Below, piece by piece: positions 1-64,000 of a stretch of DNA of 64,000 nt. The stretch is from an uncultured Aliiroseovarius sp. Its GTDB lineage: Bacteria; Pseudomonadota; Alphaproteobacteria; Rhodobacterales; Rhodobacteraceae. Under the pieces are notes generated by a model. The model made no database searches. It worked only from the letters and a program-made list of their open reading frames with translations, and had not been told where the DNA came from. Position 1 is the stretch's first letter, and every line of letters starts with the position of its first letter. The stretch covers positions 248,001 to 312,000 of the forward strand of contig NZ_CANLNB010000003.1 in NCBI RefSeq assembly GCF_947492455.1, read 5' to 3'. Made by a program: the position numbers and the translations under genes.

Positions 1-492
1 GCGCAGGGGCTGAACTGGATGGTCGAGAACAATGTCGACATCGTGAACATGTCCTTGGCTGGGCCGAAGAACGATAGCCTGGAAGACATCGTCAAAACGG
101 TTGCCCGCAAAGGGCTGATTATGGTGGCGGCCACCGGGAATGGGGGGCGTGCCGCCGTGGCCTATCCCGCATCCGATCCGAATGTCATCGCAATCACCGC
201 AGTAGATGCGCGCGCGCGGCTGTACAAACATGCCAATGGCGGACCCGAGGTGGACTTCTCCGCGCCGGGTGTAGATCTGCTTTTGCCACGTGGACGGGGC
301 ACGACCTTTGCCTCGGGCACGTCATATGCCGCGGCTTTTGCCACTGCGATCATCGCGCAAGAGGTCGCGCGATCGGGGCTGCGCAAGCAGCAGCTTCTGA
401 ATACTTTGCGCCAGCGGTCCCGCGACCTTGGGCGTCCCGGAAGGGACAGCCGGTTCGGCTGGGGGCTGATCCAGGCCGACAGCTGCAAATAG
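1..492 (+). CDS. Subtilisin-like (S8) serine protease, C-terminal part
   Basis: The reading frame is open from base 1 to the stop at 490-492, so the gene starts before the window and only its last 163 codons are visible. Seen: a NMSLAG stretch as in the subtilase core, the oxyanion-hole Asn in AATGNGG, and the catalytic-Ser block ASGTSYAAAFATA near the end. The usual Pro after GTSxAA is Ala here, which also occurs in some S8 proteins. The protein ends about 60 residues after the catalytic Ser with no extra domain. The catalytic Asp and His and any signal peptide would lie upstream. The substrate cannot be inferred. A short hairpin follows the stop. Confidence 0.85.
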   Translation, partial: AQGLNWMVENNVDIVNMSLAGPKNDSLEDIVKTVARKGLIMVAATGNGGRAAVAYPASDPNVIAITAVDARARLYKHANGGPEVDFSAPGVDLLLPRGRGTTFASGTSYAAAFATAIIAQEVARSGLRKQQLLNTLRQRSRDLGRPGRDSRFGWGLIQADSCK

Positions 493-539
493 TTGTAAAT
501 TATTTATGAACCTTTTCCCAACTCACCCGACAAACATTT

Positions 540-560
540 AGCGACGCTGTTAACGTCGCT
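540..560 (+). terminator. Hairpin downstream of the S8 protease
   Basis: AGCGACG (540-546) pairs with CGTCGCT (554-560) around a 7-nt loop, 47 nt after the stop codon. No clear T-run follows, so it is a weak intrinsic terminator or a 3'-end stabilising hairpin. Confidence 0.4.
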
Positions 561-697
561 GCTGTTGCTTAGTGCGGTGCTGGTGGTTTGGTTAAATGGT
601 GCGTGGTTATGCGGTTCCCTCCAGCGCAAGAGTATTTTGGGTTTGGCCTGCAAAGTGTGAAGTGGTTGAGTGACGATTTCTGCATGGTCAGAGGGAG

Positions 698-722
698 CGG
701 TTGGTATCGGTGATACCAACCG
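698..722. promoter_or_regulatory. Perfect 11-bp inverted repeat, possible operator
   Basis: CGGTTGGTATC (698-708) and GATACCAACCG (712-722) are exact reverse complements around GGT. The repeat lies in the 418-base gene-free stretch 493-910, about 190 bp before the start of the membrane protein at 911. No T-run follows. Nothing else in the stretch looks coding or RNA-like. It resembles a regulator binding site more than a terminator, but the regulator is unknown. Confidence 0.45.
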
Positions 723-910
723 TGAACCTGTTGCCCAAGGGCGCCGCAAGGGCGCGCTGCCTTTCTTCCGACATCCCAAAAGCCCCAGCCCTGATAGCTG
801 GGCAAGCGGCCCCTGAACTATACTTTCTTGGTTGAACGGGACAAATCCCCATAATTGCGGCACACTGATCTAAGGGTGATATCTTCAGGGGACGTGCCAA
901 AGGGGGGACT

Positions 911-1759
911 ATGTCGGACCGAACGCAAACCACCGATGCCATGCGCTGGATGCTTCTGGTGGCGGCGGTGCTGGTCACGGTCATCGGCGCGCCGTTGTTC
1001 CTGTTGCCCGACAAAACCGCGTTTTTGTTTTCGTGGACCGTGAACCCGCCGGTGACCGCGGCCTTTTTGGGCGGCGCGTATTTGGCCGCTGGCTTGGTCG
1101 AGTTTCGCGCCTCGCAGGACACAACATGGGAGAGCGCACGCATCGCGGTGCCCGCGGTCTGGATCTTCACGACCATGACCCTGATCGCCACGCTGCTACA
1201 CATCGACAAGTTTCACTTCGGCGCAGAGTTCGCCCCGTTCACCCAGTTTGTCACTTGGGTCTGGCTGGCGGTCTACGGGTTGGTGCCGATTGTGATGGGG
1301 GCATTGTGGGTACTACAGCTGCGCAAAACGTCCAAGGATGGTCCGCGTGCGAACCCGATGGCTGGGTGGATGCGGACCGTGCTGTGGGGGCAGGCAGGTA
1401 TCTTGCTGTTGCTTGGGGGCGGGTTATTTCTCGCCCCTGCCGACATCAAGTTTCTGTGGCCGTGGGCGCTTAGCGCTCTGACGGCGCGTGCAGTGGGCGC
1501 GTGGCTGATCGGTATCGGCGCACTGTCCGCGCATATGGCCTTGGAAGGGGACAATCAACGGGTTGCACACGCCAATGCGGCCTTGATCGTCTTCTGCGTG
1601 TTGGAGGTGTTGGCCGTCATCCGGCTTTCCGCAGATACGTCTGCGGCTGGCGACCCAGTTATCGATTGGGGTGATGCGCGCATTTGGCTCTTCATTGCCG
1701 CGCTAGGGGCAATGCTCGGGACAGCGATTGCAGGCTGGAGGGCGCGCGCGCATGGATGA
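911..1759 (+). CDS. Integral membrane protein with duplicated 4-TM unit, function unknown
   Basis: This 282-residue protein has about eight hydrophobic segments, near residues 13-31, 47-65, 78-97, 112-135, 155-175, 190-210, 218-238 and 257-276. The halves are recognisably similar: LFLLPDKTAFLFSW in the first matches LFLAPADIKFLWPW in the second at equivalent places, followed by Gly/Ala-rich helices in both. This suggests an internal duplication of a 4-TM unit. The start is preceded by a purine-rich AAAGGGGGGACT. I do not recognise the family. The gene stands alone between the protease and a convergent RND operon, separated from the latter by a strong terminator. Confidence 0.75.
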   Translation: MSDRTQTTDAMRWMLLVAAVLVTVIGAPLFLLPDKTAFLFSWTVNPPVTAAFLGGAYLAAGLVEFRASQDTTWESARIAVPAVWIFTTMTLIATLLHIDKFHFGAEFAPFTQFVTWVWLAVYGLVPIVMGALWVLQLRKTSKDGPRANPMAGWMRTVLWGQAGILLLLGGGLFLAPADIKFLWPWALSALTARAVGAWLIGIGALSAHMALEGDNQRVAHANAALIVFCVLEVLAVIRLSADTSAAGDPVIDWGDARIWLFIAALGAMLGTAIAGWRARAHG

Positions 1760-1776
1760 GATGCGCGAACACAGAA

Positions 1777-1799
1777 GCGGCCCCAAAATTTGGGGCCGC
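1777..1799. terminator. Bidirectional terminator
   Basis: GCGGCCCC (1777-1784) pairs with GGGGCCGC (1792-1799). The central AAAATTT extends the pairing on both sides. It sits between the convergent genes ending at 1759 (+) and 1829 (-), so it probably serves both. Confidence 0.75.
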
Positions 1800-1828
1800 G
1801 TCATGTTTGTAGGTTTCGCCTAGACCGC

Positions 1829-4800
1829 TTAGGTTCGGAACACGCGATAAATCGCGGGAATCACCAGAACCGTCAGTAGGGTTGAGCTGAGCAAACCAAA
1901 GAGCAGCGACAAGGCAAGCCCTTGGAAGATCGGGTCGGCCAAGATCACCGCCGCGCCAATCATCGCCGCAACTGCGGTCAAGAGGATCGGCTTAAAGCGG
2001 ATGGCGCCGGCCTCGATCAGCGTTTCGACCTTATCCTTCGCGGGATCGGCATGCCGGATAAAGTCCACCAGCAGGATCGAGTTCCGCACGATGATGCCCG
2101 CAAGCGCGATGAAGCCAATCATCGACGGGGCCGAGAACGGCGCGTTGAACAGCCAGTGCCCGCCCATGATCCCAACGAAGGTCAGCGGGATCGGCGTCAG
2201 GATCACCAGCGGCAGTTTGAACGAGCCAAACTGCATAACCACAAGAATGTAGATCCCCAGAAGCGCCACGGCAAAGGCGGCCCCCATGTCGCGGAAGGTG
2301 ACCCATGTGACTTCCCATTCGCCGTCCCACAGCAGGGTGACGATGCTTTCGTCTTCAGGCTGACCGTTCATGCGGATTTCGGGCTTGGTGCCTTCTTCCC
2401 ATTCCATCGCCTCCAACTGCTCGGCTACGGCGATCATGCCATAGACCGGGGCCTCGAAGTCTCCGGCAACCTCGGCGGTGACCATTTCGGCGGTGCGCCC
2501 GTTGTGACGGAAGATCGGGAAGGAAGCGCGTTCCTCGGTGATCTCGATCACGTCGCCAAGCTCCACCACGCCACGAGCGCCGGGCAGGGCGTTCGCTGGG
2601 ATCGGCGTCGACAGGAAGCGTTCGTCCAGCACCCGGTCCGCCTTGTCGCGTTCCACGATGATGGGGATCGGATAGCGGCCCTCACCGCGATGCGAGTACC
2701 CAACGGTCTGCCCATGGTTCAAAAGCGCGAGCGTCGAGAAGACGTCCTGCTCCTGTACCCCGAAGAACTCCAACTGGTCCTGCGAGATCGTGATGCGTAG
2801 ACGGCGCGGTTGTTCCCCGAAGCTGTCATCGACATCGACGACGAAGGGCACGCTGTCAAAGGCCGCACGGATCTTGCTGGCGGCTTCGCGACGGGTGTCG
2901 GCATCGGGGCCATAGACCTCGGCCAGCAGGGTCGCCATGACCGGCGGGCCGGGGGGCGGCTCGACCGTCTTGATGTTGGTGCCTGCGGGCAGATCAAGTT
3001 GGTTCATCCGTTCACGCAGTTCCAACGCAATCTCGTGGCTTGTGCGTTCGCGGTGTTCCTTGTGGTCCAGCAGGATTTGCACATCGCCCAGATGTGGCTG
3101 CGTGCGCAGGTAATAATGCCGGACCAGACCGTTGAAGTTGAAGGGCGCGGACGCCCCGGCATGGGTTTGTGCCGACACAACCTCGTGCATCTGCAGGGCT
3201 TCGCGCGCCACGGCTTGCACCACGGCGTCCGTTGCCTCGATCGACGAGCCTTCGGGCAGATCGACCACCACCGACAGTTCCGACTTGTTGTCGAAGGGCA
3301 GAAGCTTGACCGTCACGTCCTTGGTGTAGATCAGCGCCAGTGACCCGAACGAGATCACAGCCGCGCCCAGCAGGAAGGTCAGGCTGATGGCTTTGGTCTT
3401 CAGCAAAGGCCGCGCAACCGAGGCATAGATCCGCCCCAACGCGCCACCATGATGTCCTTCGTCATCGTGATCATGCGCAGGGGCTTTGCCTGCGATCTTG
3501 ATCATCAGCCATGGCGTGATGATCACCGCCACGAAGAACGAAAAGATCATTGCAGCCGAGGCGTTGGCCGGGATCGGGCTCATATACGGACCCATCAGGC
3601 CCGATACGAACAGCATCGGCAAAAGGGCGGCGACCACGGTCAGCGTTGCGACGATGGTCGGGTTGCCCACCTCGGCGACTGCGCGGATGGCTTTGGTCAC
3701 GCGGTCCGCTTTGTCCTGCATGCCCCAATGGCGGGCGATGTTCTCGATCACCACAATCGCGTCATCTACAAGGATCCCGATCGAGAAGATCAGCGCGAAC
3801 AGCGATACGCGGTTCAGCGTGTAGCCCATCACCCACGCGGCGAAGAGTGTCAGCAGGATGGTGACAGGGATCACCACGGCGACCACGATGGACTCGCGCC
3901 AGCCGATGGTGAACAGCACCAGCGCCACGATGGACACTGTCGCCAGCCCCAAGTGGAACAGAAGCTCGTTGGCTTTCTCGTCTGCCGTTTCGCCATAGTC
4001 GCGGGTGACGTCGATCTGCACCGTATCGGGGACTAGGTCATGTTCCAGCAGGTGAACGCGGTGCAGGATTTCCTCGGCCACGACGACGGCATTGGCGCCT
4101 GCACGTTTGGCAACCGCCAGAGTAACGGCAGGGGTGCGGATGATTTCACCATCTTCACCGCGTGTGACATTGGCAACGATCTTGTCCGAGGTATCCGGCA
4201 CGAAGCTGACATTGGCGACGTCACGCACGTAAACCGGGCGGTTGTCGCGCGTGGTCAGAAGCAGGTTTGCAACGTCCGAGGACGCCTGCAATGTCTGGCC
4301 GGCTGTCAGCATCACTTGCTGCCCGCCGTCGCGGACATACCCGGTGCTGAACGCACGGTTTGCGCCTTGGACCTTGCCCACCAGCTGCTGCAGGGTCACC
4401 CCATACAGCGCCAGACGTTCGGGGTCCGGGGCGATGCGGATCGCCTCGGGGCTTTCGCCGACCAGATAGGTCAGGCCTACATCCTGGATCTTGGCGACCT
4501 CGACCTGCAGTTTGCGGGCAATCCGTGTCAGGTCGTTGGCGGTGGTGTGTTCAGCGTTGGGTTTGGGGCTCAGCGTCAGCGAGACAATGGCCACATCGTC
4601 GATCCCGCGTCCGACGATCAGGGGCTCGTTGATCCCAACCGGGATGCGATCCATGTTCGCGCGCACCTTGTCATGCACGCGCAAGATCGCGGTATCCGCC
4701 GATGTGCCAACCAAGAACCGCGCCATCACAAGCGCATAGTCATCGCTGGTCTGCGAATAGACATGCTCGACCCCGTTGATGCCCTGCACGATGCTTTCCA

Positions 4801-5035
4801 TCGGCTCGGTCACCAGCTTGGCGGCGTCTTCTGCTTTCAGGCCCGGCGCTTGGATGTGGATATCCACCATCGGGACCGAGATCTGCGGTTCTTCCTCCCG
4901 CGGTAGGCTGACCAGTGCCACAAGGCCGACGGCAAGCGACGCCAAGATCATCAATGGGGTCAGGGCCGAGCGGATGAACGCCTTGGTCAATCCGCCCGCG
5001 ATGCCCAGCGAGGGGGTGTTTGGCTGATTACTCAT
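1829..5035 (-). CDS. RND efflux transporter permease (AcrB-type)
   Basis: This 1068-residue protein is the inner-membrane pump of a tripartite RND exporter, of normal family length. Seen: an N-terminal TM near residues 15-40 followed by a LPREEEPQI periplasmic start, two large periplasmic regions, and the central TM helix block with the proton-relay motif GILVDDAIVVIEN. The second half carries the matching TM bundle with IVRNSILLVDF. It starts 8 bp inside the end of the upstream adaptor gene (5028-6005), so the two are probably translationally coupled. There is no outer-membrane channel gene here, so a TolC-like protein must come from elsewhere. The substrate is unknown. An ArsR/SqrR-like dyad upstream of the adaptor suggests control by sulfide, metal or oxidant. 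Confidence 0.9.
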   Translation of the reverse strand: MSNQPNTPSLGIAGGLTKAFIRSALTPLMILASLAVGLVALVSLPREEEPQISVPMVDIHIQAPGLKAEDAAKLVTEPMESIVQGINGVEHVYSQTSDDYALVMARFLVGTSADTAILRVHDKVRANMDRIPVGINEPLIVGRGIDDVAIVSLTLSPKPNAEHTTANDLTRIARKLQVEVAKIQDVGLTYLVGESPEAIRIAPDPERLALYGVTLQQLVGKVQGANRAFSTGYVRDGGQQVMLTAGQTLQASSDVANLLLTTRDNRPVYVRDVANVSFVPDTSDKIVANVTRGEDGEIIRTPAVTLAVAKRAGANAVVVAEEILHRVHLLEHDLVPDTVQIDVTRDYGETADEKANELLFHLGLATVSIVALVLFTIGWRESIVVAVVIPVTILLTLFAAWVMGYTLNRVSLFALIFSIGILVDDAIVVIENIARHWGMQDKADRVTKAIRAVAEVGNPTIVATLTVVAALLPMLFVSGLMGPYMSPIPANASAAMIFSFFVAVIITPWLMIKIAGKAPAHDHDDEGHHGGALGRIYASVARPLLKTKAISLTFLLGAAVISFGSLALIYTKDVTVKLLPFDNKSELSVVVDLPEGSSIEATDAVVQAVAREALQMHEVVSAQTHAGASAPFNFNGLVRHYYLRTQPHLGDVQILLDHKEHRERTSHEIALELRERMNQLDLPAGTNIKTVEPPPGPPVMATLLAEVYGPDADTRREAASKIRAAFDSVPFVVDVDDSFGEQPRRLRITISQDQLEFFGVQEQDVFSTLALLNHGQTVGYSHRGEGRYPIPIIVERDKADRVLDERFLSTPIPANALPGARGVVELGDVIEITEERASFPIFRHNGRTAEMVTAEVAGDFEAPVYGMIAVAEQLEAMEWEEGTKPEIRMNGQPEDESIVTLLWDGEWEVTWVTFRDMGAAFAVALLGIYILVVMQFGSFKLPLVILTPIPLTFVGIMGGHWLFNAPFSAPSMIGFIALAGIIVRNSILLVDFIRHADPAKDKVETLIEAGAIRFKPILLTAVAAMIGAAVILADPIFQGLALSLLFGLLSSTLLTVLVIPAIYRVFRT

Positions 5036-6005
5036 GGCTGGTCACCACCTGTTCGCCTGCGGTCAGACCCGACAGGATTTCGACCATCTCGACGCCGTCC
5101 ATCTGGTGCGCGCCACCCGTGACGACCGCGCGCTGCGACTTCGCGCCGTCTGCGGATTGCACTGTGACGAAATCCAGCCCCATGCGGGTCGAAACTGTGC
5201 CCGTGGGCACCAGCAATGCCGTCGACTTGCCAACCGGAAGGCGTACCAAAACGCGTGCGTCCACAAAATCGGTCTCCATGCCCGCGAACTCGACATCGAC
5301 GATCACGCGGCCGTTTTCAATCTGGGGATAGAGCTTGGCCAGAACGCCGGTCGACTCGCCCTCTTCACCGCCAATGCGGATTTCCGCGCCTTCTTCAAGG
5401 TAACCAGCATGGCGTTCCGGCACCGCAAGGCGTAGGAAGAAGCCGCCGCCGCCGATCTCGGCGATGCTTTCACCGGGCATGACGACAGAGCCTTCAGTCA
5501 GGGGAACCTGAAGCACCGCGCCGCCAATGGGCGCCAGCACAGCGCCCTCCGCTTCGCGCTGTTTCAGCACGCTCCGCTCGGCCTGCGCAGTGCCGATTTG
5601 TCCCTTAATCACATCCACGCGCGTGCGCAGCTGATCCAACTGCTGTGCGGTGGCGACCCCACGTTCCAGCAGGTCTTCGCCGCGCTGCAGATCGGCCGAG
5701 GCGGTCTCTAACTGAGACTCCAGCGAGGTCAGCGTCGCATCCACCGCGTTCAGCTGAAGGGTCAGCTTTTCATCCGTGATGCTGGCGATCTGCTGGCCTT
5801 TCTCGACCGTGGATCCCTCGGAGACGTCGATGGAGATGATCGTGCCGCCAAGCCGCGACCGCGCGTGTACACGGTCACGCGCCTCGATCCGGCCGAACAC
5901 GGCTTTCCATTCAGTGACGTCGACAGCGTTCGCGACGAAGGGTTCTTCGGCTTGGGTCGCAAGCGGGAACAAGGCGACCAGAAGGGACAAGACAAATTTA
6001 CGCAT
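5028..6005 (-). CDS. RND efflux periplasmic adaptor subunit (membrane fusion protein)
   Basis: This 325-residue protein has a signal peptide (residues 1-19, ending before EEPFVANAV), a split lipoyl/beta-barrel region and a central coiled coil (about residues 85-155, rich in LESQLE and LDQLRTR). That is the HlyD/AcrA adaptor plan. It links the RND permease at 1829-5035 to an outer-membrane channel. The start has a good AGGAGA ribosome site. It is the first gene of a two-gene operon whose promoter region holds a 9-bp inverted repeat at 6127-6150. Confidence 0.88.
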   Translation of the reverse strand: MRKFVLSLLVALFPLATQAEEPFVANAVDVTEWKAVFGRIEARDRVHARSRLGGTIISIDVSEGSTVEKGQQIASITDEKLTLQLNAVDATLTSLESQLETASADLQRGEDLLERGVATAQQLDQLRTRVDVIKGQIGTAQAERSVLKQREAEGAVLAPIGGAVLQVPLTEGSVVMPGESIAEIGGGGFFLRLAVPERHAGYLEEGAEIRIGGEEGESTGVLAKLYPQIENGRVIVDVEFAGMETDFVDARVLVRLPVGKSTALLVPTGTVSTRMGLDFVTVQSADGAKSQRAVVTGGAHQMDGVEMVEILSGLTAGEQVVTSHE

Positions 6006-6126
6006 CGCAATCTCCTGTGCGGTAGGTGGCCCAAACCATGTCCGTTGCTGGCAGGTTCAACACGACTGGTGTCAGAGCGTGTTGTGACACTAGACGGATA
6101 GTCCTGACATGAACTTGATCAAGATC

Positions 6127-6150
6127 ACATATTCAAAATAATGAATATGT
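6127..6150. promoter_or_regulatory. Inverted repeat resembling an ArsR/SqrR-BigR operator
   Basis: ACATATTCA (6127-6135) and TGAATATGT (6142-6150) are perfect inverted repeats spaced by 6 bp, 122 bp upstream of the RND adaptor start. The core reads ATTC-N8-GAAT, which I recall as the site reported for the persulfide-responsive ArsR-family repressor SqrR of Rhodobacter capsulatus. A second palindrome, CTTGATCAAG, lies next to it at 6114-6123. No ArsR-family gene is in the window. Confidence 0.55.
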
Positions 6151-6294
6151 TTGGTGAATGCAAGGGACGATGGCGGGAAACGGGCAGGCCACCGTGATAG
6201 ACGCGAAAAGGCACACAAGTATAGTTTTGCGTTTTCGTCCTGGTTTTGGAAAGGCTGGCGACATCGCCCAGGGAACAGTGGTTCCACAATGTAT

Positions 6295-6321
6295 GAAGCC
6301 CGCAACTGAGGTGCGGGCTTC
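6295..6321 (-). terminator. Terminator of the Hint-protein gene
   Basis: GAAGCCCGCA (6295-6304) and TGCGGGCTTC (6312-6321) form a perfect 10-bp stem with a 7-nt loop. It begins 14 nt beyond the stop codon of the minus-strand gene at 6335. The T-run is weak. Confidence 0.65.
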
Positions 6322-6334
6322 AAATCACTAAGGG

Positions 6335-7294
6335 TCAGGCGGACGCGAGAAGCGTTGCCTCGTGGCGCTTTGCAACGTGGCGGGCGACCGGATACTGGCC
6401 TGCGCGGCTCATCAGCTCGGGGAAGAGGGTCAGAAGCTCTTCAACGGATTCCTGCGGCAGCGCTTTGACACTTTCAGGCCCGATATAGAGGCTTTCGGTC
6501 AGGGCGCCGTCAGTTTCGACGATCTCGTGCTGATCAAACAGCAGGTGTACATAGGTCACCTGACCACCAGACAGGCGGCGAACCGCGTCGCCCGTTACAA
6601 GGTGGGCTGCAGCGACAAGAACCTGATCGCTGCCGCAGTAAAGTTCGGCTTTCCAGCCGCTAACCAGAACACGGTGCTGCGGCGAGACGCGCAAAGCTGC
6701 GGTGTTGCCGATTGCGCCGGGCGCAAATTCGATGGGCGCCATGTCCCCTTCGGCTGCGACCTCGGCGGTTCCGATCCAGCGCACTGGCTGGAACCCATTG
6801 TCCATGGTCCAGACCATGTCACCAACTTCGATGTCTTCAACGGCGCGGGGGCCGTCCAAGGTTTCGATCAGCGTACCGGCCACAAAACAGGGGAACGGGG
6901 TCGGGTCCGTGGTGTTCAGGTCGGCGACGCCTAGCTTGGTGTTGCCATTTGGCAGGTCCGGATAGCCAGGATCCCCCGGTTGCCCCGTCAGGTCAATCGC
7001 GTAGGTCGTACCAATCGGAATCGTAGCATTGGGGTCGGAAGATCCGGTGATGCGAATAAATGCGGCAGGCAGCGTCGGATCGCTGTCGATGTCACCGGAT
7101 CCAAGATAGTCATATGTATAGGTAAATCCACCAATCGTTACGGTGTCACCTGCAGACACGATCTCTAGCGTTGTCGTCCCCGACGGCTCGTTAAAAACCG
7201 CATTCGGCGTTTGGCTTGTTACAATGTTGATATTGTTGCCAGAGGTGAACGGATCTCCATTCACATCTTGGAGCGTAAGTTTAATCGTCGCCAT
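6335..7294 (-). CDS. Hint (Hedgehog/intein) domain protein
   Basis: This 319-residue protein has an N-terminal beta-rich region (1-130) of no recognised family, then a Hint module beginning at Cys136 (PCFVAGTLIETLDGPR) with VGDMVWTMDNG and a SPQHRVLV block. This is the Hint_2 type common in Rhodobacterales secreted or surface proteins. These modules usually have only the N-terminal self-cleavage chemistry and no C-extein, so protein splicing is not expected. There is no classical signal peptide; export by a type I system is possible but unproven. It is monocistronic, with a terminator right after the stop. Confidence 0.8.
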   Translation of the reverse strand: MATIKLTLQDVNGDPFTSGNNINIVTSQTPNAVFNEPSGTTTLEIVSAGDTVTIGGFTYTYDYLGSGDIDSDPTLPAAFIRITGSSDPNATIPIGTTYAIDLTGQPGDPGYPDLPNGNTKLGVADLNTTDPTPFPCFVAGTLIETLDGPRAVEDIEVGDMVWTMDNGFQPVRWIGTAEVAAEGDMAPIEFAPGAIGNTAALRVSPQHRVLVSGWKAELYCGSDQVLVAAAHLVTGDAVRRLSGGQVTYVHLLFDQHEIVETDGALTESLYIGPESVKALPQESVEELLTLFPELMSRAGQYPVARHVAKRHEATLLASA

Positions 7295-7506
7295 GAGTCT
7301 GCCTGTGTAACTTCATCTACAAGAATTTGCTGTAGGGCTGCAGCAATGTTGAACCAAGAGTAATAAGATTTCGCAAATGAATCACGAAACTTGTCACTAG
7401 GTAAGAATTAAATATGGCGCCTTTGGGGCGCATAGGTGAAAATGCATGATTCACAACCGATGCGAGAGCGCAAAAAATGGTAGCCTGCATCGACCTGAGG
7501 AGTGGA

Positions 7507-8121
7507 TCATAATCCCAGCGACACCCACAGCACTTTCGCATCTTCTTCGCTGGTCGAAATCAGCCCGTGCCCCATCCGCGCGTCGTAATAGACGGAATCT
7601 CCGGGACCCAAGTGTAACGGCCGATAATGTTCTGTCACCAGCGTCAGTTCGCCGGACAGGACAAACATGAACTCTTCACCGTTGTGGCGCACCCAATCGT
7701 CATACTCCGAGACTTCGCGCGCGGTTACGGTCGAGATATAGGGCACCATGCTTTTCGAGGTCAGTTCGTTGCACAGCAATTCGTGCGTATAGGTCGGCGT
7801 CTTTTTGATCTCGCCCTGACCCGCGCGGGTATAGTCGCGGCGGCCCGAGATGTCCGTCTTCGCGGATTGCAGGAACAACTGTGGGGTTTCAAGTTCCAGC
7901 GTCTGCATGATGCGCCGGATGATGTCGAAGCTTGGCCGGGTCTGGTTGTTCTCGATCTTTGACAGGGTTGAACGGCCGATCCCCGCCGCCCGCGCCGTGT
8001 CTTCCAGCGTCAGCCCTTTCGCCTTCCGGGCCTCTCGAATCATAAGGCCCATCGCTTCGCCATCGGGTGCGTCCGCAGGCTCGCTGCCTGTTTGTGCAGC
8101 GCCATTCGGGTCGATTTCCAT
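7507..8121 (-). CDS. XRE-family transcriptional regulator with C-terminal cupin
   Basis: Starting at 8121, which follows a strong AGGAGG, gives 204 residues. The frame is open further upstream, but that longer version has no ribosome site. Seen: a helix-turn-helix (residues about 28-80, with MIREARKAKGLTLEDTARAAGIGRSTLSKIENNQ split over two helices) and a cupin_2 fold at about 130-200 (GEEFMFVLSGELTLVTEHYRP, GPGDSVYYDARMGHG). This class senses a small molecule in the cupin. It is divergent from the glycine-cleavage island, and the shared 189-bp gap holds GTTTC/GAAAC dyads, so it probably regulates lpdA and itself. The ligand is unknown. Confidence 0.85.
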   Translation of the reverse strand: MEIDPNGAAQTGSEPADAPDGEAMGLMIREARKAKGLTLEDTARAAGIGRSTLSKIENNQTRPSFDIIRRIMQTLELETPQLFLQSAKTDISGRRDYTRAGQGEIKKTPTYTHELLCNELTSKSMVPYISTVTAREVSEYDDWVRHNGEEFMFVLSGELTLVTEHYRPLHLGPGDSVYYDARMGHGLISTSEEDAKVLWVSLGL

Positions 8122-8223
8122 GCGGGCCTCCTGAATTTTCCCGTTGTTCCTCCGCAGCTTAGTTACTGCTCTCAGAGCTGTCAAAGTATCCCACTGCACA
8201 CAAATGTTGCACTTTCCCCCGAA

Positions 8224-8260
8224 GTTTCCTATGAGAAACAAGAAATCCCGGATAGGAAAC
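8224..8260. promoter_or_regulatory. Paired GTTTC/GAAAC dyads, likely operator for the XRE-cupin regulator
   Basis: GTTTCCTAT (8224-8232) is repeated exactly inverted as ATAGGAAAC (8252-8260). The left copy also forms a tighter dyad with GAAAC at 8235-8239. The cluster lies between the divergent regulator (start 8121) and lpdA (start 8311), about 50 bp from lpdA. Confidence 0.5.
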
Positions 8261-8310
8261 TATTCCACAAAATGCGCATTCATGAATGTGAACGGGAAGC
8301 GGAGGAACAT

Positions 8311-9687
8311 ATGTTTGACCTGATCGTGATCGGAGCCGGCCCAGGTGGCTATGTCGCTGCCATTCGTGCGGCTCAGTTGGGCCTGAAGGTTGCCTGTGTT
8401 GAGGGCCGTGGATCGCTGGGCGGGACGTGCCTGAATGTGGGCTGCATTCCGTCGAAGGCGCTTCTGACCTCGTCCGGTAAATATGCCGAGCTATCGCATC
8501 TGGCCGCCCACGGGATCGCGGTTGAAGGCGCTTCGCTGGATCTGGGTGCCATGATGGCGCGCAAAGATAAGGTCGTTGGCGACCTGACCAAAGGCATCGC
8601 CTTCCTGTTCAAGAAGAACGGCGTTGAGCTGATCGAGGGCTGGGCGACCATTCCCGCCGCTGGTCAGGTCAAGGTGGACGACACCATTCATGAAACAAAG
8701 AACATTCTGATTGCCACCGGCTCGGAACCGACACCGATGCCGGGCGTCGAGATTGACGAGGTGGATGTTCTCAGCTCGACCGGCGCGCTGGCGCTGGACA
8801 CGGTGCCCGAGCATCTGGTCGTGATCGGCGCGGGTGTCATTGGTCTGGAACTTGGTCAGGTCTGGGCGCGTTTGGGTGCCAAGGTGACCGTTGTCGAATA
8901 CCTCGATCGCATCCTGCCCGGCATTGATGGCGAGATCGCCAAGCTGGCGCAGCGGGCTCTGTCCAAGCGCGGGCTGAAATTCCAACTGGGCCGCGCTGTG
9001 AAGGCGGTTGAAGCAGGCGAGGGCGGACTGTCCCTGACCGTGGAACGCGTTGGCAAAGACACCGTCGACACGATCGAGGCCGACAAGGTTCTGGTCGCAA
9101 TTGGTCGTCGCCCCGTCACCCGTGGTCTGGGGCTGGACGCACTGGGCGTCGAGGTCAACGAACGTGGCTTCATTCCGGTGGACGGCAGCTTCCAAAGCTC
9201 GGTTCCCGGCATCTATGCCATTGGCGACTGCGTGCCCGGCCCGATGCTGGCCCATAAGGCGGAAGAAGACGGTGTGGCCTGTGTGGAAGGCTTGGCCGGT
9301 CTGAAAGGCCACGTCGACTACGACAAAGTTCCGGGCGTGGTCTACACCGACCCCGAGGTCGCCTCGGTCGGAGCCACGGAAGAGGCGCTGAAAGACGCGG
9401 GCACCGACTATATCAGCGGCAAGTTTACCTTCATGGCGAACTCGCGCGCGCGCTCGACCGGGGAAACGGACGGCGCGGTCAAGGTTCTGGCCTCGCCCGA
9501 CGGCGTGCTGCTGGGGGCGCATATTTGTGGTGCTCACGGTGGCGATCTGATCGCGGAACTGGTCTTGGCCATGGCGAAGGGGGCGACACTCACGGACGTG
9601 GCGGCAAGCTGTCATGCGCACCCGTCCATGGCTGAGGCCGTGAAAGAAGCCTGTCTGGACGCGCTGGGCCGCGCCATTCACGCGTAA
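8311..9687 (+). CDS. lpdA: Dihydrolipoyl dehydrogenase (E3 / glycine cleavage L protein)
   Basis: This flavoenzyme reoxidises dihydrolipoyl groups with NAD+. The start at 8311 follows GGAGGA and gives 458 residues, the normal length. Seen: the FAD dinucleotide fold [12 protein letters not shown] at the N-terminus, the redox-active pair Cys40/Cys45 in [16 protein letters not shown], a second NAD-binding [10 protein letters not shown], and the C-terminal catalytic His in HAHPSMAE. It is first in a run leading to lipA, a symporter, a usp and gcvTHP. I therefore infer that it is the L protein of the glycine cleavage system rather than the E3 of pyruvate dehydrogenase, although it could serve both. 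Confidence 0.95.
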
Positions 9688-9697
9688 GGGGGCGGCA

Positions 9698-10642
9698 ATG
9701 AACCAGATCCCCCGCCTGCGTCACCCGGAAAAGGCCCACAAGCCCGACAGTGCGATCCCGCGCAAACCCAGCTGGATTCGCAAAAAGAAGATCGAAAGCG
9801 CCGAGTATTACGAGACCCGTCGCCTGATGCGGGATCATGATCTGGTCACGGTCTGCGAGGAAGCCGCATGCCCCAACGTGGGCGAATGCTGGTCCAAGCG
9901 TCATGCCACCATGATGATCATGGGCGAGATCTGCACCCGTGGGTGTAGCTTCTGCAACGTGTCGACCGGCCGCCCGGATGCGCTGGACGCGTTCGAACCG
10001 GGCCGTGTGGCGGCTGCGGTGAAGAAACTGGGGCTGCGTCATGTGGTGATCACCTCGGTCGACCGGGATGATCTGGCTGATGGCGGGGCAGGGCATATCG
10101 CCCAGACCATCCGCGCCGTGCGCCACCAGAACCCCGGCACAACGGTCGAAGTTCTGACCCCGGATTTTCTGGGCAAAGGCGACGCGGCGGACGAGGTGTT
10201 TGACGCCGCCCCCGACGTGTTCAACCACAATCTGGAAACCGTGCCGCGGCTCTATCCGACCGTGCGCCCGGGCGCGCGCTACTACCAGTCGCTGCGCCTG
10301 CTGGATGACGCCAAGCGCGCCAACCCCGGCATTTTCACCAAGTCCGGCCTGATGGTCGGTCTGGGCGAGACGATGGCCGAGGTGAAGCAGGTGATGGACG
10401 ACCTGCGCGCCGCCAATGTCGATTTCCTAACCGTGGGCCAGTACCTGCAGCCCACCGCCAAACATCACAAGATCGACCGGTTCTGGACGCCGGAAGAGTT
10501 CGAAAGCCTGGAACAAGCGGCCCGCGCCAAGGGGTTCCTTGGGGTCTCGGCCACGCCGCTGACGCGGTCGTCGTTCCATGCTGACGAAGACTTTGCCGCC
10601 TTGAAACAAGCCCGCGATGGCGCGCTTGCGGCAGGGGCATAA
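9698..10642 (+). CDS. lipA: Lipoyl synthase
   Basis: This radical-SAM enzyme inserts two sulfurs into octanoyl groups on lipoyl domains. It has 314 residues. Both iron-sulfur sites are present: the auxiliary cluster Cys53/58/64 ([12 protein letters not shown]) and the SAM cluster Cys79/83/86 (CTRGCSFC). The C-terminal RSSFHA holds the Ser ligand of the auxiliary cluster. It starts 10 nt after lpdA. In this place it would supply the lipoyl arm of GcvH (Lys59), which GcvT and LpdA work on. Confidence 0.96.
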
Positions 10643-10654
10643 CCGAAACGCGCA

Positions 10655-10669
10655 GGCCCATTCCGGGCC
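10655..10669 (+). other. Short hairpin between lipA and the symporter gene
   Basis: GGCCC (10655-10659) pairs with GGGCC (10665-10669) around ATTCC, 12 nt after the lipA stop. There is no T-run. It may be an mRNA processing or stability element rather than a terminator. Confidence 0.3.
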
Positions 10670-10690
10670 GAAATTCACTGGGAGGAAACC

Positions 10691-12064
10691 ATGGAAGCGT
10701 TAAACAACATCGTAGGAGCCATCAATGGCGTCGTTTGGGGGCCGCTGATGCTGGTCCTTATTCTGGGCGTAGGCTTTTTCCTGCAGGTCGGCCTGAAATT
10801 CATGCCGATCCTGAAACTGGGCAAAGGCTTTAGCCTTCTGTTCAACGGCCGTTACAGCCAAGGCGAAGGCCAGATCAGCCCGTTCAACGCGCTGATGACC
10901 TCGCTGTCGGCGACCATCGGTACGGGTAACATCGCCGGTGTGGCCACTGCTGTCTTCCTGGGCGGTCCGGGCGCATTGTTCTGGATGTGGATGACCGCCC
11001 TGGTAGGCATGGCCACCAAATACGGCGAAGCCGTTCTGGCGGTGAAATATCGCGAGCAAGACGAGCTGGGCAACTATGTTGGCGGCCCGATGTACTACAT
11101 CAAGAACGGCCTGGGCGCGAAATGGGCCTGGCTGGGCGTTGCTTTTGCTCTGTTCGGCGCCATTGCAGCCTTCGGCATCGGCAACGGTGTACAGGCAAAC
11201 GGTGTTGCTCAGGTGCTGGAGGCCAACTTCGGCCTGAACACCTCGGTCACTGGCGTTGTCCTGATGATCCTGACCGCAGCCGTTATTCTGGGTGGTATCA
11301 CCCGCATCGGCGCGGTTGCTGGTAAGCTGGTTCCGTTCATGGCGGTTGCCTATATCATCGCGGGTCTGCTGGTTCTGCTGATCAACATCGGCAACATCGG
11401 TCACGCCCTGTCGCTGGTCTTCACCCACGCCTTCACCCCGTCGGCTGCTGAAGGTGGCTTCGCTGGTGCGGCTGTCTGGGCTGCGATCCGCTTTGGTGTG
11501 GCACGTGGTGTCTTCTCGAACGAAGCTGGTCTGGGTTCGGCCCCGATCGCACACGCTGCTGCCTCGACCAAAGGCCCGGTAAACCAGGGTCTGGTTGCTA
11601 TGCTGGGGACGTTCATCGACACCATCATCGTGTGCTCGATCACCGGTCTGGCCATCATCTCGTCGGGCGCTTGGACTTCGGGCGAAAGCGGCGCGGCTCT
11701 GACCTCGCTGGCATTCGAAAACTCGCTGCCGGGTATCGGCGGCTACCTGATCGCCATCGCTCTGTCGATCTTTGCCTTCACCACCATCCTTGGCTGGTCG
11801 TTCTACGGCGAGAAATGCGTGGGCTTCCTGGCCGGTCACAAGGTTCTGCCAGTCTACCGCATCGCATGGATCGTGATGATCTATTTCGGCGCAACCGCTG
11901 ATCTGGGCTTCATCTGGCTGCTGGCGGATACGCTGAACGCTATGATGGCGATCCCGAACCTGATTGCTCTGGCACTGCTCAGCCCGGTTATCTTCAAGCT
12001 GACCAAAGAGTTCTTCGCGACCAATGGCGCGTCGGAAGAAGGTGGCGCAACGCCCGCCGAATAA
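10691..12064 (+). CDS. Alanine/glycine:cation symporter (AGCS family)
   Basis: This 457-residue transporter, with about 11 membrane segments, takes up alanine or glycine with Na+ or H+. Seen: the family block ALMTSLSATIGTGNIAGVA near residue 70, GGPMYYIKNGLG, and GVFSNEAGLGSAPIAHAAA in the middle. Length and motifs are normal. A good GGGAGGAAACC ribosome site precedes the ATG. Because it lies inside the glycine cleavage cluster, glycine is the likeliest physiological substrate. This is inferred, since family members often prefer alanine. Confidence 0.9.
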   Translation: MEALNNIVGAINGVVWGPLMLVLILGVGFFLQVGLKFMPILKLGKGFSLLFNGRYSQGEGQISPFNALMTSLSATIGTGNIAGVATAVFLGGPGALFWMWMTALVGMATKYGEAVLAVKYREQDELGNYVGGPMYYIKNGLGAKWAWLGVAFALFGAIAAFGIGNGVQANGVAQVLEANFGLNTSVTGVVLMILTAAVILGGITRIGAVAGKLVPFMAVAYIIAGLLVLLINIGNIGHALSLVFTHAFTPSAAEGGFAGAAVWAAIRFGVARGVFSNEAGLGSAPIAHAAASTKGPVNQGLVAMLGTFIDTIIVCSITGLAIISSGAWTSGESGAALTSLAFENSLPGIGGYLIAIALSIFAFTTILGWSFYGEKCVGFLAGHKVLPVYRIAWIVMIYFGATADLGFIWLLADTLNAMMAIPNLIALALLSPVIFKLTKEFFATNGASEEGGATPAE

Positions 12065-12072
12065 GTCTGATC

Positions 12073-12098
12073 CCGGGGGCGGCGTGGATCGCCCCCGG
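12073..12098 (+). terminator. GC-rich hairpin after the symporter gene
   Basis: CCGGGGGCG (12073-12081) pairs with CGCCCCCGG (12090-12098), 9 nt after the stop. No long T-run follows, so it probably attenuates rather than fully stops transcription into usp and gcvTHP. Confidence 0.55.
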
Positions 12099-12129
12099 AC
12101 CCTTAGTTCCTTTCGATAGGAGAGAGACA

Positions 12130-12543
12130 ATGACAAGCAAGATCCTGCTGCCCATTGATCACACAGATGACCGGTCGTGGAAGAAAGCCCTGCCGTTCGC
12201 ACTGGAACAGGCGAAATTCTATGGGGCCGAGCTGCACGCCGTTTCGGTCATTCCTGAAATCATCCTGCTGCCCAACCTGCCTGCCAACTATGGCGCTGGC
12301 GCCAAAGAGCACGTGTCGGACGCCGTAAAGGCGATCCTGGCCGAAGGTGGCGCAGCCGACGTTCCTGTTCACATTGAAGAGGGTAGCGTCTACCGTGAGA
12401 TTCTGAAGCTCGCTCACAAAGAAGGCTTTGATCACATCATCATGTCTTCCGCGAAGGGTGACTTCCCGAATTTCGAGATCGGCCCGAACCTCGCTCGCGT
12501 CGTGCGCAATGCGCATTGCACCGTGACCGTCGTTCGCGACTGA
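12130..12543 (+). CDS. Universal stress protein (UspA family)
   Basis: This 137-residue single Usp domain starts with the usual beta strand (KILLPIDHTDDRSW) and has a C-terminal nucleotide-loop-like end (GPNLARVVRNAHCTVTVVRD). Such small Usps often travel with transporters. Here it follows the symporter gene, with a GATAGGAGAGAGA ribosome site, and precedes gcvT. Its role may be ATP-dependent regulation of the symporter or the pathway. This is inference. Confidence 0.88.
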   Translation: MTSKILLPIDHTDDRSWKKALPFALEQAKFYGAELHAVSVIPEIILLPNLPANYGAGAKEHVSDAVKAILAEGGAADVPVHIEEGSVYREILKLAHKEGFDHIIMSSAKGDFPNFEIGPNLARVVRNAHCTVTVVRD

Positions 12544-12574
12544 ACCAGAAACAAAACTGACAGGAGGCGCGGCC

Positions 12575-13672
12575 ATGACCGACACCCCCAAACGCACACC
12601 GCTTTATGACCTGCATGTCGAACTTGGCGGCAAGATGGTTGATTTCGCTGGCTGGGAAATGCCCGTTCAATACCCGATGGGGATCATGGGCGAGCACAAG
12701 CACTGCCGCGAGAAAGCCGCGCTTTTTGACGTCAGCCACATGGGTCAGGTGATCCTGAAAGGCGACAACATCGGCGAGAAGCTGGAAGCCATCTGCCCGC
12801 AGGCCTATGCCACGCTGAAAGAAGGCAAGGCGCGCTATGGCTTCTTCACCAACGAAGACGGCGGCATCATGGATGACCTGATCGTCTCGAACGCCGGTGA
12901 TCATTTCTTTGTCGTGGTGAACGCCTCGATGCGTCATCAGGACATCCCACACATGGCCGCCAATCTGGACGGCGTCGAAGTGACCGAGATCTTCGATCGT
13001 GCGCTGGTTGCCGTTCAAGGCCCCAAGGCCGAGGACGTGGTGGGCGAGCTTTGCCCCGCCGCACGTGACTTGACCTTCATGGAAACCACCGTTGCGGACA
13101 TCAACGGTGTCGAGTGCCGCATCTCGCGTCTGGGCTATACCGGCGAGGACGGATACGAAATCTCGATCCCAGAAGCAGATGCCGAAGCCGTCGCCCGTGC
13201 CTTCTTGGCGCATGACGATTGCGAACCCGCTGGTCTGGGTGCCCGTGACAGCCTGCGTCTGGAAGCTGGCCTTTGCCTCTATGGCAACGACATCGACCAG
13301 TCGACCTCGCCGATCGAGGCAAGCCTGAGCTGGGCCATCCAGAAGCGCCGTAAAGAAGAAGGCGGCTTCCCGGGTGCCGAGCGCATCCAGCGTGAGCTGG
13401 CCGAAGGTGCCGCGAAAAAGCTGGTGGGCATCAAGCCCGAAGGCCGCGCCCCCGCTCGTCAGCACGTGGAAATCCAGTGCGCCGAAGGCAACACGATTGG
13501 CGAGATCACCTCGGGCAGTTTTGGTCCGACCGTCGGTGGCCCCGTTGCTATGGGCTATGTGGCCAAGGGTCACGGCGAGGTTGGCGAGAAAGTGAACCTT
13601 ATCATTCGCGGCAAGGCCCAGCCTGCCGAAATCGTATCGCTGCCCTTCGTGCAGCAGAACTACAAACGCTAA
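12575..13672 (+). CDS. gcvT: Aminomethyltransferase, glycine cleavage T protein
   Basis: This 365-residue protein transfers the methylene of the aminomethyl-lipoyl group on GcvH to tetrahydrofolate, releasing ammonia. Seen: the N-terminal PLYDLHVELGGKMVDFAGWEMPVQY block, FDVSHMGQ, RLGYTGEDGYEI and GLGARDSLRLEAGLCLYGND, all typical of the folate-binding GcvT fold, then the C-terminal barrel domain (about 280-365). Length is normal. It is preceded by an AGGAGG ribosome site and followed after 18 nt by gcvH. Confidence 0.96.
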   Translation: MTDTPKRTPLYDLHVELGGKMVDFAGWEMPVQYPMGIMGEHKHCREKAALFDVSHMGQVILKGDNIGEKLEAICPQAYATLKEGKARYGFFTNEDGGIMDDLIVSNAGDHFFVVVNASMRHQDIPHMAANLDGVEVTEIFDRALVAVQGPKAEDVVGELCPAARDLTFMETTVADINGVECRISRLGYTGEDGYEISIPEADAEAVARAFLAHDDCEPAGLGARDSLRLEAGLCLYGNDIDQSTSPIEASLSWAIQKRRKEEGGFPGAERIQRELAEGAAKKLVGIKPEGRAPARQHVEIQCAEGNTIGEITSGSFGPTVGGPVAMGYVAKGHGEVGEKVNLIIRGKAQPAEIVSLPFVQQNYKR

Positions 13673-13690
13673 GACAGGGGATATCCTGAT

Positions 13691-14056
13691 ATGACAACCT
13701 ATTATTCTGAAGAGCACGAATGGATCACCGTAGAGGGCGACATCGCCACCATCGGCATCACCCAACACGCCGCTGACCAGCTGGGCGAAATCGTTTTCGT
13801 TGAGCAGCGCGAAGCGGGCGACGAATTCGAAAAAGGCGACGAGATCGGCGTGATCGAAAGCGTGAAAGCCGCGTCCGAAATCTACGCACCGGTTGACGGT
13901 GAAGTGGTTGAGGCCAATGGTGCACTGGAAGACACCCCCGGTGCCTTGAACGAAAACCCCGAGGGCGACGCCTGGATCTATAAGGTCAAGCTGGCAGACG
14001 CCGCGCAGCTGGAAGATCTGATGGATCTGGACGGCTACAAAGCCCTGATCGGCTAA
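13691..14056 (+). CDS. gcvH: Glycine cleavage H protein
   Basis: This 121-residue lipoyl carrier shuttles the aminomethyl group between GcvP, GcvT and LpdA. The lipoylation Lys is Lys59 in [28 protein letters not shown] at the N-terminus is typical. Its lipoyl group would be made by the lipA product encoded in the same cluster. Confidence 0.97.
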
Positions 14057-14066
14057 GAACAGACCG

Positions 14067-14086
14067 CCCGCCGGGCAACCGGCGGG
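14067..14086 (+). other. GNRA-capped hairpin between gcvH and gcvP
   Basis: CCCGCCGG (14067-14074) and CCGGCGGG (14079-14086) form an 8-bp stem closed by a GCAA tetraloop, 10 nt after the gcvH stop. There is no T-run. It is probably a stability or partial termination element that lets gcvT/gcvH mRNA exceed gcvP mRNA. Confidence 0.5.
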
Positions 14087-14115
14087 TCATATCCCCCCTG
14101 TACGAGGATCACAGC

Positions 14116-16968
14116 ATGGCCTTCAAACTGACCGACTACGAAGCCTATGACTTCGCCAACCGCCGCCATATCGGCCCGTCTCCGACCGAGATGCGCGATA
14201 TGTTGAAAGTGATCGGCTTCAAGACGCTTGATGAACTGATCGACGCAACGGTTCCGCCCGCAATCCGTCAGGAAGAGGCGCTGGACTGGGGTCCTGCCAT
14301 GTCCGAGCGCGACGCGCTTTTCCACATGAAGCAGGTGGCCTCGAAGAACAAGGTTCTGACCTCGCTGATCGGGCAGGGGTATTATGGCACCACGACGCCT
14401 GCGCCCATCCTGCGCAACATTCTGGAAAACCCGGCATGGTACACGGCCTACACGCCCTACCAGCCCGAGATTTCGCAAGGCCGTCTGGAAGCCCTTCTGA
14501 ACTATCAGACCATGGTCTCGGACATGACCGGTCTGGAAGTCGCCAACGCGTCGCTGCTGGACGAAGCCACCGCCGCTGCCGAAGCCATGACCATGGCGCA
14601 TCGCGGCTCGCGTTCGAAAGCCAACAACGCGGCGTTCTTCGTGGACAAGAACTGTCACCCGCAGACCATCGCCGTGATCAAAACCCGCGCCGAGCCTTTG
14701 GGCATCGACGTTCAGGTTGCTGACCCCGATGCGCTGGACGCCGGCGCCGTGTTTGGTGCGATCTTCCAGTACCCGGGCACCGAAGGTCACGTGCGTGACT
14801 TCACCAAAGAAATCGAAGCCCTTCACGAGCACAAAGCGATTGCCGTGGTGGCTGCCGACATTCTGGCGCTGGCGCTGCTGAAGTCGCCGGGTGAAATGGG
14901 TGCCGACATCGCCGTGGGTTCGACCCAGCGTTTCGGTGTTCCGATGGGCTATGGTGGGCCGCACGCCGCTTACATGGCGACGACCGACAAGCTGAAGCGC
15001 GCCATGCCCGGCCGCATCATCGGTGTGTCGATCGACGCGCGTGGCAACAAAGCCTATCGTCTGGCGCTGCAAACCCGTGAACAGCACATCCGTCGCGAGA
15101 AGGCGAACTCGAACGTCTGTACCGCGCAGGCCTTGCTGGCCGTTATCGCCTCGATGTATGCTGTGTATCACGGCCCCGATGGCATCAAGGCGATTGCCCA
15201 GTCGGTGCACCGCAAGACCTCGCGCATGGCTGCGGGTCTGGAAGAGGCCGGGTTCAAGGTCGAGCCAGAAGTCTTCTTCGACACCATCACCGTCGAAGTC
15301 GGTCAGTTGCAGCAGACCGTCATGGAAGCTGCCGTTGCACGCGGTGTGAACCTGCGCAAAGTGGGCGAAACCAAAGTCGGTATCAGCCTTGACGAACAGA
15401 CCCGCCCCGAAACGATCGAGGCCGTCTGGGGTGCCTTTGGCATCGATCGTAAGGATGACAGCTCGAACGTGGCATACCGCCTGCCGGACTATGCTCTGCG
15501 TGACAGCGAATACCTGACCCACCCGATCTTCCACCTGAACCGCGCTGAAGCCGAGATCACGCGTTATATGCGTCGTCTGGCCGACCGCGATCTGGCGTTG
15601 GACCGTGCGATGATCCCGCTGGGGTCGTGCACCATGAAGCTGAACGCCACGATCGAAATGATCCCGGTCACGTGGCCGGAATTCGGCAACCTGCATCCGT
15701 TCTGCCCTGAAGATCAGGCCCAAGGCTATCACGAGATGATCGCCGACCTGAACGACAAGCTGTGCCAGATCACCGGCTATGATGCGATCTCGCAGCAGCC
15801 GAACTCGGGTGCGCAGGGTGAATATGCGGGTCTTCTGACCATCCGCAACTATCACGCGTCGCGCGGTGAAGCGCATCGCAACATCTGTCTGATTCCGACC
15901 TCGGCACACGGCACCAACCCGGCGTCCGCGCAGATGGTGGGCTATAAGGTCGTGGTGGTGAAATCGGATGACGATGGCAACATCGATCTGGAGGATTTCC
16001 GCAATAAGGCGATCCAGCACTCCGATGACTTAGCGGCTTGTATGATCACCTATCCCTCGACCCACGGTGTGTTCGAAGAAACCGTGCAGGAAGTCTGCCA
16101 GATCACCCATGATCACGGCGGTCAGGTCTATATTGATGGCGCGAACATGAACGCCATGGTCGGTCTGGCCCGCCCGGGCGACGTGGGCGGCGACGTCAGC
16201 CACCTGAACCTGCACAAAACCTTCTGCATCCCGCATGGCGGGGGCGGCCCCGGCATGGGTCCGATCGGTGTGAAAGCTCACTTGGAAGAGCACCTGCCGG
16301 GTCACCCGGAATACGGCACGGCCGTTGGTCCGGTGTCGGCAGCGCCGTTTGGTTCGCCATCGATCCTGCCGGTGAGCTGGGCTTACGTCCTGCTGATGGG
16401 CGGCGCGGGTCTGACCCAAGCCACCAAGGTTGCGATCCTGAACGCCAACTACATCGCGGCACGTCTGAAAGACGGGTACAACATTCTGTACACGTCCAAG
16501 ACCGGTCGTGTGGCGCACGAATGTATCCTCGACACCCGCCCGCTGGCGGACGAGGGCAACGTGACCGTGGATGACGTGGCCAAGCGTCTGGTCGACAGCG
16601 GTTTCCACGCGCCGACCATGTCGTGGCCGGTTGCTGGCACGCTGATGGTCGAGCCGACAGAATCCGAACCCAAGGCCGAGCTGGATCGCTTCTGCGACGC
16701 CATGCTGTCCATCCGCGCCGAGGCGCAGGACATCATCGACGGCAAGATCGACCCCGAAAACAACCCGCTGAAACACGCCCCCCACACGGTGCGTGACCTG
16801 GTGGGCGAATGGGATCGTCCCTACACCCGCGAGCAGGCCTGCTTCCCTCCGGGCAACTTGGGCGTGGACAAGTACTGGCCGGTCGTGAACCGCGTGGATA
16901 ACGCGTATGGCGACCGCAACCTGATCTGTACCTGTCCCCCGATGGATGCCTACGAAGACGAGGCATAA
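14116..16968 (+). CDS. gcvP: Glycine dehydrogenase (decarboxylating), P protein
   Basis: This 950-residue PLP enzyme decarboxylates glycine and loads the aminomethyl group onto lipoyl-GcvH. It is the fused single-chain form, with N and C halves that are ancient repeats. Seen: [15 protein letters not shown] at the start, the PLP-binding Lys701 in [16 protein letters not shown], and GSCTMKLNA in the middle. Length matches E. coli-type GcvP. It is the last gene of the island. A strong hairpin follows and an AraC-type regulator begins 73 nt later. Confidence 0.97.
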
Positions 16969-16975
16969 GCACTTC

Positions 16976-17006
16976 CCCCGCCCGGTCCCAAGGTGGCCGG
17001 GCGGGG
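16976..17006 (+). terminator. Terminator of the glycine cleavage operon
   Basis: CCCCGCCCGG (16976-16985) pairs perfectly with CCGGGCGGGG (16997-17006) 7 nt after the gcvP stop. The stem is very stable, but the downstream TCTCATAAT is only moderately T-rich. Confidence 0.65.
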
Positions 17007-17041
17007 TCTCATAATGTCGTACCAGAAAACGGGATGCATCT

Positions 17042-18007
17042 ATGAATATTCAGAACACTCTTATGGCCCCCATGAACGATCTGTCGGCCATTGGCCCCAT
17101 TCAGGGGATCACCATCATCGTGCCCGATCGCAGCCATGTGGCGCTGGCCAGCGTCTTTCGCGACTTCTTCATCTCGCTTGATCAGTTCACCAATGCGGAA
17201 ACGCCACGCGACGTGTCTGTCTATACGCTGGACAGCTGCCCATCGCAGGATCAGGCCTATTGGCGCAATCGCACGGTCGTGTTTTGGGCCGACTTTCACG
17301 CCCGCTGGCAGTTGGACAACAAACAACTGAACCGCGCGCATCAGCTTCTGCGCCTCAGCCGTCAATGCGTGCTGGTGGGTGGCGGCGTGTTCGTTCTGTG
17401 CAAGTCTGTCTTTGCTAGCCGCACCGCCTTGGCCGTGCATTCGAACCTGCGTTTCGTCGCCGAGGAAGAGGGGCTGTTCTGCATCGACACCGGCGCGCCT
17501 TTTGCCATTGATGGCCGCATCTGCAGCGCCACCAGCATCTTTGCCGCCCTGCGCCTGTTCCTGAAACTTCTAGAAGCGGAAATGGGTGGGTTCTCGGCCG
17601 CCACCTTCGGCGATTATGTCGGGCTTGAAGTCTCGGGCGAGCCATTCCACGGCAAGCAAGAGCATATTATCAAACGCTATTCCGGCGGTGACCGGATCAT
17701 CGGAGACTGCGTGGCCGTGATGCTGGAGCATCTGGAGAACACCCTGTCGATCGTCCAGATCGCGCGGATCATGAACGTGTCGTCACGCCAATTGCAGCGT
17801 CGTTTTGCCACCCAGTTGGGGGTTAGCCCGCTGACCATCTATCGTAGCCTGCGCCTGGAACGGGCCAGCCAGCTGGTGCAGCAGACCAGCTATTCCATGC
17901 ACGAGATTGCGGCGGCAACCGGCTTCGGTACACGCTCCAGCCTTGTGCGGTCGTTCAAGAAGCAGTTTGGCATGTCGCCCACGGATGCCCGCGCGAAGAT
18001 GTTCTAA
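17042..18007 (+). CDS. GlxA-like AraC-family transcriptional regulator
   Basis: This 321-residue protein has an N-terminal alpha/beta domain (about 20-195, starting IQGITIIVPDRSHVALASVF and containing VLVGGGVFVLCKS), which looks like a degenerate DJ-1/PfpI sensor. A C-terminal AraC double helix-turn-helix follows (about 220-320: LSIVQIARIMNVSSRQLQRRF, then MHEIAAATGFGTRSSLVRSFKKQFG). GlxA-type regulators include GbdR and CdhR, which control betaine and carnitine catabolism. It lies directly after gcvP and converges on the BKACE gene with only 3 bp between stops. I infer a target in one of these two loci. The effector is unknown. Confidence 0.85.
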   Translation: MNIQNTLMAPMNDLSAIGPIQGITIIVPDRSHVALASVFRDFFISLDQFTNAETPRDVSVYTLDSCPSQDQAYWRNRTVVFWADFHARWQLDNKQLNRAHQLLRLSRQCVLVGGGVFVLCKSVFASRTALAVHSNLRFVAEEEGLFCIDTGAPFAIDGRICSATSIFAALRLFLKLLEAEMGGFSAATFGDYVGLEVSGEPFHGKQEHIIKRYSGGDRIIGDCVAVMLEHLENTLSIVQIARIMNVSSRQLQRRFATQLGVSPLTIYRSLRLERASQLVQQTSYSMHEIAAATGFGTRSSLVRSFKKQFGMSPTDARAKMF

Positions 18008-18010
18008 GGC

Positions 18011-18781
18011 TTAGACCGCTTCGGAACAGGCCTTCACCAGCTCGGCCACTCGTTCAGCGTTGTCTGTCGCAACGGATCCGTCCGCGTGTTGGCGTGAGTT
18101 CTCGAACCCGATCCGGCACTTTCCACCCGCCTGCACCGCGCGGACAAGGGCGGGGGTTTCGCCCGGACCGAAGGCGCAGACGGCCCAGTCGGGTGACAGG
18201 CCGGTTTGCTTCAGCCAATCGAGAAACGGATCCAGCTCTTTCGGATCGGATTTCTGCCCTACCGCATAGCGCCCCAATACGAAGATCAGTTGCAGCTCAG
18301 GTGCGGTCAGAAGCTTCTCTTCCAGCACGTGGGTCAGAAGTTCGGCGTCCTCCACGTCATAGAGGATGTGCTGCACGGCAAAGCCGCGCTTATGGCAGTC
18401 GTTGTAGAACGCGCGCGTCACATCGTGATCGTCCCGGCACAGTTCGCGGATCGAAGCCGAGACCATATCAGCCCCTGAATTCAATGCGATATGCCGTTGA
18501 TGGGCGGGGTCATACATCCCGACAGCCTCGGTCGTGATTTGCACCGGGAAGCCGGGCATTTCAGCGCGAAAAAGGGTCAGCGCATCTGCATAGGCGGCAG
18601 CGTCCAGAAGGTGCTTCCCGTCCTGATCCCGCAGATGAAGATGCAGCCCATCCACGCCCAGCGCCTGACAGGCTTGCGTGGTTGCCAAGATCTCGGCTGC
18701 GGTCATCGGCAGGGCAGGGTGGTCGGCTTTGGTCAAGCGCGCCCCGTTCGGGGCGAGCATGATCTTGGGAAGCGGTGTCAC
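18011..18781 (-). CDS. BKACE-family beta-keto acid cleavage enzyme (DUF849)
   Basis: This family uses Zn and acetyl-CoA to cleave a beta-keto acid into acetoacetate and a new acyl-CoA. The protein has 256 residues, somewhat shorter than the usual 270-310. Seen: the metal motif HLHLRD (His47, His49), an N-terminal IMLAPNGARLTK, and the C-terminal GFENSRQHADGSVATDN carrying the third metal-ligand Glu. Its ATG overlaps the stop of the upstream aminotransferase gene by 4 bp. The natural inference is that the aminotransferase makes the beta-keto acid from a beta-amino acid and this enzyme cleaves it. 3-Dehydrocarnitine and 3-keto-5-aminohexanoate are known substrates of relatives. Confidence 0.88.
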   Translation of the reverse strand: MTPLPKIMLAPNGARLTKADHPALPMTAAEILATTQACQALGVDGLHLHLRDQDGKHLLDAAAYADALTLFRAEMPGFPVQITTEAVGMYDPAHQRHIALNSGADMVSASIRELCRDDHDVTRAFYNDCHKRGFAVQHILYDVEDAELLTHVLEEKLLTAPELQLIFVLGRYAVGQKSDPKELDPFLDWLKQTGLSPDWAVCAFGPGETPALVRAVQAGGKCRIGFENSRQHADGSVATDNAERVAELVKACSEAV

Positions 18782-20097
18782 AGAACCTGCTCCAACGATT
18801 TGGACAGCTTGCCGACCAGCTCGTCGATCTGATCGTCCGAGATGATGAAGGGTGGGGCCAGAAGCACGTGATCGCCGTGCTGACCGTCAATCGTACCGCT
18901 CATCGGATAGCAGATTAGGCCGTTCGCGAAGGCCTGCTTTTTCAGGCGGCCGGCGATGCCGCGGGACGGATCGAACGGCGCTTTGCTGTCGCGGTTCGCC
19001 ACGATCTCCAGCCCACGAAACATGCCGCGACCGCGGATGTCACCGATATGCGGGTGCTGGCCGAACTCGGCGTGCAGCGCATCATTCAGACGCGTACCCA
19101 TCTTGGCTGCGCGTGCAACCATGCCACCTTCGGTCAGTTTGCGCACAACCGCATCTGCGGCGGCAGAGGCTACCGGGTGCCCGATATAGGTGTGCCCATG
19201 CTGAAAGAACCCGCTGCCCTGTGCAATCGCGTCATAGATCGCGCCCGTGCACAGCATCGCACCAATCGGCTGATAGCCCGCGCCAAGCCCCTTTGCGATG
19301 GTGATGATGTCGGGCGAAATCTTGTCTTGCTCGCAGGCAAACAGGGTGCCGGTGCGGCCCATGCCGCACATGACCTCGTCCAAGATCAGCAGAATGCCGT
19401 ACTGATCGCAAATCTCGCGGATGCGTTTGAAATAGCCTTTGACGGCGGGCACGGCGCCTGCGGTGGCCCCGACCACGGGTTCCGCAAGGAAGCCGATCAC
19501 CGTCTTGGGCCCGACACGCAGGATTTCCTCTTCCAGCGCATTCGCGGCGCGTAGGCCGTATTCCTCTTCGGTCTCGCCCTCTTGACGCAGGCGGTATTCA
19601 TAGCAGGGATCGATATGGCTGGCTGACATCATCAGCGGGTCAAACGGCTCGCGCCGCCACATGTTGCCACCGGTCCCCAACGCACCCAGCGTGTTGCCGT
19701 GATAGCTTTGCTTGCGGGCGATGAAACGGGTGCGTTGGGGCTGCCCGGTTTCGATCATGTACTGACGCGAAAGCTTCAGCGCTGCCTCGACGGCTTCCGA
19801 ACCGCCAGAGACCAAATAGACGCGCTCGATTCCCTCGGGCGCATGCGCGATCAGGCGGTCGGCGAGTGATTCTGCCGGCTCTGACGTCAGGAATCCGGTG
19901 TGCGCGAAGCTGAGTCTGTCGATCTGATCATGCATGGCTTTGGCCACGTCAGGGTCCGAATGCCCAAGGCAGGACACCGCCGCACCACCGGACCCATCAA
20001 GGTATCTTTTCCCTTCGGAATCAATGAGGTAGATGCCGTCTCCGCGGGTTGCGACAGGTGGGGCTGATTTGCAGTGACGCGGGAAAATATGTGACAT
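18778..20097 (-). CDS. Class III PLP-dependent aminotransferase
   Basis: This 439-residue omega- or beta-amino-acid-type aminotransferase has the start chosen at 20097 (MSHIFPRHCKS). The frame stays open for over 200 further codons upstream, but those cross the promoter region. Seen: YLDGSGGAAVSCLGH near the N-terminus, YLVSGGSEAVEAALK, SYHGNTLGALGTGG, LILDEVMCGMGRTG and the PLP Lys269 in IIIAKG-like IITIAKGLGAGY. It is first in a two-gene operon with BKACE, divergent from the RpiR regulator and TRAP genes. An alternative ATG lies 15 nt upstream. The substrate is unproven; a beta-amino acid fits the BKACE partner. Confidence 0.88.
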   Translation of the reverse strand: MSHIFPRHCKSAPPVATRGDGIYLIDSEGKRYLDGSGGAAVSCLGHSDPDVAKAMHDQIDRLSFAHTGFLTSEPAESLADRLIAHAPEGIERVYLVSGGSEAVEAALKLSRQYMIETGQPQRTRFIARKQSYHGNTLGALGTGGNMWRREPFDPLMMSASHIDPCYEYRLRQEGETEEEYGLRAANALEEEILRVGPKTVIGFLAEPVVGATAGAVPAVKGYFKRIREICDQYGILLILDEVMCGMGRTGTLFACEQDKISPDIITIAKGLGAGYQPIGAMLCTGAIYDAIAQGSGFFQHGHTYIGHPVASAAADAVVRKLTEGGMVARAAKMGTRLNDALHAEFGQHPHIGDIRGRGMFRGLEIVANRDSKAPFDPSRGIAGRLKKQAFANGLICYPMSGTIDGQHGDHVLLAPPFIISDDQIDELVGKLSKSLEQVL

Positions 20098-20134
20098 GGG
20101 GATCCCTTGCATGTCCCGTTGAACCTGTTGCCAT

Positions 20135-20174
20135 TGAAACAAATGAATCGAGAATTGACAATAGGTGAAACAAA
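20135..20174. promoter_or_regulatory. Promoter with TTGACA box flanked by TGAAACAAA direct repeats
   Basis: TGAAACAAA occurs at 20135-20143 and 20166-20174, starts 31 bp apart (three helical turns). A consensus -35 TTGACA lies between them at 20155-20160, pointing at the RpiR gene (GTG at 20214). The -10 region near 20178-20183 is poor. The repeats also face the divergent aminotransferase gene. This is a candidate site for the RpiR regulator controlling both directions. Confidence 0.45.
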
Positions 20175-20213
20175 AGGAACACTGAGCCTTGTCCAAACAG
20201 GGAGACACTGGAC

Positions 20214-21083
20214 GTGAGCGCAAGTGAGAGCTTCGAAAAGAGGCTGGCAGTGGCCTATGGTGATTTAAGCGGTGCCTTGCGCGCAGCTGCCGATTACCTT
20301 GTGGCCAACCCGCTGGATGCCGTGTCGCGTCCACTGCGCACCGTGTCCGCGCAGACCGGCGTGTCGCCCGCCACATTCTCGCGTCTGGCCAGGGCCTTGG
20401 ACTATGCCAGCTTTGACGAGCTGCGGGACGAGATGCGCGACAAGATCGACCGCAAAGTGAACAATTTCGCGGATCGGGCTGGGCAGCTTCAAAAAGCGCA
20501 TGGCGACGGGAAATCTGACTTCGTTCAGGCCCATTTCGCCGCATGCGAGAACAACCTGAGGCAGACGATGGCTGGGTTGGATCCGGCGGCGATTCGTGAC
20601 GTGGCCGACCGTTTGGCGGCGTCCCGGAAGGTGCTTCTTTTGGGGGCGTTGGGGTCCACCGGGGTCGTGGAATACCTGTCTTATATGGCGAATTTCTGCG
20701 CAGATAACTGGATTCTCGCCAATCGGATGGGGGCTTCCCTAGGGGGAGCCTTGTCAGGGCTCGATGAACGTGATGCACTACTTATAGTTACCAAGCCGCC
20801 ATTTGCTGTCTCAGTGATCAAGGCAGCCAGGCTTGCACGTGAGTTAGGGGTTTATGTCGTGGTGATCACCGATACGCATACGTGTCCAGCGTTGGAATTT
20901 GCGTCGGCAGGGTTCTCTGTGTCGACCGATAGCCCTCATTTCTTTTCGTCCTACGTGTCGACGATGTTCCTTCTGGAAACCATCGTCGGAATGGTGGTCG
21001 GGCGCGCAGGCGTCGCGGCTCAGGAACGGATTGCTGAAGTCGAGCTTCACAACCGCCAACTGGCGGAAGTGTGGAGCGAATAA
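20214..21083 (+). CDS. MurR/RpiR-family transcriptional regulator
   Basis: This 289-residue protein starts with GTG behind GGGAGA. It has an N-terminal RpiR helix-turn-helix (about 1-77: [21 protein letters not shown]) and a SIS phospho-ligand domain (about 125-255: [50 protein letters not shown]). SIS domains usually bind sugar phosphates, but RpiR proteins next to amino acid genes are also known. It is divergent from the aminotransferase/BKACE pair and 28 nt upstream of the TRAP substrate-binding gene. It therefore likely controls uptake and catabolism of one compound. Confidence 0.88.
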
Positions 21084-21111
21084 ACAAACATCAAAACAAG
21101 GGAGAAATCTG

Positions 21112-22080
21112 ATGTTTAAAGGGTTCAAGATTGCATTTGCAGGGGTTGCTGCCACCGCAGTGATGGCGCCTGCTGCCTTTGCCGAGGAATTCATCACCAT
21201 CGGTACCGGCGGCGTGACCGGCGTGTACTACCCGACCGGTGGCGCGATCTGCCGTCTGGTCAACAAAGGCCGCAAAGACCACGGCGTACGCTGCTCGGTC
21301 GAGTCGACCGGTGGTTCGGTCTACAACATCAACACCATTCGCGAAGGCGAGCTGGAATTTGGTGTGGCCCAGTCGGACTGGCAGTACCACGCCTATAACG
21401 GCACCTCGAAGTTCGAAGATGCTGGTGCTTTTGAAGGCCTGCGCGCGGTATTCTCGGTCCACCCCGAGCCCTTCACCGTCGTGGCCCGTGCCGACAGCGG
21501 CATCAAGACCTTCGCCGACCTGAAAGGTAAGCGCGTCAACATCGGCAACCCCGGTTCCGGTCAGCGCGGCACCATGGAAGTTCTGCTGGAAGCCTTGGGC
21601 TGGACCACCGATGACTTCGCTCTGGCAACCGAGCTGAAGGCTTCGGAACAGTCGGCAGCTCTGTGCGACAACCAGATCGACGCAATGGTCTACACCGTTG
21701 GTCACCCCTCGGGTTCGATCCAGGAAGCCACCACGGCTTGTGACTCGGTACTGGTCGAAGTCTCGGGCGAGGCTGTAGACAAGCTGGTCGCCGATAACTC
21801 GTTCTACCGGACCGCCACCATTCCGGGCGGCATGTACCGTGGCAACGATGCTGACACGGCCACCTTCGGTGTGGGCGCAACCTTCGTCAGCTCGGACGCC
21901 GTGTCGGAAGACGCTGTCTATGCCGTTGTGTCGTCGGTCATGAACAACATCGAAGACTTCAAAGGTCTGCACCCGGCGTTCGCCAACCTTGACCCCAAGG
22001 AAATGGCAACCGCCGGTCTGTCGGCTCCGCTGCACCCGGGTGCTGCGAAGTATTATAAAGAGGCTGGAATTATCGAGTAA
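21112..22080 (+). CDS. TRAP transporter solute-binding protein, TAXI family
   Basis: This 322-residue periplasmic protein starts at 21112 behind AAGGGAGAAA, with a clear signal peptide (about 1-23, cleaved after AAFA). Seen: [21 protein letters not shown] right after cleavage, the TAXI family opening, then [23 protein letters not shown] and [19 protein letters not shown] proteins carry glutamate-like or other carboxylates for TRAP permeases. It is followed by a strong hairpin and then the fused permease, so it is probably made in excess. The ligand is unknown; the neighbours suggest an amino or keto acid. Confidence 0.93.
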
Positions 22081-22101
22081 GCGGTCACCCGTAAGCCTTT
22101 T

Positions 22102-22131
22102 GATCGGGGGGCGGCCCTGCGTCCCCCGATC
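22102..22131 (+). terminator. Attenuating hairpin between TRAP binding protein and permease
   Basis: GATCGGGGG (22102-22110) pairs with CCCCCGATC (22123-22131), 21 nt after the binding-protein stop and 77 nt before the permease start. Partial termination or 3'-end protection here would raise binding protein over permease. Confidence 0.6.
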
Positions 22132-22208
22132 GTTTGACCCGGCAGAAGATCGGGCATGTTTTCAAAAGTAAACAAGTGCGGTCGCAAGCTGGCCGAGGGA
22201 GAAACAAA

Positions 22209-24824
22209 ATGTCCACGAAAGAGGAACGCGCGCTTAGCGAAGAAGAGCTTCAAGAGCTCGTCGCCGCCAGCGACACCGGTGCGCGAAACCCACAGGGCGC
22301 GGTCGGGCTGATGATTGCCGCCGTTGCGCTGATTTGGTCGATTTTTCAGGTGCTTCTGGCGTCGCCAGTTGCGCCTTATGTTCTGCCTGGCGATCTGATT
22401 AACAACTCTCGCCAGTTCCATTTGGCGTTTGCTGTTTTCCTGGCCGCGATGGCCTATCCTTTGTTCAAGTCCAGCCCGCGCAACTACATCCCGTGGTATG
22501 ACTGGGTGCTTGGAGTCGGCGGCGCGTTCTTGGCGCTCTACGGCTATTTCTTCTACGACAAGATCGTGGCGAATGGTGGTCTGGCCGATCAATCGGACGC
22601 GTATTTTGCCGTAGCGGGTCTGACCTTCCTGTTCATCGCCGCCTATCGCACCCTTGGGCCCGTCATGGTGGCCTTGGCGATTGTCTTCCTTTTCTACGTC
22701 TTCTTCGGATCGTCCGAAGTGGTCCCCGACCAGATCCGTTGGGCCGGTGCGTCACTGCGTAAAGCGATGAGCCATATGTGGATCACCTCGGAAGGGGTGT
22801 TTGGCATCGCGCTGGGCGTGTCCACCAAGTTCGTCTTCCTGTTCGTGCTGTTCGGCGCGCTTCTGGACCGTGCGGGCGCGGGCAACTACTTCATCAAGAT
22901 GGCGTTTGGCGCCCTTGGCCACCTGCGTGGCGGCCCTGCGAAAGCGGCGGTTGTCGGCTCGGCAGCTACCGGCCTGATCTCGGGCTCGTCGATTGCGAAC
23001 GTTGTGACCACTGGCACCTTCACCATCCCGTTGATGAAACGCGTTGGCTTCTCGGCGGAAAAGGCGGGCTCGGTCGAGGTTGCCTCGTCCGTGAACGGTC
23101 AGATCATGCCGCCCGTCATGGGTGCCGCGGCCTTCCTGATGGTGGAATATGTGGGTATCTCGTATGTCGAGGTCATCACCCACGCCTTCCTGCCTGCGAT
23201 CATTTCCTACATCGCGCTGGTCTACATCGTGCATCTGGAAGCGGTGAAAAACAAAATGCCGACCATCGGCAACAAGGTCGTGTCGATGGGCAAAACCATC
23301 GGCGGGATGTTCGTCTTTTTCGCGGGCTTTGCGGCTCTGTGCTACGCCACGCAATACCCGGTGGGGTGGATCGTGTCTCTGTTCCCGGAGGGCTCGGGCT
23401 GGATCCTGTCGATCCTTCTGTTCGTGATCTATGTGGCGCTGATCTATCTGGCCGCACAGGTGCCGGATCTGGAACCCGATGACCCCAACGCTGAAGTGGT
23501 CGAGCTGCCGGACGTGGCAAAGATCTATAAATCGGGTCTCTATTACCTGCTGCCGATCATCGTGCTGGTCTACTTCCTGATGATCGAGCGTAAATCGCCC
23601 GGCCTGTCGGCTTTCTGGGCGACCTTCCTGCTGTTCGGCATCCTGCTGACCCAAAAGGCGCTTAAGGCGCTGTTCCGGGGCGAAGACAACCCGATCTCGC
23701 GTCTGCGTGACGGTGTGATGGACTTGGTCGAAGGTATGATCGACGGTGCGCGCAACATGATTGGCATCGGTCTGGCCACCGCTACTGCGGGCATCATCGT
23801 GGGTACCGTATCGCTGACCGGGATCGGTCAGGTGATGGCGGACTTTGTCGAGTTCCTGTCGGGCGGCAACCTGATCCTGATGCTGGTCTTCGTGGCAATA
23901 CTGTCGCTGATCCTTGGCATGGGCCTGCCGACCACGGCGAACTATATCGTTGTGTCCTCGCTGATGGTGGGCGTAGTTGTGGAACTGGGCGCGCAGTCCG
24001 GCCTTGTTGTGCCGCTGATCGCTGTTCACCTCTTTGTCTTCTATTTCGGGATCATGGCGGATGTGACGCCCCCCGTGGGGTTGGCAAGTTTCGCGGCTGC
24101 AGCTGTGTCGGGTGGTGACGCTATCCGCACTGGGTTCACCGCGTTCTTCTATTCACTCCGCACGGTGGCCCTGCCGTTCGTCTTCATCTTCAACACAGAT
24201 CTTCTGTTGATTGATGTGACGATCACACAAGGGGTTATCGTCTTCGTTGTGGCGACCATCGGGATCCTTGTCTTCACGGCGGGTACGATGGGCTTCTTCC
24301 TGACGAAATCCCGCATCTGGGAAACGGTTGCCCTTCTGGTGGTGGCCTTCGCGCTGTTCCGTCCGGGCTTCTTCATGAACCAGATCCAGCCGCCGTTCTC
24401 GGAGATTGCACCGGCGCAGATCGAGCAAGCGATTGGTGATGCCAACGCGGGTGACACGCTGCGCGTGGTGATCTCGGGGCCGGACTTTGACACGCTCGAG
24501 GTCAAGGACCTGACTGTGGTGCTGGACGTGCCCGAAGCCGAGGGCGGCGCGGCCCGTCTGGACGCAGCAGGGATCATGCTGATGCCGGAAGGCGACGTGA
24601 TGCGGATTGACGAACCGATGTTTGGCACGCCGCTGTCCGACAAGCTGTCGACCTTCGATTTCTACGGGGATGATCCTGTGCAGATCTCGGCGGTGCAGGC
24701 TCCCTCGAACCAGTTGCCGAAAGAGCTGATCTTCATCCCGGCACTGCTGCTGCTTGGTCTAGTGGCCTTCCTGCAGTCGCGTCGCGCCAAGGAAGAAGAG
24801 ATCATGGAAGGAGAAACGGCATGA
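22209..24824 (+). CDS. TRAP transporter fused 4TM/12TM permease (TAXI-associated)
   Basis: This 871-residue permease joins the small DctQ-like and large DctM-like subunits in one chain, as is usual for TAXI systems. The start at 22209 follows GAGGGAGAAACAAA. Seen: about four N-terminal TMs (residues 30-170), then the DctM-type region with GSAATGLISGSSIANVVTTG, SSVNGQIMPPVMGAAAF, and a second half with GMGLPTTANYIVVSS and GIMADVTPPVGLA. A soluble C-terminal part (about 740-840) precedes the last TM. It overlaps the Usp gene by 4 bp (ATGA). Confidence 0.93.
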   Translation: MSTKEERALSEEELQELVAASDTGARNPQGAVGLMIAAVALIWSIFQVLLASPVAPYVLPGDLINNSRQFHLAFAVFLAAMAYPLFKSSPRNYIPWYDWVLGVGGAFLALYGYFFYDKIVANGGLADQSDAYFAVAGLTFLFIAAYRTLGPVMVALAIVFLFYVFFGSSEVVPDQIRWAGASLRKAMSHMWITSEGVFGIALGVSTKFVFLFVLFGALLDRAGAGNYFIKMAFGALGHLRGGPAKAAVVGSAATGLISGSSIANVVTTGTFTIPLMKRVGFSAEKAGSVEVASSVNGQIMPPVMGAAAFLMVEYVGISYVEVITHAFLPAIISYIALVYIVHLEAVKNKMPTIGNKVVSMGKTIGGMFVFFAGFAALCYATQYPVGWIVSLFPEGSGWILSILLFVIYVALIYLAAQVPDLEPDDPNAEVVELPDVAKIYKSGLYYLLPIIVLVYFLMIERKSPGLSAFWATFLLFGILLTQKALKALFRGEDNPISRLRDGVMDLVEGMIDGARNMIGIGLATATAGIIVGTVSLTGIGQVMADFVEFLSGGNLILMLVFVAILSLILGMGLPTTANYIVVSSLMVGVVVELGAQSGLVVPLIAVHLFVFYFGIMADVTPPVGLASFAAAAVSGGDAIRTGFTAFFYSLRTVALPFVFIFNTDLLLIDVTITQGVIVFVVATIGILVFTAGTMGFFLTKSRIWETVALLVVAFALFRPGFFMNQIQPPFSEIAPAQIEQAIGDANAGDTLRVVISGPDFDTLEVKDLTVVLDVPEAEGGAARLDAAGIMLMPEGDVMRIDEPMFGTPLSDKLSTFDFYGDDPVQISAVQAPSNQLPKELIFIPALLLLGLVAFLQSRRAKEEEIMEGETA

Positions 24825-25255
24825 CCCAGACCATTCTATGTGCAGTCGACATCAACCGTGCTGATGCGGAGAATTCCGTTCTGAAGACTGCGGCCGAACT
24901 GGCCGAAATGCGGGGTGCGCAGCTTGATGTGATCACCGTCGTGCCGGATTTCGGCATGTCGGTGGTGGGTGCCTATTTTCAGGACCACCATGTCAAGTCA
25001 GCGCAAACCGACGCGAGCGACCTTTTGAAAAAGATGACGGCGAAGACTTTGGGTGCAGAGGCTGACGCCAAGTTGCGTCACATTGTGGCCGTCGGCTCGG
25101 TCTATGAAGAGGTCTTGCGCGCCGCCGAGCTTGGCAACGCCGATCTGATCGTCCTTGGCGCGCATCGCCCGGACCTGAAGGATTACCTTCTGGGGCCGAA
25201 CGCAGCGCGAGTGGTGCGCCACTCGACCTGCTCGGTCTATGTGGTGCGTGGGTAA
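24821..25255 (+). CDS. Universal stress protein, TRAP-associated (TeaD-like)
   Basis: This 144-residue single Usp domain (TILCAVDINRAD at the start, VLGAHRPDLKDYLLGPNAARVVRHSTCSVYVVRG at the end, with the ATP-binding G-2x-G-9x-G-like region). The start overlaps the permease stop by 4 bp. TeaD of Halomonas is a known Usp that regulates its TRAP transporter in an ATP-dependent way. A similar role is likely here. An intrinsic terminator follows. Confidence 0.9.
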   Translation: MTQTILCAVDINRADAENSVLKTAAELAEMRGAQLDVITVVPDFGMSVVGAYFQDHHVKSAQTDASDLLKKMTAKTLGAEADAKLRHIVAVGSVYEEVLRAAELGNADLIVLGAHRPDLKDYLLGPNAARVVRHSTCSVYVVRG

Positions 25256-25279
25256 GCTTGCGCAATAAAGGCTATTGAA

Positions 25280-25309
25280 ACGGGCGCGGCGCGGGCTGCG
25301 CCCGTTTTC
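25280..25309 (+). terminator. Intrinsic terminator of the RpiR/TRAP operon
   Basis: ACGGGCGC (25280-25287) pairs with GCGCCCGT (25298-25305) and a TTTTCT run follows. It lies 25 nt after the Usp stop. Its presence argues against starting the next gene at the TTG at 25275. Confidence 0.85.
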
Positions 25310-25385
25310 TGTTGGGCTTTCCCTTCTTGGGGCGTGCTTCTACAAAGGGCGCAGGTTTACGCAAGATAAAGGTCAGCAAATCGCC

Positions 25386-26582
25386 ATGCGGTTTCGGCAA
25401 GACATGCACAGCACCGTCCATGTTTCGGACGACCACGCGCCCAAACAGGCGCGGCGCGCGGCGCGTGCGGTGCAGCTTTTGCAAGATGGGTTGCGCGTTG
25501 GGGCCAGTGTCCGCGCCCGACAGGTGACGGGTGATCCAATCGAGATCTGGCAGTCCGAGGACGGCCAGCAGGTGTTGCAATGCCAAAGCTCGGGCTCCAG
25601 CGGCGCACCGAAAACCATCCAGCGTCGCCCGGACAGCTGGATCGCAAGTTTCGAAATTGCCCAGCGTGAATTCGGCGCTGGCGAGGACACGCCCTATGCG
25701 GTGCTGGGCGATCCGGGGCATTCGCTGGTGCTGTTTGCCATCATGGAGGCTTTTCATCTGGGTGCAGACCTGTCGGTTCTGACCGGTTTGTTGCCTCGTG
25801 CCCAGTTGCAAGGGCTTGCGCGGGACGGGGTGCAGGTGCTCTATGCCACACCCGCGCAGTTGCGGTTGCTGTTGAAAGCACATCCTGAACCGCTGCCCGA
25901 GATGCGGCTGGTGTTTTCGGGTGGGGGAAAGCTGGATGCGGACACGGCAGAGGCGCTGGTGGAACTGTTCCCAAATGCAGAGCTGCACGAGTTCTTTGGC
26001 GCCTCCGAGACCAGCTTCATGTCGATCGCGCCGGTGGGCGCCCCGATCGCCTCGGTCGGGCGGGCCTATCCGGGCGTCGAGATCGCGTTGCGCGATGCCA
26101 ACGGCCGGCCGGTTGGGCAGGGGCCGGGTGAACTCTGGGTGAAAAGCCCCTATCTGTTCGACCGCTATGTGGAAGGTGAAAGCCCTGAGACCCGCTGGGA
26201 GGACGGTTTCCTGACGGTGGGCGAGATGGCGCGGCTGGACGCGGACGGGTTTCTGTACCTTCTGGGCCGCACCTCGCGGATGGTGACGGTGGCCGACCAC
26301 AATGTCTTTCCTGAGGCGGTCGAGGCAGAGATCGCAAAGCTCAGCGCCGCGCGCGCTGCGGTTGTCCCGGTGCCGGATGACGCGCGTGGGCAGGTGCTGG
26401 TTGCCGTCGTTGAGGGCGCGGAGTGCGACGACACGGTGCGTAGCATCAAAGACCGTTGCCGCGACACGTTGGGCGCGCCGTCGATGCCGCGGCAGGTGCT
26501 GTTCGTTGACGCTCTGCCGATGCTGCCAGCCGGAAAGCCTGATCTGAAAGCGCTTGAGCAGCTCGCACGGGGGCAGGTATGA
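25386..26582 (+). CDS. Short AMP-binding (acyl-CoA synthetase/ligase-like) enzyme
   Basis: This adenylate-forming enzyme is about 398 residues if started at 25386, far shorter than usual acyl-CoA synthetases (500-650). Much of the N-terminal subdomain is missing. Seen: the phosphate loop SSGSSGAPK (68-76), FFGASETSFMS, the GELWVKSPYLFDRY block, GRTSRMVTVADHNVFP, and the C-terminal catalytic Lys384 in LPAGKPDLKA. No good ribosome site decides the start; 25404 is an alternative. The stop overlaps the thiolase-like gene by 4 bp, so the two proteins probably act in one pathway. Such small ligases can load a carrier protein or CoA. The substrate is unknown. Confidence 0.82.
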   Translation: MRFRQDMHSTVHVSDDHAPKQARRAARAVQLLQDGLRVGASVRARQVTGDPIEIWQSEDGQQVLQCQSSGSSGAPKTIQRRPDSWIASFEIAQREFGAGEDTPYAVLGDPGHSLVLFAIMEAFHLGADLSVLTGLLPRAQLQGLARDGVQVLYATPAQLRLLLKAHPEPLPEMRLVFSGGGKLDADTAEALVELFPNAELHEFFGASETSFMSIAPVGAPIASVGRAYPGVEIALRDANGRPVGQGPGELWVKSPYLFDRYVEGESPETRWEDGFLTVGEMARLDADGFLYLLGRTSRMVTVADHNVFPEAVEAEIAKLSAARAAVVPVPDDARGQVLVAVVEGAECDDTVRSIKDRCRDTLGAPSMPRQVLFVDALPMLPAGKPDLKALEQLARGQV

Positions 26583-27682
26583 GCGCCGCTTGGATCATCG
26601 CCGCCCGCCGCACAGCCGTCGTTCCGCGCGGTGGGGCATTTGCGGCGTTAGACATTCACGACCTCGCAGCACCTGTGATCCGCGATCTGTTGGCGCAGGC
26701 TGGGGTGGCGCCCGACGAAGTCGGCGAGGTGATTTTGGCCAACGCGTTGGGCGCGGGCGGCAATCCCGCGCGTGTCGCGGCCTTGGCGTCGGGCTTGCCC
26801 GAAACGGTAGGCGGCTTGACCATCGACCGCCAATGTTGCGGCGGGCTGGACGCGGTGATGCTTGCGCAGGCGATGATCTTGTCCGGCCAGCAGGAGGTTG
26901 TGATCGCGGGCGGGGCAGAGAGCTATTCGCGCCGTCCCCTGCGGTCCCGCACCTTCGCGGATGGGCGTGACCCGGAACCGTATGAGCAAGCCCAATTCAC
27001 CCCGTGGCCGGATCGCGATCCGGATATGGCCGAAGCCGCCGAGGCTTTGGCGCAGAAGCTGGGGATCACCCGGCAGACACAGGATGACTGGGCCGTGGCC
27101 AGCCATCAGGCGGCGTTGGAGGGCGTGCAATCGGATCAGATTGTGCCCGTGGCGGGGCAGGAGGCTGACGCGTTTACCCGAAAGCTCACCCCGCGTCTTT
27201 GTGCGCGCGCACCGGTGATCGCAGGCAGTGTCACCGCTGCCAATATGGCGGTCGCAGCCGACGGCGCGGCGTTCGTGCTGGTGGTCTCAGATCGCGTGGC
27301 GCGCAGGCTTTCGGCCCCGAAAGTCCGAATTGAGGCGGGGGCTAGCCTTGGCGGCACACCCGATTTGCCCGGCATCGCCCCGGTGGACGCGATCAAAGCA
27401 GTATTGGCGCGTACGGGGCGGATCCCAAACGACCTATCCATCGCCGAGATCATGGAGGCCTTCGCCGTCCAAGCCATCGCTTGTCAGGAGGGCGCGGGTG
27501 TGCCACGCGAGATCGTCAATCCGAACGGTGGCGCGCTTGCACGCGGGCATCCCATTGGAGCATCCGGTGCGATCTTGGCAGTGGGGCTGTATTATGAACT
27601 CTTGCGGCGGGGCGGGGCCGGCGTGGCCGCGATTGCCGCCGCGGGCGGTCTGGGCAGCGCGTTGGTGTTGTCTGCGCCTTAG
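26579..27682 (+). CDS. Thiolase-family protein lacking two conserved active-site residues
   Basis: This 367-residue protein has a thiolase fold of slightly short length. The nucleophile Cys is present (Cys86 in TIDRQCCGGLDAV), as is His324 in ARGHPIGASGA. The usual NEAF motif reads MEAF (Met292), and the C-terminal CxGGGxG motif reads AAAGGLG, with Ala353 where the second catalytic Cys should be. These residues normally form an oxyanion hole and supply acid/base chemistry for Claisen condensation and thiolysis. Activity is therefore probably altered, for example acyl transfer or decarboxylation-driven condensation. It is coupled to the adenylating enzyme by a 4-bp overlap and overlaps the convergent nitroreductase gene by 4 bp. 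Confidence 0.83.
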   Translation: MSAAWIIAARRTAVVPRGGAFAALDIHDLAAPVIRDLLAQAGVAPDEVGEVILANALGAGGNPARVAALASGLPETVGGLTIDRQCCGGLDAVMLAQAMILSGQQEVVIAGGAESYSRRPLRSRTFADGRDPEPYEQAQFTPWPDRDPDMAEAAEALAQKLGITRQTQDDWAVASHQAALEGVQSDQIVPVAGQEADAFTRKLTPRLCARAPVIAGSVTAANMAVAADGAAFVLVVSDRVARRLSAPKVRIEAGASLGGTPDLPGIAPVDAIKAVLARTGRIPNDLSIAEIMEAFAVQAIACQEGAGVPREIVNPNGGALARGHPIGASGAILAVGLYYELLRRGGAGVAAIAAAGGLGSALVLSAP

Positions 27683-28383
27683 TCGTCGAACCCGTGGAAA
27701 CTTGTGAACACCTCTAACGCGTCGCGTTCGGTGCGGAACTGGTTCACTGGCGCGGCTTCGTCCTTTTTACCGACGGCAATGCCACAGACGACCAGTTCGT
27801 CCTCGGGCAGGTTCAGGTGGTCGTGGACGATGTTCCCGTAGTTCGCCAGCGCGCCAATTCCCGTGGCGCCATAACCCAGATCCTCGGCCGCCAGCAGGAA
27901 AGTCATCAGCGACATGCCCAGATCCATGAAGCAGCCTTTGCCCATGCGCCGGTCTATGGTGGCGATCACGCCCACAGGCGCATCAAAGAAGGCATAGTTG
28001 CGCGCAAACTGTGCGCGCCGCCCGGCCACGTCCCGTTTCGCAATCCCCAGCGCTTGATACAGCGCGTATCCAGCCGCGCGTTGGCGGGCCTTTAGGTCGG
28101 CAGGCATCGGGATCGGGAAATAGGAATACTCGCTGACTGGCGGTTCGTTGCGCTCCAGCGCGTCGTGCAGGGCGCTGACCAGCCCATCCAAAGCATCACC
28201 TGTCAGAACGTGAAATTTTCCGGGTTGCAGATTGGCCCCGCTGGGGGCTTTCCGCGCGGCCTGACAGATCTTTTCCAGATCAGATTTGGCCACAGGATCC
28301 TTGGTAAAAGCGCGCACAGAATGGCGCTGCGACAGGAGGTCTTGGAACGAGCGTTGCATGAGCTGGGATGTGCCTTGCGCCAC
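27679..28383 (-). CDS. Nitroreductase-family FMN oxidoreductase
   Basis: This 234-residue NAD(P)H-dependent FMN flavoprotein has the family opening LLSQRHSVRAFTKDPV (residues 16-31), ARKAPSGANLQPGKFHVL, and the C-terminal GYGATGIGALANYG with FMN phosphate contacts. Length is normal. The natural substrate is not deducible. It ends inside the last codons of the convergent thiolase-like gene. Its upstream region includes a hairpin palindrome at 28487-28502. Confidence 0.88.
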   Translation of the reverse strand: MAQGTSQLMQRSFQDLLSQRHSVRAFTKDPVAKSDLEKICQAARKAPSGANLQPGKFHVLTGDALDGLVSALHDALERNEPPVSEYSYFPIPMPADLKARQRAAGYALYQALGIAKRDVAGRRAQFARNYAFFDAPVGVIATIDRRMGKGCFMDLGMSLMTFLLAAEDLGYGATGIGALANYGNIVHDHLNLPEDELVVCGIAVGKKDEAAPVNQFRTERDALEVFTSFHGFDD

Positions 28384-28763
28384 TGTGGCCTGTCAAGCAC
28401 AGGGTGAATCGCCTTTAGGCCGTTTTTTGCCGAGCATTTCCATATTGGATCCGAAAGTCACCATAAAACACCCGTAAGAGGCATCCATGCAGGGGGCTGC
28501 ATGTATCCCTGTGTCTGTCAAGATTTTACATTTTTCGGGGATGTGATTTACGGAATTAACAAGTGAAAACAATGCTAAAAACTTTCTAGGTTAAGAAAAA
28601 TAACAGAAATTCTCGACCTAGTTAAACTAATTTACACAAAATCTGTTGTTTAGATGTGATTAATCCGACAGTTTTCAAGGCAAGTTTGGGAATAAACCGT
28701 TTTGGGGACGTCCCGGCCCACGCGAACTGGTCGCGTTTGGAGGAAAATCTGGGAGGATCCTGA
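28384..28763. promoter_or_regulatory. AT-rich 380-bp control region upstream of acs
   Basis: This gene-free stretch separates the divergent nitroreductase and acs genes. It is distinctly AT-rich from about 28515 to 28680. It holds a perfect ATGCAG-GGGG-CTGCAT hairpin (28487-28502) and GATGTGATT twice (28540-28548 and 28653-28661), each followed by an A/T-rich CGGA or CCGA stretch. A long acs leader with several regulator sites is likely. I cannot place a convincing -10/-35. Confidence 0.45.
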
Positions 28764-30734
28764 ATGTCGTCGCAAGCTACGGCTGATAAGACCTATGCTC
28801 CGTCTGCGGAGTTTGTCTCGAATGCACATATCGATGCAGCTAAATACCAAGAGATGTATGCCGCATCCGTAAATGACCCTGATGCATTCTGGGCCGAGCA
28901 AATGACGCGTCTGACCTGGACCAAGACGCCGACCAAAATCAAAAACACCACTTTTGCGCACCCCGACGTGTCGATCAAATGGTTTGAAGATGGCGAACTG
29001 AACGTCTCGGCCAACTGTATCGACCGCCACCTCGAGACCCGTGGTGACCAGGTCGCGATCATCTGGGAATCAGACGATCCCAACCTTGATAAAAAGATCA
29101 CGTATAACGAGCTGCACGAGAACGTCTCGAAGCTGGCCAACGTGATGAAGGGCATGGGCGTCGGCAAAGGCGACCGCGTCATTCTGTATCTTCCGATGAT
29201 CCCTGAAGCATCGTACGCGATGCTGGCCTGTGCCCGCATCGGCGCGATCCACTCGATCGTCTTCGCCGGCTTCTCGCCGGAAGCACTGGCTGCCCGTGTT
29301 GAAGGCTGTGGTGCCTCGCTGGTGATCACCGCTGACGAAGCCCCCCGTGGTGGCCGCAACACGCCGCTGAAAACCAACGTGGATGCCGCTTTGGCGCACG
29401 GCGATCTGGGGTCGACCCCGGTTCTGGTGGTTGAGCGTACCGGTGGCGATGTGCCGATGGTAGACGGCCGCGACCATTCGTATTCGGCGCTGATGGCAGA
29501 CGCTTCGGCTGACTGCCCGCCCGAAACCATGAACGCAGAAGATCCGCTGTTCATCCTTTACACCTCGGGTTCGACCGGCCAGCCGAAAGGCGTTCAGCAC
29601 TGTACCGGTGGGTACCTGCTGTGGGCTGCAATGACCCACGAATACGTTTTCGACTATCATGAAGGCGACATCTACTGGTGTACCGCTGACGTGGGCTGGG
29701 TCACCGGCCACAGCTACATCGTCTATGGCCCGCTGGCCAACGGCGCGACCACACTGATGTTCGAAGGTGTTCCGACCTATCCGGATGCTGGCCGTTTCTG
29801 GGCCGTGTGTGAGAAGCACAAGGTGAACCAGTTCTACACCGCTCCGACCGCAATCCGTGCCCTGATGGCACGTGGCGAAGAGTTCGTGACCAAGTACGAT
29901 CTGAGCGACCTGAAGGTGCTGGGCACCGTGGGCGAGCCGATCAACCCTGAAGCCTGGAACTGGTACAACGACGTTGTCGGCAAAGGAAATTGCCCGATCG
30001 TTGACACCTGGTGGCAGACGGAAACCGGTGGTCACCTGCTGACCCCGCTGCCCGGCGCGACCGCAACCAAGCCCGGCTCGGCCACCACGCCTTTCTTCGG
30101 CGTCCAGCCTGTGATCCTCGAGCCGACCACCGGCGAAGAGATCAACGAGACCGAAGCCGAAGGCGTACTGTGCATGAAAGACAGCTGGCCCGGCCAGATG
30201 CGCACCGTCTATGGCGACCATGACCGCTTCGTGGCCACCTACTTTGCTGATTACAAAGGCTACTACTTCACCGGTGACGGCTGCCGCCGTGACGCGGATG
30301 GCTACTACTGGATCACCGGCCGTGTGGACGACGTGATCAACGTTTCGGGTCACCGCATGGGCACCGCCGAAGTGGAAAGCGCTCTGGTGGCACATGCCAA
30401 GGTTTCCGAAGCCGCTGTTGTTGGCTTCCCGCACGACATCAAGGGGCAGGGCATCTACTGCTACGTCACCCTGATGGACGGCGAAGAGTATACCGACGAT
30501 CTGAAGGTCGAACTGCGCAACTGGGTCCGTCAGGAAATCGGCCCGATCGCCAGCCCCGACCACATCCAGTGGGCCCCGGGCCTGCCGAAGACCCGTTCGG
30601 GCAAGATCATGCGCCGTATCCTGCGCAAGATCGCCGAGGACGATTTCGGTTCGCTGGGTGACACCTCAACCCTGGCCGATCCGTCGGTTGTGGACGACCT
30701 GATCGACAACCGCATGAACAAGGCGGGTGCATAA
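28764..30734 (+). CDS. acsA: Acetyl-CoA synthetase
   Basis: This AMP-forming enzyme makes acetyl-CoA from acetate, ATP and CoA, releasing AMP and pyrophosphate. It has 656 residues, normal length. Seen: the phosphate loop [58 protein letters not shown], and the C-terminal catalytic Lys in TRSGKIMRR, the usual site of inhibitory acetylation. A GGGAGGAT ribosome site precedes the ATG. It begins a run continuing into adk, a DUF4212/symporter pair and regulatory-looking genes, so the locus serves acetate uptake and activation. Confidence 0.96.
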
Positions 30735-31417
30735 TGGACGCAGCGACAACGACCGCCGCCCCTGTTCTGATCCTTCTCGGCCCTCCGGGCGCCGGGAAGG
30801 GCACTCAGGCCCGAATGCTGGAAGACAAGTTTGGACTTGTTCAGCTTTCGACAGGAGATCTTTTGCGCGCAGCAGTCGCAGCAGGGACCGAAGCGGGCCT
30901 TGCTGCAAAAGCCGTTATGGAAGCCGGTGAACTGGTCTCGGATGAGATCGTGATCAACATCCTGCGTGACCGTCTGGCAGATGCCGACTGCGCCAAGGGT
31001 GTGATCCTTGACGGTTTCCCCCGCACCACCGTTCAGGCCGAGGCGCTGGACGCCCTGCTTGCGGAAAGCGGACAAAAAATCAACGCAGCCATCAGCCTTG
31101 AAGTCGATGACGCTGCAATGGTGACCCGCATTTCGGGCCGTTACACCTGTGGCGGTTGCGGTGAAGGGTATCACGACGAGTTTAAGCAGCCCGCGAAAGA
31201 CGGCGTCTGCGACAAATGCGGCGGCACGGACATGAAACGCCGGGCCGACGATAACGCCGAAACCGTGGGAAGCCGCCTTGTGGCCTACCACGCACAAACG
31301 GCACCGCTCATTGCCTACTACGGGGGCAAGGGCAGCTTGCAGAAGGTCGATGCCATGAAGGCTATCGATACCATTGCAGGTGACCTTAATGAGATCGTTC
31401 AGGAAGCGGTCGCATAA
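30734..31417 (+). CDS. adk: Adenylate kinase, Zn-lid type, in the acs operon
   Basis: This 227-residue kinase interconverts AMP + ATP and 2 ADP. Seen: the P-loop GPPGAGKGT (16-24), DGFPRT, and a long LID with four Cys (139, 142, 159, 162; CGGCG and CDKCGG), which fits a Zn-bearing lid. Its ATG shares one base with the acs stop codon. In alphaproteobacteria the housekeeping adk usually lies in the ribosomal-protein spc operon. This is therefore probably an additional copy dedicated to removing the AMP made by Acs. That it is a second copy is inferred. Confidence 0.94.
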   Translation: MDAATTTAAPVLILLGPPGAGKGTQARMLEDKFGLVQLSTGDLLRAAVAAGTEAGLAAKAVMEAGELVSDEIVINILRDRLADADCAKGVILDGFPRTTVQAEALDALLAESGQKINAAISLEVDDAAMVTRISGRYTCGGCGEGYHDEFKQPAKDGVCDKCGGTDMKRRADDNAETVGSRLVAYHAQTAPLIAYYGGKGSLQKVDAMKAIDTIAGDLNEIVQEAVA

Positions 31418-31480
31418 GAAAGGGAAGGGCGGGGGCGCGTGTGTGACCCCGTTGGAGGAACTTCAGAGGGAGGAGGCTTC

Positions 31481-31741
31481 ATGGCCGATAACTCACAAAA
31501 CGACGCATATTGGTCCGCCAATTTGCGCATCATCAAGATCAGCCTAGTAATTTGGGCGATCGTTTCATTTGGATTCGGCATTCTGCTGCGCCCGATGCTT
31601 TCCGGCATCGCCGTCGGCGGAACCGATCTTGGTTTCTGGTTCGCACAGCAAGGTTCGATCATCGTCTTCTTGATTTTGATCTTCAACTACGCAATGCGCA
31701 TGAACAAACTCGACCGTGACCACGGCGTAGACGAAGAATAA
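31481..31741 (+). CDS. DUF4212 small subunit of a sodium:solute symporter
   Basis: This 86-residue protein with two TM segments (about residues 18-40 and 52-75) begins at 31481 after GGGAGGAGGC. A cytosolic start (SQNDAYWSANLRIIK) followed by TMs is typical of DUF4212. It lies 15 nt before the large symporter gene, the usual pairing. It is probably needed for assembly or activity of the transporter. Confidence 0.9.
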   Translation: MADNSQNDAYWSANLRIIKISLVIWAIVSFGFGILLRPMLSGIAVGGTDLGFWFAQQGSIIVFLILIFNYAMRMNKLDRDHGVDEE

Positions 31742-31756
31742 AGGGGCCAGAAACAG

Positions 31757-33544
31757 ATGGATCAGTTTACGATCAACCTGCTGTTTGTGGGTGCGAGCTT
31801 CGCACTTTACATCGGCATCGCAATCTGGGCCCGTGCGGGCTCGACTTCGGAATTCTACGCCGCTGGGCGTGGTGTTCACCCGGTCACCAACGGTATGGCG
31901 ACGGCTGCTGACTGGATGTCGGCTGCATCGTTCATTTCGATGGCTGGCCTTATCGCCTTTACCGGTTACGACAACTCGTCGTTCCTGATGGGCTGGACCG
32001 GCGGCTACGTGCTGCTGGCACTGCTGCTTGCGCCTTACCTGCGTAAGTTCGGCAAGTTCACCGTGTCGGAATTCATCGGTGACCGCTTCTACTCGCAGAC
32101 TGCCCGTATCGTGGCTGTTGTCTGCTTGATTGTGGCCTCGACCACCTACGTTATCGGTCAGATGACCGGCGTTGGTGTTGCGTTTGGTCGCTTCCTGGAA
32201 GTGGACAACACAACCGGTCTGTTCATCGGTGCTGCTGTTGTATTCGCCTACGCCGTTTTCGGCGGCATGAAGGGTGTTACCTACACGCAGGTTGCTCAGT
32301 ACTGCGTACTGATCACTGCTTACACCATTCCGGCAATCTTCATCTCGCTGCAGCTGACTGGCAACCCGATCCCGGCCCTGGGCCTGTTCGGCGAGCACGC
32401 AGCTTCGGGCGAGCCTCTGCTGGCGAAACTGGACGCAATCGTGACCGAACTTGGCTTCAACGAGTACACTGCTCACCACGCCGACACGTTCAACATGGTT
32501 CTGTTCACCCTGTCGCTGATGATCGGTACTGCTGGTCTGCCGCACGTAATCATGCGCTTCTTCACCGTGCCTAAAGTATCGGACGCCCGTTGGTCGGCCG
32601 GTTGGACCCTGGTGTTCATCGCTCTGCTGTACCTGACTGCTCCGGCTGTTGGTGCAATGGCTCGCCTGAACATCTCGGAAATGATGTGGCCGAATGGTGG
32701 CGTCAATGGTGAAGCTGTGACTGTTCAGCAGATCGAGAACGAAGATCGTTACGACTGGATGAAGACGTGGCAGAAAACTGGTCTTCTGAACTGGGAAGAC
32801 AAGAACGGCGACGGCAAGATCCAGTACTACAACGACAAGTCCGCAGCTATGCAAGAAATGGCCGCTGAAAAAGGCTGGACCGGTAACGAGCTGACCAAGT
32901 TCAACCGCGACATCCTGGTTCTGGCCAACCCCGAAATCGCCAACCTGCCGGGTTGGGTAATCGGTCTGGTTGCTGCTGGTGGTCTGGCTGCTGCGCTTTC
33001 GACGGCTGCTGGTCTGCTTCTGGCGATCTCGTCGGCTGTATCGCACGACCTTATCAAAGGTGCGATCAACCCGCAGATCTCGGAAAAAGGCGAACTGATG
33101 TCGGCACGTGTGGCGATGGCAGTAGCAATTGTTGTAGCTACCTATCTGGGTCTCAACCCTCCGGGCTTCGCAGCACAAACCGTGGCACTTGCCTTCGGTC
33201 TGGCCGCCGCGTCGATCTTCCCGGCTCTGATGATGGGTATCTTCTCGACCAAAGTGAACAACACTGGCGCCGTTGCTGGCATGATCGCGGGTATCACCGT
33301 TACCCTGATCTACATCTTCCTGCACAAAGGCTGGTTCTTCATCCCGGGCACCAACAGCTTCTCGGACGCTGATCCGCTTCTGGGCACCGTTAAGTCGACC
33401 TCGTTCGGCGCAATTGGTGCGGCGATCAACTTCGCTGTTGCTTACACCGTGTCGGGCATGACCAAGCCTCTGCCGGCTGAGATCAAAGCTCTGGTTGAAT
33501 CGGTTCGCGTACCGCGCGGCGCCGGTGCAGCTCAGAACAAATAA
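31757..33544 (+). CDS. Sodium:solute symporter, acetate-type (ActP-related, DUF4212 partner)
   Basis: This 595-residue, 13-TM SSS-family permease has FYAAGRGVHPVTNGMATAADWMSAASFI, the family's substrate/Na+ region. It differs from E. coli ActP in a hydrophilic insert of about 90 residues (about 310-400) between TMs. The insert contains an EF-hand-like loop (DKNGDGKIQYYN, residues 348-359). The acs/adk context strongly suggests acetate or a related short carboxylate. The last gene of its transcript may be this one, as a good hairpin with TTTT follows. Confidence 0.9.
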   Translation: MDQFTINLLFVGASFALYIGIAIWARAGSTSEFYAAGRGVHPVTNGMATAADWMSAASFISMAGLIAFTGYDNSSFLMGWTGGYVLLALLLAPYLRKFGKFTVSEFIGDRFYSQTARIVAVVCLIVASTTYVIGQMTGVGVAFGRFLEVDNTTGLFIGAAVVFAYAVFGGMKGVTYTQVAQYCVLITAYTIPAIFISLQLTGNPIPALGLFGEHAASGEPLLAKLDAIVTELGFNEYTAHHADTFNMVLFTLSLMIGTAGLPHVIMRFFTVPKVSDARWSAGWTLVFIALLYLTAPAVGAMARLNISEMMWPNGGVNGEAVTVQQIENEDRYDWMKTWQKTGLLNWEDKNGDGKIQYYNDKSAAMQEMAAEKGWTGNELTKFNRDILVLANPEIANLPGWVIGLVAAGGLAAALSTAAGLLLAISSAVSHDLIKGAINPQISEKGELMSARVAMAVAIVVATYLGLNPPGFAAQTVALAFGLAAASIFPALMMGIFSTKVNNTGAVAGMIAGITVTLIYIFLHKGWFFIPGTNSFSDADPLLGTVKSTSFGAIGAAINFAVAYTVSGMTKPLPAEIKALVESVRVPRGAGAAQNK

Positions 33545-33551
33545 ATGGCTC

Positions 33552-33587
33552 GGGCGGGTGGCCCTCTGCGTCGACCCGCCCCCTTTT
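33552..33587 (+). terminator. Terminator after the symporter gene
   Basis: GGGCGGGT (33552-33559) pairs with ACCCGCCC (33574-33581) and CCTTTT follows. A second GC-rich stem lies just downstream (about 33595-33622). Read-through could still feed the genes from 33647. Confidence 0.7.
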
Positions 33588-33646
33588 AAATTTGTCCCGT
33601 CCGGTGTTCTATCGGGCGGGATTAACTTTTGAAGAAGGCAGCGAAT

Positions 33647-35482
33647 ATGCCCCTGAGCCAAGATCAGATTTTCCGATTTCTGAAATCCGTTCACCCCTAT
33701 GACGCCCTAAACGCTGATGTGGTCGAAAGACTGGTGCCGACGCTTCAAGCGCGCGCCGTACCCGCAGGCGAAAGCGTCTATGATTTCGGAGATGACCTGC
33801 CCGGCGTGTTCATCATCCACGAGGGCGAGGTCGAGGTCAGTGACGAGAACGGCTCGGTCGTGTCGCATCTTGGGCTGCGCAACTCTTTTGGCGAACGCGG
33901 GCTCTTGCGGGAAGGCAAGGCTGTGACCTCGGCGCAAGCCGTCACGGACACCACGCTGCTGATCCTGCCCGTGGACCAATTCCACGCGCTGATCGCCGCA
34001 GAAGACAAGGTTAAACGGTTCTTCGATCGCTCGCGCGCGGATCGGAACAACAAGCAGGACCAGCAGGACCTCGCGACCACGCAGGTGGATACGCTGATGG
34101 CTGCCAACCCGGTGACCTGCACCCCTGCGACCTCGGTGCAAGACGCCGCGATCCTGATGCGCGACCGTCGCGTGTCGTCGCTGTGTATCACCGAAGGCGA
34201 TGCCCTGACCGGGATCCTGACCACCCGCGACATGTCTGGCAAAGTGCTGGCCGCAGCCCTGCCCGTAGACACACCCGTGTCGCAGATCATGACACCCAAC
34301 CCCATCACGCTTGCCCCGTCCGCCATTGGTTCGGACGTGCTGCACATCATGATGGAGCGCCGCATCGGCCATGTGCCAATCGTCGAAGGTGGCAAGCTGG
34401 TTGGCATCGTCAGCCAGACAGACCTGACCCGCTTCCAAGCCGTAAGCTCGGCCGAGCTGGTGCGCGAGATCGCACAGGCCAACACGCCGGAGGAAATGCG
34501 CGAGGTGACAGAACGCATCCCGCAGCTTCTGGTCCAACTGGTCGCTGGGGGGCGCCCGCATCAGGTGGTCACCCGCCTGATCACAGACATCGCCGACACC
34601 TGCACCCGCCGCCTGCTGGCTTTGGGCGAGGCCAAGCTGGGTCCGGCGCCGGTGCCCTATCTGTGGGCCGCCTGTGGATCGCAGGGCCGCCAGGAACAGA
34701 CCGGCGTTTCCGATCAAGATAACTGCATGATTTTGCACGACGATGTGACGGACGCAGATCGCGACGGATACTTTACCGAGCTGGCCAAGTTCGTCTGTGA
34801 CGGGCTGGATGTTTGCGGCTATTTCTATTGCCCCGGCGATATGATGGCGACCAACCCGCGCTGGTGTCAGCCGCTGAAGGTTTGGAAAGACTATTTCGAC
34901 GGCTGGATCGCCAAGCCAAGCCCGGAAGCGCAGATGCTGGCCTCGGTCATGTTCGATCTGCGGGCGATCTCGGGGGATGAAAGCCTGTTTGAAGGGCTTC
35001 AGAAAGACACGCTGAAAATGGCAGCGAATAACTCGATCTTCGTGGCGCATATGGTGTCGAACTCGTTGAAGCACACACCGCCGCTGGGCCTTCTGCGCGG
35101 CTTCGCCACGATCCGTTCGGGCGAGCATAAGAACCAGCTGGATATGAAGCATAACGGCGTTGTGCCGATCGTTGATCTGGGCCGCGTCTATGCCCTGCAG
35201 GGCGAACTGACCGAGGCCAACACACGCGCGCGTCTGGAAGCTGCCATTCACGCCGGTGGCCTCAGCCAATCGGGCGGGCAGGATCTGCTGGACGCCTATG
35301 ACCTGATTGCCGACACGCGGCTGGAACATCAGGTTGCCGAAGTCAAAGCCGGTGGCAAGCCGGACAATTATCTGTCGCCCTCGGACCTGTCCGAGTTTGA
35401 ACGCAGCCACCTGCGCGATGCCTTTGTTGTGGTGAAATCCATGCAAAGCTCGATCGGGCATGGGCGCGGGATGCTGGGCTAA
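33647..35482 (+). CDS. cNMP-binding, CBS-pair, DUF294 nucleotidyltransferase-like protein
   Basis: The ATG at 33647 fits GAAGAAGG better than the TTG six codons upstream, and gives 611 residues. Domains in order: a cyclic-nucleotide-binding beta-roll (about 10-120, GVFIIHEGEVEVSDENG, SFGERGLLREG), two CBS motifs (about 145-265, VDTLMAANPVTCTP and VSQIMTPNPIT), and a GlnD-like nucleotidyltransferase core with GSQGRQE at 344-350 and SDQD at 355-358. These are the metal and nucleotide residues of an active fold. A helical C-terminal DUF294_C region follows. CBS pairs often bind AMP or ATP, which fits next to acs and adk. The target of any nucleotidylation is unknown. Confidence 0.88.
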   Translation: MPLSQDQIFRFLKSVHPYDALNADVVERLVPTLQARAVPAGESVYDFGDDLPGVFIIHEGEVEVSDENGSVVSHLGLRNSFGERGLLREGKAVTSAQAVTDTTLLILPVDQFHALIAAEDKVKRFFDRSRADRNNKQDQQDLATTQVDTLMAANPVTCTPATSVQDAAILMRDRRVSSLCITEGDALTGILTTRDMSGKVLAAALPVDTPVSQIMTPNPITLAPSAIGSDVLHIMMERRIGHVPIVEGGKLVGIVSQTDLTRFQAVSSAELVREIAQANTPEEMREVTERIPQLLVQLVAGGRPHQVVTRLITDIADTCTRRLLALGEAKLGPAPVPYLWAACGSQGRQEQTGVSDQDNCMILHDDVTDADRDGYFTELAKFVCDGLDVCGYFYCPGDMMATNPRWCQPLKVWKDYFDGWIAKPSPEAQMLASVMFDLRAISGDESLFEGLQKDTLKMAANNSIFVAHMVSNSLKHTPPLGLLRGFATIRSGEHKNQLDMKHNGVVPIVDLGRVYALQGELTEANTRARLEAAIHAGGLSQSGGQDLLDAYDLIADTRLEHQVAEVKAGGKPDNYLSPSDLSEFERSHLRDAFVVVKSMQSSIGHGRGMLG

Positions 35483-35532
35483 AACAGGTCAGAACAGGCC
35501 GAAACGGGCCAAACGGGTAGGGAGGAAACCGA

Positions 35533-36057
35533 ATGTTCTTTGAGATGGTCGCCACACTGGTGTCAGGTTTTGCAGGCGCAGGTGTGGTGCTGCTTTTGAA
35601 CAAGATCAGCGGCGGTCGGCTGCCGAAATGGGCTATGCCCGTCGGCGCCGGTCTTGCGATGATCATCACCACGATCGCCAACGAATACGCGTGGTATGAC
35701 CGCACGCAAGAGACACTGCCCGAGGGCATGGAAGTCATTCAAACGGTCGAAAACAAAGCGATTTATCGCCCGTGGACCTATGTAAAACCCTTCACCGAAC
35801 GGTTTATCGCTCTGGATGAACCATCCCTGCGGACCCACGACGCACGCCCAGAGATGCGCATGGTGGACGTCTATTTCTTTGGCCGTTGGTCCGCGCCGGA
35901 AAAGATGGTCATGCTGGCTGATTGCGATGCGGGACGACGTGCCCCCTTGATCGATGGCGTGTCCTTTGACGCTGACGGAGAGATCACTGGCGTCGATTGG
36001 TTCGCCCCGGGCGAGGGGGATCCGCTGGTCACGGCAATCTGTAAACTGGAGGTATAG
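35533..36057 (+). CDS. Small membrane-anchored conserved protein, unknown function
   Basis: This 174-residue protein has two N-terminal hydrophobic segments (about 5-22 and 32-52) and a soluble C-terminal part (MRMVDVYFFGRWSAPEKMVMLADCDAGRRAPLIDGVSF). A TAGGGAGGAAACC ribosome site precedes the start. I recognise no family. It sits between the nucleotidyltransferase-like and the membrane exonuclease genes, with 50 nt before it and 2 nt after it, so it is probably part of the same system. Confidence 0.75.
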   Translation: MFFEMVATLVSGFAGAGVVLLLNKISGGRLPKWAMPVGAGLAMIITTIANEYAWYDRTQETLPEGMEVIQTVENKAIYRPWTYVKPFTERFIALDEPSLRTHDARPEMRMVDVYFFGRWSAPEKMVMLADCDAGRRAPLIDGVSFDADGEITGVDWFAPGEGDPLVTAICKLEV

Positions 36058-36059
36058 TC

Positions 36060-37475
36060 ATGCAAATCCTGACGAAGCTGTCGTTGCGCTTTCGGATCTT
36101 CCTGTTCTTCGCCTTCTTGGCCGTCGCAGCGGTGCTGTTGGTGATCGGTGCATTGGTGGTCGGCGCAGGGCGCGCAACACCTGACGATGTAGCGTCTGGT
36201 TTCGTCTTTGCTGGGGTTCTGTCCAGTTTTGGTATTTTGGCGCTGGTCGCCGGGGTGTGGTTCCTCTTTGATGAAAACGTTGCCCGGCCCATCGAGCGTC
36301 TGGCATCGGGCTTGCGCTCCAAGGCCCACGCGGGTGCTGGCGAAGTGGACATGCATAGCGCGCGTTTTCTGGGCGATCTGGCCCCCGCGGCCGAGGCTGT
36401 GTCCGAGCAGCTGATGAAGTCGACGATGGATCAGGCCAGCCTTGTCGCGGCCGAAACCCGGCGCCTGTCTGACGACAAAGCCCGCCTGACGGCGCTTCTG
36501 TCCGAAATCCCCGTCGCCATGGTGCTGATCAACCCGGCACACCAGATCGTGCTCTATGACAAACAGGCGGCTGCCGTGCTGTCTCAGGTCAGTCCGGCGC
36601 GTCTGAATGCCTCGATTTTTGACTACTTCCAGAAAACGCCTTTCATGGCGGCCTATCACAAGATGATTTCGACGGGGTTGGAGCAAAGCTTTTCCGACCT
36701 GTCCGCTGCAAATGGACTAGAGTTCGACGCCCGTCTGAAGCCCCTTGCGCCGGGCGAAGGCTATTTGCTGATGATCGATGACGCCCATGCCGTATTGGCG
36801 CCGGACGAAGGGCGCCCTGTGGTGTTCGACTTCGATTTGATGGAGGGGCAGGCCACAGACGATCTGATGGAAATGCAGCTGCGCGATCTGACCTACGTGG
36901 TGTTCGACACGGAAACCACCGGGCTGTTGCCGCACAAGGACGAGATCGTACAAATCGGCGCCGTGCGCGTGGTCAACGAAAAGATCGTTCCCGGCGAGGT
37001 GGTCGACCAGCTTGTCGATCCCGAAATGCCGATCCCGCCGGCCTCGACCAAGGTGCACCATGTGTCTGACATGATGGTGGCTGGGAAGCCGACCATTCGC
37101 GAGGCGGGGAAAAGCTTCCATGACTTCGCGCGCGGGGCTGTTCTTGTGGCCCACAACGCGCCTTTCGACATGGCCTTCCTGCGCCGTCACGCCGAGGATT
37201 GTGGGGTTGAATGGACCCATCCCATTCTGGACACGGTGCTGCTGTCGGCTGTCCTGTATGGCACGACCGAAGTGCACACGCTAGACGCGCTCTGCGACCG
37301 TCTGGGCGTGGTCATCCCGCCCGAGCTGCGCCACACCGCCTTGGGCGACGCGCAAGCCACGGCCGAGGTTCTGTGCAAGATGCTCGCCATGCTGCACTCC
37401 AAAGGGATCGAGACGCTGGGCGGCGCGATCTCCGCGGCGAAAAAGCATAAGCGGCTGTTGGAAGACTTGAACTAG
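36060..37475 (+). CDS. Membrane-bound sensor-like 3'-5' exonuclease (2TM-HAMP-PAS-DEDDh)
   Basis: This 471-residue protein has two TMs (about 13-35 and 47-69), a HAMP-like linker (about 70-125, VARPIERLASGL) and a PAS-like domain (about 145-250, VAMVLINPAHQIVLYDKQA). A complete DEDDh exonuclease of the DnaQ type follows (about 276-450): FDTETTG with Asp283/Glu285, VAHNAPFDMAFL, and HTALGDAQAT with the catalytic His and Asp. The front half is built like a histidine kinase sensor but the output is a nuclease. It starts 2 nt after the preceding gene. Possible substrates are RNA, DNA or linear dinucleotides such as those made from cyclic dinucleotides. This is unproven. Confidence 0.85.
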   Translation: MQILTKLSLRFRIFLFFAFLAVAAVLLVIGALVVGAGRATPDDVASGFVFAGVLSSFGILALVAGVWFLFDENVARPIERLASGLRSKAHAGAGEVDMHSARFLGDLAPAAEAVSEQLMKSTMDQASLVAAETRRLSDDKARLTALLSEIPVAMVLINPAHQIVLYDKQAAAVLSQVSPARLNASIFDYFQKTPFMAAYHKMISTGLEQSFSDLSAANGLEFDARLKPLAPGEGYLLMIDDAHAVLAPDEGRPVVFDFDLMEGQATDDLMEMQLRDLTYVVFDTETTGLLPHKDEIVQIGAVRVVNEKIVPGEVVDQLVDPEMPIPPASTKVHHVSDMMVAGKPTIREAGKSFHDFARGAVLVAHNAPFDMAFLRRHAEDCGVEWTHPILDTVLLSAVLYGTTEVHTLDALCDRLGVVIPPELRHTALGDAQATAEVLCKMLAMLHSKGIETLGGAISAAKKHKRLLEDLN

Positions 37476-37484
37476 CGCAGGGGG

Positions 37485-38252
37485 TTAGCGGCTTTCGTCC
37501 GCCCCCATGCGCCGTTCCAGCCAGCGCACGCCCGCCGAGATGATCAGGACCAGCACAAGGTATTCCAGGATCAGCAGCGTGTAGATCTCGAGCGGGCGGT
37601 ATTCGGTCACCACCAGCTCGTTCGCGCGCCGGGTTAGTTCCTGCATCCCGATGACGGACGCAAAGGCCGACATTTTCACGATGTAGATAAATTGGTTCGC
37701 CAGCGGCGGCAGAATGCGCCGGACCGCTTGTGGCAGGATGACATAACGCATCGCCTTGGCGCGGCTTAGCCCGATGGTCTGGGCGGCCTCGGCCTGACCA
37801 CGCGGAACCGATTGAATGCCCGCACGGAAGATCTCTGCCGTGAAAGCGCTGTCCGACAGCGCCAGTGTGATCACCGCGCCCCAGAATGGATCAATCGAAA
37901 TGCTGATCCCCATCCCGCGCATCACGACGGGCAGACCATAGAAGACCCAGAACAGCATCGGCAGAAGCGGGATCGCGCGGATGAACTCGACATAGATGCG
38001 GTTCGGCAGGCGCAGCCAACGGTTCTGTGCGAAGGCCGGAAGCGCCACCAGAAGCCCGATGATGATCGAGGCCACCGCCGCCAGAACCGAGATCTGGATG
38101 GTCGAGGTGAAGCCCCGGATCAGGAAGCGGATATTGGTCCAGCCATTGTCCGTTGTGGGGTCGATGACGTACCAGCCCCAGGTGCCGGGCGCTGCGGAAC
38201 AGGCAGTCAGCAGCAACAGTGAGGACAGCAGGGCGATTGTTCGAAAAGTCAT
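37485..38252 (-). CDS. Amino-acid ABC transporter permease with N-terminal lipobox
   Basis: This 255-residue HisM/GlnP-type permease has a TM domain of about five helices. The EAA loop is visible as EAAQTIGLSRAKAMRYVILPQA. The first residues MTFRTIALLSSLLLLTACSAAP form a lipoprotein signal with lipobox LTAC (Cys18), which is unusual for a permease; the typical permease fold begins near residue 40. It lies 10 nt downstream of its ATPase gene and has no second permease partner, so it may work as a homodimer. The substrate is probably a polar amino acid. Confidence 0.88.
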   Translation of the reverse strand: MTFRTIALLSSLLLLTACSAAPGTWGWYVIDPTTDNGWTNIRFLIRGFTSTIQISVLAAVASIIIGLLVALPAFAQNRWLRLPNRIYVEFIRAIPLLPMLFWVFYGLPVVMRGMGISISIDPFWGAVITLALSDSAFTAEIFRAGIQSVPRGQAEAAQTIGLSRAKAMRYVILPQAVRRILPPLANQFIYIVKMSAFASVIGMQELTRRANELVVTEYRPLEIYTLLILEYLVLVLIISAGVRWLERRMGADESR

Positions 38253-38262
38253 ATCGGCCCCC

Positions 38263-39027
38263 TCAGTGTTTCAAGATTTTATCAAGGAAAAGTGCGAAAC
38301 GTTCAGATTTCGGCGCCTTGAACACCTGCTCGGGCGCGCCGATTTCAACGATCTCGCCTGCATCCATGAAGGCAATGCGGTCGGCGACGCGGCGGGCAAA
38401 TCCCATTTCATGGGTCACGCAGATCATGGTCATCCCATCGGCGGCCAAGTCCTCCATCACCTCCAGCACTTCGGCAATCATCTCGGGATCCAGCGCCGAG
38501 GTCGGCTCGTCAAACAGCATCAGCTTGGGTTCCATGCACAAAGCGCGTGCAATCGCCACGCGTTGCTGCTGGCCGCCAGACAATTGCGCGGGGCGTTTTT
38601 CGGCCTGTTCGGGGATACGGACACGGTCCAAATAGGCGCGCGCGCGCTCCTCGGCCTCAGCCCGCGACAGGCCAAGCGCTTTCACCGGGCCAAGGGTCAG
38701 ATTGTCCAGAACAGACAGATGCGGAAACAGGTTAAAGCTTTGAAAAACCATGCCAATATCGCCGGGGCGCTGTGTGTTCATCGCGCCGCCTTGCAGGTGA
38801 ATATCGCCTTGCTGATGGGTCTCTAGCCCGGCCAGCAGCCGCACGACAGTTGACTTCCCCGACCCCGAGGGACCGCAAATGACCAGCTTTTCGCCAACCT
38901 CCACCGTCAGCGAGATATCCCGCAGCACCTGAAAGTCGTCATACCACTTGGAAACGCCTGTCAACTGAACGGCGGTGTTGGGTTGATTTTTGTTCTGCAC
39001 TTGTTCCACGCGCCGTTTTTTGTTCAA
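38263..39027 (-). CDS. Amino-acid ABC transporter ATP-binding protein (GlnQ type)
   Basis: The longest version starts with TTG and has 254 residues. GTG codons at 39009 and nearby are alternatives, and no clear ribosome site decides. Seen: Walker [11 protein letters not shown]-loop [13 protein letters not shown], signature LSGGQQQR, Walker [13 protein letters not shown] and switch His in VTHEMGFA. It pairs with the permease downstream and the binding protein on the other strand, completing one transporter. Confidence 0.92.
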
Positions 39028-39118
39028 CTGATCGTGACCGGTGATCCATTCCCTATACGATCACGTAATCTATATGGATGAAAACGAATATTTATAACCA
39101 CCAAAAGGACAACGTGTG

Positions 39119-39895
39119 ATGAACTTTTTGAGAACTCTCGGAGCGGGCCTCTTGGCCTTGGCGACACTAACGGGGGCCGCCAGTGCGCAATCCGCGTTGA
39201 ACGAGATCCTGTCAGGCGGCGTTCTGAAGGTGGGGACGACGGGCGACTGGAATCCCATGTCGGTGCGTGATCCGGCGACGGAAAGCTACAAGGGCTATGA
39301 CATCGACGTCATGACCGAACTGGCGAAAGACCTTGAGGTCAAGCTGGAGTTCGTGCCGACCGACTGGAAAACGCTGGTGAATGGCATTGTTGCCGGGAAC
39401 TATCACATGACGGGCTCTGCCTCGATCTCGCCGTCGCGGATGAAGGTGGCGGGCTATTCGGATCCGTATATCTCGGTCCAGATTTTGCCCTTCACCACCT
39501 CTGACAAACTGGCGGGATTTGACGGCTGGGCGTCGATTAACAAGCCCGAGGTGAAGGTGGCAACCACGCTTGGCACCTCGTTTGAGGGGATGGTGAAAGA
39601 GTGGTTTGCGGACGCTGACATCAAAGTGGTCGAGGCCCCTGCGCGTGGCTATCAAGAGGTCCTGTCGGGCCGTGCAGATGTGTTCATCACGTCGAACATC
39701 GAAGGCGCGACGCTGACCCAGAAATTCCCGCAAGTGACGGCCATTCCTGTGGAAGCACCCCGTGCGCCGACCCCAATTGCGATGCTGCTGCCGCAGGGCG
39801 ATCAGGTCTGGATCAACTATGTAAACAGCTGGATTAAGCTGAAGCAGGAGAAGGGCTTCTTTGAAGCGACTGCTGCGAAGTGGGGTCTGCAGTAA
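39119..39895 (+). CDS. Amino-acid ABC transporter substrate-binding protein
   Basis: This 258-residue family 3 binding protein has a signal peptide (about 1-24, cleaved after ASA). A GTG at 39116 is an alternative start behind AAAAGGA. Seen: GVLKVGTTGDWNPMSVRDPATESYKGYDIDVM, the family opening, and VMVKEWF-type hinge regions. It is transcribed divergently from the ATPase/permease genes across a 91-bp gap. The substrate is likely an amino acid, possibly arginine or an organic acid, since the ligand residues cannot be assigned with confidence. Confidence 0.9.
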   Translation: MNFLRTLGAGLLALATLTGAASAQSALNEILSGGVLKVGTTGDWNPMSVRDPATESYKGYDIDVMTELAKDLEVKLEFVPTDWKTLVNGIVAGNYHMTGSASISPSRMKVAGYSDPYISVQILPFTTSDKLAGFDGWASINKPEVKVATTLGTSFEGMVKEWFADADIKVVEAPARGYQEVLSGRADVFITSNIEGATLTQKFPQVTAIPVEAPRAPTPIAMLLPQGDQVWINYVNSWIKLKQEKGFFEATAAKWGLQ

Positions 39896-39913
39896 GCAGA
39901 TCTAGAGAACTGG

Positions 39914-39939
39914 AAAAGGCCGGGGCGACCCGGCCTTTT
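39914..39939. terminator. Strong bidirectional terminator
   Basis: AAAAGGCCGGG (39914-39924) and CCCGGCCTTTT (39929-39939) form a perfect 11-bp stem with a GCGA tetraloop and T-runs on both strands. It sits between the convergent binding-protein gene and the RNA methyltransferase gene. Confidence 0.95.
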
Positions 39940-41055
39940 TCATTTCAGTGGAGCCGTTTGATACAGCTTCACCTTGGTCCCACCGTGATCAATCGGAGGA
40001 CCGGGCGGCAGGAACGGCAGCCCCGTGGCTTTAGCCAACCCGCCGTCCGAGGTGATGATCGCCACGCGCCAGCCCTTGAACCGCTCCTGAAACACCTTGC
40101 CCATTGTGCCATAGAGCGCGAAGAGCAGTTTCTTGTTGCCAATCCGCGCGCCGTAGGGCGGGTTTACGATGATTAGGCCGGGATCGGTGTCGGGGCGGCA
40201 GATGTCGCTGATCGAGGCTTCGGTGAATTGGCACATCGCCGCCACACCCGCGCTTTCGGCGTTTTTCTGGCTGTTGGCGATGGCACCGGCATTCCGGTCG
40301 GATCCGAAAAATCGAACATTCGCGGACGTTGTCGGTGCTTGCGCCTTCTTCAGGGCCGCAAAAGCCTTTGCATCAAAACTCGCAAGCTTTTCAAAGGCAA
40401 AACTGCGATCACGACCGGGGAGAAGCCCCGCCGTCATCTCGGCGGCTTCAATCAAAAAAGTACCAGAACCGCACATTGGGTCCAAAACGGCCTCTTCCCC
40501 GTCAAAGCCAGCGGCCCGCAGGAACAGGGCCGCCAAAGTCTCGCGCATCGGGGCTTTGCCCGTCGCGGTTTTATGGCCACGTTTGTGCAGGCTTTCGCCC
40601 GAGCTGTCCAAGCTGATGGTCACAAGGTTGTCGTCGATCCGCACCTTGATCACCAACGCCGCGTCCTTGCTGATCGGGGCGCCAAGCGTCTCGGAAATGG
40701 CGCGTTCGACCCGTTGGGCGGCCCCTTTGTGGTGATAGATTTTCGAGCGTTTGCAGACGGCCTCGACCCGTACGGGGATATCCGGGCGCAGCACGTCCGC
40801 CCACGGAAACTTGCGCGCGCGTTTGTCCAATTGGGCCATGTGGAAGGCGCGAAATTCGCCCAGACGAACCAACACGCGTGTCGCGCCACGCAGGGTCAGG
40901 TTGGCGCGCCAGACCTCGGACCAGGTGCCACGGGTGGTGACACCGCCGGGGCTGACTTTCGGGGTGGCGAACCCTGCAGCGCGGGCCTCGTCCGCCAGAA
41001 ACGGTTCCAGACCGGGCGGGGCGACAAGGAATATTTCGAGATCATCTGTAGTCAT
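39940..41055 (-). CDS. THUMP-domain SAM-dependent RNA methyltransferase (RlmL/K-like N2-G family)
   Basis: The ATG at 41055 follows AAGG and gives 371 residues. A start 21 nt earlier is possible. Seen: an N-terminal THUMP region (about 40-150, VRVEAVCKRSKIYHHKGAAQ), then a Rossmann methyltransferase with DPMCGSGTFLIEAA as SAM motif I and NPPYGARIG as the catalytic NPPY. Family members methylate guanine N2 in 23S rRNA or tRNA. It lies 51 nt downstream of the DUF1285 gene on the same strand. Confidence 0.9.
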   Translation of the reverse strand: MTTDDLEIFLVAPPGLEPFLADEARAAGFATPKVSPGGVTTRGTWSEVWRANLTLRGATRVLVRLGEFRAFHMAQLDKRARKFPWADVLRPDIPVRVEAVCKRSKIYHHKGAAQRVERAISETLGAPISKDAALVIKVRIDDNLVTISLDSSGESLHKRGHKTATGKAPMRETLAALFLRAAGFDGEEAVLDPMCGSGTFLIEAAEMTAGLLPGRDRSFAFEKLASFDAKAFAALKKAQAPTTSANVRFFGSDRNAGAIANSQKNAESAGVAAMCQFTEASISDICRPDTDPGLIIVNPPYGARIGNKKLLFALYGTMGKVFQERFKGWRVAIITSDGGLAKATGLPFLPPGPPIDHGGTKVKLYQTAPLK

Positions 41056-41106
41056 GGGGCCTTCTACCCCATGCACCTCAGCGCGGCGAGCGAAATGCGC
41101 GGGCTG

Positions 41107-41709
41107 TTAGCAAAGATCGTCCGCCGGGATCAACGGAAAGAACTGCCCGTCCGACCAGACGCCAAACCAGCTTTTGCCCTCGTGCTCTTCGGCCACGCCT
41201 TGGTCAATCAGGCGATAGAAGGTCTTGCGGTCTATTAGCGCCTCAAGCCCAGCGCGGACTTCGACATAAGGGCAGGGGGTTTCGAACGTACAACCCAATC
41301 GCAGGGGGTGATCCGGGCCTGCGGTCACACTGTCGCCCACATGGGTGGTGAACGTCAGACGCTGCTCCCGCCCTTCGCCAGTTACGACCATATCCGTGGC
41401 GACAAAGGGCGCGTCCTCGACCGTGATGCCCCATTTTTCGACCGGGGTGACTAGGAAATAGCTGTCGCCCTCGCGCTTCAGGATCGACGAAAACAAACGC
41501 ACCAGACCCTCGCGCCGGATCTCGCCCCCTTCGTGAAACCATGTGCCATCGCGGGTGATGCGAATGTCGATCTCACCACTATAGTCCGGGTTCCACAGGT
41601 GCACCGGGGGCAAGGATTTCCCGGCCTCTGATCCAATAGCTTTCGACACGGCGTCGGCGTCAAAGGCCCGCGTTTCCGGCGATTTTCCAGAGCTTGGCGA
41701 ATTTGTCAT
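41107..41709 (-). CDS. DUF1285 family protein
   Basis: This 200-residue protein has the family's LWNPDYSGEIDIRITRDGTWFHEGGEI and LVRLFSSILKREGDSYFLVTPVEKWGI segments. Its fold is compact and beta-rich, and its function is unknown. It is divergent from the MoxR operon with 58 bp between starts. The alphaproteobacterial pairing of DUF1285 with moxR-type genes is common in my recollection, so a link is possible. Confidence 0.85.
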   Translation of the reverse strand: MTNSPSSGKSPETRAFDADAVSKAIGSEAGKSLPPVHLWNPDYSGEIDIRITRDGTWFHEGGEIRREGLVRLFSSILKREGDSYFLVTPVEKWGITVEDAPFVATDMVVTGEGREQRLTFTTHVGDSVTAGPDHPLRLGCTFETPCPYVEVRAGLEALIDRKTFYRLIDQGVAEEHEGKSWFGVWSDGQFFPLIPADDLC

Positions 41710-41767
41710 TTGGTCCCCATCTGAATCTGGCCTTTAATGTACTTAGTATTCACGCAAAGGAATTGCC

Positions 41768-42772
41768 ATGCAGAACGAAGATCTTCTGAGTGACGTTGAA
41801 GCCCTTGGCGCAAAACTTACCCAAGCGCGACAGATGGTTGGCCGCAAGATTATGGGGCAAGATCAGGTGGTAGATCTGACGCTTGCAGCCATTTTGGCGG
41901 GCGGGCATGCGTTGCTGATTGGTTTGCCGGGACTGGGTAAAACCCGATTGGTCGAGACGCTGGGGACGGTCATGGGATTGCATGACGGGCGCATTCAGTT
42001 CACGCCGGATTTGATGCCGTCAGATATCCTCGGGGCCGAAGTTCTAGAAGAAAGCGACACCGGCGCGCGGTCCTTCCGCTTTATCAAAGGCCCGGTGTTT
42101 TGCGAACTTCTGCTTGCGGACGAGATCAACCGCGCCAGCCCCCGCACGCAATCGGCACTGCTACAGGCGATGCAGGAACACGAGGTCTCGGTCGCGGGGC
42201 ATACCCATGATCTTGGTGAAGTGTTCCACGTGCTCGCCACGCAAAACCCGTTGGAGCAAGAGGGCACCTATCCGTTGCCCGAGGCGCAGTTGGACCGCTT
42301 TCTGGTGCAGATTGACGTGGACTACCCGGATCGCGACGCGGAACGGGATATCCTGCTGGCCACGACGGGGACCGAAGATGCGCAGGTCTCGCCCGTCTTC
42401 AGTCGGGCCGAACTGATCGCCGCGCAGACGCTGTTGCGCCGGATGCCGGTCGGTGAAAGCGTGGTCGAGGCCATTCTGGATCTGGTCCGCGCCTGCCGCC
42501 CCGATGATCCCAGCGCGCCGCAGATCGTGCGCGACAATGTCAGCTGGGGCCCGGGGCCGCGTGCCACGCAGGCCTTGATGCTTCTGGCGCGGGCGCGTGC
42601 GCTCTTGGATGGGCGCTTGGCCCCGGGGATCGACGACATTCACGCGCTGGCAGCGCCGGTGCTAAGCCACCGGATGGCCTTGGGCTATGCCGCGCGGGCC
42701 GAAGGGCTGGTCCTGTCTGATGTCATCGGCCAAACGGTGGCCTCTGTCCTGCAAACCGAGGCCGCGGCGTGA
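41768..42772 (+). CDS. MoxR-family AAA+ ATPase
   Basis: This 334-residue chaperone-type ATPase has Walker A GLPGLGKTRLVE, Walker B LLLADEINRASPRTQSALLQAMQE, and a C-terminal lid (MALGYAARAEGL). MoxR proteins activate or assemble partner complexes together with VWA/DUF58 proteins. It is the first gene of a four-gene operon in which each start overlaps the previous stop by 4 bp, so the partners are tightly co-translated. Confidence 0.94.
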   Translation: MQNEDLLSDVEALGAKLTQARQMVGRKIMGQDQVVDLTLAAILAGGHALLIGLPGLGKTRLVETLGTVMGLHDGRIQFTPDLMPSDILGAEVLEESDTGARSFRFIKGPVFCELLLADEINRASPRTQSALLQAMQEHEVSVAGHTHDLGEVFHVLATQNPLEQEGTYPLPEAQLDRFLVQIDVDYPDRDAERDILLATTGTEDAQVSPVFSRAELIAAQTLLRRMPVGESVVEAILDLVRACRPDDPSAPQIVRDNVSWGPGPRATQALMLLARARALLDGRLAPGIDDIHALAAPVLSHRMALGYAARAEGLVLSDVIGQTVASVLQTEAAA

Positions 42773-43638
42773 GCTCTGACAGCGCCCCCATCCAGCTTCG
42801 GTCGCGTGCCGAAGCCTTGGCGGCGCGCCTTCCGCCCCTTTTGGTGGCGGCGCAGCACTTGGCGCAGTCCGTCGAACTTGGCGAACATGGGCGCAGGCAG
42901 TCCGGGCATGGCGAGGCGTTCTGGCAATATCGCCGTGCGCAGCCGGGGGATCCGTCGCACCGCATTGACTGGCGCCGCTCGGCGCGGTCGGACCGGCATT
43001 ATGTACAGGAAAAAGAGTGGCAGGCGGCGCATTCGGTGCAGATCTGGGTGGACCCGTCTGCCTCGCTGGCGTTCTCCTCGGATCCGAAACTGCCTGAAAA
43101 ACGCAAACAAGCTCAGGTCATCGCGCTGGCCTTGGCGTCTTTACTGCTCAGCGGCGGCGAGCGTGTTGGCCTTCTGGGCAGTGCGCTTAAGCCGGGGCGT
43201 GGGCAACTGACGCTGTCACGCATGGCAGACCAGTTATTGCGGGCAGATGCACCCCTGAGGGACGTGTTCGCAGTGCCCCGCGCGCGGCAGGTGGTGTTTT
43301 CGGACTTCTTAGGGCCGCTGGATGCCACCCGCGATTTCCTACATGCCGCGCGGGGCCGGGGGCAGCGGGGCGTTCTGTTCCAAGTGCTCGACCCGATGGA
43401 AGAGGCGTTCCCATTTCATGGCCGCGTGCTGTTTCAGGACGTGGGCGGTGCGCTGCGTCATGACACGCGTGAAGCGGGCGATTTGCGCGACCGTTATCTG
43501 GACCGATTGGCGCGACGCAAAGCCGAGCTGTCCGAGATCGCAAAACGTGCGGGCTGGCGGTTCCACAGCTATCACACGCAAGATCCGGCCAGCGCGGCGC
43601 TTTTGTGGTTGTGGAACGCGATCGGAGGGCCACGGTGA
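42769..43638 (+). CDS. DUF58 domain protein
   Basis: This 289-residue soluble protein has a DUF58 core (about 40-200). Seen: HGRRQSGHGEAFWQYRRAQPGDPSHRIDWRRSARSDRHYVQEKEW, characteristic of the family, and a VWA-like WVDPSASLAFSS strand. No TM is visible. It is the usual partner of MoxR ATPases and possibly the client adaptor of the membrane proteins encoded next. Confidence 0.92.
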   Translation: MSSDSAPIQLRSRAEALAARLPPLLVAAQHLAQSVELGEHGRRQSGHGEAFWQYRRAQPGDPSHRIDWRRSARSDRHYVQEKEWQAAHSVQIWVDPSASLAFSSDPKLPEKRKQAQVIALALASLLLSGGERVGLLGSALKPGRGQLTLSRMADQLLRADAPLRDVFAVPRARQVVFSDFLGPLDATRDFLHAARGRGQRGVLFQVLDPMEEAFPFHGRVLFQDVGGALRHDTREAGDLRDRYLDRLARRKAELSEIAKRAGWRFHSYHTQDPASAALLWLWNAIGGPR

Positions 43639-46400
43639 GCGTGTTCGGCATAGGATTCACCACGCCTCTGCTTCTGCTGGGGCTTCTCGCGCTGCCGGTG
43701 ATCTGGTGGCTGTTGCGCGCCGTGCCGCCTGCGCCTCGCAAACAGGTGTTTCCGGCGGTTACCCTGCTTTTGGGGCTGGAAGACAAGACAGCACAGGCAG
43801 ATCGCACGCCGTGGTGGCTTCTACTTTTGCGACTTTTGGTGGTGGCTGCGATGATCATCGGGTTTGCTGGCCCGGTGTTGAACCCGGATAACGCGCCGGG
43901 CAGGACTGGGCGGCTTTTGATATTTGTCGATGACTACTGGCCCGCCGCGTCGGACTGGTCTCAGCGGATGCAGGTGATCGAAGCGAGGCTTGAGCAAGCA
44001 CAGGCGGCCGCGCGCCCAGTTTCCCTTGTTTTGGCAAGTTCTGTGGGGCGCGTGGATGTGGATCAGGACACCGTGTGGCAGACGGCAGACGCGTGGCAAT
44101 CTGCGCTTTCGGGGCAGTCTCCGGTGGCATGGGATGCACCTTATGCGGTTTCGGAGGACTGGGTCCGCGCGCAGGGATCTGCGGATGTGCTGTGGATTTC
44201 GGACGGGGTCGCGCGTGCGGGCCGTGCGGATCTGATTTCACATTTCGAACAAATGGGCGCTGTGGAGGTGTTGGAGCCCCCATCGGCCCGCATTGGCATT
44301 CTGCCTGCCACACTGGACGGCGGTGATCTGGTACTGTCGGTGCTGAGCACTGGCCCCGCCCCTGCAACTGACCTGACCGTCGAGGCGCTGGGTCCGGACC
44401 CGGAGGGGATCGAGCGTGTGTTGCTCTCGACCCCTGTCGCCTTCGACAGCGGAACCAATCGGGCGGAGCTTCGCTTGACCGTTCCCAGTGAACTCCGCAA
44501 CCGGATCGACCGCATTCAGATCGCGGATCATCGGGCTGCCGGGGCCGTTACTCTTGCCGATGACAGTCTGCGCCGTCGGAAGGTTGGGCTGCTGAACACG
44601 GTGGGCGAGCGTGAAGGGTTGGAGCTTCTGTCGCCGCTGCACTACCTGCGCGAGGCTTTGGTAACGACCGCCGAGACCATCGAGCTGCCCGCGTTATCTG
44701 AACTGATCAAGGCGGGGCCAGATGTGATCATCCTGCCGGATGTGGCCAGCTTTTCGGACACAGATCGTGAGGCTTTGACCAATTGGGTCACGGATGGCGG
44801 GCTGTTGCTGCGGTTCGCGGGGCCACAGCTGGCCTCTGCCGATCTGGGGCAGGGGGTCGAGGACACGCTGCTGCCCGTACGCTTGCGCGCAGGCGGGCGT
44901 GTGGTCGGCGGCGCGATGAGCTGGGGCGACCCGCGCACCATGGCGCCGTTCACAGAAGACTCGCCGTTCTTCGGGTTGCCCGTCCCGGATGATGTGCAGG
45001 TCGAGGCGCAGATCTTGGCCCAGCCCGGCCCAGATTTGGCCGAACGCACGATTGCCACCCTGTCTGACGGCACCCCAATCGTGACCCGCCGTGCGCTGGG
45101 CGCGGGGCAGGTGGTGTTGTTCCATGTCTCGGCCAACGCCGAATGGTCTTCGCTGCCGTTCTCGGGACTGTTTGTGCAGATGTTGGAGCGCTTGGCGGTC
45201 TCGTCCCAAGGCAGCGCGCGCGAGGGCGTTGCGTTGGAGGGGACCACATGGGTCGCCACCCACGTATTGGACGGGTTCGGCCAGCTGTTGCCTCAAGATG
45301 CAGCTGCGGGAGTGCCCGGGCCGCAACTGGTGGATCCCGCCGGGCCTGATCTTCCGCCGGGGCTTTATGCGGATGGGGACCGGGTACAGGCGGTAAATGT
45401 GCTGCGCGCGGACAGCGTGCTGGAGCGCGTCGACTGGCCCGCGCGTTTGGCACCAAGCTGGCAGGTTGAAGAAACCCAGCAGGAGTTCGGCCCGTGGTTG
45501 TTGGCATTGGCGTTGGTCTTGGGCGCGCTTGATGTTTTGCTGACGCTCTGGCTGGCGGGACGATTGCTTCCGGGCGCGCGGCGGTTCGCGACCGGGGTGG
45601 TTGCCGGGATCGCGCTGCTTGCTACGTCGCAGCTTGCGGATGCGCAGACCGAGACGCCACCCAGCGTCTTGGACGCCGCCAGCATTGTCACGCTTGCCCA
45701 TGTGAAAAGCGGGGACCCTGCTGTGGATCAGGTGGCGCGGGCCGGTTTGCTTGGTCTGTCGGATCAACTGTTTCTGCGCACCTCGGTCGAACCCGCGCGG
45801 CCTGTGGGCGTGGATGTTGAGGTCGACGACCTGTCCGTCTATCCGCTGCTCTATTGGCCCTTAACCGACACGACGCCCATACCTAGCCCCGATGCGATCC
45901 TGCGGCTGAAACGCTATCTGGCGGCGGGCGGGTTGATCCTGTTTGACACGCGCGATGCCGGCACGGGTGGAGATTCCGCCGCCAGCCGCCGCCTGCGCGC
46001 GGTGGCCTTGCCGTTGAACCTGCCGCTTCTGGATCAGGTGCCGCATGACCACGTGCTGACCCGCAGCTTTTACCTGCTGCAAGAATTCCCCGGTCGAAAT
46101 CGCGGCCCCGTCTGGGCCGAAGCCCCGCCCCCCAACGCCGAGCGCGCCGAGGGGATGCCGTTTCGCAATCTGAATGATGGGGTGACGCCGGTGATCGTTG
46201 GCGGCAATGACTGGGCCGGTGCCTGGGCCATTCGCGACGATGGACGCCCGATGTTCCCCGTGGGACGCGGGCAGGCGGGCGAGCGGCAACGGGAAATGGC
46301 GCTGCGGTTCGGGATCAATCTGGTGATGCATGTGCTGACCGGAAACTACAAATCCGATCAGGTCCACGTGCCTGCGCTTTTGCAAAGGTTGGGCGAATGA
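43635..46400 (+). CDS. BatA/DUF4159 membrane protein
   Basis: This 921-residue protein starts with GTG inside the DUF58 stop (GTGA overlap). N-terminal BatA region: about two TMs (FTTPLLLLGLLALPVIWWLLR, LLLLRLLVVAAMIIGFAGP), then a periplasmic von Willebrand-like/glutamine-amidotransferase-like part, another TM near 620-645 (LLALALVLGALDVLLTLWLAG), and a C-terminal DUF4159 domain (about 690-915; YPLLYWPLTD, GGLILFDTRD). Its role is envelope-related and not defined. The family is common in alphaproteobacteria with MoxR/DUF58. Confidence 0.88.
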   Translation: MSVFGIGFTTPLLLLGLLALPVIWWLLRAVPPAPRKQVFPAVTLLLGLEDKTAQADRTPWWLLLLRLLVVAAMIIGFAGPVLNPDNAPGRTGRLLIFVDDYWPAASDWSQRMQVIEARLEQAQAAARPVSLVLASSVGRVDVDQDTVWQTADAWQSALSGQSPVAWDAPYAVSEDWVRAQGSADVLWISDGVARAGRADLISHFEQMGAVEVLEPPSARIGILPATLDGGDLVLSVLSTGPAPATDLTVEALGPDPEGIERVLLSTPVAFDSGTNRAELRLTVPSELRNRIDRIQIADHRAAGAVTLADDSLRRRKVGLLNTVGEREGLELLSPLHYLREALVTTAETIELPALSELIKAGPDVIILPDVASFSDTDREALTNWVTDGGLLLRFAGPQLASADLGQGVEDTLLPVRLRAGGRVVGGAMSWGDPRTMAPFTEDSPFFGLPVPDDVQVEAQILAQPGPDLAERTIATLSDGTPIVTRRALGAGQVVLFHVSANAEWSSLPFSGLFVQMLERLAVSSQGSAREGVALEGTTWVATHVLDGFGQLLPQDAAAGVPGPQLVDPAGPDLPPGLYADGDRVQAVNVLRADSVLERVDWPARLAPSWQVEETQQEFGPWLLALALVLGALDVLLTLWLAGRLLPGARRFATGVVAGIALLATSQLADAQTETPPSVLDAASIVTLAHVKSGDPAVDQVARAGLLGLSDQLFLRTSVEPARPVGVDVEVDDLSVYPLLYWPLTDTTPIPSPDAILRLKRYLAAGGLILFDTRDAGTGGDSAASRRLRAVALPLNLPLLDQVPHDHVLTRSFYLLQEFPGRNRGPVWAEAPPPNAERAEGMPFRNLNDGVTPVIVGGNDWAGAWAIRDDGRPMFPVGRGQAGERQREMALRFGINLVMHVLTGNYKSDQVHVPALLQRLGE

Positions 46401-48487
46401 GTGCGCTGTCGCTGCAATTCGCGCCCGGCCTGCCGTGGTTGGTGATTGCTGTTCTGGCGGCGCTGGCTGCCGTATCGCTTGCGGTTGCCCTGTGGCGCGG
46501 GCTGGCAGGGTGGTCGTTGCGGGCTGCGACGGCTTTAGTCCTTCTGGCGGCGCTCTCTGGTCCATCGCTTCAGCAAGAGGAACGCGATCTGCTGACGGAT
46601 ATCCTGCTGGTGCTGGAGGATGACAGCCCTTCGCAATTTTTGTCAGATCGCCCCGCACAGAACCAACTGGCGCGCGACGATATACTGGCGCAAATCGCCG
46701 CCCGCCCATCGCTCGACGCGGTGTGGCGGCAGCTGTCCGAGTTTGCACCCGAAGGTGAAGGGGAGGCCGAGGGGACGCGGTTGATGACCGCCCTAAAAAA
46801 GGCGATGGCCGAGCTTCCAGCCAACCGCCTTGCAGGGGTGGTGCTGATCACGGATGGCGTCGTGCATGATCTGCAGAACGCGCCCGGTTTGCCTGTGCCT
46901 GTGCATGCGATGATCTCGGGCAGGGCGCAGGATTGGGACCGGCGGGTCAGCGTCACGGATGCGCCGGCCTTTGCCATTCTGGGCGAACAGATTGAACTGC
47001 GCCTGAAGGTCGAGACCCTTGGCAATCTTCCTGATGGACTGCCCCCTGCGGTCCTGTCCGTGTCCCATGATGGCGTACCCCTTGCCGATGTTCCTGTAGG
47101 CGATGGTGCAGAGATTGTGATGCCGCTGACGCTGGAACATGCCGGCCGCAATCTGATCCACGTGACGCTTCCCGTAGAGGACGGCGAACTGACCGGGCGC
47201 AACAACGAGGTGGTGATCGAGCTGAACGGCGTGCGCGACCGGCTTCAAGTGCTTCTGATCTCGGGCACTCCGCATCCGGGGACGCGGACGTGGCGCAATC
47301 TGTTGAAATCTGACAGCGCGGTGGATCTGGTGCATTTCACCATTCTGCGTCCGCCTGAGAAACAGGATGGCGTGCCGGTCAGTGAGCTCAGCCTGATTGC
47401 CTTTCCCACGCAGGAACTGTTTGTCGAAAAGATCGACGAGTTCGATCTGATCATCTTCGACCGCTACCAATTGCGGGGCATTCTGCCCGGTGGGTATTTG
47501 GCGAGTGTGCGCAATTATGTGCAGCGGGGCGGGGCGGTGCTGATCGCAGCGGGCCCGTCTATGGCCAGTGCAGATAGCATCGGGCGCACGGCGCTTGCAG
47601 ATATCATGCCCGCGACGCCGACGGGACGGTTGTTCGAACAACCCTTTAAGCCTGTTGTCACTGATGACGGCCAACGCCATCCGGTGACGCGCGATTTGTC
47701 ACGTCATGCGCCAGAAGGCGGCTGGGGGCCGTGGATGCGCCATATTGAGGTTTTACCGCAGCGCGGCCACGTGATCCTGTCCGCGCCAGATGATGCACCG
47801 CTTTTGATGGTGGATCACAGTGACGACGGGCGCGTTGCTCTGCTGGCGTCGGACCACGCGTGGCTGTGGGCGCGGGGGCATGAGGGCGGAGGACCTCAGT
47901 TGGAGCTTCTGCGCCGCTTGGCCCATTGGCTGATGCGCGAACCCGAGTTGGAGGAAGAGGCCCTGTCGGCCATTGCGACCGAGGACGGGCTTGTGATCCG
48001 GCGCAATACGATGTTACTCGAATTGCCCGAGGTGACCGTCACTGCTCCGAGCGGGGAAGGTGCCACCACCGCCTTGTCCCAAGCCGCACCCGGCGTGTTT
48101 GAAACGCCGTTTGCCACCGATGCGACGGGGCTGTTCCATATCGAACAGGGAGAGTTGTCGACTGTCGTAGTGCGCGGGGCGGCAACATCGGTCGAGTTCA
48201 GCAATCCCCTAGCGCGCCGCGATTTGCTTCAACCGGTGCTGGCCACAAGCCGCGGAGCTGTGATGCGCATCGAAGACGGTTTACCCAGTTTGCGTGCGGT
48301 ACGAGTTGGTCAACCCGCGTCGGGTCGCGGATGGCTGGGCTACACCCCGCGCGACGCTTATGTCACCACCGCAATCCGCCTGCGCCCCTTGGCACCGCCG
48401 TGGGCCATGTTGGTTTTGGCGGGTTTTGCTTTGGTATTTGCTTGGCTTTGGGAAGGCCGTGGTGGCGCAGCGCGGCGCGATCCCTAA
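46397..48487 (+). CDS. Large membrane protein, glutamine-amidotransferase-like, MoxR operon
   Basis: This 696-residue protein has N-terminal TMs (about 13-60), a periplasmic part with VWA-like VLLITDGVVHDLQ and a GATase1-like fold (GILPGGYLASVRNYVQRGGAVLIAAGP), and a C-terminal TM (about 665-685, PWAMLVLAGFALVFAWLWEG). It shares the general layout of the preceding protein. Its start overlaps the preceding stop by 4 bp. It is the last gene of the operon, with 5 bp to the stop of the convergent DUF599 gene. Confidence 0.85.
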   Translation: MSALSLQFAPGLPWLVIAVLAALAAVSLAVALWRGLAGWSLRAATALVLLAALSGPSLQQEERDLLTDILLVLEDDSPSQFLSDRPAQNQLARDDILAQIAARPSLDAVWRQLSEFAPEGEGEAEGTRLMTALKKAMAELPANRLAGVVLITDGVVHDLQNAPGLPVPVHAMISGRAQDWDRRVSVTDAPAFAILGEQIELRLKVETLGNLPDGLPPAVLSVSHDGVPLADVPVGDGAEIVMPLTLEHAGRNLIHVTLPVEDGELTGRNNEVVIELNGVRDRLQVLLISGTPHPGTRTWRNLLKSDSAVDLVHFTILRPPEKQDGVPVSELSLIAFPTQELFVEKIDEFDLIIFDRYQLRGILPGGYLASVRNYVQRGGAVLIAAGPSMASADSIGRTALADIMPATPTGRLFEQPFKPVVTDDGQRHPVTRDLSRHAPEGGWGPWMRHIEVLPQRGHVILSAPDDAPLLMVDHSDDGRVALLASDHAWLWARGHEGGGPQLELLRRLAHWLMREPELEEEALSAIATEDGLVIRRNTMLLELPEVTVTAPSGEGATTALSQAAPGVFETPFATDATGLFHIEQGELSTVVVRGAATSVEFSNPLARRDLLQPVLATSRGAVMRIEDGLPSLRAVRVGQPASGRGWLGYTPRDAYVTTAIRLRPLAPPWAMLVLAGFALVFAWLWEGRGGAARRDP

Positions 48488-48492
48488 ACGGA

Positions 48493-49191
48493 TCAGGTGT
48501 CAGGTTGCATCAGCACCGAGCGCGAGTGAGAGGCAAACTCGCGTCGCCACAACACCGCAAACGTAAAGAGCGTTGCGAAGATCAGGCTAACTGGTCCGAT
48601 TAGCCAGGCCAACGCGGCCATCGAGAAATAGACCGAGCGCAGTCCCCGGTTGAAACTGCGTGCCGCGGTGATGTTGATCTCTCCTGCTTTGCGGGCGCGG
48701 GGCAGGGCGGTCGGGTCGGTTTCATCGTTGGGCACTGACGCCATGACCACCGCGCAATACCCAAACAGCCGGTGCGACCAGACGAATTTCAAAAACGCAT
48801 TGGCGAGAAACAGAATGACCAACAGGATCTTCACCTCCCAGACCAGTTCCGGTGCGCTGGTTTGGGTCAAGTCGTGCGCAACACCGCGCAACCGTTCAGT
48901 ATTGCCAAGCAGGGCCAGCCCACCACCCGTGGCGATCATTGTGGCCGAGGCGAAGAAACTTGCCCCTTGGCGCAAGCTGGACAGGATCGCGCTGTCAAAG
49001 ATACGGGGTTGGCGCGTGATGAACTGGACCATCCAGTCGCGCCGATACTGGGCCACGATCTTGGATGTGGATTGTTTTTCGTTCGTGGCGCTCTCAATAC
49101 GCAGTCCGATCGCAAGCCAAGCCAGTAAGATCAATGCCACGGCGGCCAGATCAAGCAGCGAAAATAGGGCGAAACGCTCAGCAAAAGTCAT
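48493..49191 (-). CDS. DUF599 membrane protein
   Basis: This 232-residue protein has four TMs (about 10-30, 80-100, 118-140, 190-215). Seen: SFFASATMIATGGGLALLG and the NRGLRSVYFSMAALAWLIGP end, both family hallmarks. Its function is unknown. It stands divergent from glcD and convergent to the MoxR operon. Confidence 0.88.
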   Translation of the reverse strand: MTFAERFALFSLLDLAAVALILLAWLAIGLRIESATNEKQSTSKIVAQYRRDWMVQFITRQPRIFDSAILSSLRQGASFFASATMIATGGGLALLGNTERLRGVAHDLTQTSAPELVWEVKILLVILFLANAFLKFVWSHRLFGYCAVVMASVPNDETDPTALPRARKAGEINITAARSFNRGLRSVYFSMAALAWLIGPVSLIFATLFTFAVLWRREFASHSRSVLMQPDT

Positions 49192-49231
49192 GTTTCACGC
49201 ATAAGCCGTTCCTTGTTGTTGCTAAAGTGAA

Positions 49232-49258
49232 AAATTGGTTATATTTTTTTACCAATTT
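49232..49258. promoter_or_regulatory. glc promoter/operator: AAATTGGT ... ACCAATTT dyad
   Basis: AAATTGGT (49232-49239) and ACCAATTT (49251-49258) are exact inverted repeats separated by TATATTTTTTT. A -10-like TATATT (49240-49245) lies in the spacer, with TTGTTG (49216-49221) 18 bp upstream. TTGGT/ACCAA half-sites are typical of GntR/FadR-type regulators such as GlcC and LldR, but those sites usually have only 2-3 bp between halves. The ATG of glcD is 17 bp downstream. Confidence 0.55.
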
Positions 49259-49275
49259 AGTTTGGAGGGATTCTC

Positions 49276-50709
49276 ATGCAGATGCCGGAGCCAAGTTCCC
49301 GCGTTTTGTCGCGCAAAGATCACATCGTTGCGCGGCTGCAATCTGTATTGCCGCAAGGGGCCGTGGTGCATGACCCGATCCAGACCCGTGCCTATGAATG
49401 CGATGCGCTGACGGCCTATAAATGCCCACCGCTCTGCGCGGTGTTGCCGACCTCAACCGACGAGGTGTCAGCGGTGATGCGTATCTGCCATGAGGAAGGC
49501 GTGCCCGTTGTGCCGCGCGGGGCAGGGACATCGCTTGCGGGCGGCGCATTGCCCACGGCAGACAGCGTGATCCTTGGCGTGGCGCGTTTGAATGATGTGC
49601 TGGAAACCGACTATGACAACCGCTTCATCCGCGTGCAGTCGGGGCGCACTAACCTGTCTGTCACGGGTGCTGTTGAAGAAGACGGATTCTTCTACGCGCC
49701 CGATCCGTCCTCGCAACTGGCCTGTGCGATTGCGGGCAACATCGCGATGAACTCTGGTGGCGCACATTGTCTGAAATACGGCGTGACCACCAACAACCTG
49801 ATGGGCGTGACCATGGTCATGGCCGATGGTGAGGTGGTCGAGATCGGCGGCGCACATCTGGATGCAGGCGGATTGGACCTGCTGGGGCTGATCTGCGGCT
49901 CGGAAGGTCAGCTTGGCGTTGTGACCGAAGCCACCTTGCGCATCCTCGCCAAGCCAGAAGGGGCGCGTCCGGTGCTGGTCGGGTTTGATAGCAACGAAGT
50001 CGCGGGCCATTGCGTCTCCGACATCATCAAATCCGGCATCCTACCTGTCGCGATCGAGTTCATGGACCGCCCCTGCATCCGCGCGACCGAGGCGTTCGCC
50101 GGCGCGGGCTATCCCGATTGCGAAGCGCTTTTGATCATCGAGGTCGAGGGGTCCGCGGCCGAGATCGACGACCAGCTGTCGCGCATCATCGAGATCGCCA
50201 AGCGTCATAACCCGGTGGAAGTGCGCGAAAGTACCTCGGCCGAAGAAAGCGCGAAGATCTGGCTGGGTCGTAAGTCCGCCTTTGGTGCGATGGGGCAGAT
50301 CAACGATTACATGTGTCTGGATGGCACGATCCCGGTGTCCGAGCTGCCTTTGGTGCTGCGCCGTATTGGCGAGATGAGCAAGGAGTACGGGCTGGACGTG
50401 GGCAACGTATTTCATGCGGGCGACGGGAACATGCATCCTCTGATCCTGTTTGATGCCAACAAGCCCGGCGATCTTGAGAAATGCGAGGCCTTTGGCGCCG
50501 ACATTCTGCGCCTCTGTGTCGAGGTCGGTGGCTGCTTGACCGGCGAGCACGGTGTGGGCGTCGAAAAGCGTGACCTGATGGTGTCGCAATATGGCGATGA
50601 CGATCTGGAAATTCAGCTGCAGGTCAAGGACGTGTTCGACCCTGCTTGGCTTCTGAATCCGGCCAAGGTCTTCCCCCTGAACGTCACTGAAACCCGACGC
50701 GCCGGATAG
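49276..50709 (+). CDS. glcD: Glycolate oxidase subunit GlcD (FAD-linked)
   Basis: This 477-residue FAD subunit oxidises glycolate to glyoxylate with GlcE and GlcF, feeding electrons to the respiratory chain. Seen: the PCMH FAD motif VVPRGAGTSLAGGALPTADSV, NIAMNSGGAHCLKYGVT, and the C-terminal HAGDGNMHPLILFD and TGEHGVGVEKRDL. Normal length. Ribosome site GGAGGG. It is first in glcDEF. Glyoxylate can go to glycine by transamination and then to the glycine cleavage island in this window. Confidence 0.95.
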   Translation: MQMPEPSSRVLSRKDHIVARLQSVLPQGAVVHDPIQTRAYECDALTAYKCPPLCAVLPTSTDEVSAVMRICHEEGVPVVPRGAGTSLAGGALPTADSVILGVARLNDVLETDYDNRFIRVQSGRTNLSVTGAVEEDGFFYAPDPSSQLACAIAGNIAMNSGGAHCLKYGVTTNNLMGVTMVMADGEVVEIGGAHLDAGGLDLLGLICGSEGQLGVVTEATLRILAKPEGARPVLVGFDSNEVAGHCVSDIIKSGILPVAIEFMDRPCIRATEAFAGAGYPDCEALLIIEVEGSAAEIDDQLSRIIEIAKRHNPVEVRESTSAEESAKIWLGRKSAFGAMGQINDYMCLDGTIPVSELPLVLRRIGEMSKEYGLDVGNVFHAGDGNMHPLILFDANKPGDLEKCEAFGADILRLCVEVGGCLTGEHGVGVEKRDLMVSQYGDDDLEIQLQVKDVFDPAWLLNPAKVFPLNVTETRRAG

Positions 50710-50772
50710 GGGCTCTGCCCCTACGGCTTGATCTGCGATCCGCGCCTACCCCGAGATATTTGAGACAAGAAA
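50707..50772 (+). repeat. Hairpin plus ATATTTG-ACAAGAAAA box, copy 1
   Basis: TAGGGGC (50707-50713) pairs with GCCCCTA (50717-50723), and the hairpin starts on the glcD stop codon. It is followed by CCCCGAGATATTTGAGACAA ending in GAAAA just before the glcE ATG. A similar module is on the other strand at 62198-62251 and a weaker one at 60518-60588. The glcE start has no good Shine-Dalgarno, so the box may act in translation or processing. Confidence 0.55.
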
Positions 50773-51903
50773 ATGCGAAGAACTCCAACGAGTGAACAAG
50801 ACCTGTCCGATCTAATCCAATCCTCAGAGGGGCCGATTAAGATTGTGGGCGGCGGGACGCGTGATATTGGCGCGCCGGTTGAGGGGACGCGGATCTCCAC
50901 GGCTGGGCTGTCGGGCGTGACGCTTTATGAGCCGGGCGCGCTGACCCTTGTGGCGAAGGCAGGCACGCCGTTGGAGGAGATCGACGCGCTTCTGGCCAAG
51001 GAAGGGCAGCGGCTGGCCTTTGAGCCATCCGATCTGCGCGGGTTGCTGGGTACTGAAGGCGTCTCGACCATTGGCGGCGTGGTGGCAACCAACGCGTCCG
51101 GTCCACGCCGCATTCAGGTCGGGGCTGCGCGGGATTTCTGCCTTGGCGTGCGGTTTGTCGACGGGATGGGCCGTGTGTTGAAAAACGGTGGGCGCGTCAT
51201 GAAGAACGTGACGGGCTATGATCTGGTCAAGCTGATGGCGGGCAGTTGGGGCACACTGGGCGTGATGACCGAAATCAGCATGAAGGTGATGGCCATTCCT
51301 GAAACCGAAACCACTCTGGTGGGCGAGGGTCAGACCGCTGTGCAGGCGGTCGAAAGCCTGTCCGCTGCGCTGGGCTCGCCCTTCGATGTGACGGGCGCTG
51401 CGTTTGCCGGTGGGAAGACCTTTGTGCGGATTGAGGGGCTTGAGGCTTCTGTTGCGTATCGTGCGGCAGAGCTTGCGAATGGCGCTCTGGCCGGGTTCCA
51501 GCCCGTTTCGGGGGCTGCGTCCGCTGATATTTGGACACAGATCCGGGATGTCAGTGCCTTCGCGGATCGTGACGGTGCCGTTTGGCGCATCTCGGTCAAA
51601 CCTTCGGATGGCCCGCGGTTGGTTGCCGCCCTAGAAGACCTCGCGCCTCAAGCGATCTACGACTGGGGCGGCGGGCTTGTTTGGCTGCACATCGCGGATC
51701 AGACCGATGGGGGCGCCGCGCGCGTGCGGGCTGAGCTGGCAAAGATGGGTGGCCACGCCACCTTGGTGCGTGCCCCTGCGGAAGTGCGGGCCACTGTTCC
51801 CGTCTTCCAGCCCGAACCCGCCCCGATTGCCGCTTTGACCCGCGGCCTTCGCCAGAAATTCGACCCGCACGGGATCCTTAATCCCGGCCTGATGGGAGCT
51901 TAA
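50773..51903 (+). CDS. glcE: Glycolate oxidase subunit GlcE (FAD-binding)
   Basis: This 376-residue subunit has a PCMH FAD domain in the first half (VGGGTRDIGAPVEGTRI, GGVVATNASGPRRIQVGAARDF, KNVTGYDLVKLMAGSWGTLG). It lacks the long C-terminal region of GlcD, as is normal for GlcE. It is separated from glcD by a hairpin/box module and followed 3 nt later by glcF. Confidence 0.94.
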   Translation: MRRTPTSEQDLSDLIQSSEGPIKIVGGGTRDIGAPVEGTRISTAGLSGVTLYEPGALTLVAKAGTPLEEIDALLAKEGQRLAFEPSDLRGLLGTEGVSTIGGVVATNASGPRRIQVGAARDFCLGVRFVDGMGRVLKNGGRVMKNVTGYDLVKLMAGSWGTLGVMTEISMKVMAIPETETTLVGEGQTAVQAVESLSAALGSPFDVTGAAFAGGKTFVRIEGLEASVAYRAAELANGALAGFQPVSGAASADIWTQIRDVSAFADRDGAVWRISVKPSDGPRLVAALEDLAPQAIYDWGGGLVWLHIADQTDGGAARVRAELAKMGGHATLVRAPAEVRATVPVFQPEPAPIAALTRGLRQKFDPHGILNPGLMGA

Positions 51904-51906
51904 GCC

Positions 51907-53199
51907 ATGCAGACCCATTTCACGCCCGAGCAGCTGAAAGACCCTGCCATCGAACGCGCGAACGAGATCTTGCGCTCGTGCGTCCATTGCGGGTTTTGCA
52001 CCGCGACCTGTCCCAGCTATCAGGTGCTGGGGGACGAGTTGGACAGCCCGCGTGGCCGGATCTATCTGATCAAGGATATGCTGGAAGCCGGGCGGCCTGC
52101 CGATAAGAAAACGGTCGAGCATGTGGACAAATGCCTGTCCTGTCTGGCCTGCATGTCGACTTGCCCGTCGGGCGTGCATTATATGCACCTGATCGACCAC
52201 GCGCGGGCGCATATCGAAAAGACCTATAAACGCCCGCTGTTTGACCGGCTGCTGCGCTGGACGCTGGCGCAGGTGATTCCCTATCCGGGGCGGTTCCGGC
52301 TGGCCATGCAGGGCGCGCGACTGGCGCGGCCTTTGCGGAAGTTCATGCCCGATCCGCGGCTTGAGGCGATGTTGGAAATGGCGCCGCCCAAGCTGCCACG
52401 CAAGTCCGCCAATGACGCGCCACAGGTGTTCCCGGCCAAGGGTGAGCGCAAGAAACGTGTGGCGCTGCTGACCGGCTGTGCACAAAAGGCGCTGGACACG
52501 GATATCAACGACGCCACCATCCGCCTGCTGACCCGTCTGGGCTGCGAGGTCGTCGTGGCGAAGGGCATGGGCTGTTGCGGCGCACTGACCCATCACATGG
52601 GCAAAGAAGATCAAAGCCACGCGCAGGCGGCGGCGAATATTGCCGCGTGGATGCGTGAAAAGCGCGGCGAGGGGTTGGACGCGATCGTGATCAACACATC
52701 GGGCTGCGGCACCACGGTCAAGGACTACGGCTTCATGTTCCGCAACGACGCGCTGGCCGAGGACGCAGCGGCGGTGTCGGGCATGGCAATGGATATCAGC
52801 GAGCTGTTGATGACGCTGGACCTGCCCGAGGCGCAGATGGATCTGCGGGTGGCTTATCACTCGGCTTGTAGCCTTCAGCACGGCCAACAGGTGAAAACCC
52901 ACCCGAAAACGCTGTTGAAAAAGGCCGGGTTTGAAGTGGTCGAGCCCGCCGATCCGCATCTGTGCTGTGGGTCTGCCGGAACGTATAACCTGATGCAGCC
53001 CGAGATTTCGAAAGAACTAAAAAAGCGCAAGGTGGCCAATCTGGAGGCCAAGTCACCCGAAATCATCGCAGCGGGCAATATTGGCTGCATGATGCAGATC
53101 GGATCAGGCACGGGCATCCCCGTGGTTCACACGGTCGAGCTTTTGGACTGGGCAACTGGCGGCCCAAAACCGCGCAAAATACAACCAGCGGCGCATTAA
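51907..53199 (+). CDS. glcF: Glycolate oxidase iron-sulfur subunit GlcF
   Basis: This 430-residue subunit has two [4Fe-4S] Cys clusters near the N-terminus (CVHCGFCTATCPS and CLSCLACMSTCPS) and two CCG domains downstream (GCCGALTHHMG and CCGSAGTYN). It passes electrons from the flavin subunits to quinone. Normal length. A short hairpin (53242-53258) follows and may end the operon. Confidence 0.95.
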   Translation: MQTHFTPEQLKDPAIERANEILRSCVHCGFCTATCPSYQVLGDELDSPRGRIYLIKDMLEAGRPADKKTVEHVDKCLSCLACMSTCPSGVHYMHLIDHARAHIEKTYKRPLFDRLLRWTLAQVIPYPGRFRLAMQGARLARPLRKFMPDPRLEAMLEMAPPKLPRKSANDAPQVFPAKGERKKRVALLTGCAQKALDTDINDATIRLLTRLGCEVVVAKGMGCCGALTHHMGKEDQSHAQAAANIAAWMREKRGEGLDAIVINTSGCGTTVKDYGFMFRNDALAEDAAAVSGMAMDISELLMTLDLPEAQMDLRVAYHSACSLQHGQQVKTHPKTLLKKAGFEVVEPADPHLCCGSAGTYNLMQPEISKELKKRKVANLEAKSPEIIAAGNIGCMMQIGSGTGIPVVHTVELLDWATGGPKPRKIQPAAH

Positions 53200-53241
53200 T
53201 CCTTTCGTAACCGTCTGTTTTCGCCTTAGATATAGCCCAAT

Positions 53242-53258
53242 GGGCAGAGAAACTGCCC
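53242..53258 (+). terminator. Hairpin between glcF and the serine protease gene
   Basis: GGGCAG (53242-53247) pairs with CTGCCC (53253-53258) around AGAAA. No T-run. It may be a weak terminator for glcDEF or a leader hairpin of the next gene. Confidence 0.4.
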
Positions 53259-53275
53259 GCATTAGGCAGTTGAAC

Positions 53276-54103
53276 ATGAAGTATCTTGTGGCATTCTTGT
53301 CGGCCGCATTGTTGCTGGCCGGACCTTTGGGGGCATCCGACCCCTCGCCTTTGCGCACCTTGATGACAGGGGATGACAGCAAAGGCTGGGAAGCGGTCGG
53401 ACGCCTGAACATCGGTGGAAGCAGCTTCTGCACTGGATCTTTGATCGACGAAAATCTTGTGCTGACGGCTGCGCATTGTCTCTTTGATCGCGACAGCGGA
53501 GAGCGCTTTAAGCTGTCGGAAGTCGAATTTTTGGCGGGCTGGCGCGGCGGGCGTGCCTCGGCCTATCGCGGGGTGCGACGCGCTGTCGTGCATCCGGATT
53601 TCGAGTTCTTGCCCGAGAAAGGCCCGACCCGCGTGGCAACCGATCTGGCCCTGCTTGAGCTGGACAAACCGATCCGCAATATGTCCGTGACACCGTTCAA
53701 AACCTTCTCGCGCCCGCGCAAGGGGGCAGAGGTTGGCGTTGTGTCCTATGCCCATGACCGCATGGAAAGCCCGTCGCTGCAGGAAACCTGTAAGGTGCTG
53801 GCACGACAGGGCGGAACGTTGGTGCTAAGCTGCATCGTGGATTATGGCTCGTCCGGTGCTCCGGTGTTTGTCATCGAAGGCGGAGAGCCGCGGATTGTGT
53901 CTGTGATTTCGGCCAAGGCGATGGTGCGGGACATCCCAGTGTCCCTGGGCACCGATCTGGAAGCGCCGTTGGCCGAAATGTACGAGATGCTGGCCACGGA
54001 TAATGGCGTGATCGAGCGGATCGAGACAGTGAAGGCGCCGACGGTTCGACGGGTGGGCACCGGCGCGGCAGGGCCCGGAGGGGCCAAGTTCGTGCGTCCG
54101 TGA
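53276..54103 (+). CDS. Secreted trypsin-like serine protease
   Basis: The start at 53276 gives 275 residues with a clear signal peptide (1-20, cleaved after LGA). The trypsin triad is visible: His67 in VLTAAHC, Asp123 in ATDLALLELD, Ser193 in DYGSSGAPVF (the usual GDSGGP reads GSSGAP). Two Cys (52 and 68) near the His loop and two more (172 and 186) could form disulfides. It is probably periplasmic or extracellular. The substrate is unknown. Its low-conservation C-terminal tail ends before the hsp20 leader. Confidence 0.88.
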   Translation: MKYLVAFLSAALLLAGPLGASDPSPLRTLMTGDDSKGWEAVGRLNIGGSSFCTGSLIDENLVLTAAHCLFDRDSGERFKLSEVEFLAGWRGGRASAYRGVRRAVVHPDFEFLPEKGPTRVATDLALLELDKPIRNMSVTPFKTFSRPRKGAEVGVVSYAHDRMESPSLQETCKVLARQGGTLVLSCIVDYGSSGAPVFVIEGGEPRIVSVISAKAMVRDIPVSLGTDLEAPLAEMYEMLATDNGVIERIETVKAPTVRRVGTGAAGPGGAKFVRP

Positions 54104-54121
54104 CCTCGTGCATTTTAGGGT

Positions 54122-54148
54122 CTTGAACCCGTCTTTTCCCGACATATC
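54122..54148 (+). promoter_or_regulatory. Putative RpoH (heat-shock sigma) promoter of hsp20
   Basis: CTTGAA (54122-54127), 12-15 bp from CCGACATATC (54139-54148), resembles the sigma-32 pattern CTTGAAA ... CCCATNT, though the -10 is imperfect. The transcript would begin near 54155, right at the first leader hairpin. Confidence 0.5.
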
Positions 54149-54156
54149 TCTATTCT

Positions 54157-54240
54157 ACGGATGCCGCCGGGCGGGTCCGTGAATTGCCTGTCCCAATTGG
54201 GAAGGCCCCACATATGTCGCTTTGCGAAAGGACACCAAAA
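54157..54240 (+). promoter_or_regulatory. ROSE-like RNA thermometer in the hsp20 leader
   Basis: Three hairpins in a row: ACGGA/TCCGT with inner CCGC/GCGG (54157-54180); GCCT-(G)-TCCC/GGGA-AGGC (54186-54206); and UGUC-(G)-CU (54215-54221) pairing with AGGACA (54229-54234), which covers the Shine-Dalgarno AGGA. The last helix holds the U(U/C)GCU box with a bulged G opposite the ribosome site that defines ROSE elements. It would melt on heating and open translation at 54241. Alphaproteobacterial hsp20 genes often have this element. Confidence 0.75.
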
Positions 54241-54693
54241 ATGCGTAATTTTGATATGTCGCCCCTTTACCGTGCCACCGTTGGCTTTGACCAAATCGCC
54301 GACCTGATGGACCGGGTTCTGACCAATGATGTCAGCCGCGACAGCTATCCCCCGTATAACATCGAGAAAACCAACGAAGACGCTTGGCGTATCTCGATCG
54401 CTGTGGCTGGGTTCACCGAAGATGAACTGTCGGTTGAGCTTCGCGATAAGGCGTTGTTTGTCTCGGCCAAGAAAGCTGCCGAGGATGAGCGCACCTATCT
54501 GCACCGTGGCATCGCCACCCGTGCGTTTGAACGCCGGTTCCATCTGGCCGATCACGTCCGTGTCTCGGGCGCAACCCATGAGAATGGCATGCTGCATATC
54601 GACCTGATCCGCGAAGTGCCGGAAGCACTGAAGCCGCGCCGGATCGAAATTGCCGGCAAGAATGATGTCGAAGCCAAGGCCATCGAGGCCTAA
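54241..54693 (+). CDS. Small heat-shock protein, Hsp20/alpha-crystallin family
   Basis: This 150-residue ATP-independent holdase starts at 54241 behind AAAGGA. N-terminal MRNFDMSPLYRATVGFDQIADLMDR and the alpha-crystallin domain (about 35-130: YPPYNIEKTNEDAWRISIAVAGF, and YLHRGIATRAFERRFHLAD) match the IbpA class of alphaproteobacteria. An A-x-x-GVL-like end is replaced by ENGMLHIDL. It is single, controlled from a heat-shock-like promoter and a ROSE-like leader. A terminator follows. Confidence 0.93.
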   Translation: MRNFDMSPLYRATVGFDQIADLMDRVLTNDVSRDSYPPYNIEKTNEDAWRISIAVAGFTEDELSVELRDKALFVSAKKAAEDERTYLHRGIATRAFERRFHLADHVRVSGATHENGMLHIDLIREVPEALKPRRIEIAGKNDVEAKAIEA

Positions 54694-54714
54694 TCCGACA
54701 CCTCAGACGTAACG

Positions 54715-54744
54715 AAGGGCGCGGAGATTCCGCGCCCTTTCTGT
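54715..54744 (+). terminator. Terminator of hsp20
   Basis: AAGGGCGCGGA (54715-54725) pairs with TCCGCGCCCTT (54729-54739) around a GAT loop, followed by TCTGT. A typical strong intrinsic terminator 21 nt after the stop. Confidence 0.88.
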
Positions 54745-54750
54745 ATGTCA

Positions 54751-54795
54751 CCGGAATTTTCGAAAATTCCGGGCAAAACTCTTGCAAGAGTTTTG
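54751..54795. repeat. Two adjacent perfect 22-bp palindromes
   Basis: 54751-54772 is a perfect palindrome with half-site CCGGAATTTTC. After one G, 54774-54795 is another with half-site CAAAACTCTTG. They lie between the convergent hsp20 and ribN genes, 1 bp before the ribN stop. The second can act as a terminator for ribN. I recall similar pairs as frequent intergenic elements in Roseobacter genomes, so this is probably a dispersed repeat. Confidence 0.65.
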
Positions 54796-54796
54796 G

Positions 54797-55678
54797 TTAA
54801 GCAGTTGCCCCGCGCCGTTCTTGTTCCAACAGCCAAAAGCTGGCCGCCAGAATGATCGCCGTACCGATCCACATGGAGCCGGTGGGCAGGAAACCGAACA
54901 CCACAAAGCCCAGCACCACGTTGAACACCAGTTTCAGGTGATCAAACGGCTGCAAAAATGCAGCATCCGCTATCGCATAGGCGCGGGCGAGCACGTGTTG
55001 CGCAAAGGCCGTCAGAAGTCCCGCGCCCACCACCAGCCAGATCGCATTCGCGGGCAGCGTAAACCCGGTGCTCAGCGCCAGACCCGCGTTGATCGGGCTG
55101 AGAAGCAGCAGCAGATAGATGGTGATCGTTTCCGTGCTGTCACGATGGGTCAGGAACTTCGTCACGACGGAACTTGACGCCCACAGCGCCGCCGCCCCTA
55201 CGGGCAGAAGGGCGGCCAGCTCGAACCGATCCGACCATGGTTCTAGGATAATCGCCCCGCCGATAATGCCGAGCACCACCGCGCCCCAACGATGGACCGA
55301 GACGTCCTCGCGCAGGACCAGCCCCGCGCCGACGGTCACAAAGAAGGGCGACAACAGGATCAGCGCAATCGCCTGCCAGATCGGCACATGCGCCAGCCCC
55401 AGCGTCCACAGTTGAACACCGCCCGCCGCCAAAGCGACCCGCAGCACATGCAACCATACCTGCCCGGTTTTCATCACCGCCGCACGGTGGCGAAACACCC
55501 ATGGCAGGTAGAAGCCAAGCGCAATCAGATATTGCCAGAAAGTGACGGCAGGGGCCGACGCGCCCTTGCCCATGGTTGCCGACTGCAACCCCGTATTGAC
55601 CAGCGCAAACGTCGCGCCCGCCAATACCATTAACCCCGCCGCGCGGGCAGGTTGAGTTAGAAAAGTTGACTGAGTCAT
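54797..55678 (-). CDS. ribN: Riboflavin transporter RibN (EamA/DMT family)
   Basis: This 293-residue protein starts at 55678 behind AAGGACA; the frame is open for 30 more codons upstream, which lie in the leader. It has about ten TMs in two EamA repeats (GLMVLAGATFALVNTGLQSA at the N-terminus; LVVGAGLLTAFAQHVLARAYAIADA in the second). By sequence alone it is a generic DMT permease. The FMN riboswitch directly upstream identifies it as the RibN-type riboflavin importer known from rhizobia and Rhodobacterales. Excess FMN should switch off its translation. Confidence 0.88.
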   Translation of the reverse strand: MTQSTFLTQPARAAGLMVLAGATFALVNTGLQSATMGKGASAPAVTFWQYLIALGFYLPWVFRHRAAVMKTGQVWLHVLRVALAAGGVQLWTLGLAHVPIWQAIALILLSPFFVTVGAGLVLREDVSVHRWGAVVLGIIGGAIILEPWSDRFELAALLPVGAAALWASSSVVTKFLTHRDSTETITIYLLLLLSPINAGLALSTGFTLPANAIWLVVGAGLLTAFAQHVLARAYAIADAAFLQPFDHLKLVFNVVLGFVVFGFLPTGSMWIGTAIILAASFWLLEQERRGATA

Positions 55679-55684
55679 GCGAGA

Positions 55685-55725
55685 TGTCCTTTCTTCCTTA
55701 CGCAATGACCCAAGGCAGAAGGACA
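55685..55725 (-). promoter_or_regulatory. Shine-Dalgarno/anti-Shine-Dalgarno helix of ribN
   Basis: On the minus strand the ribosome site AAGGACA (55691-55685) is fully complementary to TGTCCTT (55725-55719) a short loop upstream. The pair lies between the riboswitch aptamer and the ATG at 55678. Pairing would hide the ribosome site, suggesting translational rather than terminator-based control. Confidence 0.6.
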
Positions 55726-55755
55726 GGGCACACGGGAACCCCGCGCACCCCAACC

Positions 55756-55976
55756 CATTCTCTTCCATCCGGACTGTAACCGTCGGCTCTGGAGTTGCAC
55801 CAGATCTGCTGACCCAAGTGTTTCGCCAGAAACACGAGGCGCTCGCGGGCTTTGTTTTTTGTGCGGCTCAACGGCCTCGCAATTCAAACTAAGTGTGTTT
55901 GATTTGCGAGACACATGAATATGAATCCGCAAAAAAACTTACCGCCGGTGGGGAATTCCACCCCGCCCTGAGAATG
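55756..55976 (-). ncRNA. FMN riboswitch (RFN element)
   Basis: All hallmark parts appear on the minus strand in order: closing stem CATTCTC (55976-55970) with GAGAATG (55762-55756), GGCGGGGTGGAATTCCCC, ACCGGCGGTAA, AGCCCGCGAGC, GGTCAGCAGATCTGGTG, CTCCAGAGCCGACGGTTACAG and TCCGGATGGAAGAG. An extra variable stem-loop of about 70 nt (around 55870-55945) makes it longer than most. It controls ribN, which begins 78 nt beyond its 3' end. Confidence 0.95.
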
Positions 55977-56049
55977 TCACCACCCCGGCTGGGGCAGCGA
56001 TGGGAACGTAGGATGGGGCGCTGCATCCGTCAAGCGGAGTGCGAAACAG

Positions 56050-56073
56050 AAAAAGGGGGCCGAATGGCCCCCT
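56050..56073 (-). terminator. Terminator of the phytase-like gene
   Basis: AGGGGGCC (56054-56061) pairs with GGCCCCCT (56066-56073) around a 4-nt loop. On the minus strand the stem is followed by TTTTTCTG. It lies 24 nt after the stop of the gene at 56097-58283. Only about 75 bp separate it from the riboswitch, leaving space for the ribN promoter. Confidence 0.9.
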
Positions 56074-56096
56074 GTCCTCGCTTTTTATAGACCTAA

Positions 56097-58283
56097 TCAG
56101 TTCACCACGGCGTCATCAATTTTGCCGATGTTGAAGAACATGGTCTCGCCCGAGTGGTCGTCCACACCGTCATTGTCGGTCGACACCCACGCGGTACCGT
56201 CGGCGGCGATCGCCAGACCTTCGACCTTGTCCAGAACGTAGCCTCCGGTCGCGGTCAGGTCGGGCAGCAGGTCGCGCACTTCTTCTTTCGAAACAACCGG
56301 CAGGTCTCCGCCCAGCGGTGCGGGCACCATGTCGGCGGCCGGGATGCGATAGATCTTTTTGGTCACGGCACGGTGGTCGTGCTGGTTGTCACGCTCGATC
56401 ACATAGAAATAGTCTCCGTGCGCCACGATTTCCGACAGGCCAACCCAACCGGTGGCGGGTTCAGCTTTCGGGTAATGCACGGCGCCCCATTCCTTGGTCT
56501 CAAGGTTATAGGCAACCAGTTTCACGTGGTTCTTCGGGTCGTCGTTCCATTCGCGCTGCACAGCCATCCACAGGGTGTCGCCCACCTTGGTGATGCCCTC
56601 AAATCCAAAGCGTTTCTCGACCGCGGCCAGTTCCGGCGGGATGCCGATCTCGCCCTTCAGGTTCTTGATCGAGCCGTCGGCCTTCACGTGATAGATCGCG
56701 TGCGGGATTAGGCGTTCGGCGCGGCCTTCCGAGGCGACGTAGAAGCCACCCTTGCCGTCCAGCGTGATGCCTTCGAGATCCAGCTTTTGCGCGGGGGCGC
56801 CGTTGCGGGTGATGCGGATCACGTCGGTGATGCGAGCGGGGGTGGCGTTCGTATCGATCTTGAAGATCGAAGGCTGGAAGCCATAGAAGCTGTCCGACAC
56901 GGCCCAGACGATACCATCTTCATCGGCAACCATGCCCGAGATTGCACCCCAGCCGATCAGCTGATCCGCGCCTTCCGAGGTCAGCATGGGATAGCTGGCA
57001 GGAGCGTCCTGCAGTTCATAGATCATGACATGCGCACGCGCGCCGCCATCTTCGATCAGGTCTTTTTCGTTGGCGGATACCAGCAGGTTGCGCCCGGGGA
57101 TGGTCACATAGCCTTCCGGCCCAACGCCCGAGGGCAGCAGCTGTTTCAGCACCGGGTTGGCCAGATCCGCGACGTCATAGACACCCACGATCGAGCCGCG
57201 CTCGGACCCAACAAAAGCCAGCTCCATGTCGCCATAGGTGGCAGCGGTCACGCTTTCAGGCTCGACGCCTTTGCTGTCCGACCGCTTGTCCGGATAGTGG
57301 CCGATCTGTACGATGGCATGCTCGAACGAGACACCGCTTTCGTAGACGACGGTTCCGTCCTGATGGAAGATCGTCCAGCCGCGCGAGCCACCTTCATAGT
57401 CGCCTTCGTTGGCGGTGGCGAAGTGGTCATTGTCCAGCCATTTCACCGCGTCCGGCTCGCGTTTGCGGCCCTGTTGGCTTTCGGTGAAGATCAGCGCGCC
57501 GCGCTCGTCCGTGGCGTCGATGTCGTCCAAATCCACGGCCCCGGCCGAGAAGTGGCTCAGCAGTTTGCCGTCCTTCGACACAACCGCGATGTGGTTGTTT
57601 TCCTGCATCGTGACGACGATCTCGCCCTCGGCGTTGATGTCGATATGTTCGGGCTCGGGATCAGAGGGGGCAACGTCTGCCAGACCGGTCAGGTCGACGC
57701 GGGTGATGCCGCCGCAGTCCAGCATGCCGTCCTTTAGGCGTGCGATGACCAGATCGCCAGCCGGACCTTGTGGGATCACGCCGTTGTTCAGGTCTTCGTC
57801 ACGCTCGTTTTCAACTGCAACGGCGATGAAGCTGCCGTCTTGTGCCTTGGCGACGCTATCCGGCTGACCGCCCAGATCGCAGGATGCCTGCTCTTCACCC
57901 GTCAGCACGTCGATGACGTTCAGCATACCCGACGGCGCGGTGTAGCTTTCCGAGGTGTTCACGCCCACAAATGCGGTCCCGCCGATCACGGCGACCGAGG
58001 TCGGCTCGCCCGGAAGCGCGATGTTGCCAAGCGGCTTGGGGTTGGCGGCGTCGGTGATGTCGATGCGGCCCAGAACGCCCAGCGGGCTGTCGGTATAGAC
58101 CAGCGTCATGCCGTCGGCGGTGACGTCGATGATCTCGGGGCTGGTTTCGCGGGTGGTGTCCTCACCCTCGGCCATGTTCTTCACGACGGGGAAGGATGCG
58201 ATGCGGTTGAAGTTCATCTCGGCCATTGCCGCACCGGCGGTCAGGGCGAGGGCGGAGGTCAGACACATCAAGCGTGCGGTCAT
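56097..58283 (-). CDS. Secreted two-domain protein with phytase-esterase-like propeller
   Basis: This 728-residue protein has a signal peptide (1-21, ending in AMA). The first half (about 25-415) is a beta-propeller-like repeat region (SPLGVLGRIDITDAANPKPLGNIALPG, GQPDSVAKAQDGSFIAVAVENERDEDLN) similar to choice-of-anchor/alkaline-phosphatase-associated proteins. The second half (about 425-720; LDLEGITLDGKGGFYVASEGRAERLIPH) matches the esterase-like activity of phytase family. Acidic residues in loops suggest Ca2+ binding. It is probably periplasmic and involved in phosphoester hydrolysis, but this is inferred from family names. Monocistronic with a strong terminator. Confidence 0.82.
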   Translation of the reverse strand: MTARLMCLTSALALTAGAAMAEMNFNRIASFPVVKNMAEGEDTTRETSPEIIDVTADGMTLVYTDSPLGVLGRIDITDAANPKPLGNIALPGEPTSVAVIGGTAFVGVNTSESYTAPSGMLNVIDVLTGEEQASCDLGGQPDSVAKAQDGSFIAVAVENERDEDLNNGVIPQGPAGDLVIARLKDGMLDCGGITRVDLTGLADVAPSDPEPEHIDINAEGEIVVTMQENNHIAVVSKDGKLLSHFSAGAVDLDDIDATDERGALIFTESQQGRKREPDAVKWLDNDHFATANEGDYEGGSRGWTIFHQDGTVVYESGVSFEHAIVQIGHYPDKRSDSKGVEPESVTAATYGDMELAFVGSERGSIVGVYDVADLANPVLKQLLPSGVGPEGYVTIPGRNLLVSANEKDLIEDGGARAHVMIYELQDAPASYPMLTSEGADQLIGWGAISGMVADEDGIVWAVSDSFYGFQPSIFKIDTNATPARITDVIRITRNGAPAQKLDLEGITLDGKGGFYVASEGRAERLIPHAIYHVKADGSIKNLKGEIGIPPELAAVEKRFGFEGITKVGDTLWMAVQREWNDDPKNHVKLVAYNLETKEWGAVHYPKAEPATGWVGLSEIVAHGDYFYVIERDNQHDHRAVTKKIYRIPAADMVPAPLGGDLPVVSKEEVRDLLPDLTATGGYVLDKVEGLAIAADGTAWVSTDNDGVDDHSGETMFFNIGKIDDAVVN

Positions 58284-58447
58284 GCCAAAATCCTTGGTTC
58301 ATATAAAGGTGGAGCAGGGATGGCGGGGGAATTTGACGGCTGCGCGACAGATTTGAATCAGTTTTGTAAGAAGCGGGCGGCGGGGGAAACCAAACCTTAA
58401 TCGGTGGGCATGATACTGGGGTTCCGCGTATTTAAAGGTCACTCATT

Positions 58448-58864
58448 ATGGACAGCACTGATATCGCCCTCGTTCAATCCAGTTTTGCCCGCATCTTTGC
58501 CCGGAAGGCGGAGTTGACGGATCAGTTCTATGCGCATTTGTTTGCGCGGATGCCTGAGGTCGAACAGTTGTTCAGCGGTGAGTTCCGCAAGCAGAAAGAG
58601 ATGTTTGCATCCATGCTGGCCTCGACCGTGCGCAGCCTGTCGGATTATGACACGTTCGCGCAACTGGCACAGAAACTGGCCCAAAGCCATGCGCGGTTTC
58701 ATTTAAGCGAGGAACACATGGAAAACGCGGCCCAATCGCTTGTGGCCGCGTTGCACGAGGTGATGGAGGGGAAGCTAAGCCCCGAGGAAGAAGCGGCCTG
58801 GACCCGCGCCATCACCAAGCTGTCTTCGGTGATGGTCACACGTCCCGCCGCGACTGCCGGTTAG
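58448..58864 (+). CDS. Single-domain globin
   Basis: This 138-residue protein fits the flavohaemoglobin/Vitreoscilla type globin domain without a reductase. Seen: FYAHLFARMPEVEQLFSGEFRKQKEMF (B to E helices) and LAQKLAQSHARFHLSEEHM with the likely proximal His80. It binds haem and O2 or NO; the role is not defined here. It overlaps the end of convergent gabD by 4 bp. Confidence 0.85.
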   Translation: MDSTDIALVQSSFARIFARKAELTDQFYAHLFARMPEVEQLFSGEFRKQKEMFASMLASTVRSLSDYDTFAQLAQKLAQSHARFHLSEEHMENAAQSLVAALHEVMEGKLSPEEEAAWTRAITKLSSVMVTRPAATAG

Positions 58865-60339
58865 ACCGACATACAGATGTATTTCATCTCGAGGAAATCC
58901 TCGATCCCGTGGCGCGAGCCTTCGCGGCCAAGGCCCGACTGTTTCACGCCGCCAAACGGGGCGGTCTCGGTCGAGATGATGCCGGTGTTCACGCCGACGA
59001 TGCCGTATTCCAGCGCCTCGGCCACTTTGTACACGCGGCTCAGGTTGTTGGCGTAGAAGTAGGATGCCAGACCAAAGATCGTGTCATTTGCCTGTGCGAT
59101 TACGTCGTCTTCGTCCTTGAACTTGAACAGCGGTGCCATCGGGCCGAAGGTCTCGTCCGTGGCGACATCCATATCGCGGGTGGCGTTTTTGATGATGGTG
59201 GGTTCAAAGAACAGGCCGCCCAGATCATGCTCTTTACCGCCAAGGATCACTTCCCCACCTTTTGAGGTCGCATCAGCCACGTGCTCGCGCACTTTCTGGA
59301 CCGCGGCGGGCGAGATCAACGGGCCAAGGGCGATGCCTTCGTTCAGACCATCGCCGACGGGCAGGGCGGATACGGCTTTGGCAAAACGCTTTGCGAACTC
59401 GTCATAGACACCCTCTTGCACGTAGATCCGGTTGGCGCAGACGCAGGTCTGGCCGTTGTTACGGAACTTACAAGCGATCGCGCCTTCCACGGCGGCGTCC
59501 AGATCGGCGTCGTCGAACACGATGAAGGGCGCGTTGCCGCCCAGCTCCATCGAGCATTTCAGAACCTGATCAGCGGCCTGACGCAGTAGGATGCGGCCCA
59601 CATTGGTCGAGCCTGTAAAGGTCAGCTTGCGCACCAGTGCGTTTTCACAGAACTCTTTGCCGATCTCAGAGGCGTTCGAGCTGGGCACGATATTGAAGAC
59701 GCCAGCGGGCACGCCTGCGCGTTCGGCCAACACAGCCAGTGCGGTGGCCGACAACGGGGTCAGCTCGGCCGGGCGACCGACGAAGCCACAACCCGCCGCA
59801 ATCGCAGGGCCACATTTGCGGGTGATCATGGCATTCGGGAAGTTCCACGGCGTGATCGAGGCGACAACGCCGATCGGCTGACGGATCACCATCAGGCGTT
59901 TGTCGGGCTGGTGGCCGGGGATGGTTTCGCCATAGATGCGTTTGGCTTCTTCGCCGAACCACTCGATGAAGCTCGCGCCATAGGCAATCTCGCCCATGGC
60001 CTCGGCCAGGGGTTTGCCCATTTCTGCGGTCAGGATGGTGGCCAGATCGCCCTGGTTTTCCATCATCAGCTCAAACCACTTGCGCATGATGTTGGCGCGT
60101 TCTTTCGCGGTGCGCTTGGCCCATTCGCTGCCGGCCTTGTCAGCGGCCTCGATGGCCTCGGCCACCTCTTCACGCGACAGGTCTGCGACTTGGGCAATCA
60201 CCTCGCCGCGGGCGGGGTTGGTCACGTCGAAGGTTGCACCATTCTTGGCATCCACCCATGCGCCGTTCACATAGGCGCGGGTTTCGACCAGCGACGGGTC
60301 TTTCAGAAGCTTTTTCAGCGCGGAGGCGTTTGCGGCCAT
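58861..60339 (-). CDS. gabD: Succinate-semialdehyde dehydrogenase (GabD-like)
   Basis: This 492-residue NAD(P)+-dependent aldehyde dehydrogenase starts at 60339, the ATG correctly spaced from GGGAGA; two in-frame ATGs upstream are too close or lack one. Seen: ITPWNFPNAMITRKCGPAIAAGC, MELGGNAPF with catalytic Glu266, and NNGQTCVCANR with Cys299. The coenzyme-binding segment normally VxKPAExTPL reads VGRPAELTPL, with Arg189 replacing the near-invariant Lys. It is alone, with a 14-bp palindrome upstream. The final step of GABA degradation to succinate is the likely role; glutarate semialdehyde is an alternative substrate. Confidence 0.9.
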   Translation of the reverse strand: MAANASALKKLLKDPSLVETRAYVNGAWVDAKNGATFDVTNPARGEVIAQVADLSREEVAEAIEAADKAGSEWAKRTAKERANIMRKWFELMMENQGDLATILTAEMGKPLAEAMGEIAYGASFIEWFGEEAKRIYGETIPGHQPDKRLMVIRQPIGVVASITPWNFPNAMITRKCGPAIAAGCGFVGRPAELTPLSATALAVLAERAGVPAGVFNIVPSSNASEIGKEFCENALVRKLTFTGSTNVGRILLRQAADQVLKCSMELGGNAPFIVFDDADLDAAVEGAIACKFRNNGQTCVCANRIYVQEGVYDEFAKRFAKAVSALPVGDGLNEGIALGPLISPAAVQKVREHVADATSKGGEVILGGKEHDLGGLFFEPTIIKNATRDMDVATDETFGPMAPLFKFKDEDDVIAQANDTIFGLASYFYANNLSRVYKVAEALEYGIVGVNTGIISTETAPFGGVKQSGLGREGSRHGIEDFLEMKYICMSV

Positions 60340-60399
60340 GATCATTTCTCCCAAGTCGTGTTCCGACTGAATGCCTGATCCAGTCGCAGCTGTCCATAT

Positions 60400-60413
60400 G
60401 TTAACATGTTAAC
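60400..60413. promoter_or_regulatory. Palindrome GTTAACATGTTAAC upstream of gabD
   Basis: A perfect 14-bp palindrome 61 bp before the gabD ATG, inside an AT-rich promoter stretch. It looks like a dimeric regulator site, for example of GntR type. The stretch 60340-60610 otherwise holds only a hairpin (60518-60545) and a repeat box. Confidence 0.5.
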
Positions 60414-60517
60414 TTATTTCAACGCAAGGACGTCGGTCCTCTTGGAATCGGACATAGCGCATCCAAGCTTGGAATTCATCCCGATTGGATACATTTTTTT
60501 GATCATTTTCTGAAGGG

Positions 60518-60588
60518 TTGCGCGGGCGGCAATCAGCCCGCGCAAGATTCTTCGAAAACCAAAGTATTTGCCGCAAGAAATCAGCAGA
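60518..60588 (+). repeat. Hairpin plus TATTTG-CAAGAAA box, copy 3 (degenerate)
   Basis: TTGCGCGGGC (60518-60527) pairs with GCCCGCGCAA (60536-60545), and 19 nt later comes GTATTTGCCGCAAGAAATCA, similar to the boxes at 50749-50773 and 62198-62228. The hairpin may end transcription from the gene at 60611, but it lacks a T-run. Confidence 0.4.
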
Positions 60589-60610
60589 TCAGGTCTCTTG
60601 GGTGGCCGAC

Positions 60611-61168
60611 TTATCGCCCGAAATCTTCCAGCCCGCGATGGTCGATCTCGGCCAGCACGGATTTCATCGTGTCAACATCCGCGCCTGTGGCCTGGATCAG
60701 GATGCGCCCATCCACGATCCCCGATAGCTCTCCGTCTTGGTTGAGGTATTTCTGACGCCCGACGCGCTCAAGCTTCATGCCCATCAGGCTGGCATTGGCC
60801 ATCATGCCGGACAGCGCCCCCACCATGGGGTTGTCAGCCATGATCATGATCCTAAAGCTTTCATTCTCGCGGGCATAGGTGGCTTCCGCCCCCGACCCGC
60901 CGCCAAACATCGCCATACCCGTGGCGACATCGTCCGAGACCTCGCGGGTCCACCCTTCGGGTGCTTCGGGCAGGAAGGTCGCCAGATCGGCGGTTTTCAT
61001 TTCCAGCATCAGCTGCTTGGCAAATTCCAACTCTTCCAACGCGTAGGACAGGTCGCCTTCTTCATAGGCTTCCAACGCGGATTTAAGAGTGTCCGAGACC
61101 TCGTCCGCCAGAGCAATTCCCGGCGTCAAAAGTGTGGCGGCAAGCGCCAGTGTGCGAAAATAGGACAT
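60611..61168 (-). CDS. Small secreted protein of unknown function
   Basis: This 185-residue protein starts at 61168 after AAGGAGGG, with a signal peptide (1-22, cleaved after ALA). The mature part opens with a helical, TPR-like EVSDTLKSALEAYEEGDLSYALEELEFAKQLM and continues with a beta-rich region ending DTMKSVLAEID. I recognise no named family. Probably periplasmic. It is 34 nt downstream of the P1 peptidase gene on the same strand and may be cotranscribed. Confidence 0.78.
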   Translation of the reverse strand: MSYFRTLALAATLLTPGIALADEVSDTLKSALEAYEEGDLSYALEELEFAKQLMLEMKTADLATFLPEAPEGWTREVSDDVATGMAMFGGGSGAEATYARENESFRIMIMADNPMVGALSGMMANASLMGMKLERVGRQKYLNQDGELSGIVDGRILIQATGADVDTMKSVLAEIDHRGLEDFGR

Positions 61169-61201
61169 GCGTCCCTCCTTATTGAAATGGGCCAAAGCCC
61201 G

Positions 61202-62188
61202 TCATGAAAACTTGTCGGCCCAAGTGGGCAATGTGTCATTTGGATGAGCGTGGGCGGCATAGACACCACGGGCCACGGCGCGGGCCAAGCAGGTGGCGGC
61301 GGCGTGTCCAAGGCGCAGCGCATCAAATCCGGGATCTGCGAGGGCCACCTTGCCGGTCGCAGCCGCAAAGATCAGATCGCCGTCAAACGGTGTGTGGCTG
61401 GGGTGGATCGCGCGCGCCATGCCGTCATGGGCCGCCGTCGCCAGACGTGTGGCCTGCGCCTGATCCAGATCTGCATCGGTGGCGATGATGGCGATAGTGG
61501 TGTTCTCGCCCAGCTGCGCCTCGGGGCGGGGCTCAATGCTGGGATCATGCTGGCCGATGCCACGCGCGCCGAACTCGTCGCCAAACTCCCACGGGGCGGC
61601 CCAGAACGCGGGCCCGTCACCCATCGTGACCGATCCTAAAGCATTGACGGCCACCAAGGCCCCGACGGTCACGCCATTGTCCAGCACCAAGGACGCGGAC
61701 CCAAGCCCGCCCTTCAGGCCAGCCGTGGTTGCGCCGAACCCGGCACCGTGGCTGCCGATCAGGAAGTCATCCGCCGCCGCCGCATAGGCCGCACGCCCAA
61801 GCCCCTTATAGGGGTTCTGCGCCCAGCCCTTGTCGCCGCCGTTCAAAAGGTCAAACAGGATGGCGCCCGAGACGATGGGCACATGCTGGTCCCCCACCTG
61901 AAACCCGCGCCCGTCCTCGCGCAGGGCATCTGCGACACCGGACGCGGCGTCTAGCCCAAAGGCCGACCCGCCGGAGAGCACCAAGGCGTCCACCTGCTGC
62001 ACCAGCTTATCCGGGGCCAGCAAATCCGTCTCGCGCGTGCCGGGTGCGCCGCCCATGACATGGACGCCTGCGGTGAAGGGGGCGTCGCCCACCAAGACGG
62101 TGGCGCCAGTCTTGATCACTGCATCATCGGCATTGCCTACACGCAGTCCGTCCACATCGGTGATCAGGTTCTTTGGTCCCGGTTTCAT
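61202..62188 (-). CDS. P1-family (S58) peptidase, NylC/DmpA-like
   Basis: This 328-residue N-terminal-nucleophile hydrolase matures by autocleavage. The cleavage signal NTTIAIIATDA places the nucleophile at about Thr230 (Asn before it), as in NylC. Seen earlier: GAPGTRETDLL, LSGGSAFGLDAASGVADALRE and GSHGAGFGATTAGLKGG, the typical alpha/beta core. The ATG at 62188 has AGAGGA at proper distance; the GTG one codon earlier is too close. It may cleave beta-peptides, D-amino acid amides or oligoamides. Substrate unknown. Confidence 0.88.
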   Translation of the reverse strand: MKPGPKNLITDVDGLRVGNADDAVIKTGATVLVGDAPFTAGVHVMGGAPGTRETDLLAPDKLVQQVDALVLSGGSAFGLDAASGVADALREDGRGFQVGDQHVPIVSGAILFDLLNGGDKGWAQNPYKGLGRAAYAAAADDFLIGSHGAGFGATTAGLKGGLGSASLVLDNGVTVGALVAVNALGSVTMGDGPAFWAAPWEFGDEFGARGIGQHDPSIEPRPEAQLGENTTIAIIATDADLDQAQATRLATAAHDGMARAIHPSHTPFDGDLIFAAATGKVALADPGFDALRLGHAAATCLARAVARGVYAAHAHPNDTLPTWADKFS

Positions 62189-62197
62189 CACGTCCTC

Positions 62198-62251
62198 TGC
62201 TTTTTCTTGTTACAAATATCCCACGGGGGTCTGGGGGTGTGAAACCCCCAG
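62198..62251 (-). repeat. Hairpin plus ATATTTG-ACAAGAAAA box, copy 2
   Basis: On the minus strand a stem CTGGGGGT/ACCCCCAG (62251-62231) is followed by CCCCGTGGGATATTTGTAAC and AAGAAAAAGC, then the P1 peptidase ribosome site. Arrangement and sequence match copy 1 in front of glcE. Confidence 0.55.
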
Positions 62252-62260
62252 CTGCCAAGC

Positions 62261-63001
62261 TCAGATACAGCGCCCGCCATCTACTTCCATCGCCACGCCC
62301 GTCACCATGCTGGCCTCGTCCGAGCACAGGAAACAGGCGGCGTTGCCCATATCCTCGGGCGTCGAGAACCGGCCGATCGGAATGGTCGAGATGAACTTCG
62401 CGCGCATCTCTGGTGTGTCTTCGCCCATGAAGCTGGACAAAAGTGGGGTTTCGCCCGCCACGGGGCAGATCGCGTTCACCCGCACCCCATGCGGTGCCAG
62501 CTCGACCGCCATGGCCTTGGTCGCGGTGATCATCCAACCTTTCGAGGCATTGTACCAGTTCAGGTTCGGGCGCGGGCTAAGCCCCGCGGTCGAGGCGACG
62601 TTCAACACCGCCCCGGTGCCCGCGGCCTTCATCCCCGGCACGAAATAACGGGCGGTCAGATAAACGGATTTGGCATTCACGGCCAAGACGCGGTCAAATT
62701 CGCCCTCGTCGACCTCTTCCATCGGTTTGGGCAGATGGGTGATGCCTGCGTTGTTTACCACGATGTCCACATGACCCCACAGCTCGTGCGCCGCCCGCGC
62801 CATTTGCGCGACACTGTCGCCGGACGAGACATCCACATGGTGCGCCACACCGCCGACTTCGGCAGCGACCTCGCGGGCCAGTTCGTCATTCAGATCGGCC
62901 ACCATCACCCGCGCGCCTTCAGCTGCGAATTTGCGAACGATCCCGGCCCCAAAGCCCGATGCGCCGCCGGTAACGATGGCTGTTTTATTGTGAAGCCGCA
63001 T
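62261..63001 (-). CDS. Short-chain dehydrogenase/reductase
   Basis: The ATG at 63001 is best placed after AGGAG and gives 246 residues. Seen: nucleotide motif TGGASGFGAGI, NNAG (VVNNAGITHL), catalytic Ser in NVASTAGLS, and YNASK for the Tyr/Lys pair. An acidic residue after the second strand (VADLNDE) favours NAD(H). It is a classical SDR of the FabG/glucose-dehydrogenase type with an unknown alcohol or keto substrate. It lies 72 bp upstream of the P1 peptidase gene. Confidence 0.88.
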   Translation of the reverse strand: MRLHNKTAIVTGGASGFGAGIVRKFAAEGARVMVADLNDELAREVAAEVGGVAHHVDVSSGDSVAQMARAAHELWGHVDIVVNNAGITHLPKPMEEVDEGEFDRVLAVNAKSVYLTARYFVPGMKAAGTGAVLNVASTAGLSPRPNLNWYNASKGWMITATKAMAVELAPHGVRVNAICPVAGETPLLSSFMGEDTPEMRAKFISTIPIGRFSTPEDMGNAACFLCSDEASMVTGVAMEVDGGRCI

Positions 63002-63054
63002 ATTCATCTCCTGATTGCAGGATCAGATTGCGCCCAATTCAGCCCGCGCGCAAG

Positions 63055-64000
63055 TCAGGCGCGCATGACCTGCCACTTGGTCGCAGACAGCCCCGCGAAG
63101 CGTGCGAATCGCGCGAGTTCGGCATCCAGTTTCGCGTGACGCGCGCTGCCCCAGCGGGTGCCGGGTTCCGGCCAGAACCCGATGACGGTCAATTCACCGG
63201 ACTTGCGATCCGCCTTTAGCTCGATCCGCCCAACAAAGCGGTCACCTTCCAGCAACGGATAGACGTAATAACCCCACCGGCGCTTGGCTTTCGGGACGAA
63301 CATCTCGTTGCGATAGTCAAAGCCAAAGAGCTTCTCCAACCGCGCGCGGTCGCGGATGGCGGGATCGAACGGGTTGAGGATCCGCAGGCGCGAGGTGGGG
63401 GCAGAGAGTGTGTCCAACCGCGCCTCTATATCGGCGGGCGCGAGGGCAGCGTAGCTGCCGCCGTCTGCAGTTTCGACCTCGACCGGGACCAGCGCGGCCG
63501 TGTCGCACCACACCTTTGCCTCGCGCGCGGACATGGCGTCCCAGAAGCGGCCGATTTCGCCAGTCGTGCCAAAGGACAGCCGATCCAATGCGCCGCGGCA
63601 CAGCCAATCGACAGCCTTGTGATCCGGGGCGGGATCATGGGACGGAAAGACCCGCTCGCCCAGATCATAGAACTTCACGAAGTTCTTTCGGTGGCATGTG
63701 GCAAGCTCGCCCGCATACCACATCTGGTCCAGCGCCTTCTTGTGCGGAGGCCGCGCCCACATCTCGCGCTTTTCAACCTTTGTGTCGAAGGCGTGGGTGG
63801 ATAGAGCCCCCTCGCGCGCGATGCGGTTGCGGATCTCGGCGATCTGCGCTTTTCCAAGCCCAGATTGGTACCATTCCGACCGACCCATATATTCGCCCAG
63901 CCGGTCAAACTGACGCCGCCAATAGGGCAGCACGCGCATGTCGATCAGGCTGGCATCATGGGTGAAATGCTCGAACAATGCGCGGCCCGAGAGCTGCTTC
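63055..64000 (-). CDS. YcaQ-type winged-helix DNA glycosylase, C-terminal part
   Basis: The frame is open past the window end, so the N-terminus is missing; 315 residues are visible. Seen: ALFEHFTHDASLIDMRVLPYWRRQ, AHKKALDQMWYAGELATCHRKNFVKFYDLGERV, and LRILNPFDPAIRDRARLEKLFGFDYRNEMFVPKAKRRWGYYVYPLLEGDRFVGRIELKADR, the standard core of HTH_42/YcaQ proteins. E. coli YcaQ (AlkX) unhooks DNA interstrand crosslinks; the catalytic QxD motif would lie in the unseen or early part. Confidence 0.85.
   Translation of the reverse strand, partial: KQLSGRALFEHFTHDASLIDMRVLPYWRRQFDRLGEYMGRSEWYQSGLGKAQIAEIRNRIAREGALSTHAFDTKVEKREMWARPPHKKALDQMWYAGELATCHRKNFVKFYDLGERVFPSHDPAPDHKAVDWLCRGALDRLSFGTTGEIGRFWDAMSAREAKVWCDTAALVPVEVETADGGSYAALAPADIEARLDTLSAPTSRLRILNPFDPAIRDRARLEKLFGFDYRNEMFVPKAKRRWGYYVYPLLEGDRFVGRIELKADRKSGELTVIGFWPEPGTRWGSARHAKLDAELARFARFAGLSATKWQVMRA

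Follow-up and report, generated by a model that had tools for sequence, protein, structure and literature searches.

The last gene of an acetate operon in an uncultured Aliiroseovarius sp. encodes a membrane-bound 3'-5' exonuclease of the DEDDh type, and this exonuclease is a regular partner of CBS/DUF294 nucleotidyltransferases. Both the anatomy of the protein (two transmembrane (TM) helices, a PAS-like fold and a full active site) and the partnership are well supported. The gene occupies positions 36060..37475 (+ strand) of the window, the 64,000-nt stretch of contig NZ_CANLNB010000003.1 analyzed here, and encodes 471 aa from an ATG start located 2 bases past the end of the preceding gene. 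A tentative proposal, of somewhat less than even probability, is that this membrane-anchored, HAMP/PAS-gated exonuclease, together with a dedicated CBS-DUF294 partner, trims or opposes the product of that partner to tune acetate uptake.

The exonuclease domain was delimited by Pfam, the structural model, Foldseek and the catalytic residues, and spans residues 278–447 (36891..37400, + strand). A match to RNase_T at residues 280–438 (Pfam, E 3.8e-35) places the protein in the DEDDh exonuclease family, and the catalytic residues D283, E285, D370, H425 and D430 are all present, the five being invariant in 33 of 33 aligned sequences (alignment A1). When the AlphaFold model of the target (mean pLDDT 80.4) was used as a Foldseek query, the best 50 PDB matches listed were DEDDh-type exonucleases, RNase T and ExoX included. 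At the sequence level, the closest solved relatives of the domain are PolC, DnaQ, DinG and ExoX. The closest relatives of the target are from Aliiroseovarius species, with up to 97% identity, and NCBI-annotated plasmid records label homologues as "3'-5' exonuclease", "exonuclease domain-containing protein" or "hypothetical protein". A replicative DnaQ identity was rejected, with TIGR01406 scoring 106.9 bits against a curated cut-off of 222.7; a separate DnaQ-like frame of 247 aa is found in the same genome (G000:C1:385363). A defence system was rejected as well, the PADLOC matches being to generic DEDDh/exonuclease profiles: the PDC-S48 profile matched the exonuclease region only, and a weak Pycsar-cyclase match fell on the cNMP end of the DUF294 protein.

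The N-terminal half has the layout of a membrane receptor. TM1 (residues 9–38) and TM2 (residues 44 to approximately 71) were assigned to 36084..36272 (+ strand) from the model and from the hydropathy of the identical L001 copy; in the model they correspond to helices 9–38 and 44–91, followed by a long helix at residues 107–148, around which the linker is of lower confidence, with blocks of 56–75 pLDDT. Since almost nothing lies between TM1 and TM2, the target has no extracytoplasmic sensor domain. A HAMP domain is plausible in the segment after TM2 (around residues 72–125, with approximate limits; 36273..36434, + strand). Pfam gave no HAMP match in the scanned target and relatives, including 25 of the 28 families listed for A1. 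A 15-row profile of TM2 plus the linker (A4) matched methyl-accepting chemotaxis protein I (8c5v, residues 195–270) with an E-value of 5.7e-8, partly through TM2; without TM2, the match was to 9wxr, at an E-value of only 0.048. Further along the chain, a PAS domain is likely at approximately residues 149–245 (36504..36794, + strand), as judged from the model and from homology to longer relatives in which PAS_4 is detected. Within this region, modelled with confidence over most of its length, residues 153–241 follow the PAS-like order of strand-strand-helix-helix-three strands. No Pfam PAS match was obtained for the target at E ≤ 1, and among 10 other short-form proteins a single one was found (L045, E 0.16). 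Foldseek could show no PAS fold match, as exonucleases take up all 50 rows listed. Identity between the long forms and the N-terminal region of the target (residues 3–257) reaches 45% (E 3.3e-54). PAS_4 was matched at E ≤ 1 in 17 of the 33 A1 sequences (best 5.1e-7), and 17 of the 33 are long forms, from which these matches probably come.

Altogether, the original prediction of two TM helices and an intact DnaQ-type exonuclease is borne out by the model, the RNase_T match and the five catalytic residues, and support extends to its view that the output of this membrane receptor-type layout is a nuclease, with HAMP plausible and PAS likely. Structure prediction, which it had named as a check, returned the PAS-like fold; as for its HAMP-like linker, the profile match to 8c5v speaks in favor, and with no Pfam HAMP match the linker falls short of proof.

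The operon runs acs-adk-DUF4212-SSS symporter-DUF294-hypothetical-exonuclease, with all genes on the + strand. The first gene, acs (28764..30734, 656 aa), encodes acetate–CoA ligase (TIGR02188, 1010 bits against a cut-off of 725), and is followed by adenylate kinase (30734..31417, 227 aa; ADK, E 1.3e-54), whose role may be to recycle AMP generated in the Acs reaction; a second adk-like frame of 209 aa is present in the same genome (G000:C3:3962). An adk gene is likewise present in most named loci with sufficient flanking sequence, and is found in only three of 77 DUF294 rows across Pseudomonadota. Next come the small symporter subunit DUF4212 (31439..31741; TIGR03647, E 6.8e-32), which in many relatives is an 86-aa ORF with an equivalent start approximately 42 nt later, and an SSS sodium/solute symporter of the VC_2705 family (31757..33544, 595 aa; TIGR03648, 815.5 bits against a cut-off of 320.75), the sole SSF gene found in this genome. 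The 617-aa nucleotidyltransferase protein (33629..35482), likewise the sole DUF294 place found in the genome, combines cNMP_binding (Pfam, E 6.6e-15), CBS (3.9e-24), DUF294 (5.3e-46) and DUF294_C (1.1e-45) domains. Between it and the exonuclease lies a conserved hypothetical protein of 174 aa (35533..36057) that had no Pfam or NCBIfam match and carries one N-terminal hydrophobic stretch of TM strength (hydropathy peak of 1.89 at residues 4–23). Its family also occurs 3' of the SSS symporter at loci where the exonuclease is soluble or non-adjacent (L099, L105, L113, L115 and L117), and the 174-aa protein may therefore be a symporter accessory protein.

Gene order is the same in those named Rhodobacterales-type loci whose flanks are long enough, apart from a receiver gene added in the loci of the long forms. 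The flanking metabolic genes vary: acs and adk are missing in some loci (Roseibium, L044–L046), no acs lies beside the operon in Ruegeria sp. TM1040, and no adk is found at the operon in Paracoccus denitrificans. The acs and acetate-type symporter setting described in the original prediction is real and conserved among the loci of relatives, and the neighborhoods surveyed were not random, with links to the symporter, acs and DUF294 recurring.

The link to DUF294 was assessed in a sample picked without regard to exonucleases, comprising all DUF294 places that reach E ≤ 1.5e-27 across 150 Pseudomonadota genomes, the target's own genome left out (77 genes in 59 genomes). A DEDDh exonuclease was encoded on the same strand within 600 bp of 63 of the 77 genes, one of the 63 being fused, and within 1 kb of 65, one on the opposite strand. 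The chance expectation is approximately 0.003 per gene, based on 73 RNase_T matches in about 64.4 Mb from 15 of the sampled genomes. At least one pair within 1 kb was present in 56 of the 59 genomes, and nine of the 12 DUF294 genes with no exonuclease within 1 kb belong to genomes with a pair elsewhere. Viewed from the other side, DUF294 was found in the fetched locus of 47 of 49 membrane exonucleases from the target's family, and in two genomes the exonuclease, CBS and DUF294 domains form a single chain (L020 and L030/L146). Of 123 DUF294 ORFs, 112 retain a GSx..DxD-type motif. Within 3 kb, 42 of the 77 DUF294 genes have an SSS symporter and the other 35 have none, and acs is in the locus of 22. 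Among the 63 adjacent exonucleases, 38 are shorter than 300 aa, two have 384–419 aa and no TM helix, and 23 are longer; with 40 that look soluble, the pairing evidently does not require membrane sensing. Besides the target's own genome, a strong DUF294 gene was found in 59 of the 150 sampled genomes and any PF03445 match in 121, the weak matches lying in long, GlnD/GlnE-sized frames.

We infer PAS gating, receiver docking, a write-erase relationship and the nature of the substrate as follows. The DUF294 protein would add nucleotides to a substrate, either a protein (the symporter or Acs, for instance) or the 3' end of an RNA, and the exonuclease would remove or trim them, providing a reversible write-erase switch on acetate uptake; the write half, i.e., the DUF294 activity, is itself a prediction. 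Through the CBS and cNMP domains of the DUF294 protein, the switch could track adenylate or cNMP levels, and in the target lineage the cytoplasmic PAS domain alone would control the nuclease. A 3'-5' exonuclease would fit a 3'-ended nucleotide chain on a protein, as made by MntA, which places three 3'-5'-linked AMPs on Tyr104 of HepT and for which the authors' model invokes unidentified PDEs for reversal (PMC7641770, excerpt). In addition, DUF294_C has been grouped with GlnD/GlnE-like protein modifiers (PMC3710099, excerpt). In the open-licence PMC literature, no assay of family members was found and no substrate of DUF294 nucleotidyltransferases was described.

The substrate could instead be RNA throughout. 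In this alternative, the exonuclease is a membrane-tethered regulatory RNase whose PAS/HAMP part gates 3'-5' trimming of operon mRNA 3' ends, tRNA or small RNAs, and DUF294 extends the same RNAs. Polymerase-beta-type nucleotidyltransferases also include RNA-modifying enzymes, and the presence of RNase T and ExoX among the best 50 fold matches listed favors this reading. So does the assignment of DUF294 to the polymerase-beta-type nucleotidyltransferases (excerpt of PMC3710099). Nonetheless, a regulatory RNase appears rather unlikely, as the nearest sequence relatives of the exonuclease, PolC and DnaQ, are DNA-type domains, DUF294_C stands with protein modifiers, and the Pfam listing for the operon proteins holds no RNA-binding domain.

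The DEDDh family counts Orn and NrnC among its members, and membrane receptors with PAS/HAMP domains frequently have cyclic-dinucleotide signals as their target. Both points would suit an acetate-operon phosphodiesterase that cleaves linear dinucleotide second messengers (pGpG, pApA); a linear-dinucleotide signal was part of the original prediction. This idea found no support and is very improbable. The closest relatives are those named above (PolC, DnaQ, DinG and ExoX), nanoRNase C was reached only at E 0.89 over 42 residues and a diDNase ancestor at 4e-4 over 42 residues, and no Orn was listed for the target at E ≤ 1; a close relation to Orn or NrnC was thus not found. Furthermore, a Pfam search of seven operon proteins detected neither GGDEF nor EAL domains.

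The receptor part of the write-erase proposal gains in definition from longer relatives. Many relatives of the target have approximately 700 aa, with some 200 aa inserted between the PAS and exonuclease domains, at a junction that in the target lies around residues 242–250 (36783..36809, + strand; placed by alignment and the long-form model) and in the long relatives holds a degenerate histidine-kinase module. A profile of this module (A3) matched kinases in the PDB (9m08, 1.1e-9; ZraS, 1.5e-8; DivL, 4q20, 1.2e-6). With the long-form model, Foldseek matched WalK (9a5d, E 2.4e-15), as well as exonucleases; the TM-score of the WalK match was only 0.17–0.19 and its rmsd large, which presumably reflects a different placement of the domains. 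Homology to DHp and CA domains is therefore present in the long relatives by profile and model matches, and the target has neither domain, as seen in the L001 copy and the alignment. At the position of the phospho-accepting histidine, the 78 module rows carry Asp (38), Glu (32) or another residue (8), and never His, which indicates that the long-form module is a pseudokinase.

A gap of approximately 400 bp upstream of the long-form genes holds a single-domain receiver, matched by PF00072 with E-values of 3.3e-30 and 7.8e-27 in the two tested; in P. denitrificans PD1222 it is PDEN_RS22690, annotated as "response regulator". To judge from the conserved residues, the receiver should be phosphorylatable, its phospho-Asp and Lys being kept in 73 of 73 sequences. 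The long form with receiver of P. denitrificans PD1222 (L154, PDEN_RS22665-22695) and the short form without receiver of Ruegeria sp. TM1040 (L155, TM1040_RS03800-03820), which belongs to a related operon, are each encoded on a large plasmid or megaplasmid. Both are tractable laboratory strains and offer natural test cases for the two forms.

The module and the receiver occur together almost without exception. The count covers 123 loci (from the range L031–L207) encoding membrane exonucleases, and excludes exonucleases that score below 150 bits, are shorter than 405 aa, are fused or have less than 450 bp upstream. By HMM, 73 loci have both, 47 neither, three the module only and none the receiver only. 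Agreement thus reaches 120 of 123 loci, or 119 if L202 is counted as module-bearing, and the 47 loci lacking both gave no receiver match anywhere in the fetched stretches. In the target's own family sample (n = 50, from 50 fetched of 86 matching genomes in the homologue search), 22 have both, 26 neither and two the module only. The three exceptions with a module and no receiver (L141, L196 and L204) have DHp hairpins of 42–49 residues, against 58–75 in the 73, and L199 keeps a CA-like remnant with the hairpin gone and has no receiver; these shortened hairpins suggest that the receiver docks on the hairpin. L141, L196 and L204 are also possible transitional forms, as is L202. This fourth exception counts against docking on the hairpin: L202 (702 aa), placed among the 47 for a score below the module cut-off, shows a weak but full-looking module at 18.7 bits in a relaxed search, and in its fetched 5.1 kb has no receiver and no DUF294, with a hairpin that does not look short. 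The 123 rows are related, and the sampled sets may share organisms. A test of joint loss by independent changes found only two supported pairs, and the sign test was not significant; the association therefore rests on counts of related sequences and on the shortened hairpins of the three exceptions.

The distribution of the module also bears on the origin of the target. In a tree of exonuclease domains, a clade of mostly Rhodobacterales (32 rows, SH-aLRT 99) mixes module-bearing and module-free proteins, and most remaining module-bearing rows fall into a second clade (34 rows, SH-aLRT 91). The tree has no outgroup, a root that is not fixed and many weak branches; it leaves out 23 loci (near-copies and broken or partial frames), and L156 is called module-bearing by length alone. 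As module-bearing rows lie both inside the clade of the target and in the second clade of this unrooted tree, the simplest and most likely reading is that the target line lost both module and receiver. No clear receiver orthologue was found in the genome of the target, where the best receiver match is a 162-aa frame elsewhere with only 37% identity. The target would then be a streamlined descendant of a longer protein with an acidic-residue pseudokinase between PAS and exonuclease, on which, in the long relatives, the single-domain receiver would dock.

The same loss could be read as decay. The protein would then be a plain cleaner of DNA or RNA 3' ends, and its membrane/PAS part a mere anchor or a sensor decaying after the kinase module was lost. 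The absence of the kinase module and receiver from the target locus accords with such a view, as does a PAS signal below Pfam detection in 10 of 11 short forms scanned; moreover, a relative that has lost exonuclease catalytic residues (L198) indicates that decay does occur in the exonuclease family. This explanation is nevertheless distinctly unlikely, because the N-terminal region has stayed collinear in approximately 45 of the 86 matching genera, most of the PAS-like region is modelled confidently, and the five catalytic residues do not vary in the 33 sequences of A1. L198 itself (434 aa, genome G485), from the target's family, is module-free, has lost several catalytic residues and shows no DUF294 in the fetched locus, and could be a pseudo-exonuclease.

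The DUF294 pairing and the long relatives with pseudokinase and receiver go beyond what the original prediction had seen. DUF294 nucleotidyltransferases are widespread in Pseudomonadota, and with an exonuclease partner this orphan family becomes a two-enzyme circuit that can be tested; in one branch, the partner became the output of a receptor that includes a dead kinase and has a receiver alongside. The broadest claim would be a new signaling output, in which HAMP-PAS receptors, with a DivL-like Asp/Glu pseudokinase and a dedicated docking receiver in the long form, control an exonuclease that erases (oligo)nucleotides written by DUF294 on the acetate uptake or activation machinery. It is unlikely in this full form, and if true would mean that nucleotidylation is undone by a nuclease instead of a removing domain of the GlnD/GlnE type. 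In the open-licence PMC literature, no paper was found that treats either the membrane sensor-exonuclease or its pseudokinase-bearing form, or that brings together DUF294, exonuclease and acetate.

Several known systems share parts of this architecture. The PolC exonuclease domain (2p1j), E. coli Pol III epsilon (1j53/2ido) and ExoX (4fzx) have the fold and catalytic residues in common with the target, which differs from DEDDh proofreaders in its membrane HAMP-PAS-like front end and its acetate operon setting. The poly-AMPylation system MntA-HepT resembles the proposal by analogy only, through a nucleotidyltransferase-built chain with a free 3' end on a protein; in contrast to it, the families listed at E ≤ 1 for the seven operon proteins include neither HEPN nor MNT, the DUF294/DUF294_C pair itself excepted. 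In Caulobacter, DivL/DivK combines a PAS-DHp-CA-like module lacking the phospho-His with a single-domain receiver, as also seen in the long relatives, and a DivK~P-DivL complex is cited in PMC4853435 (excerpt). DivL has Tyr at the His position in the profile alignment, whereas the long relatives have mostly Asp or Glu and a C-terminal nuclease, and the target itself has no kinase module. PMC1183210 (excerpt) makes no mention of a nuclease output.

Further parallels are found in Pseudomonas. As the excerpted text of PMC5715377 reports, the acetate regulon of CrbS/R in P. fluorescens includes Pflu5625, the DUF294 homologue, and a Pflu5625 mutant has no phenotype. For P. aeruginosa, an excerpt of PMC9765439 reports PA3232-PA3235 proteins up approximately 16-fold on propionate by proteomics, PA3233-PA3235 transcripts down 2-fold after propionate addition by transcriptomics, and normal growth of a PA3234 symporter mutant on propionate. 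The results for the Pflu5625 and PA3234 mutants and the fall in transcripts on propionate count against the write-erase explanation, as do the DUF294 genes that lack a nearby exonuclease (12 of 77) or symporter (35 of 77), the soluble look of 40 of the 63 adjacent exonucleases, the missing Pfam PAS match in the target and the lack of acs beside the TM1040 operon. CrbS/R controls the genes in P. fluorescens, whereas the only SSF gene in the target's genome is the symporter itself, and no SSF-fused hybrid kinase such as CrbS was thus found there. The operon described here shares with other Pseudomonadota, of which PA3232-PA3235 (with PA3232 presumably being the nuclease) and Pflu5625 are examples, the pairing of DUF294 and exonuclease genes, in many cases close to an SSS symporter. 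A difference from many of these pairs is the membrane location: 40 of the 63 adjacent exonucleases in the Pseudomonadota sample look soluble, and that of the target is a membrane protein.
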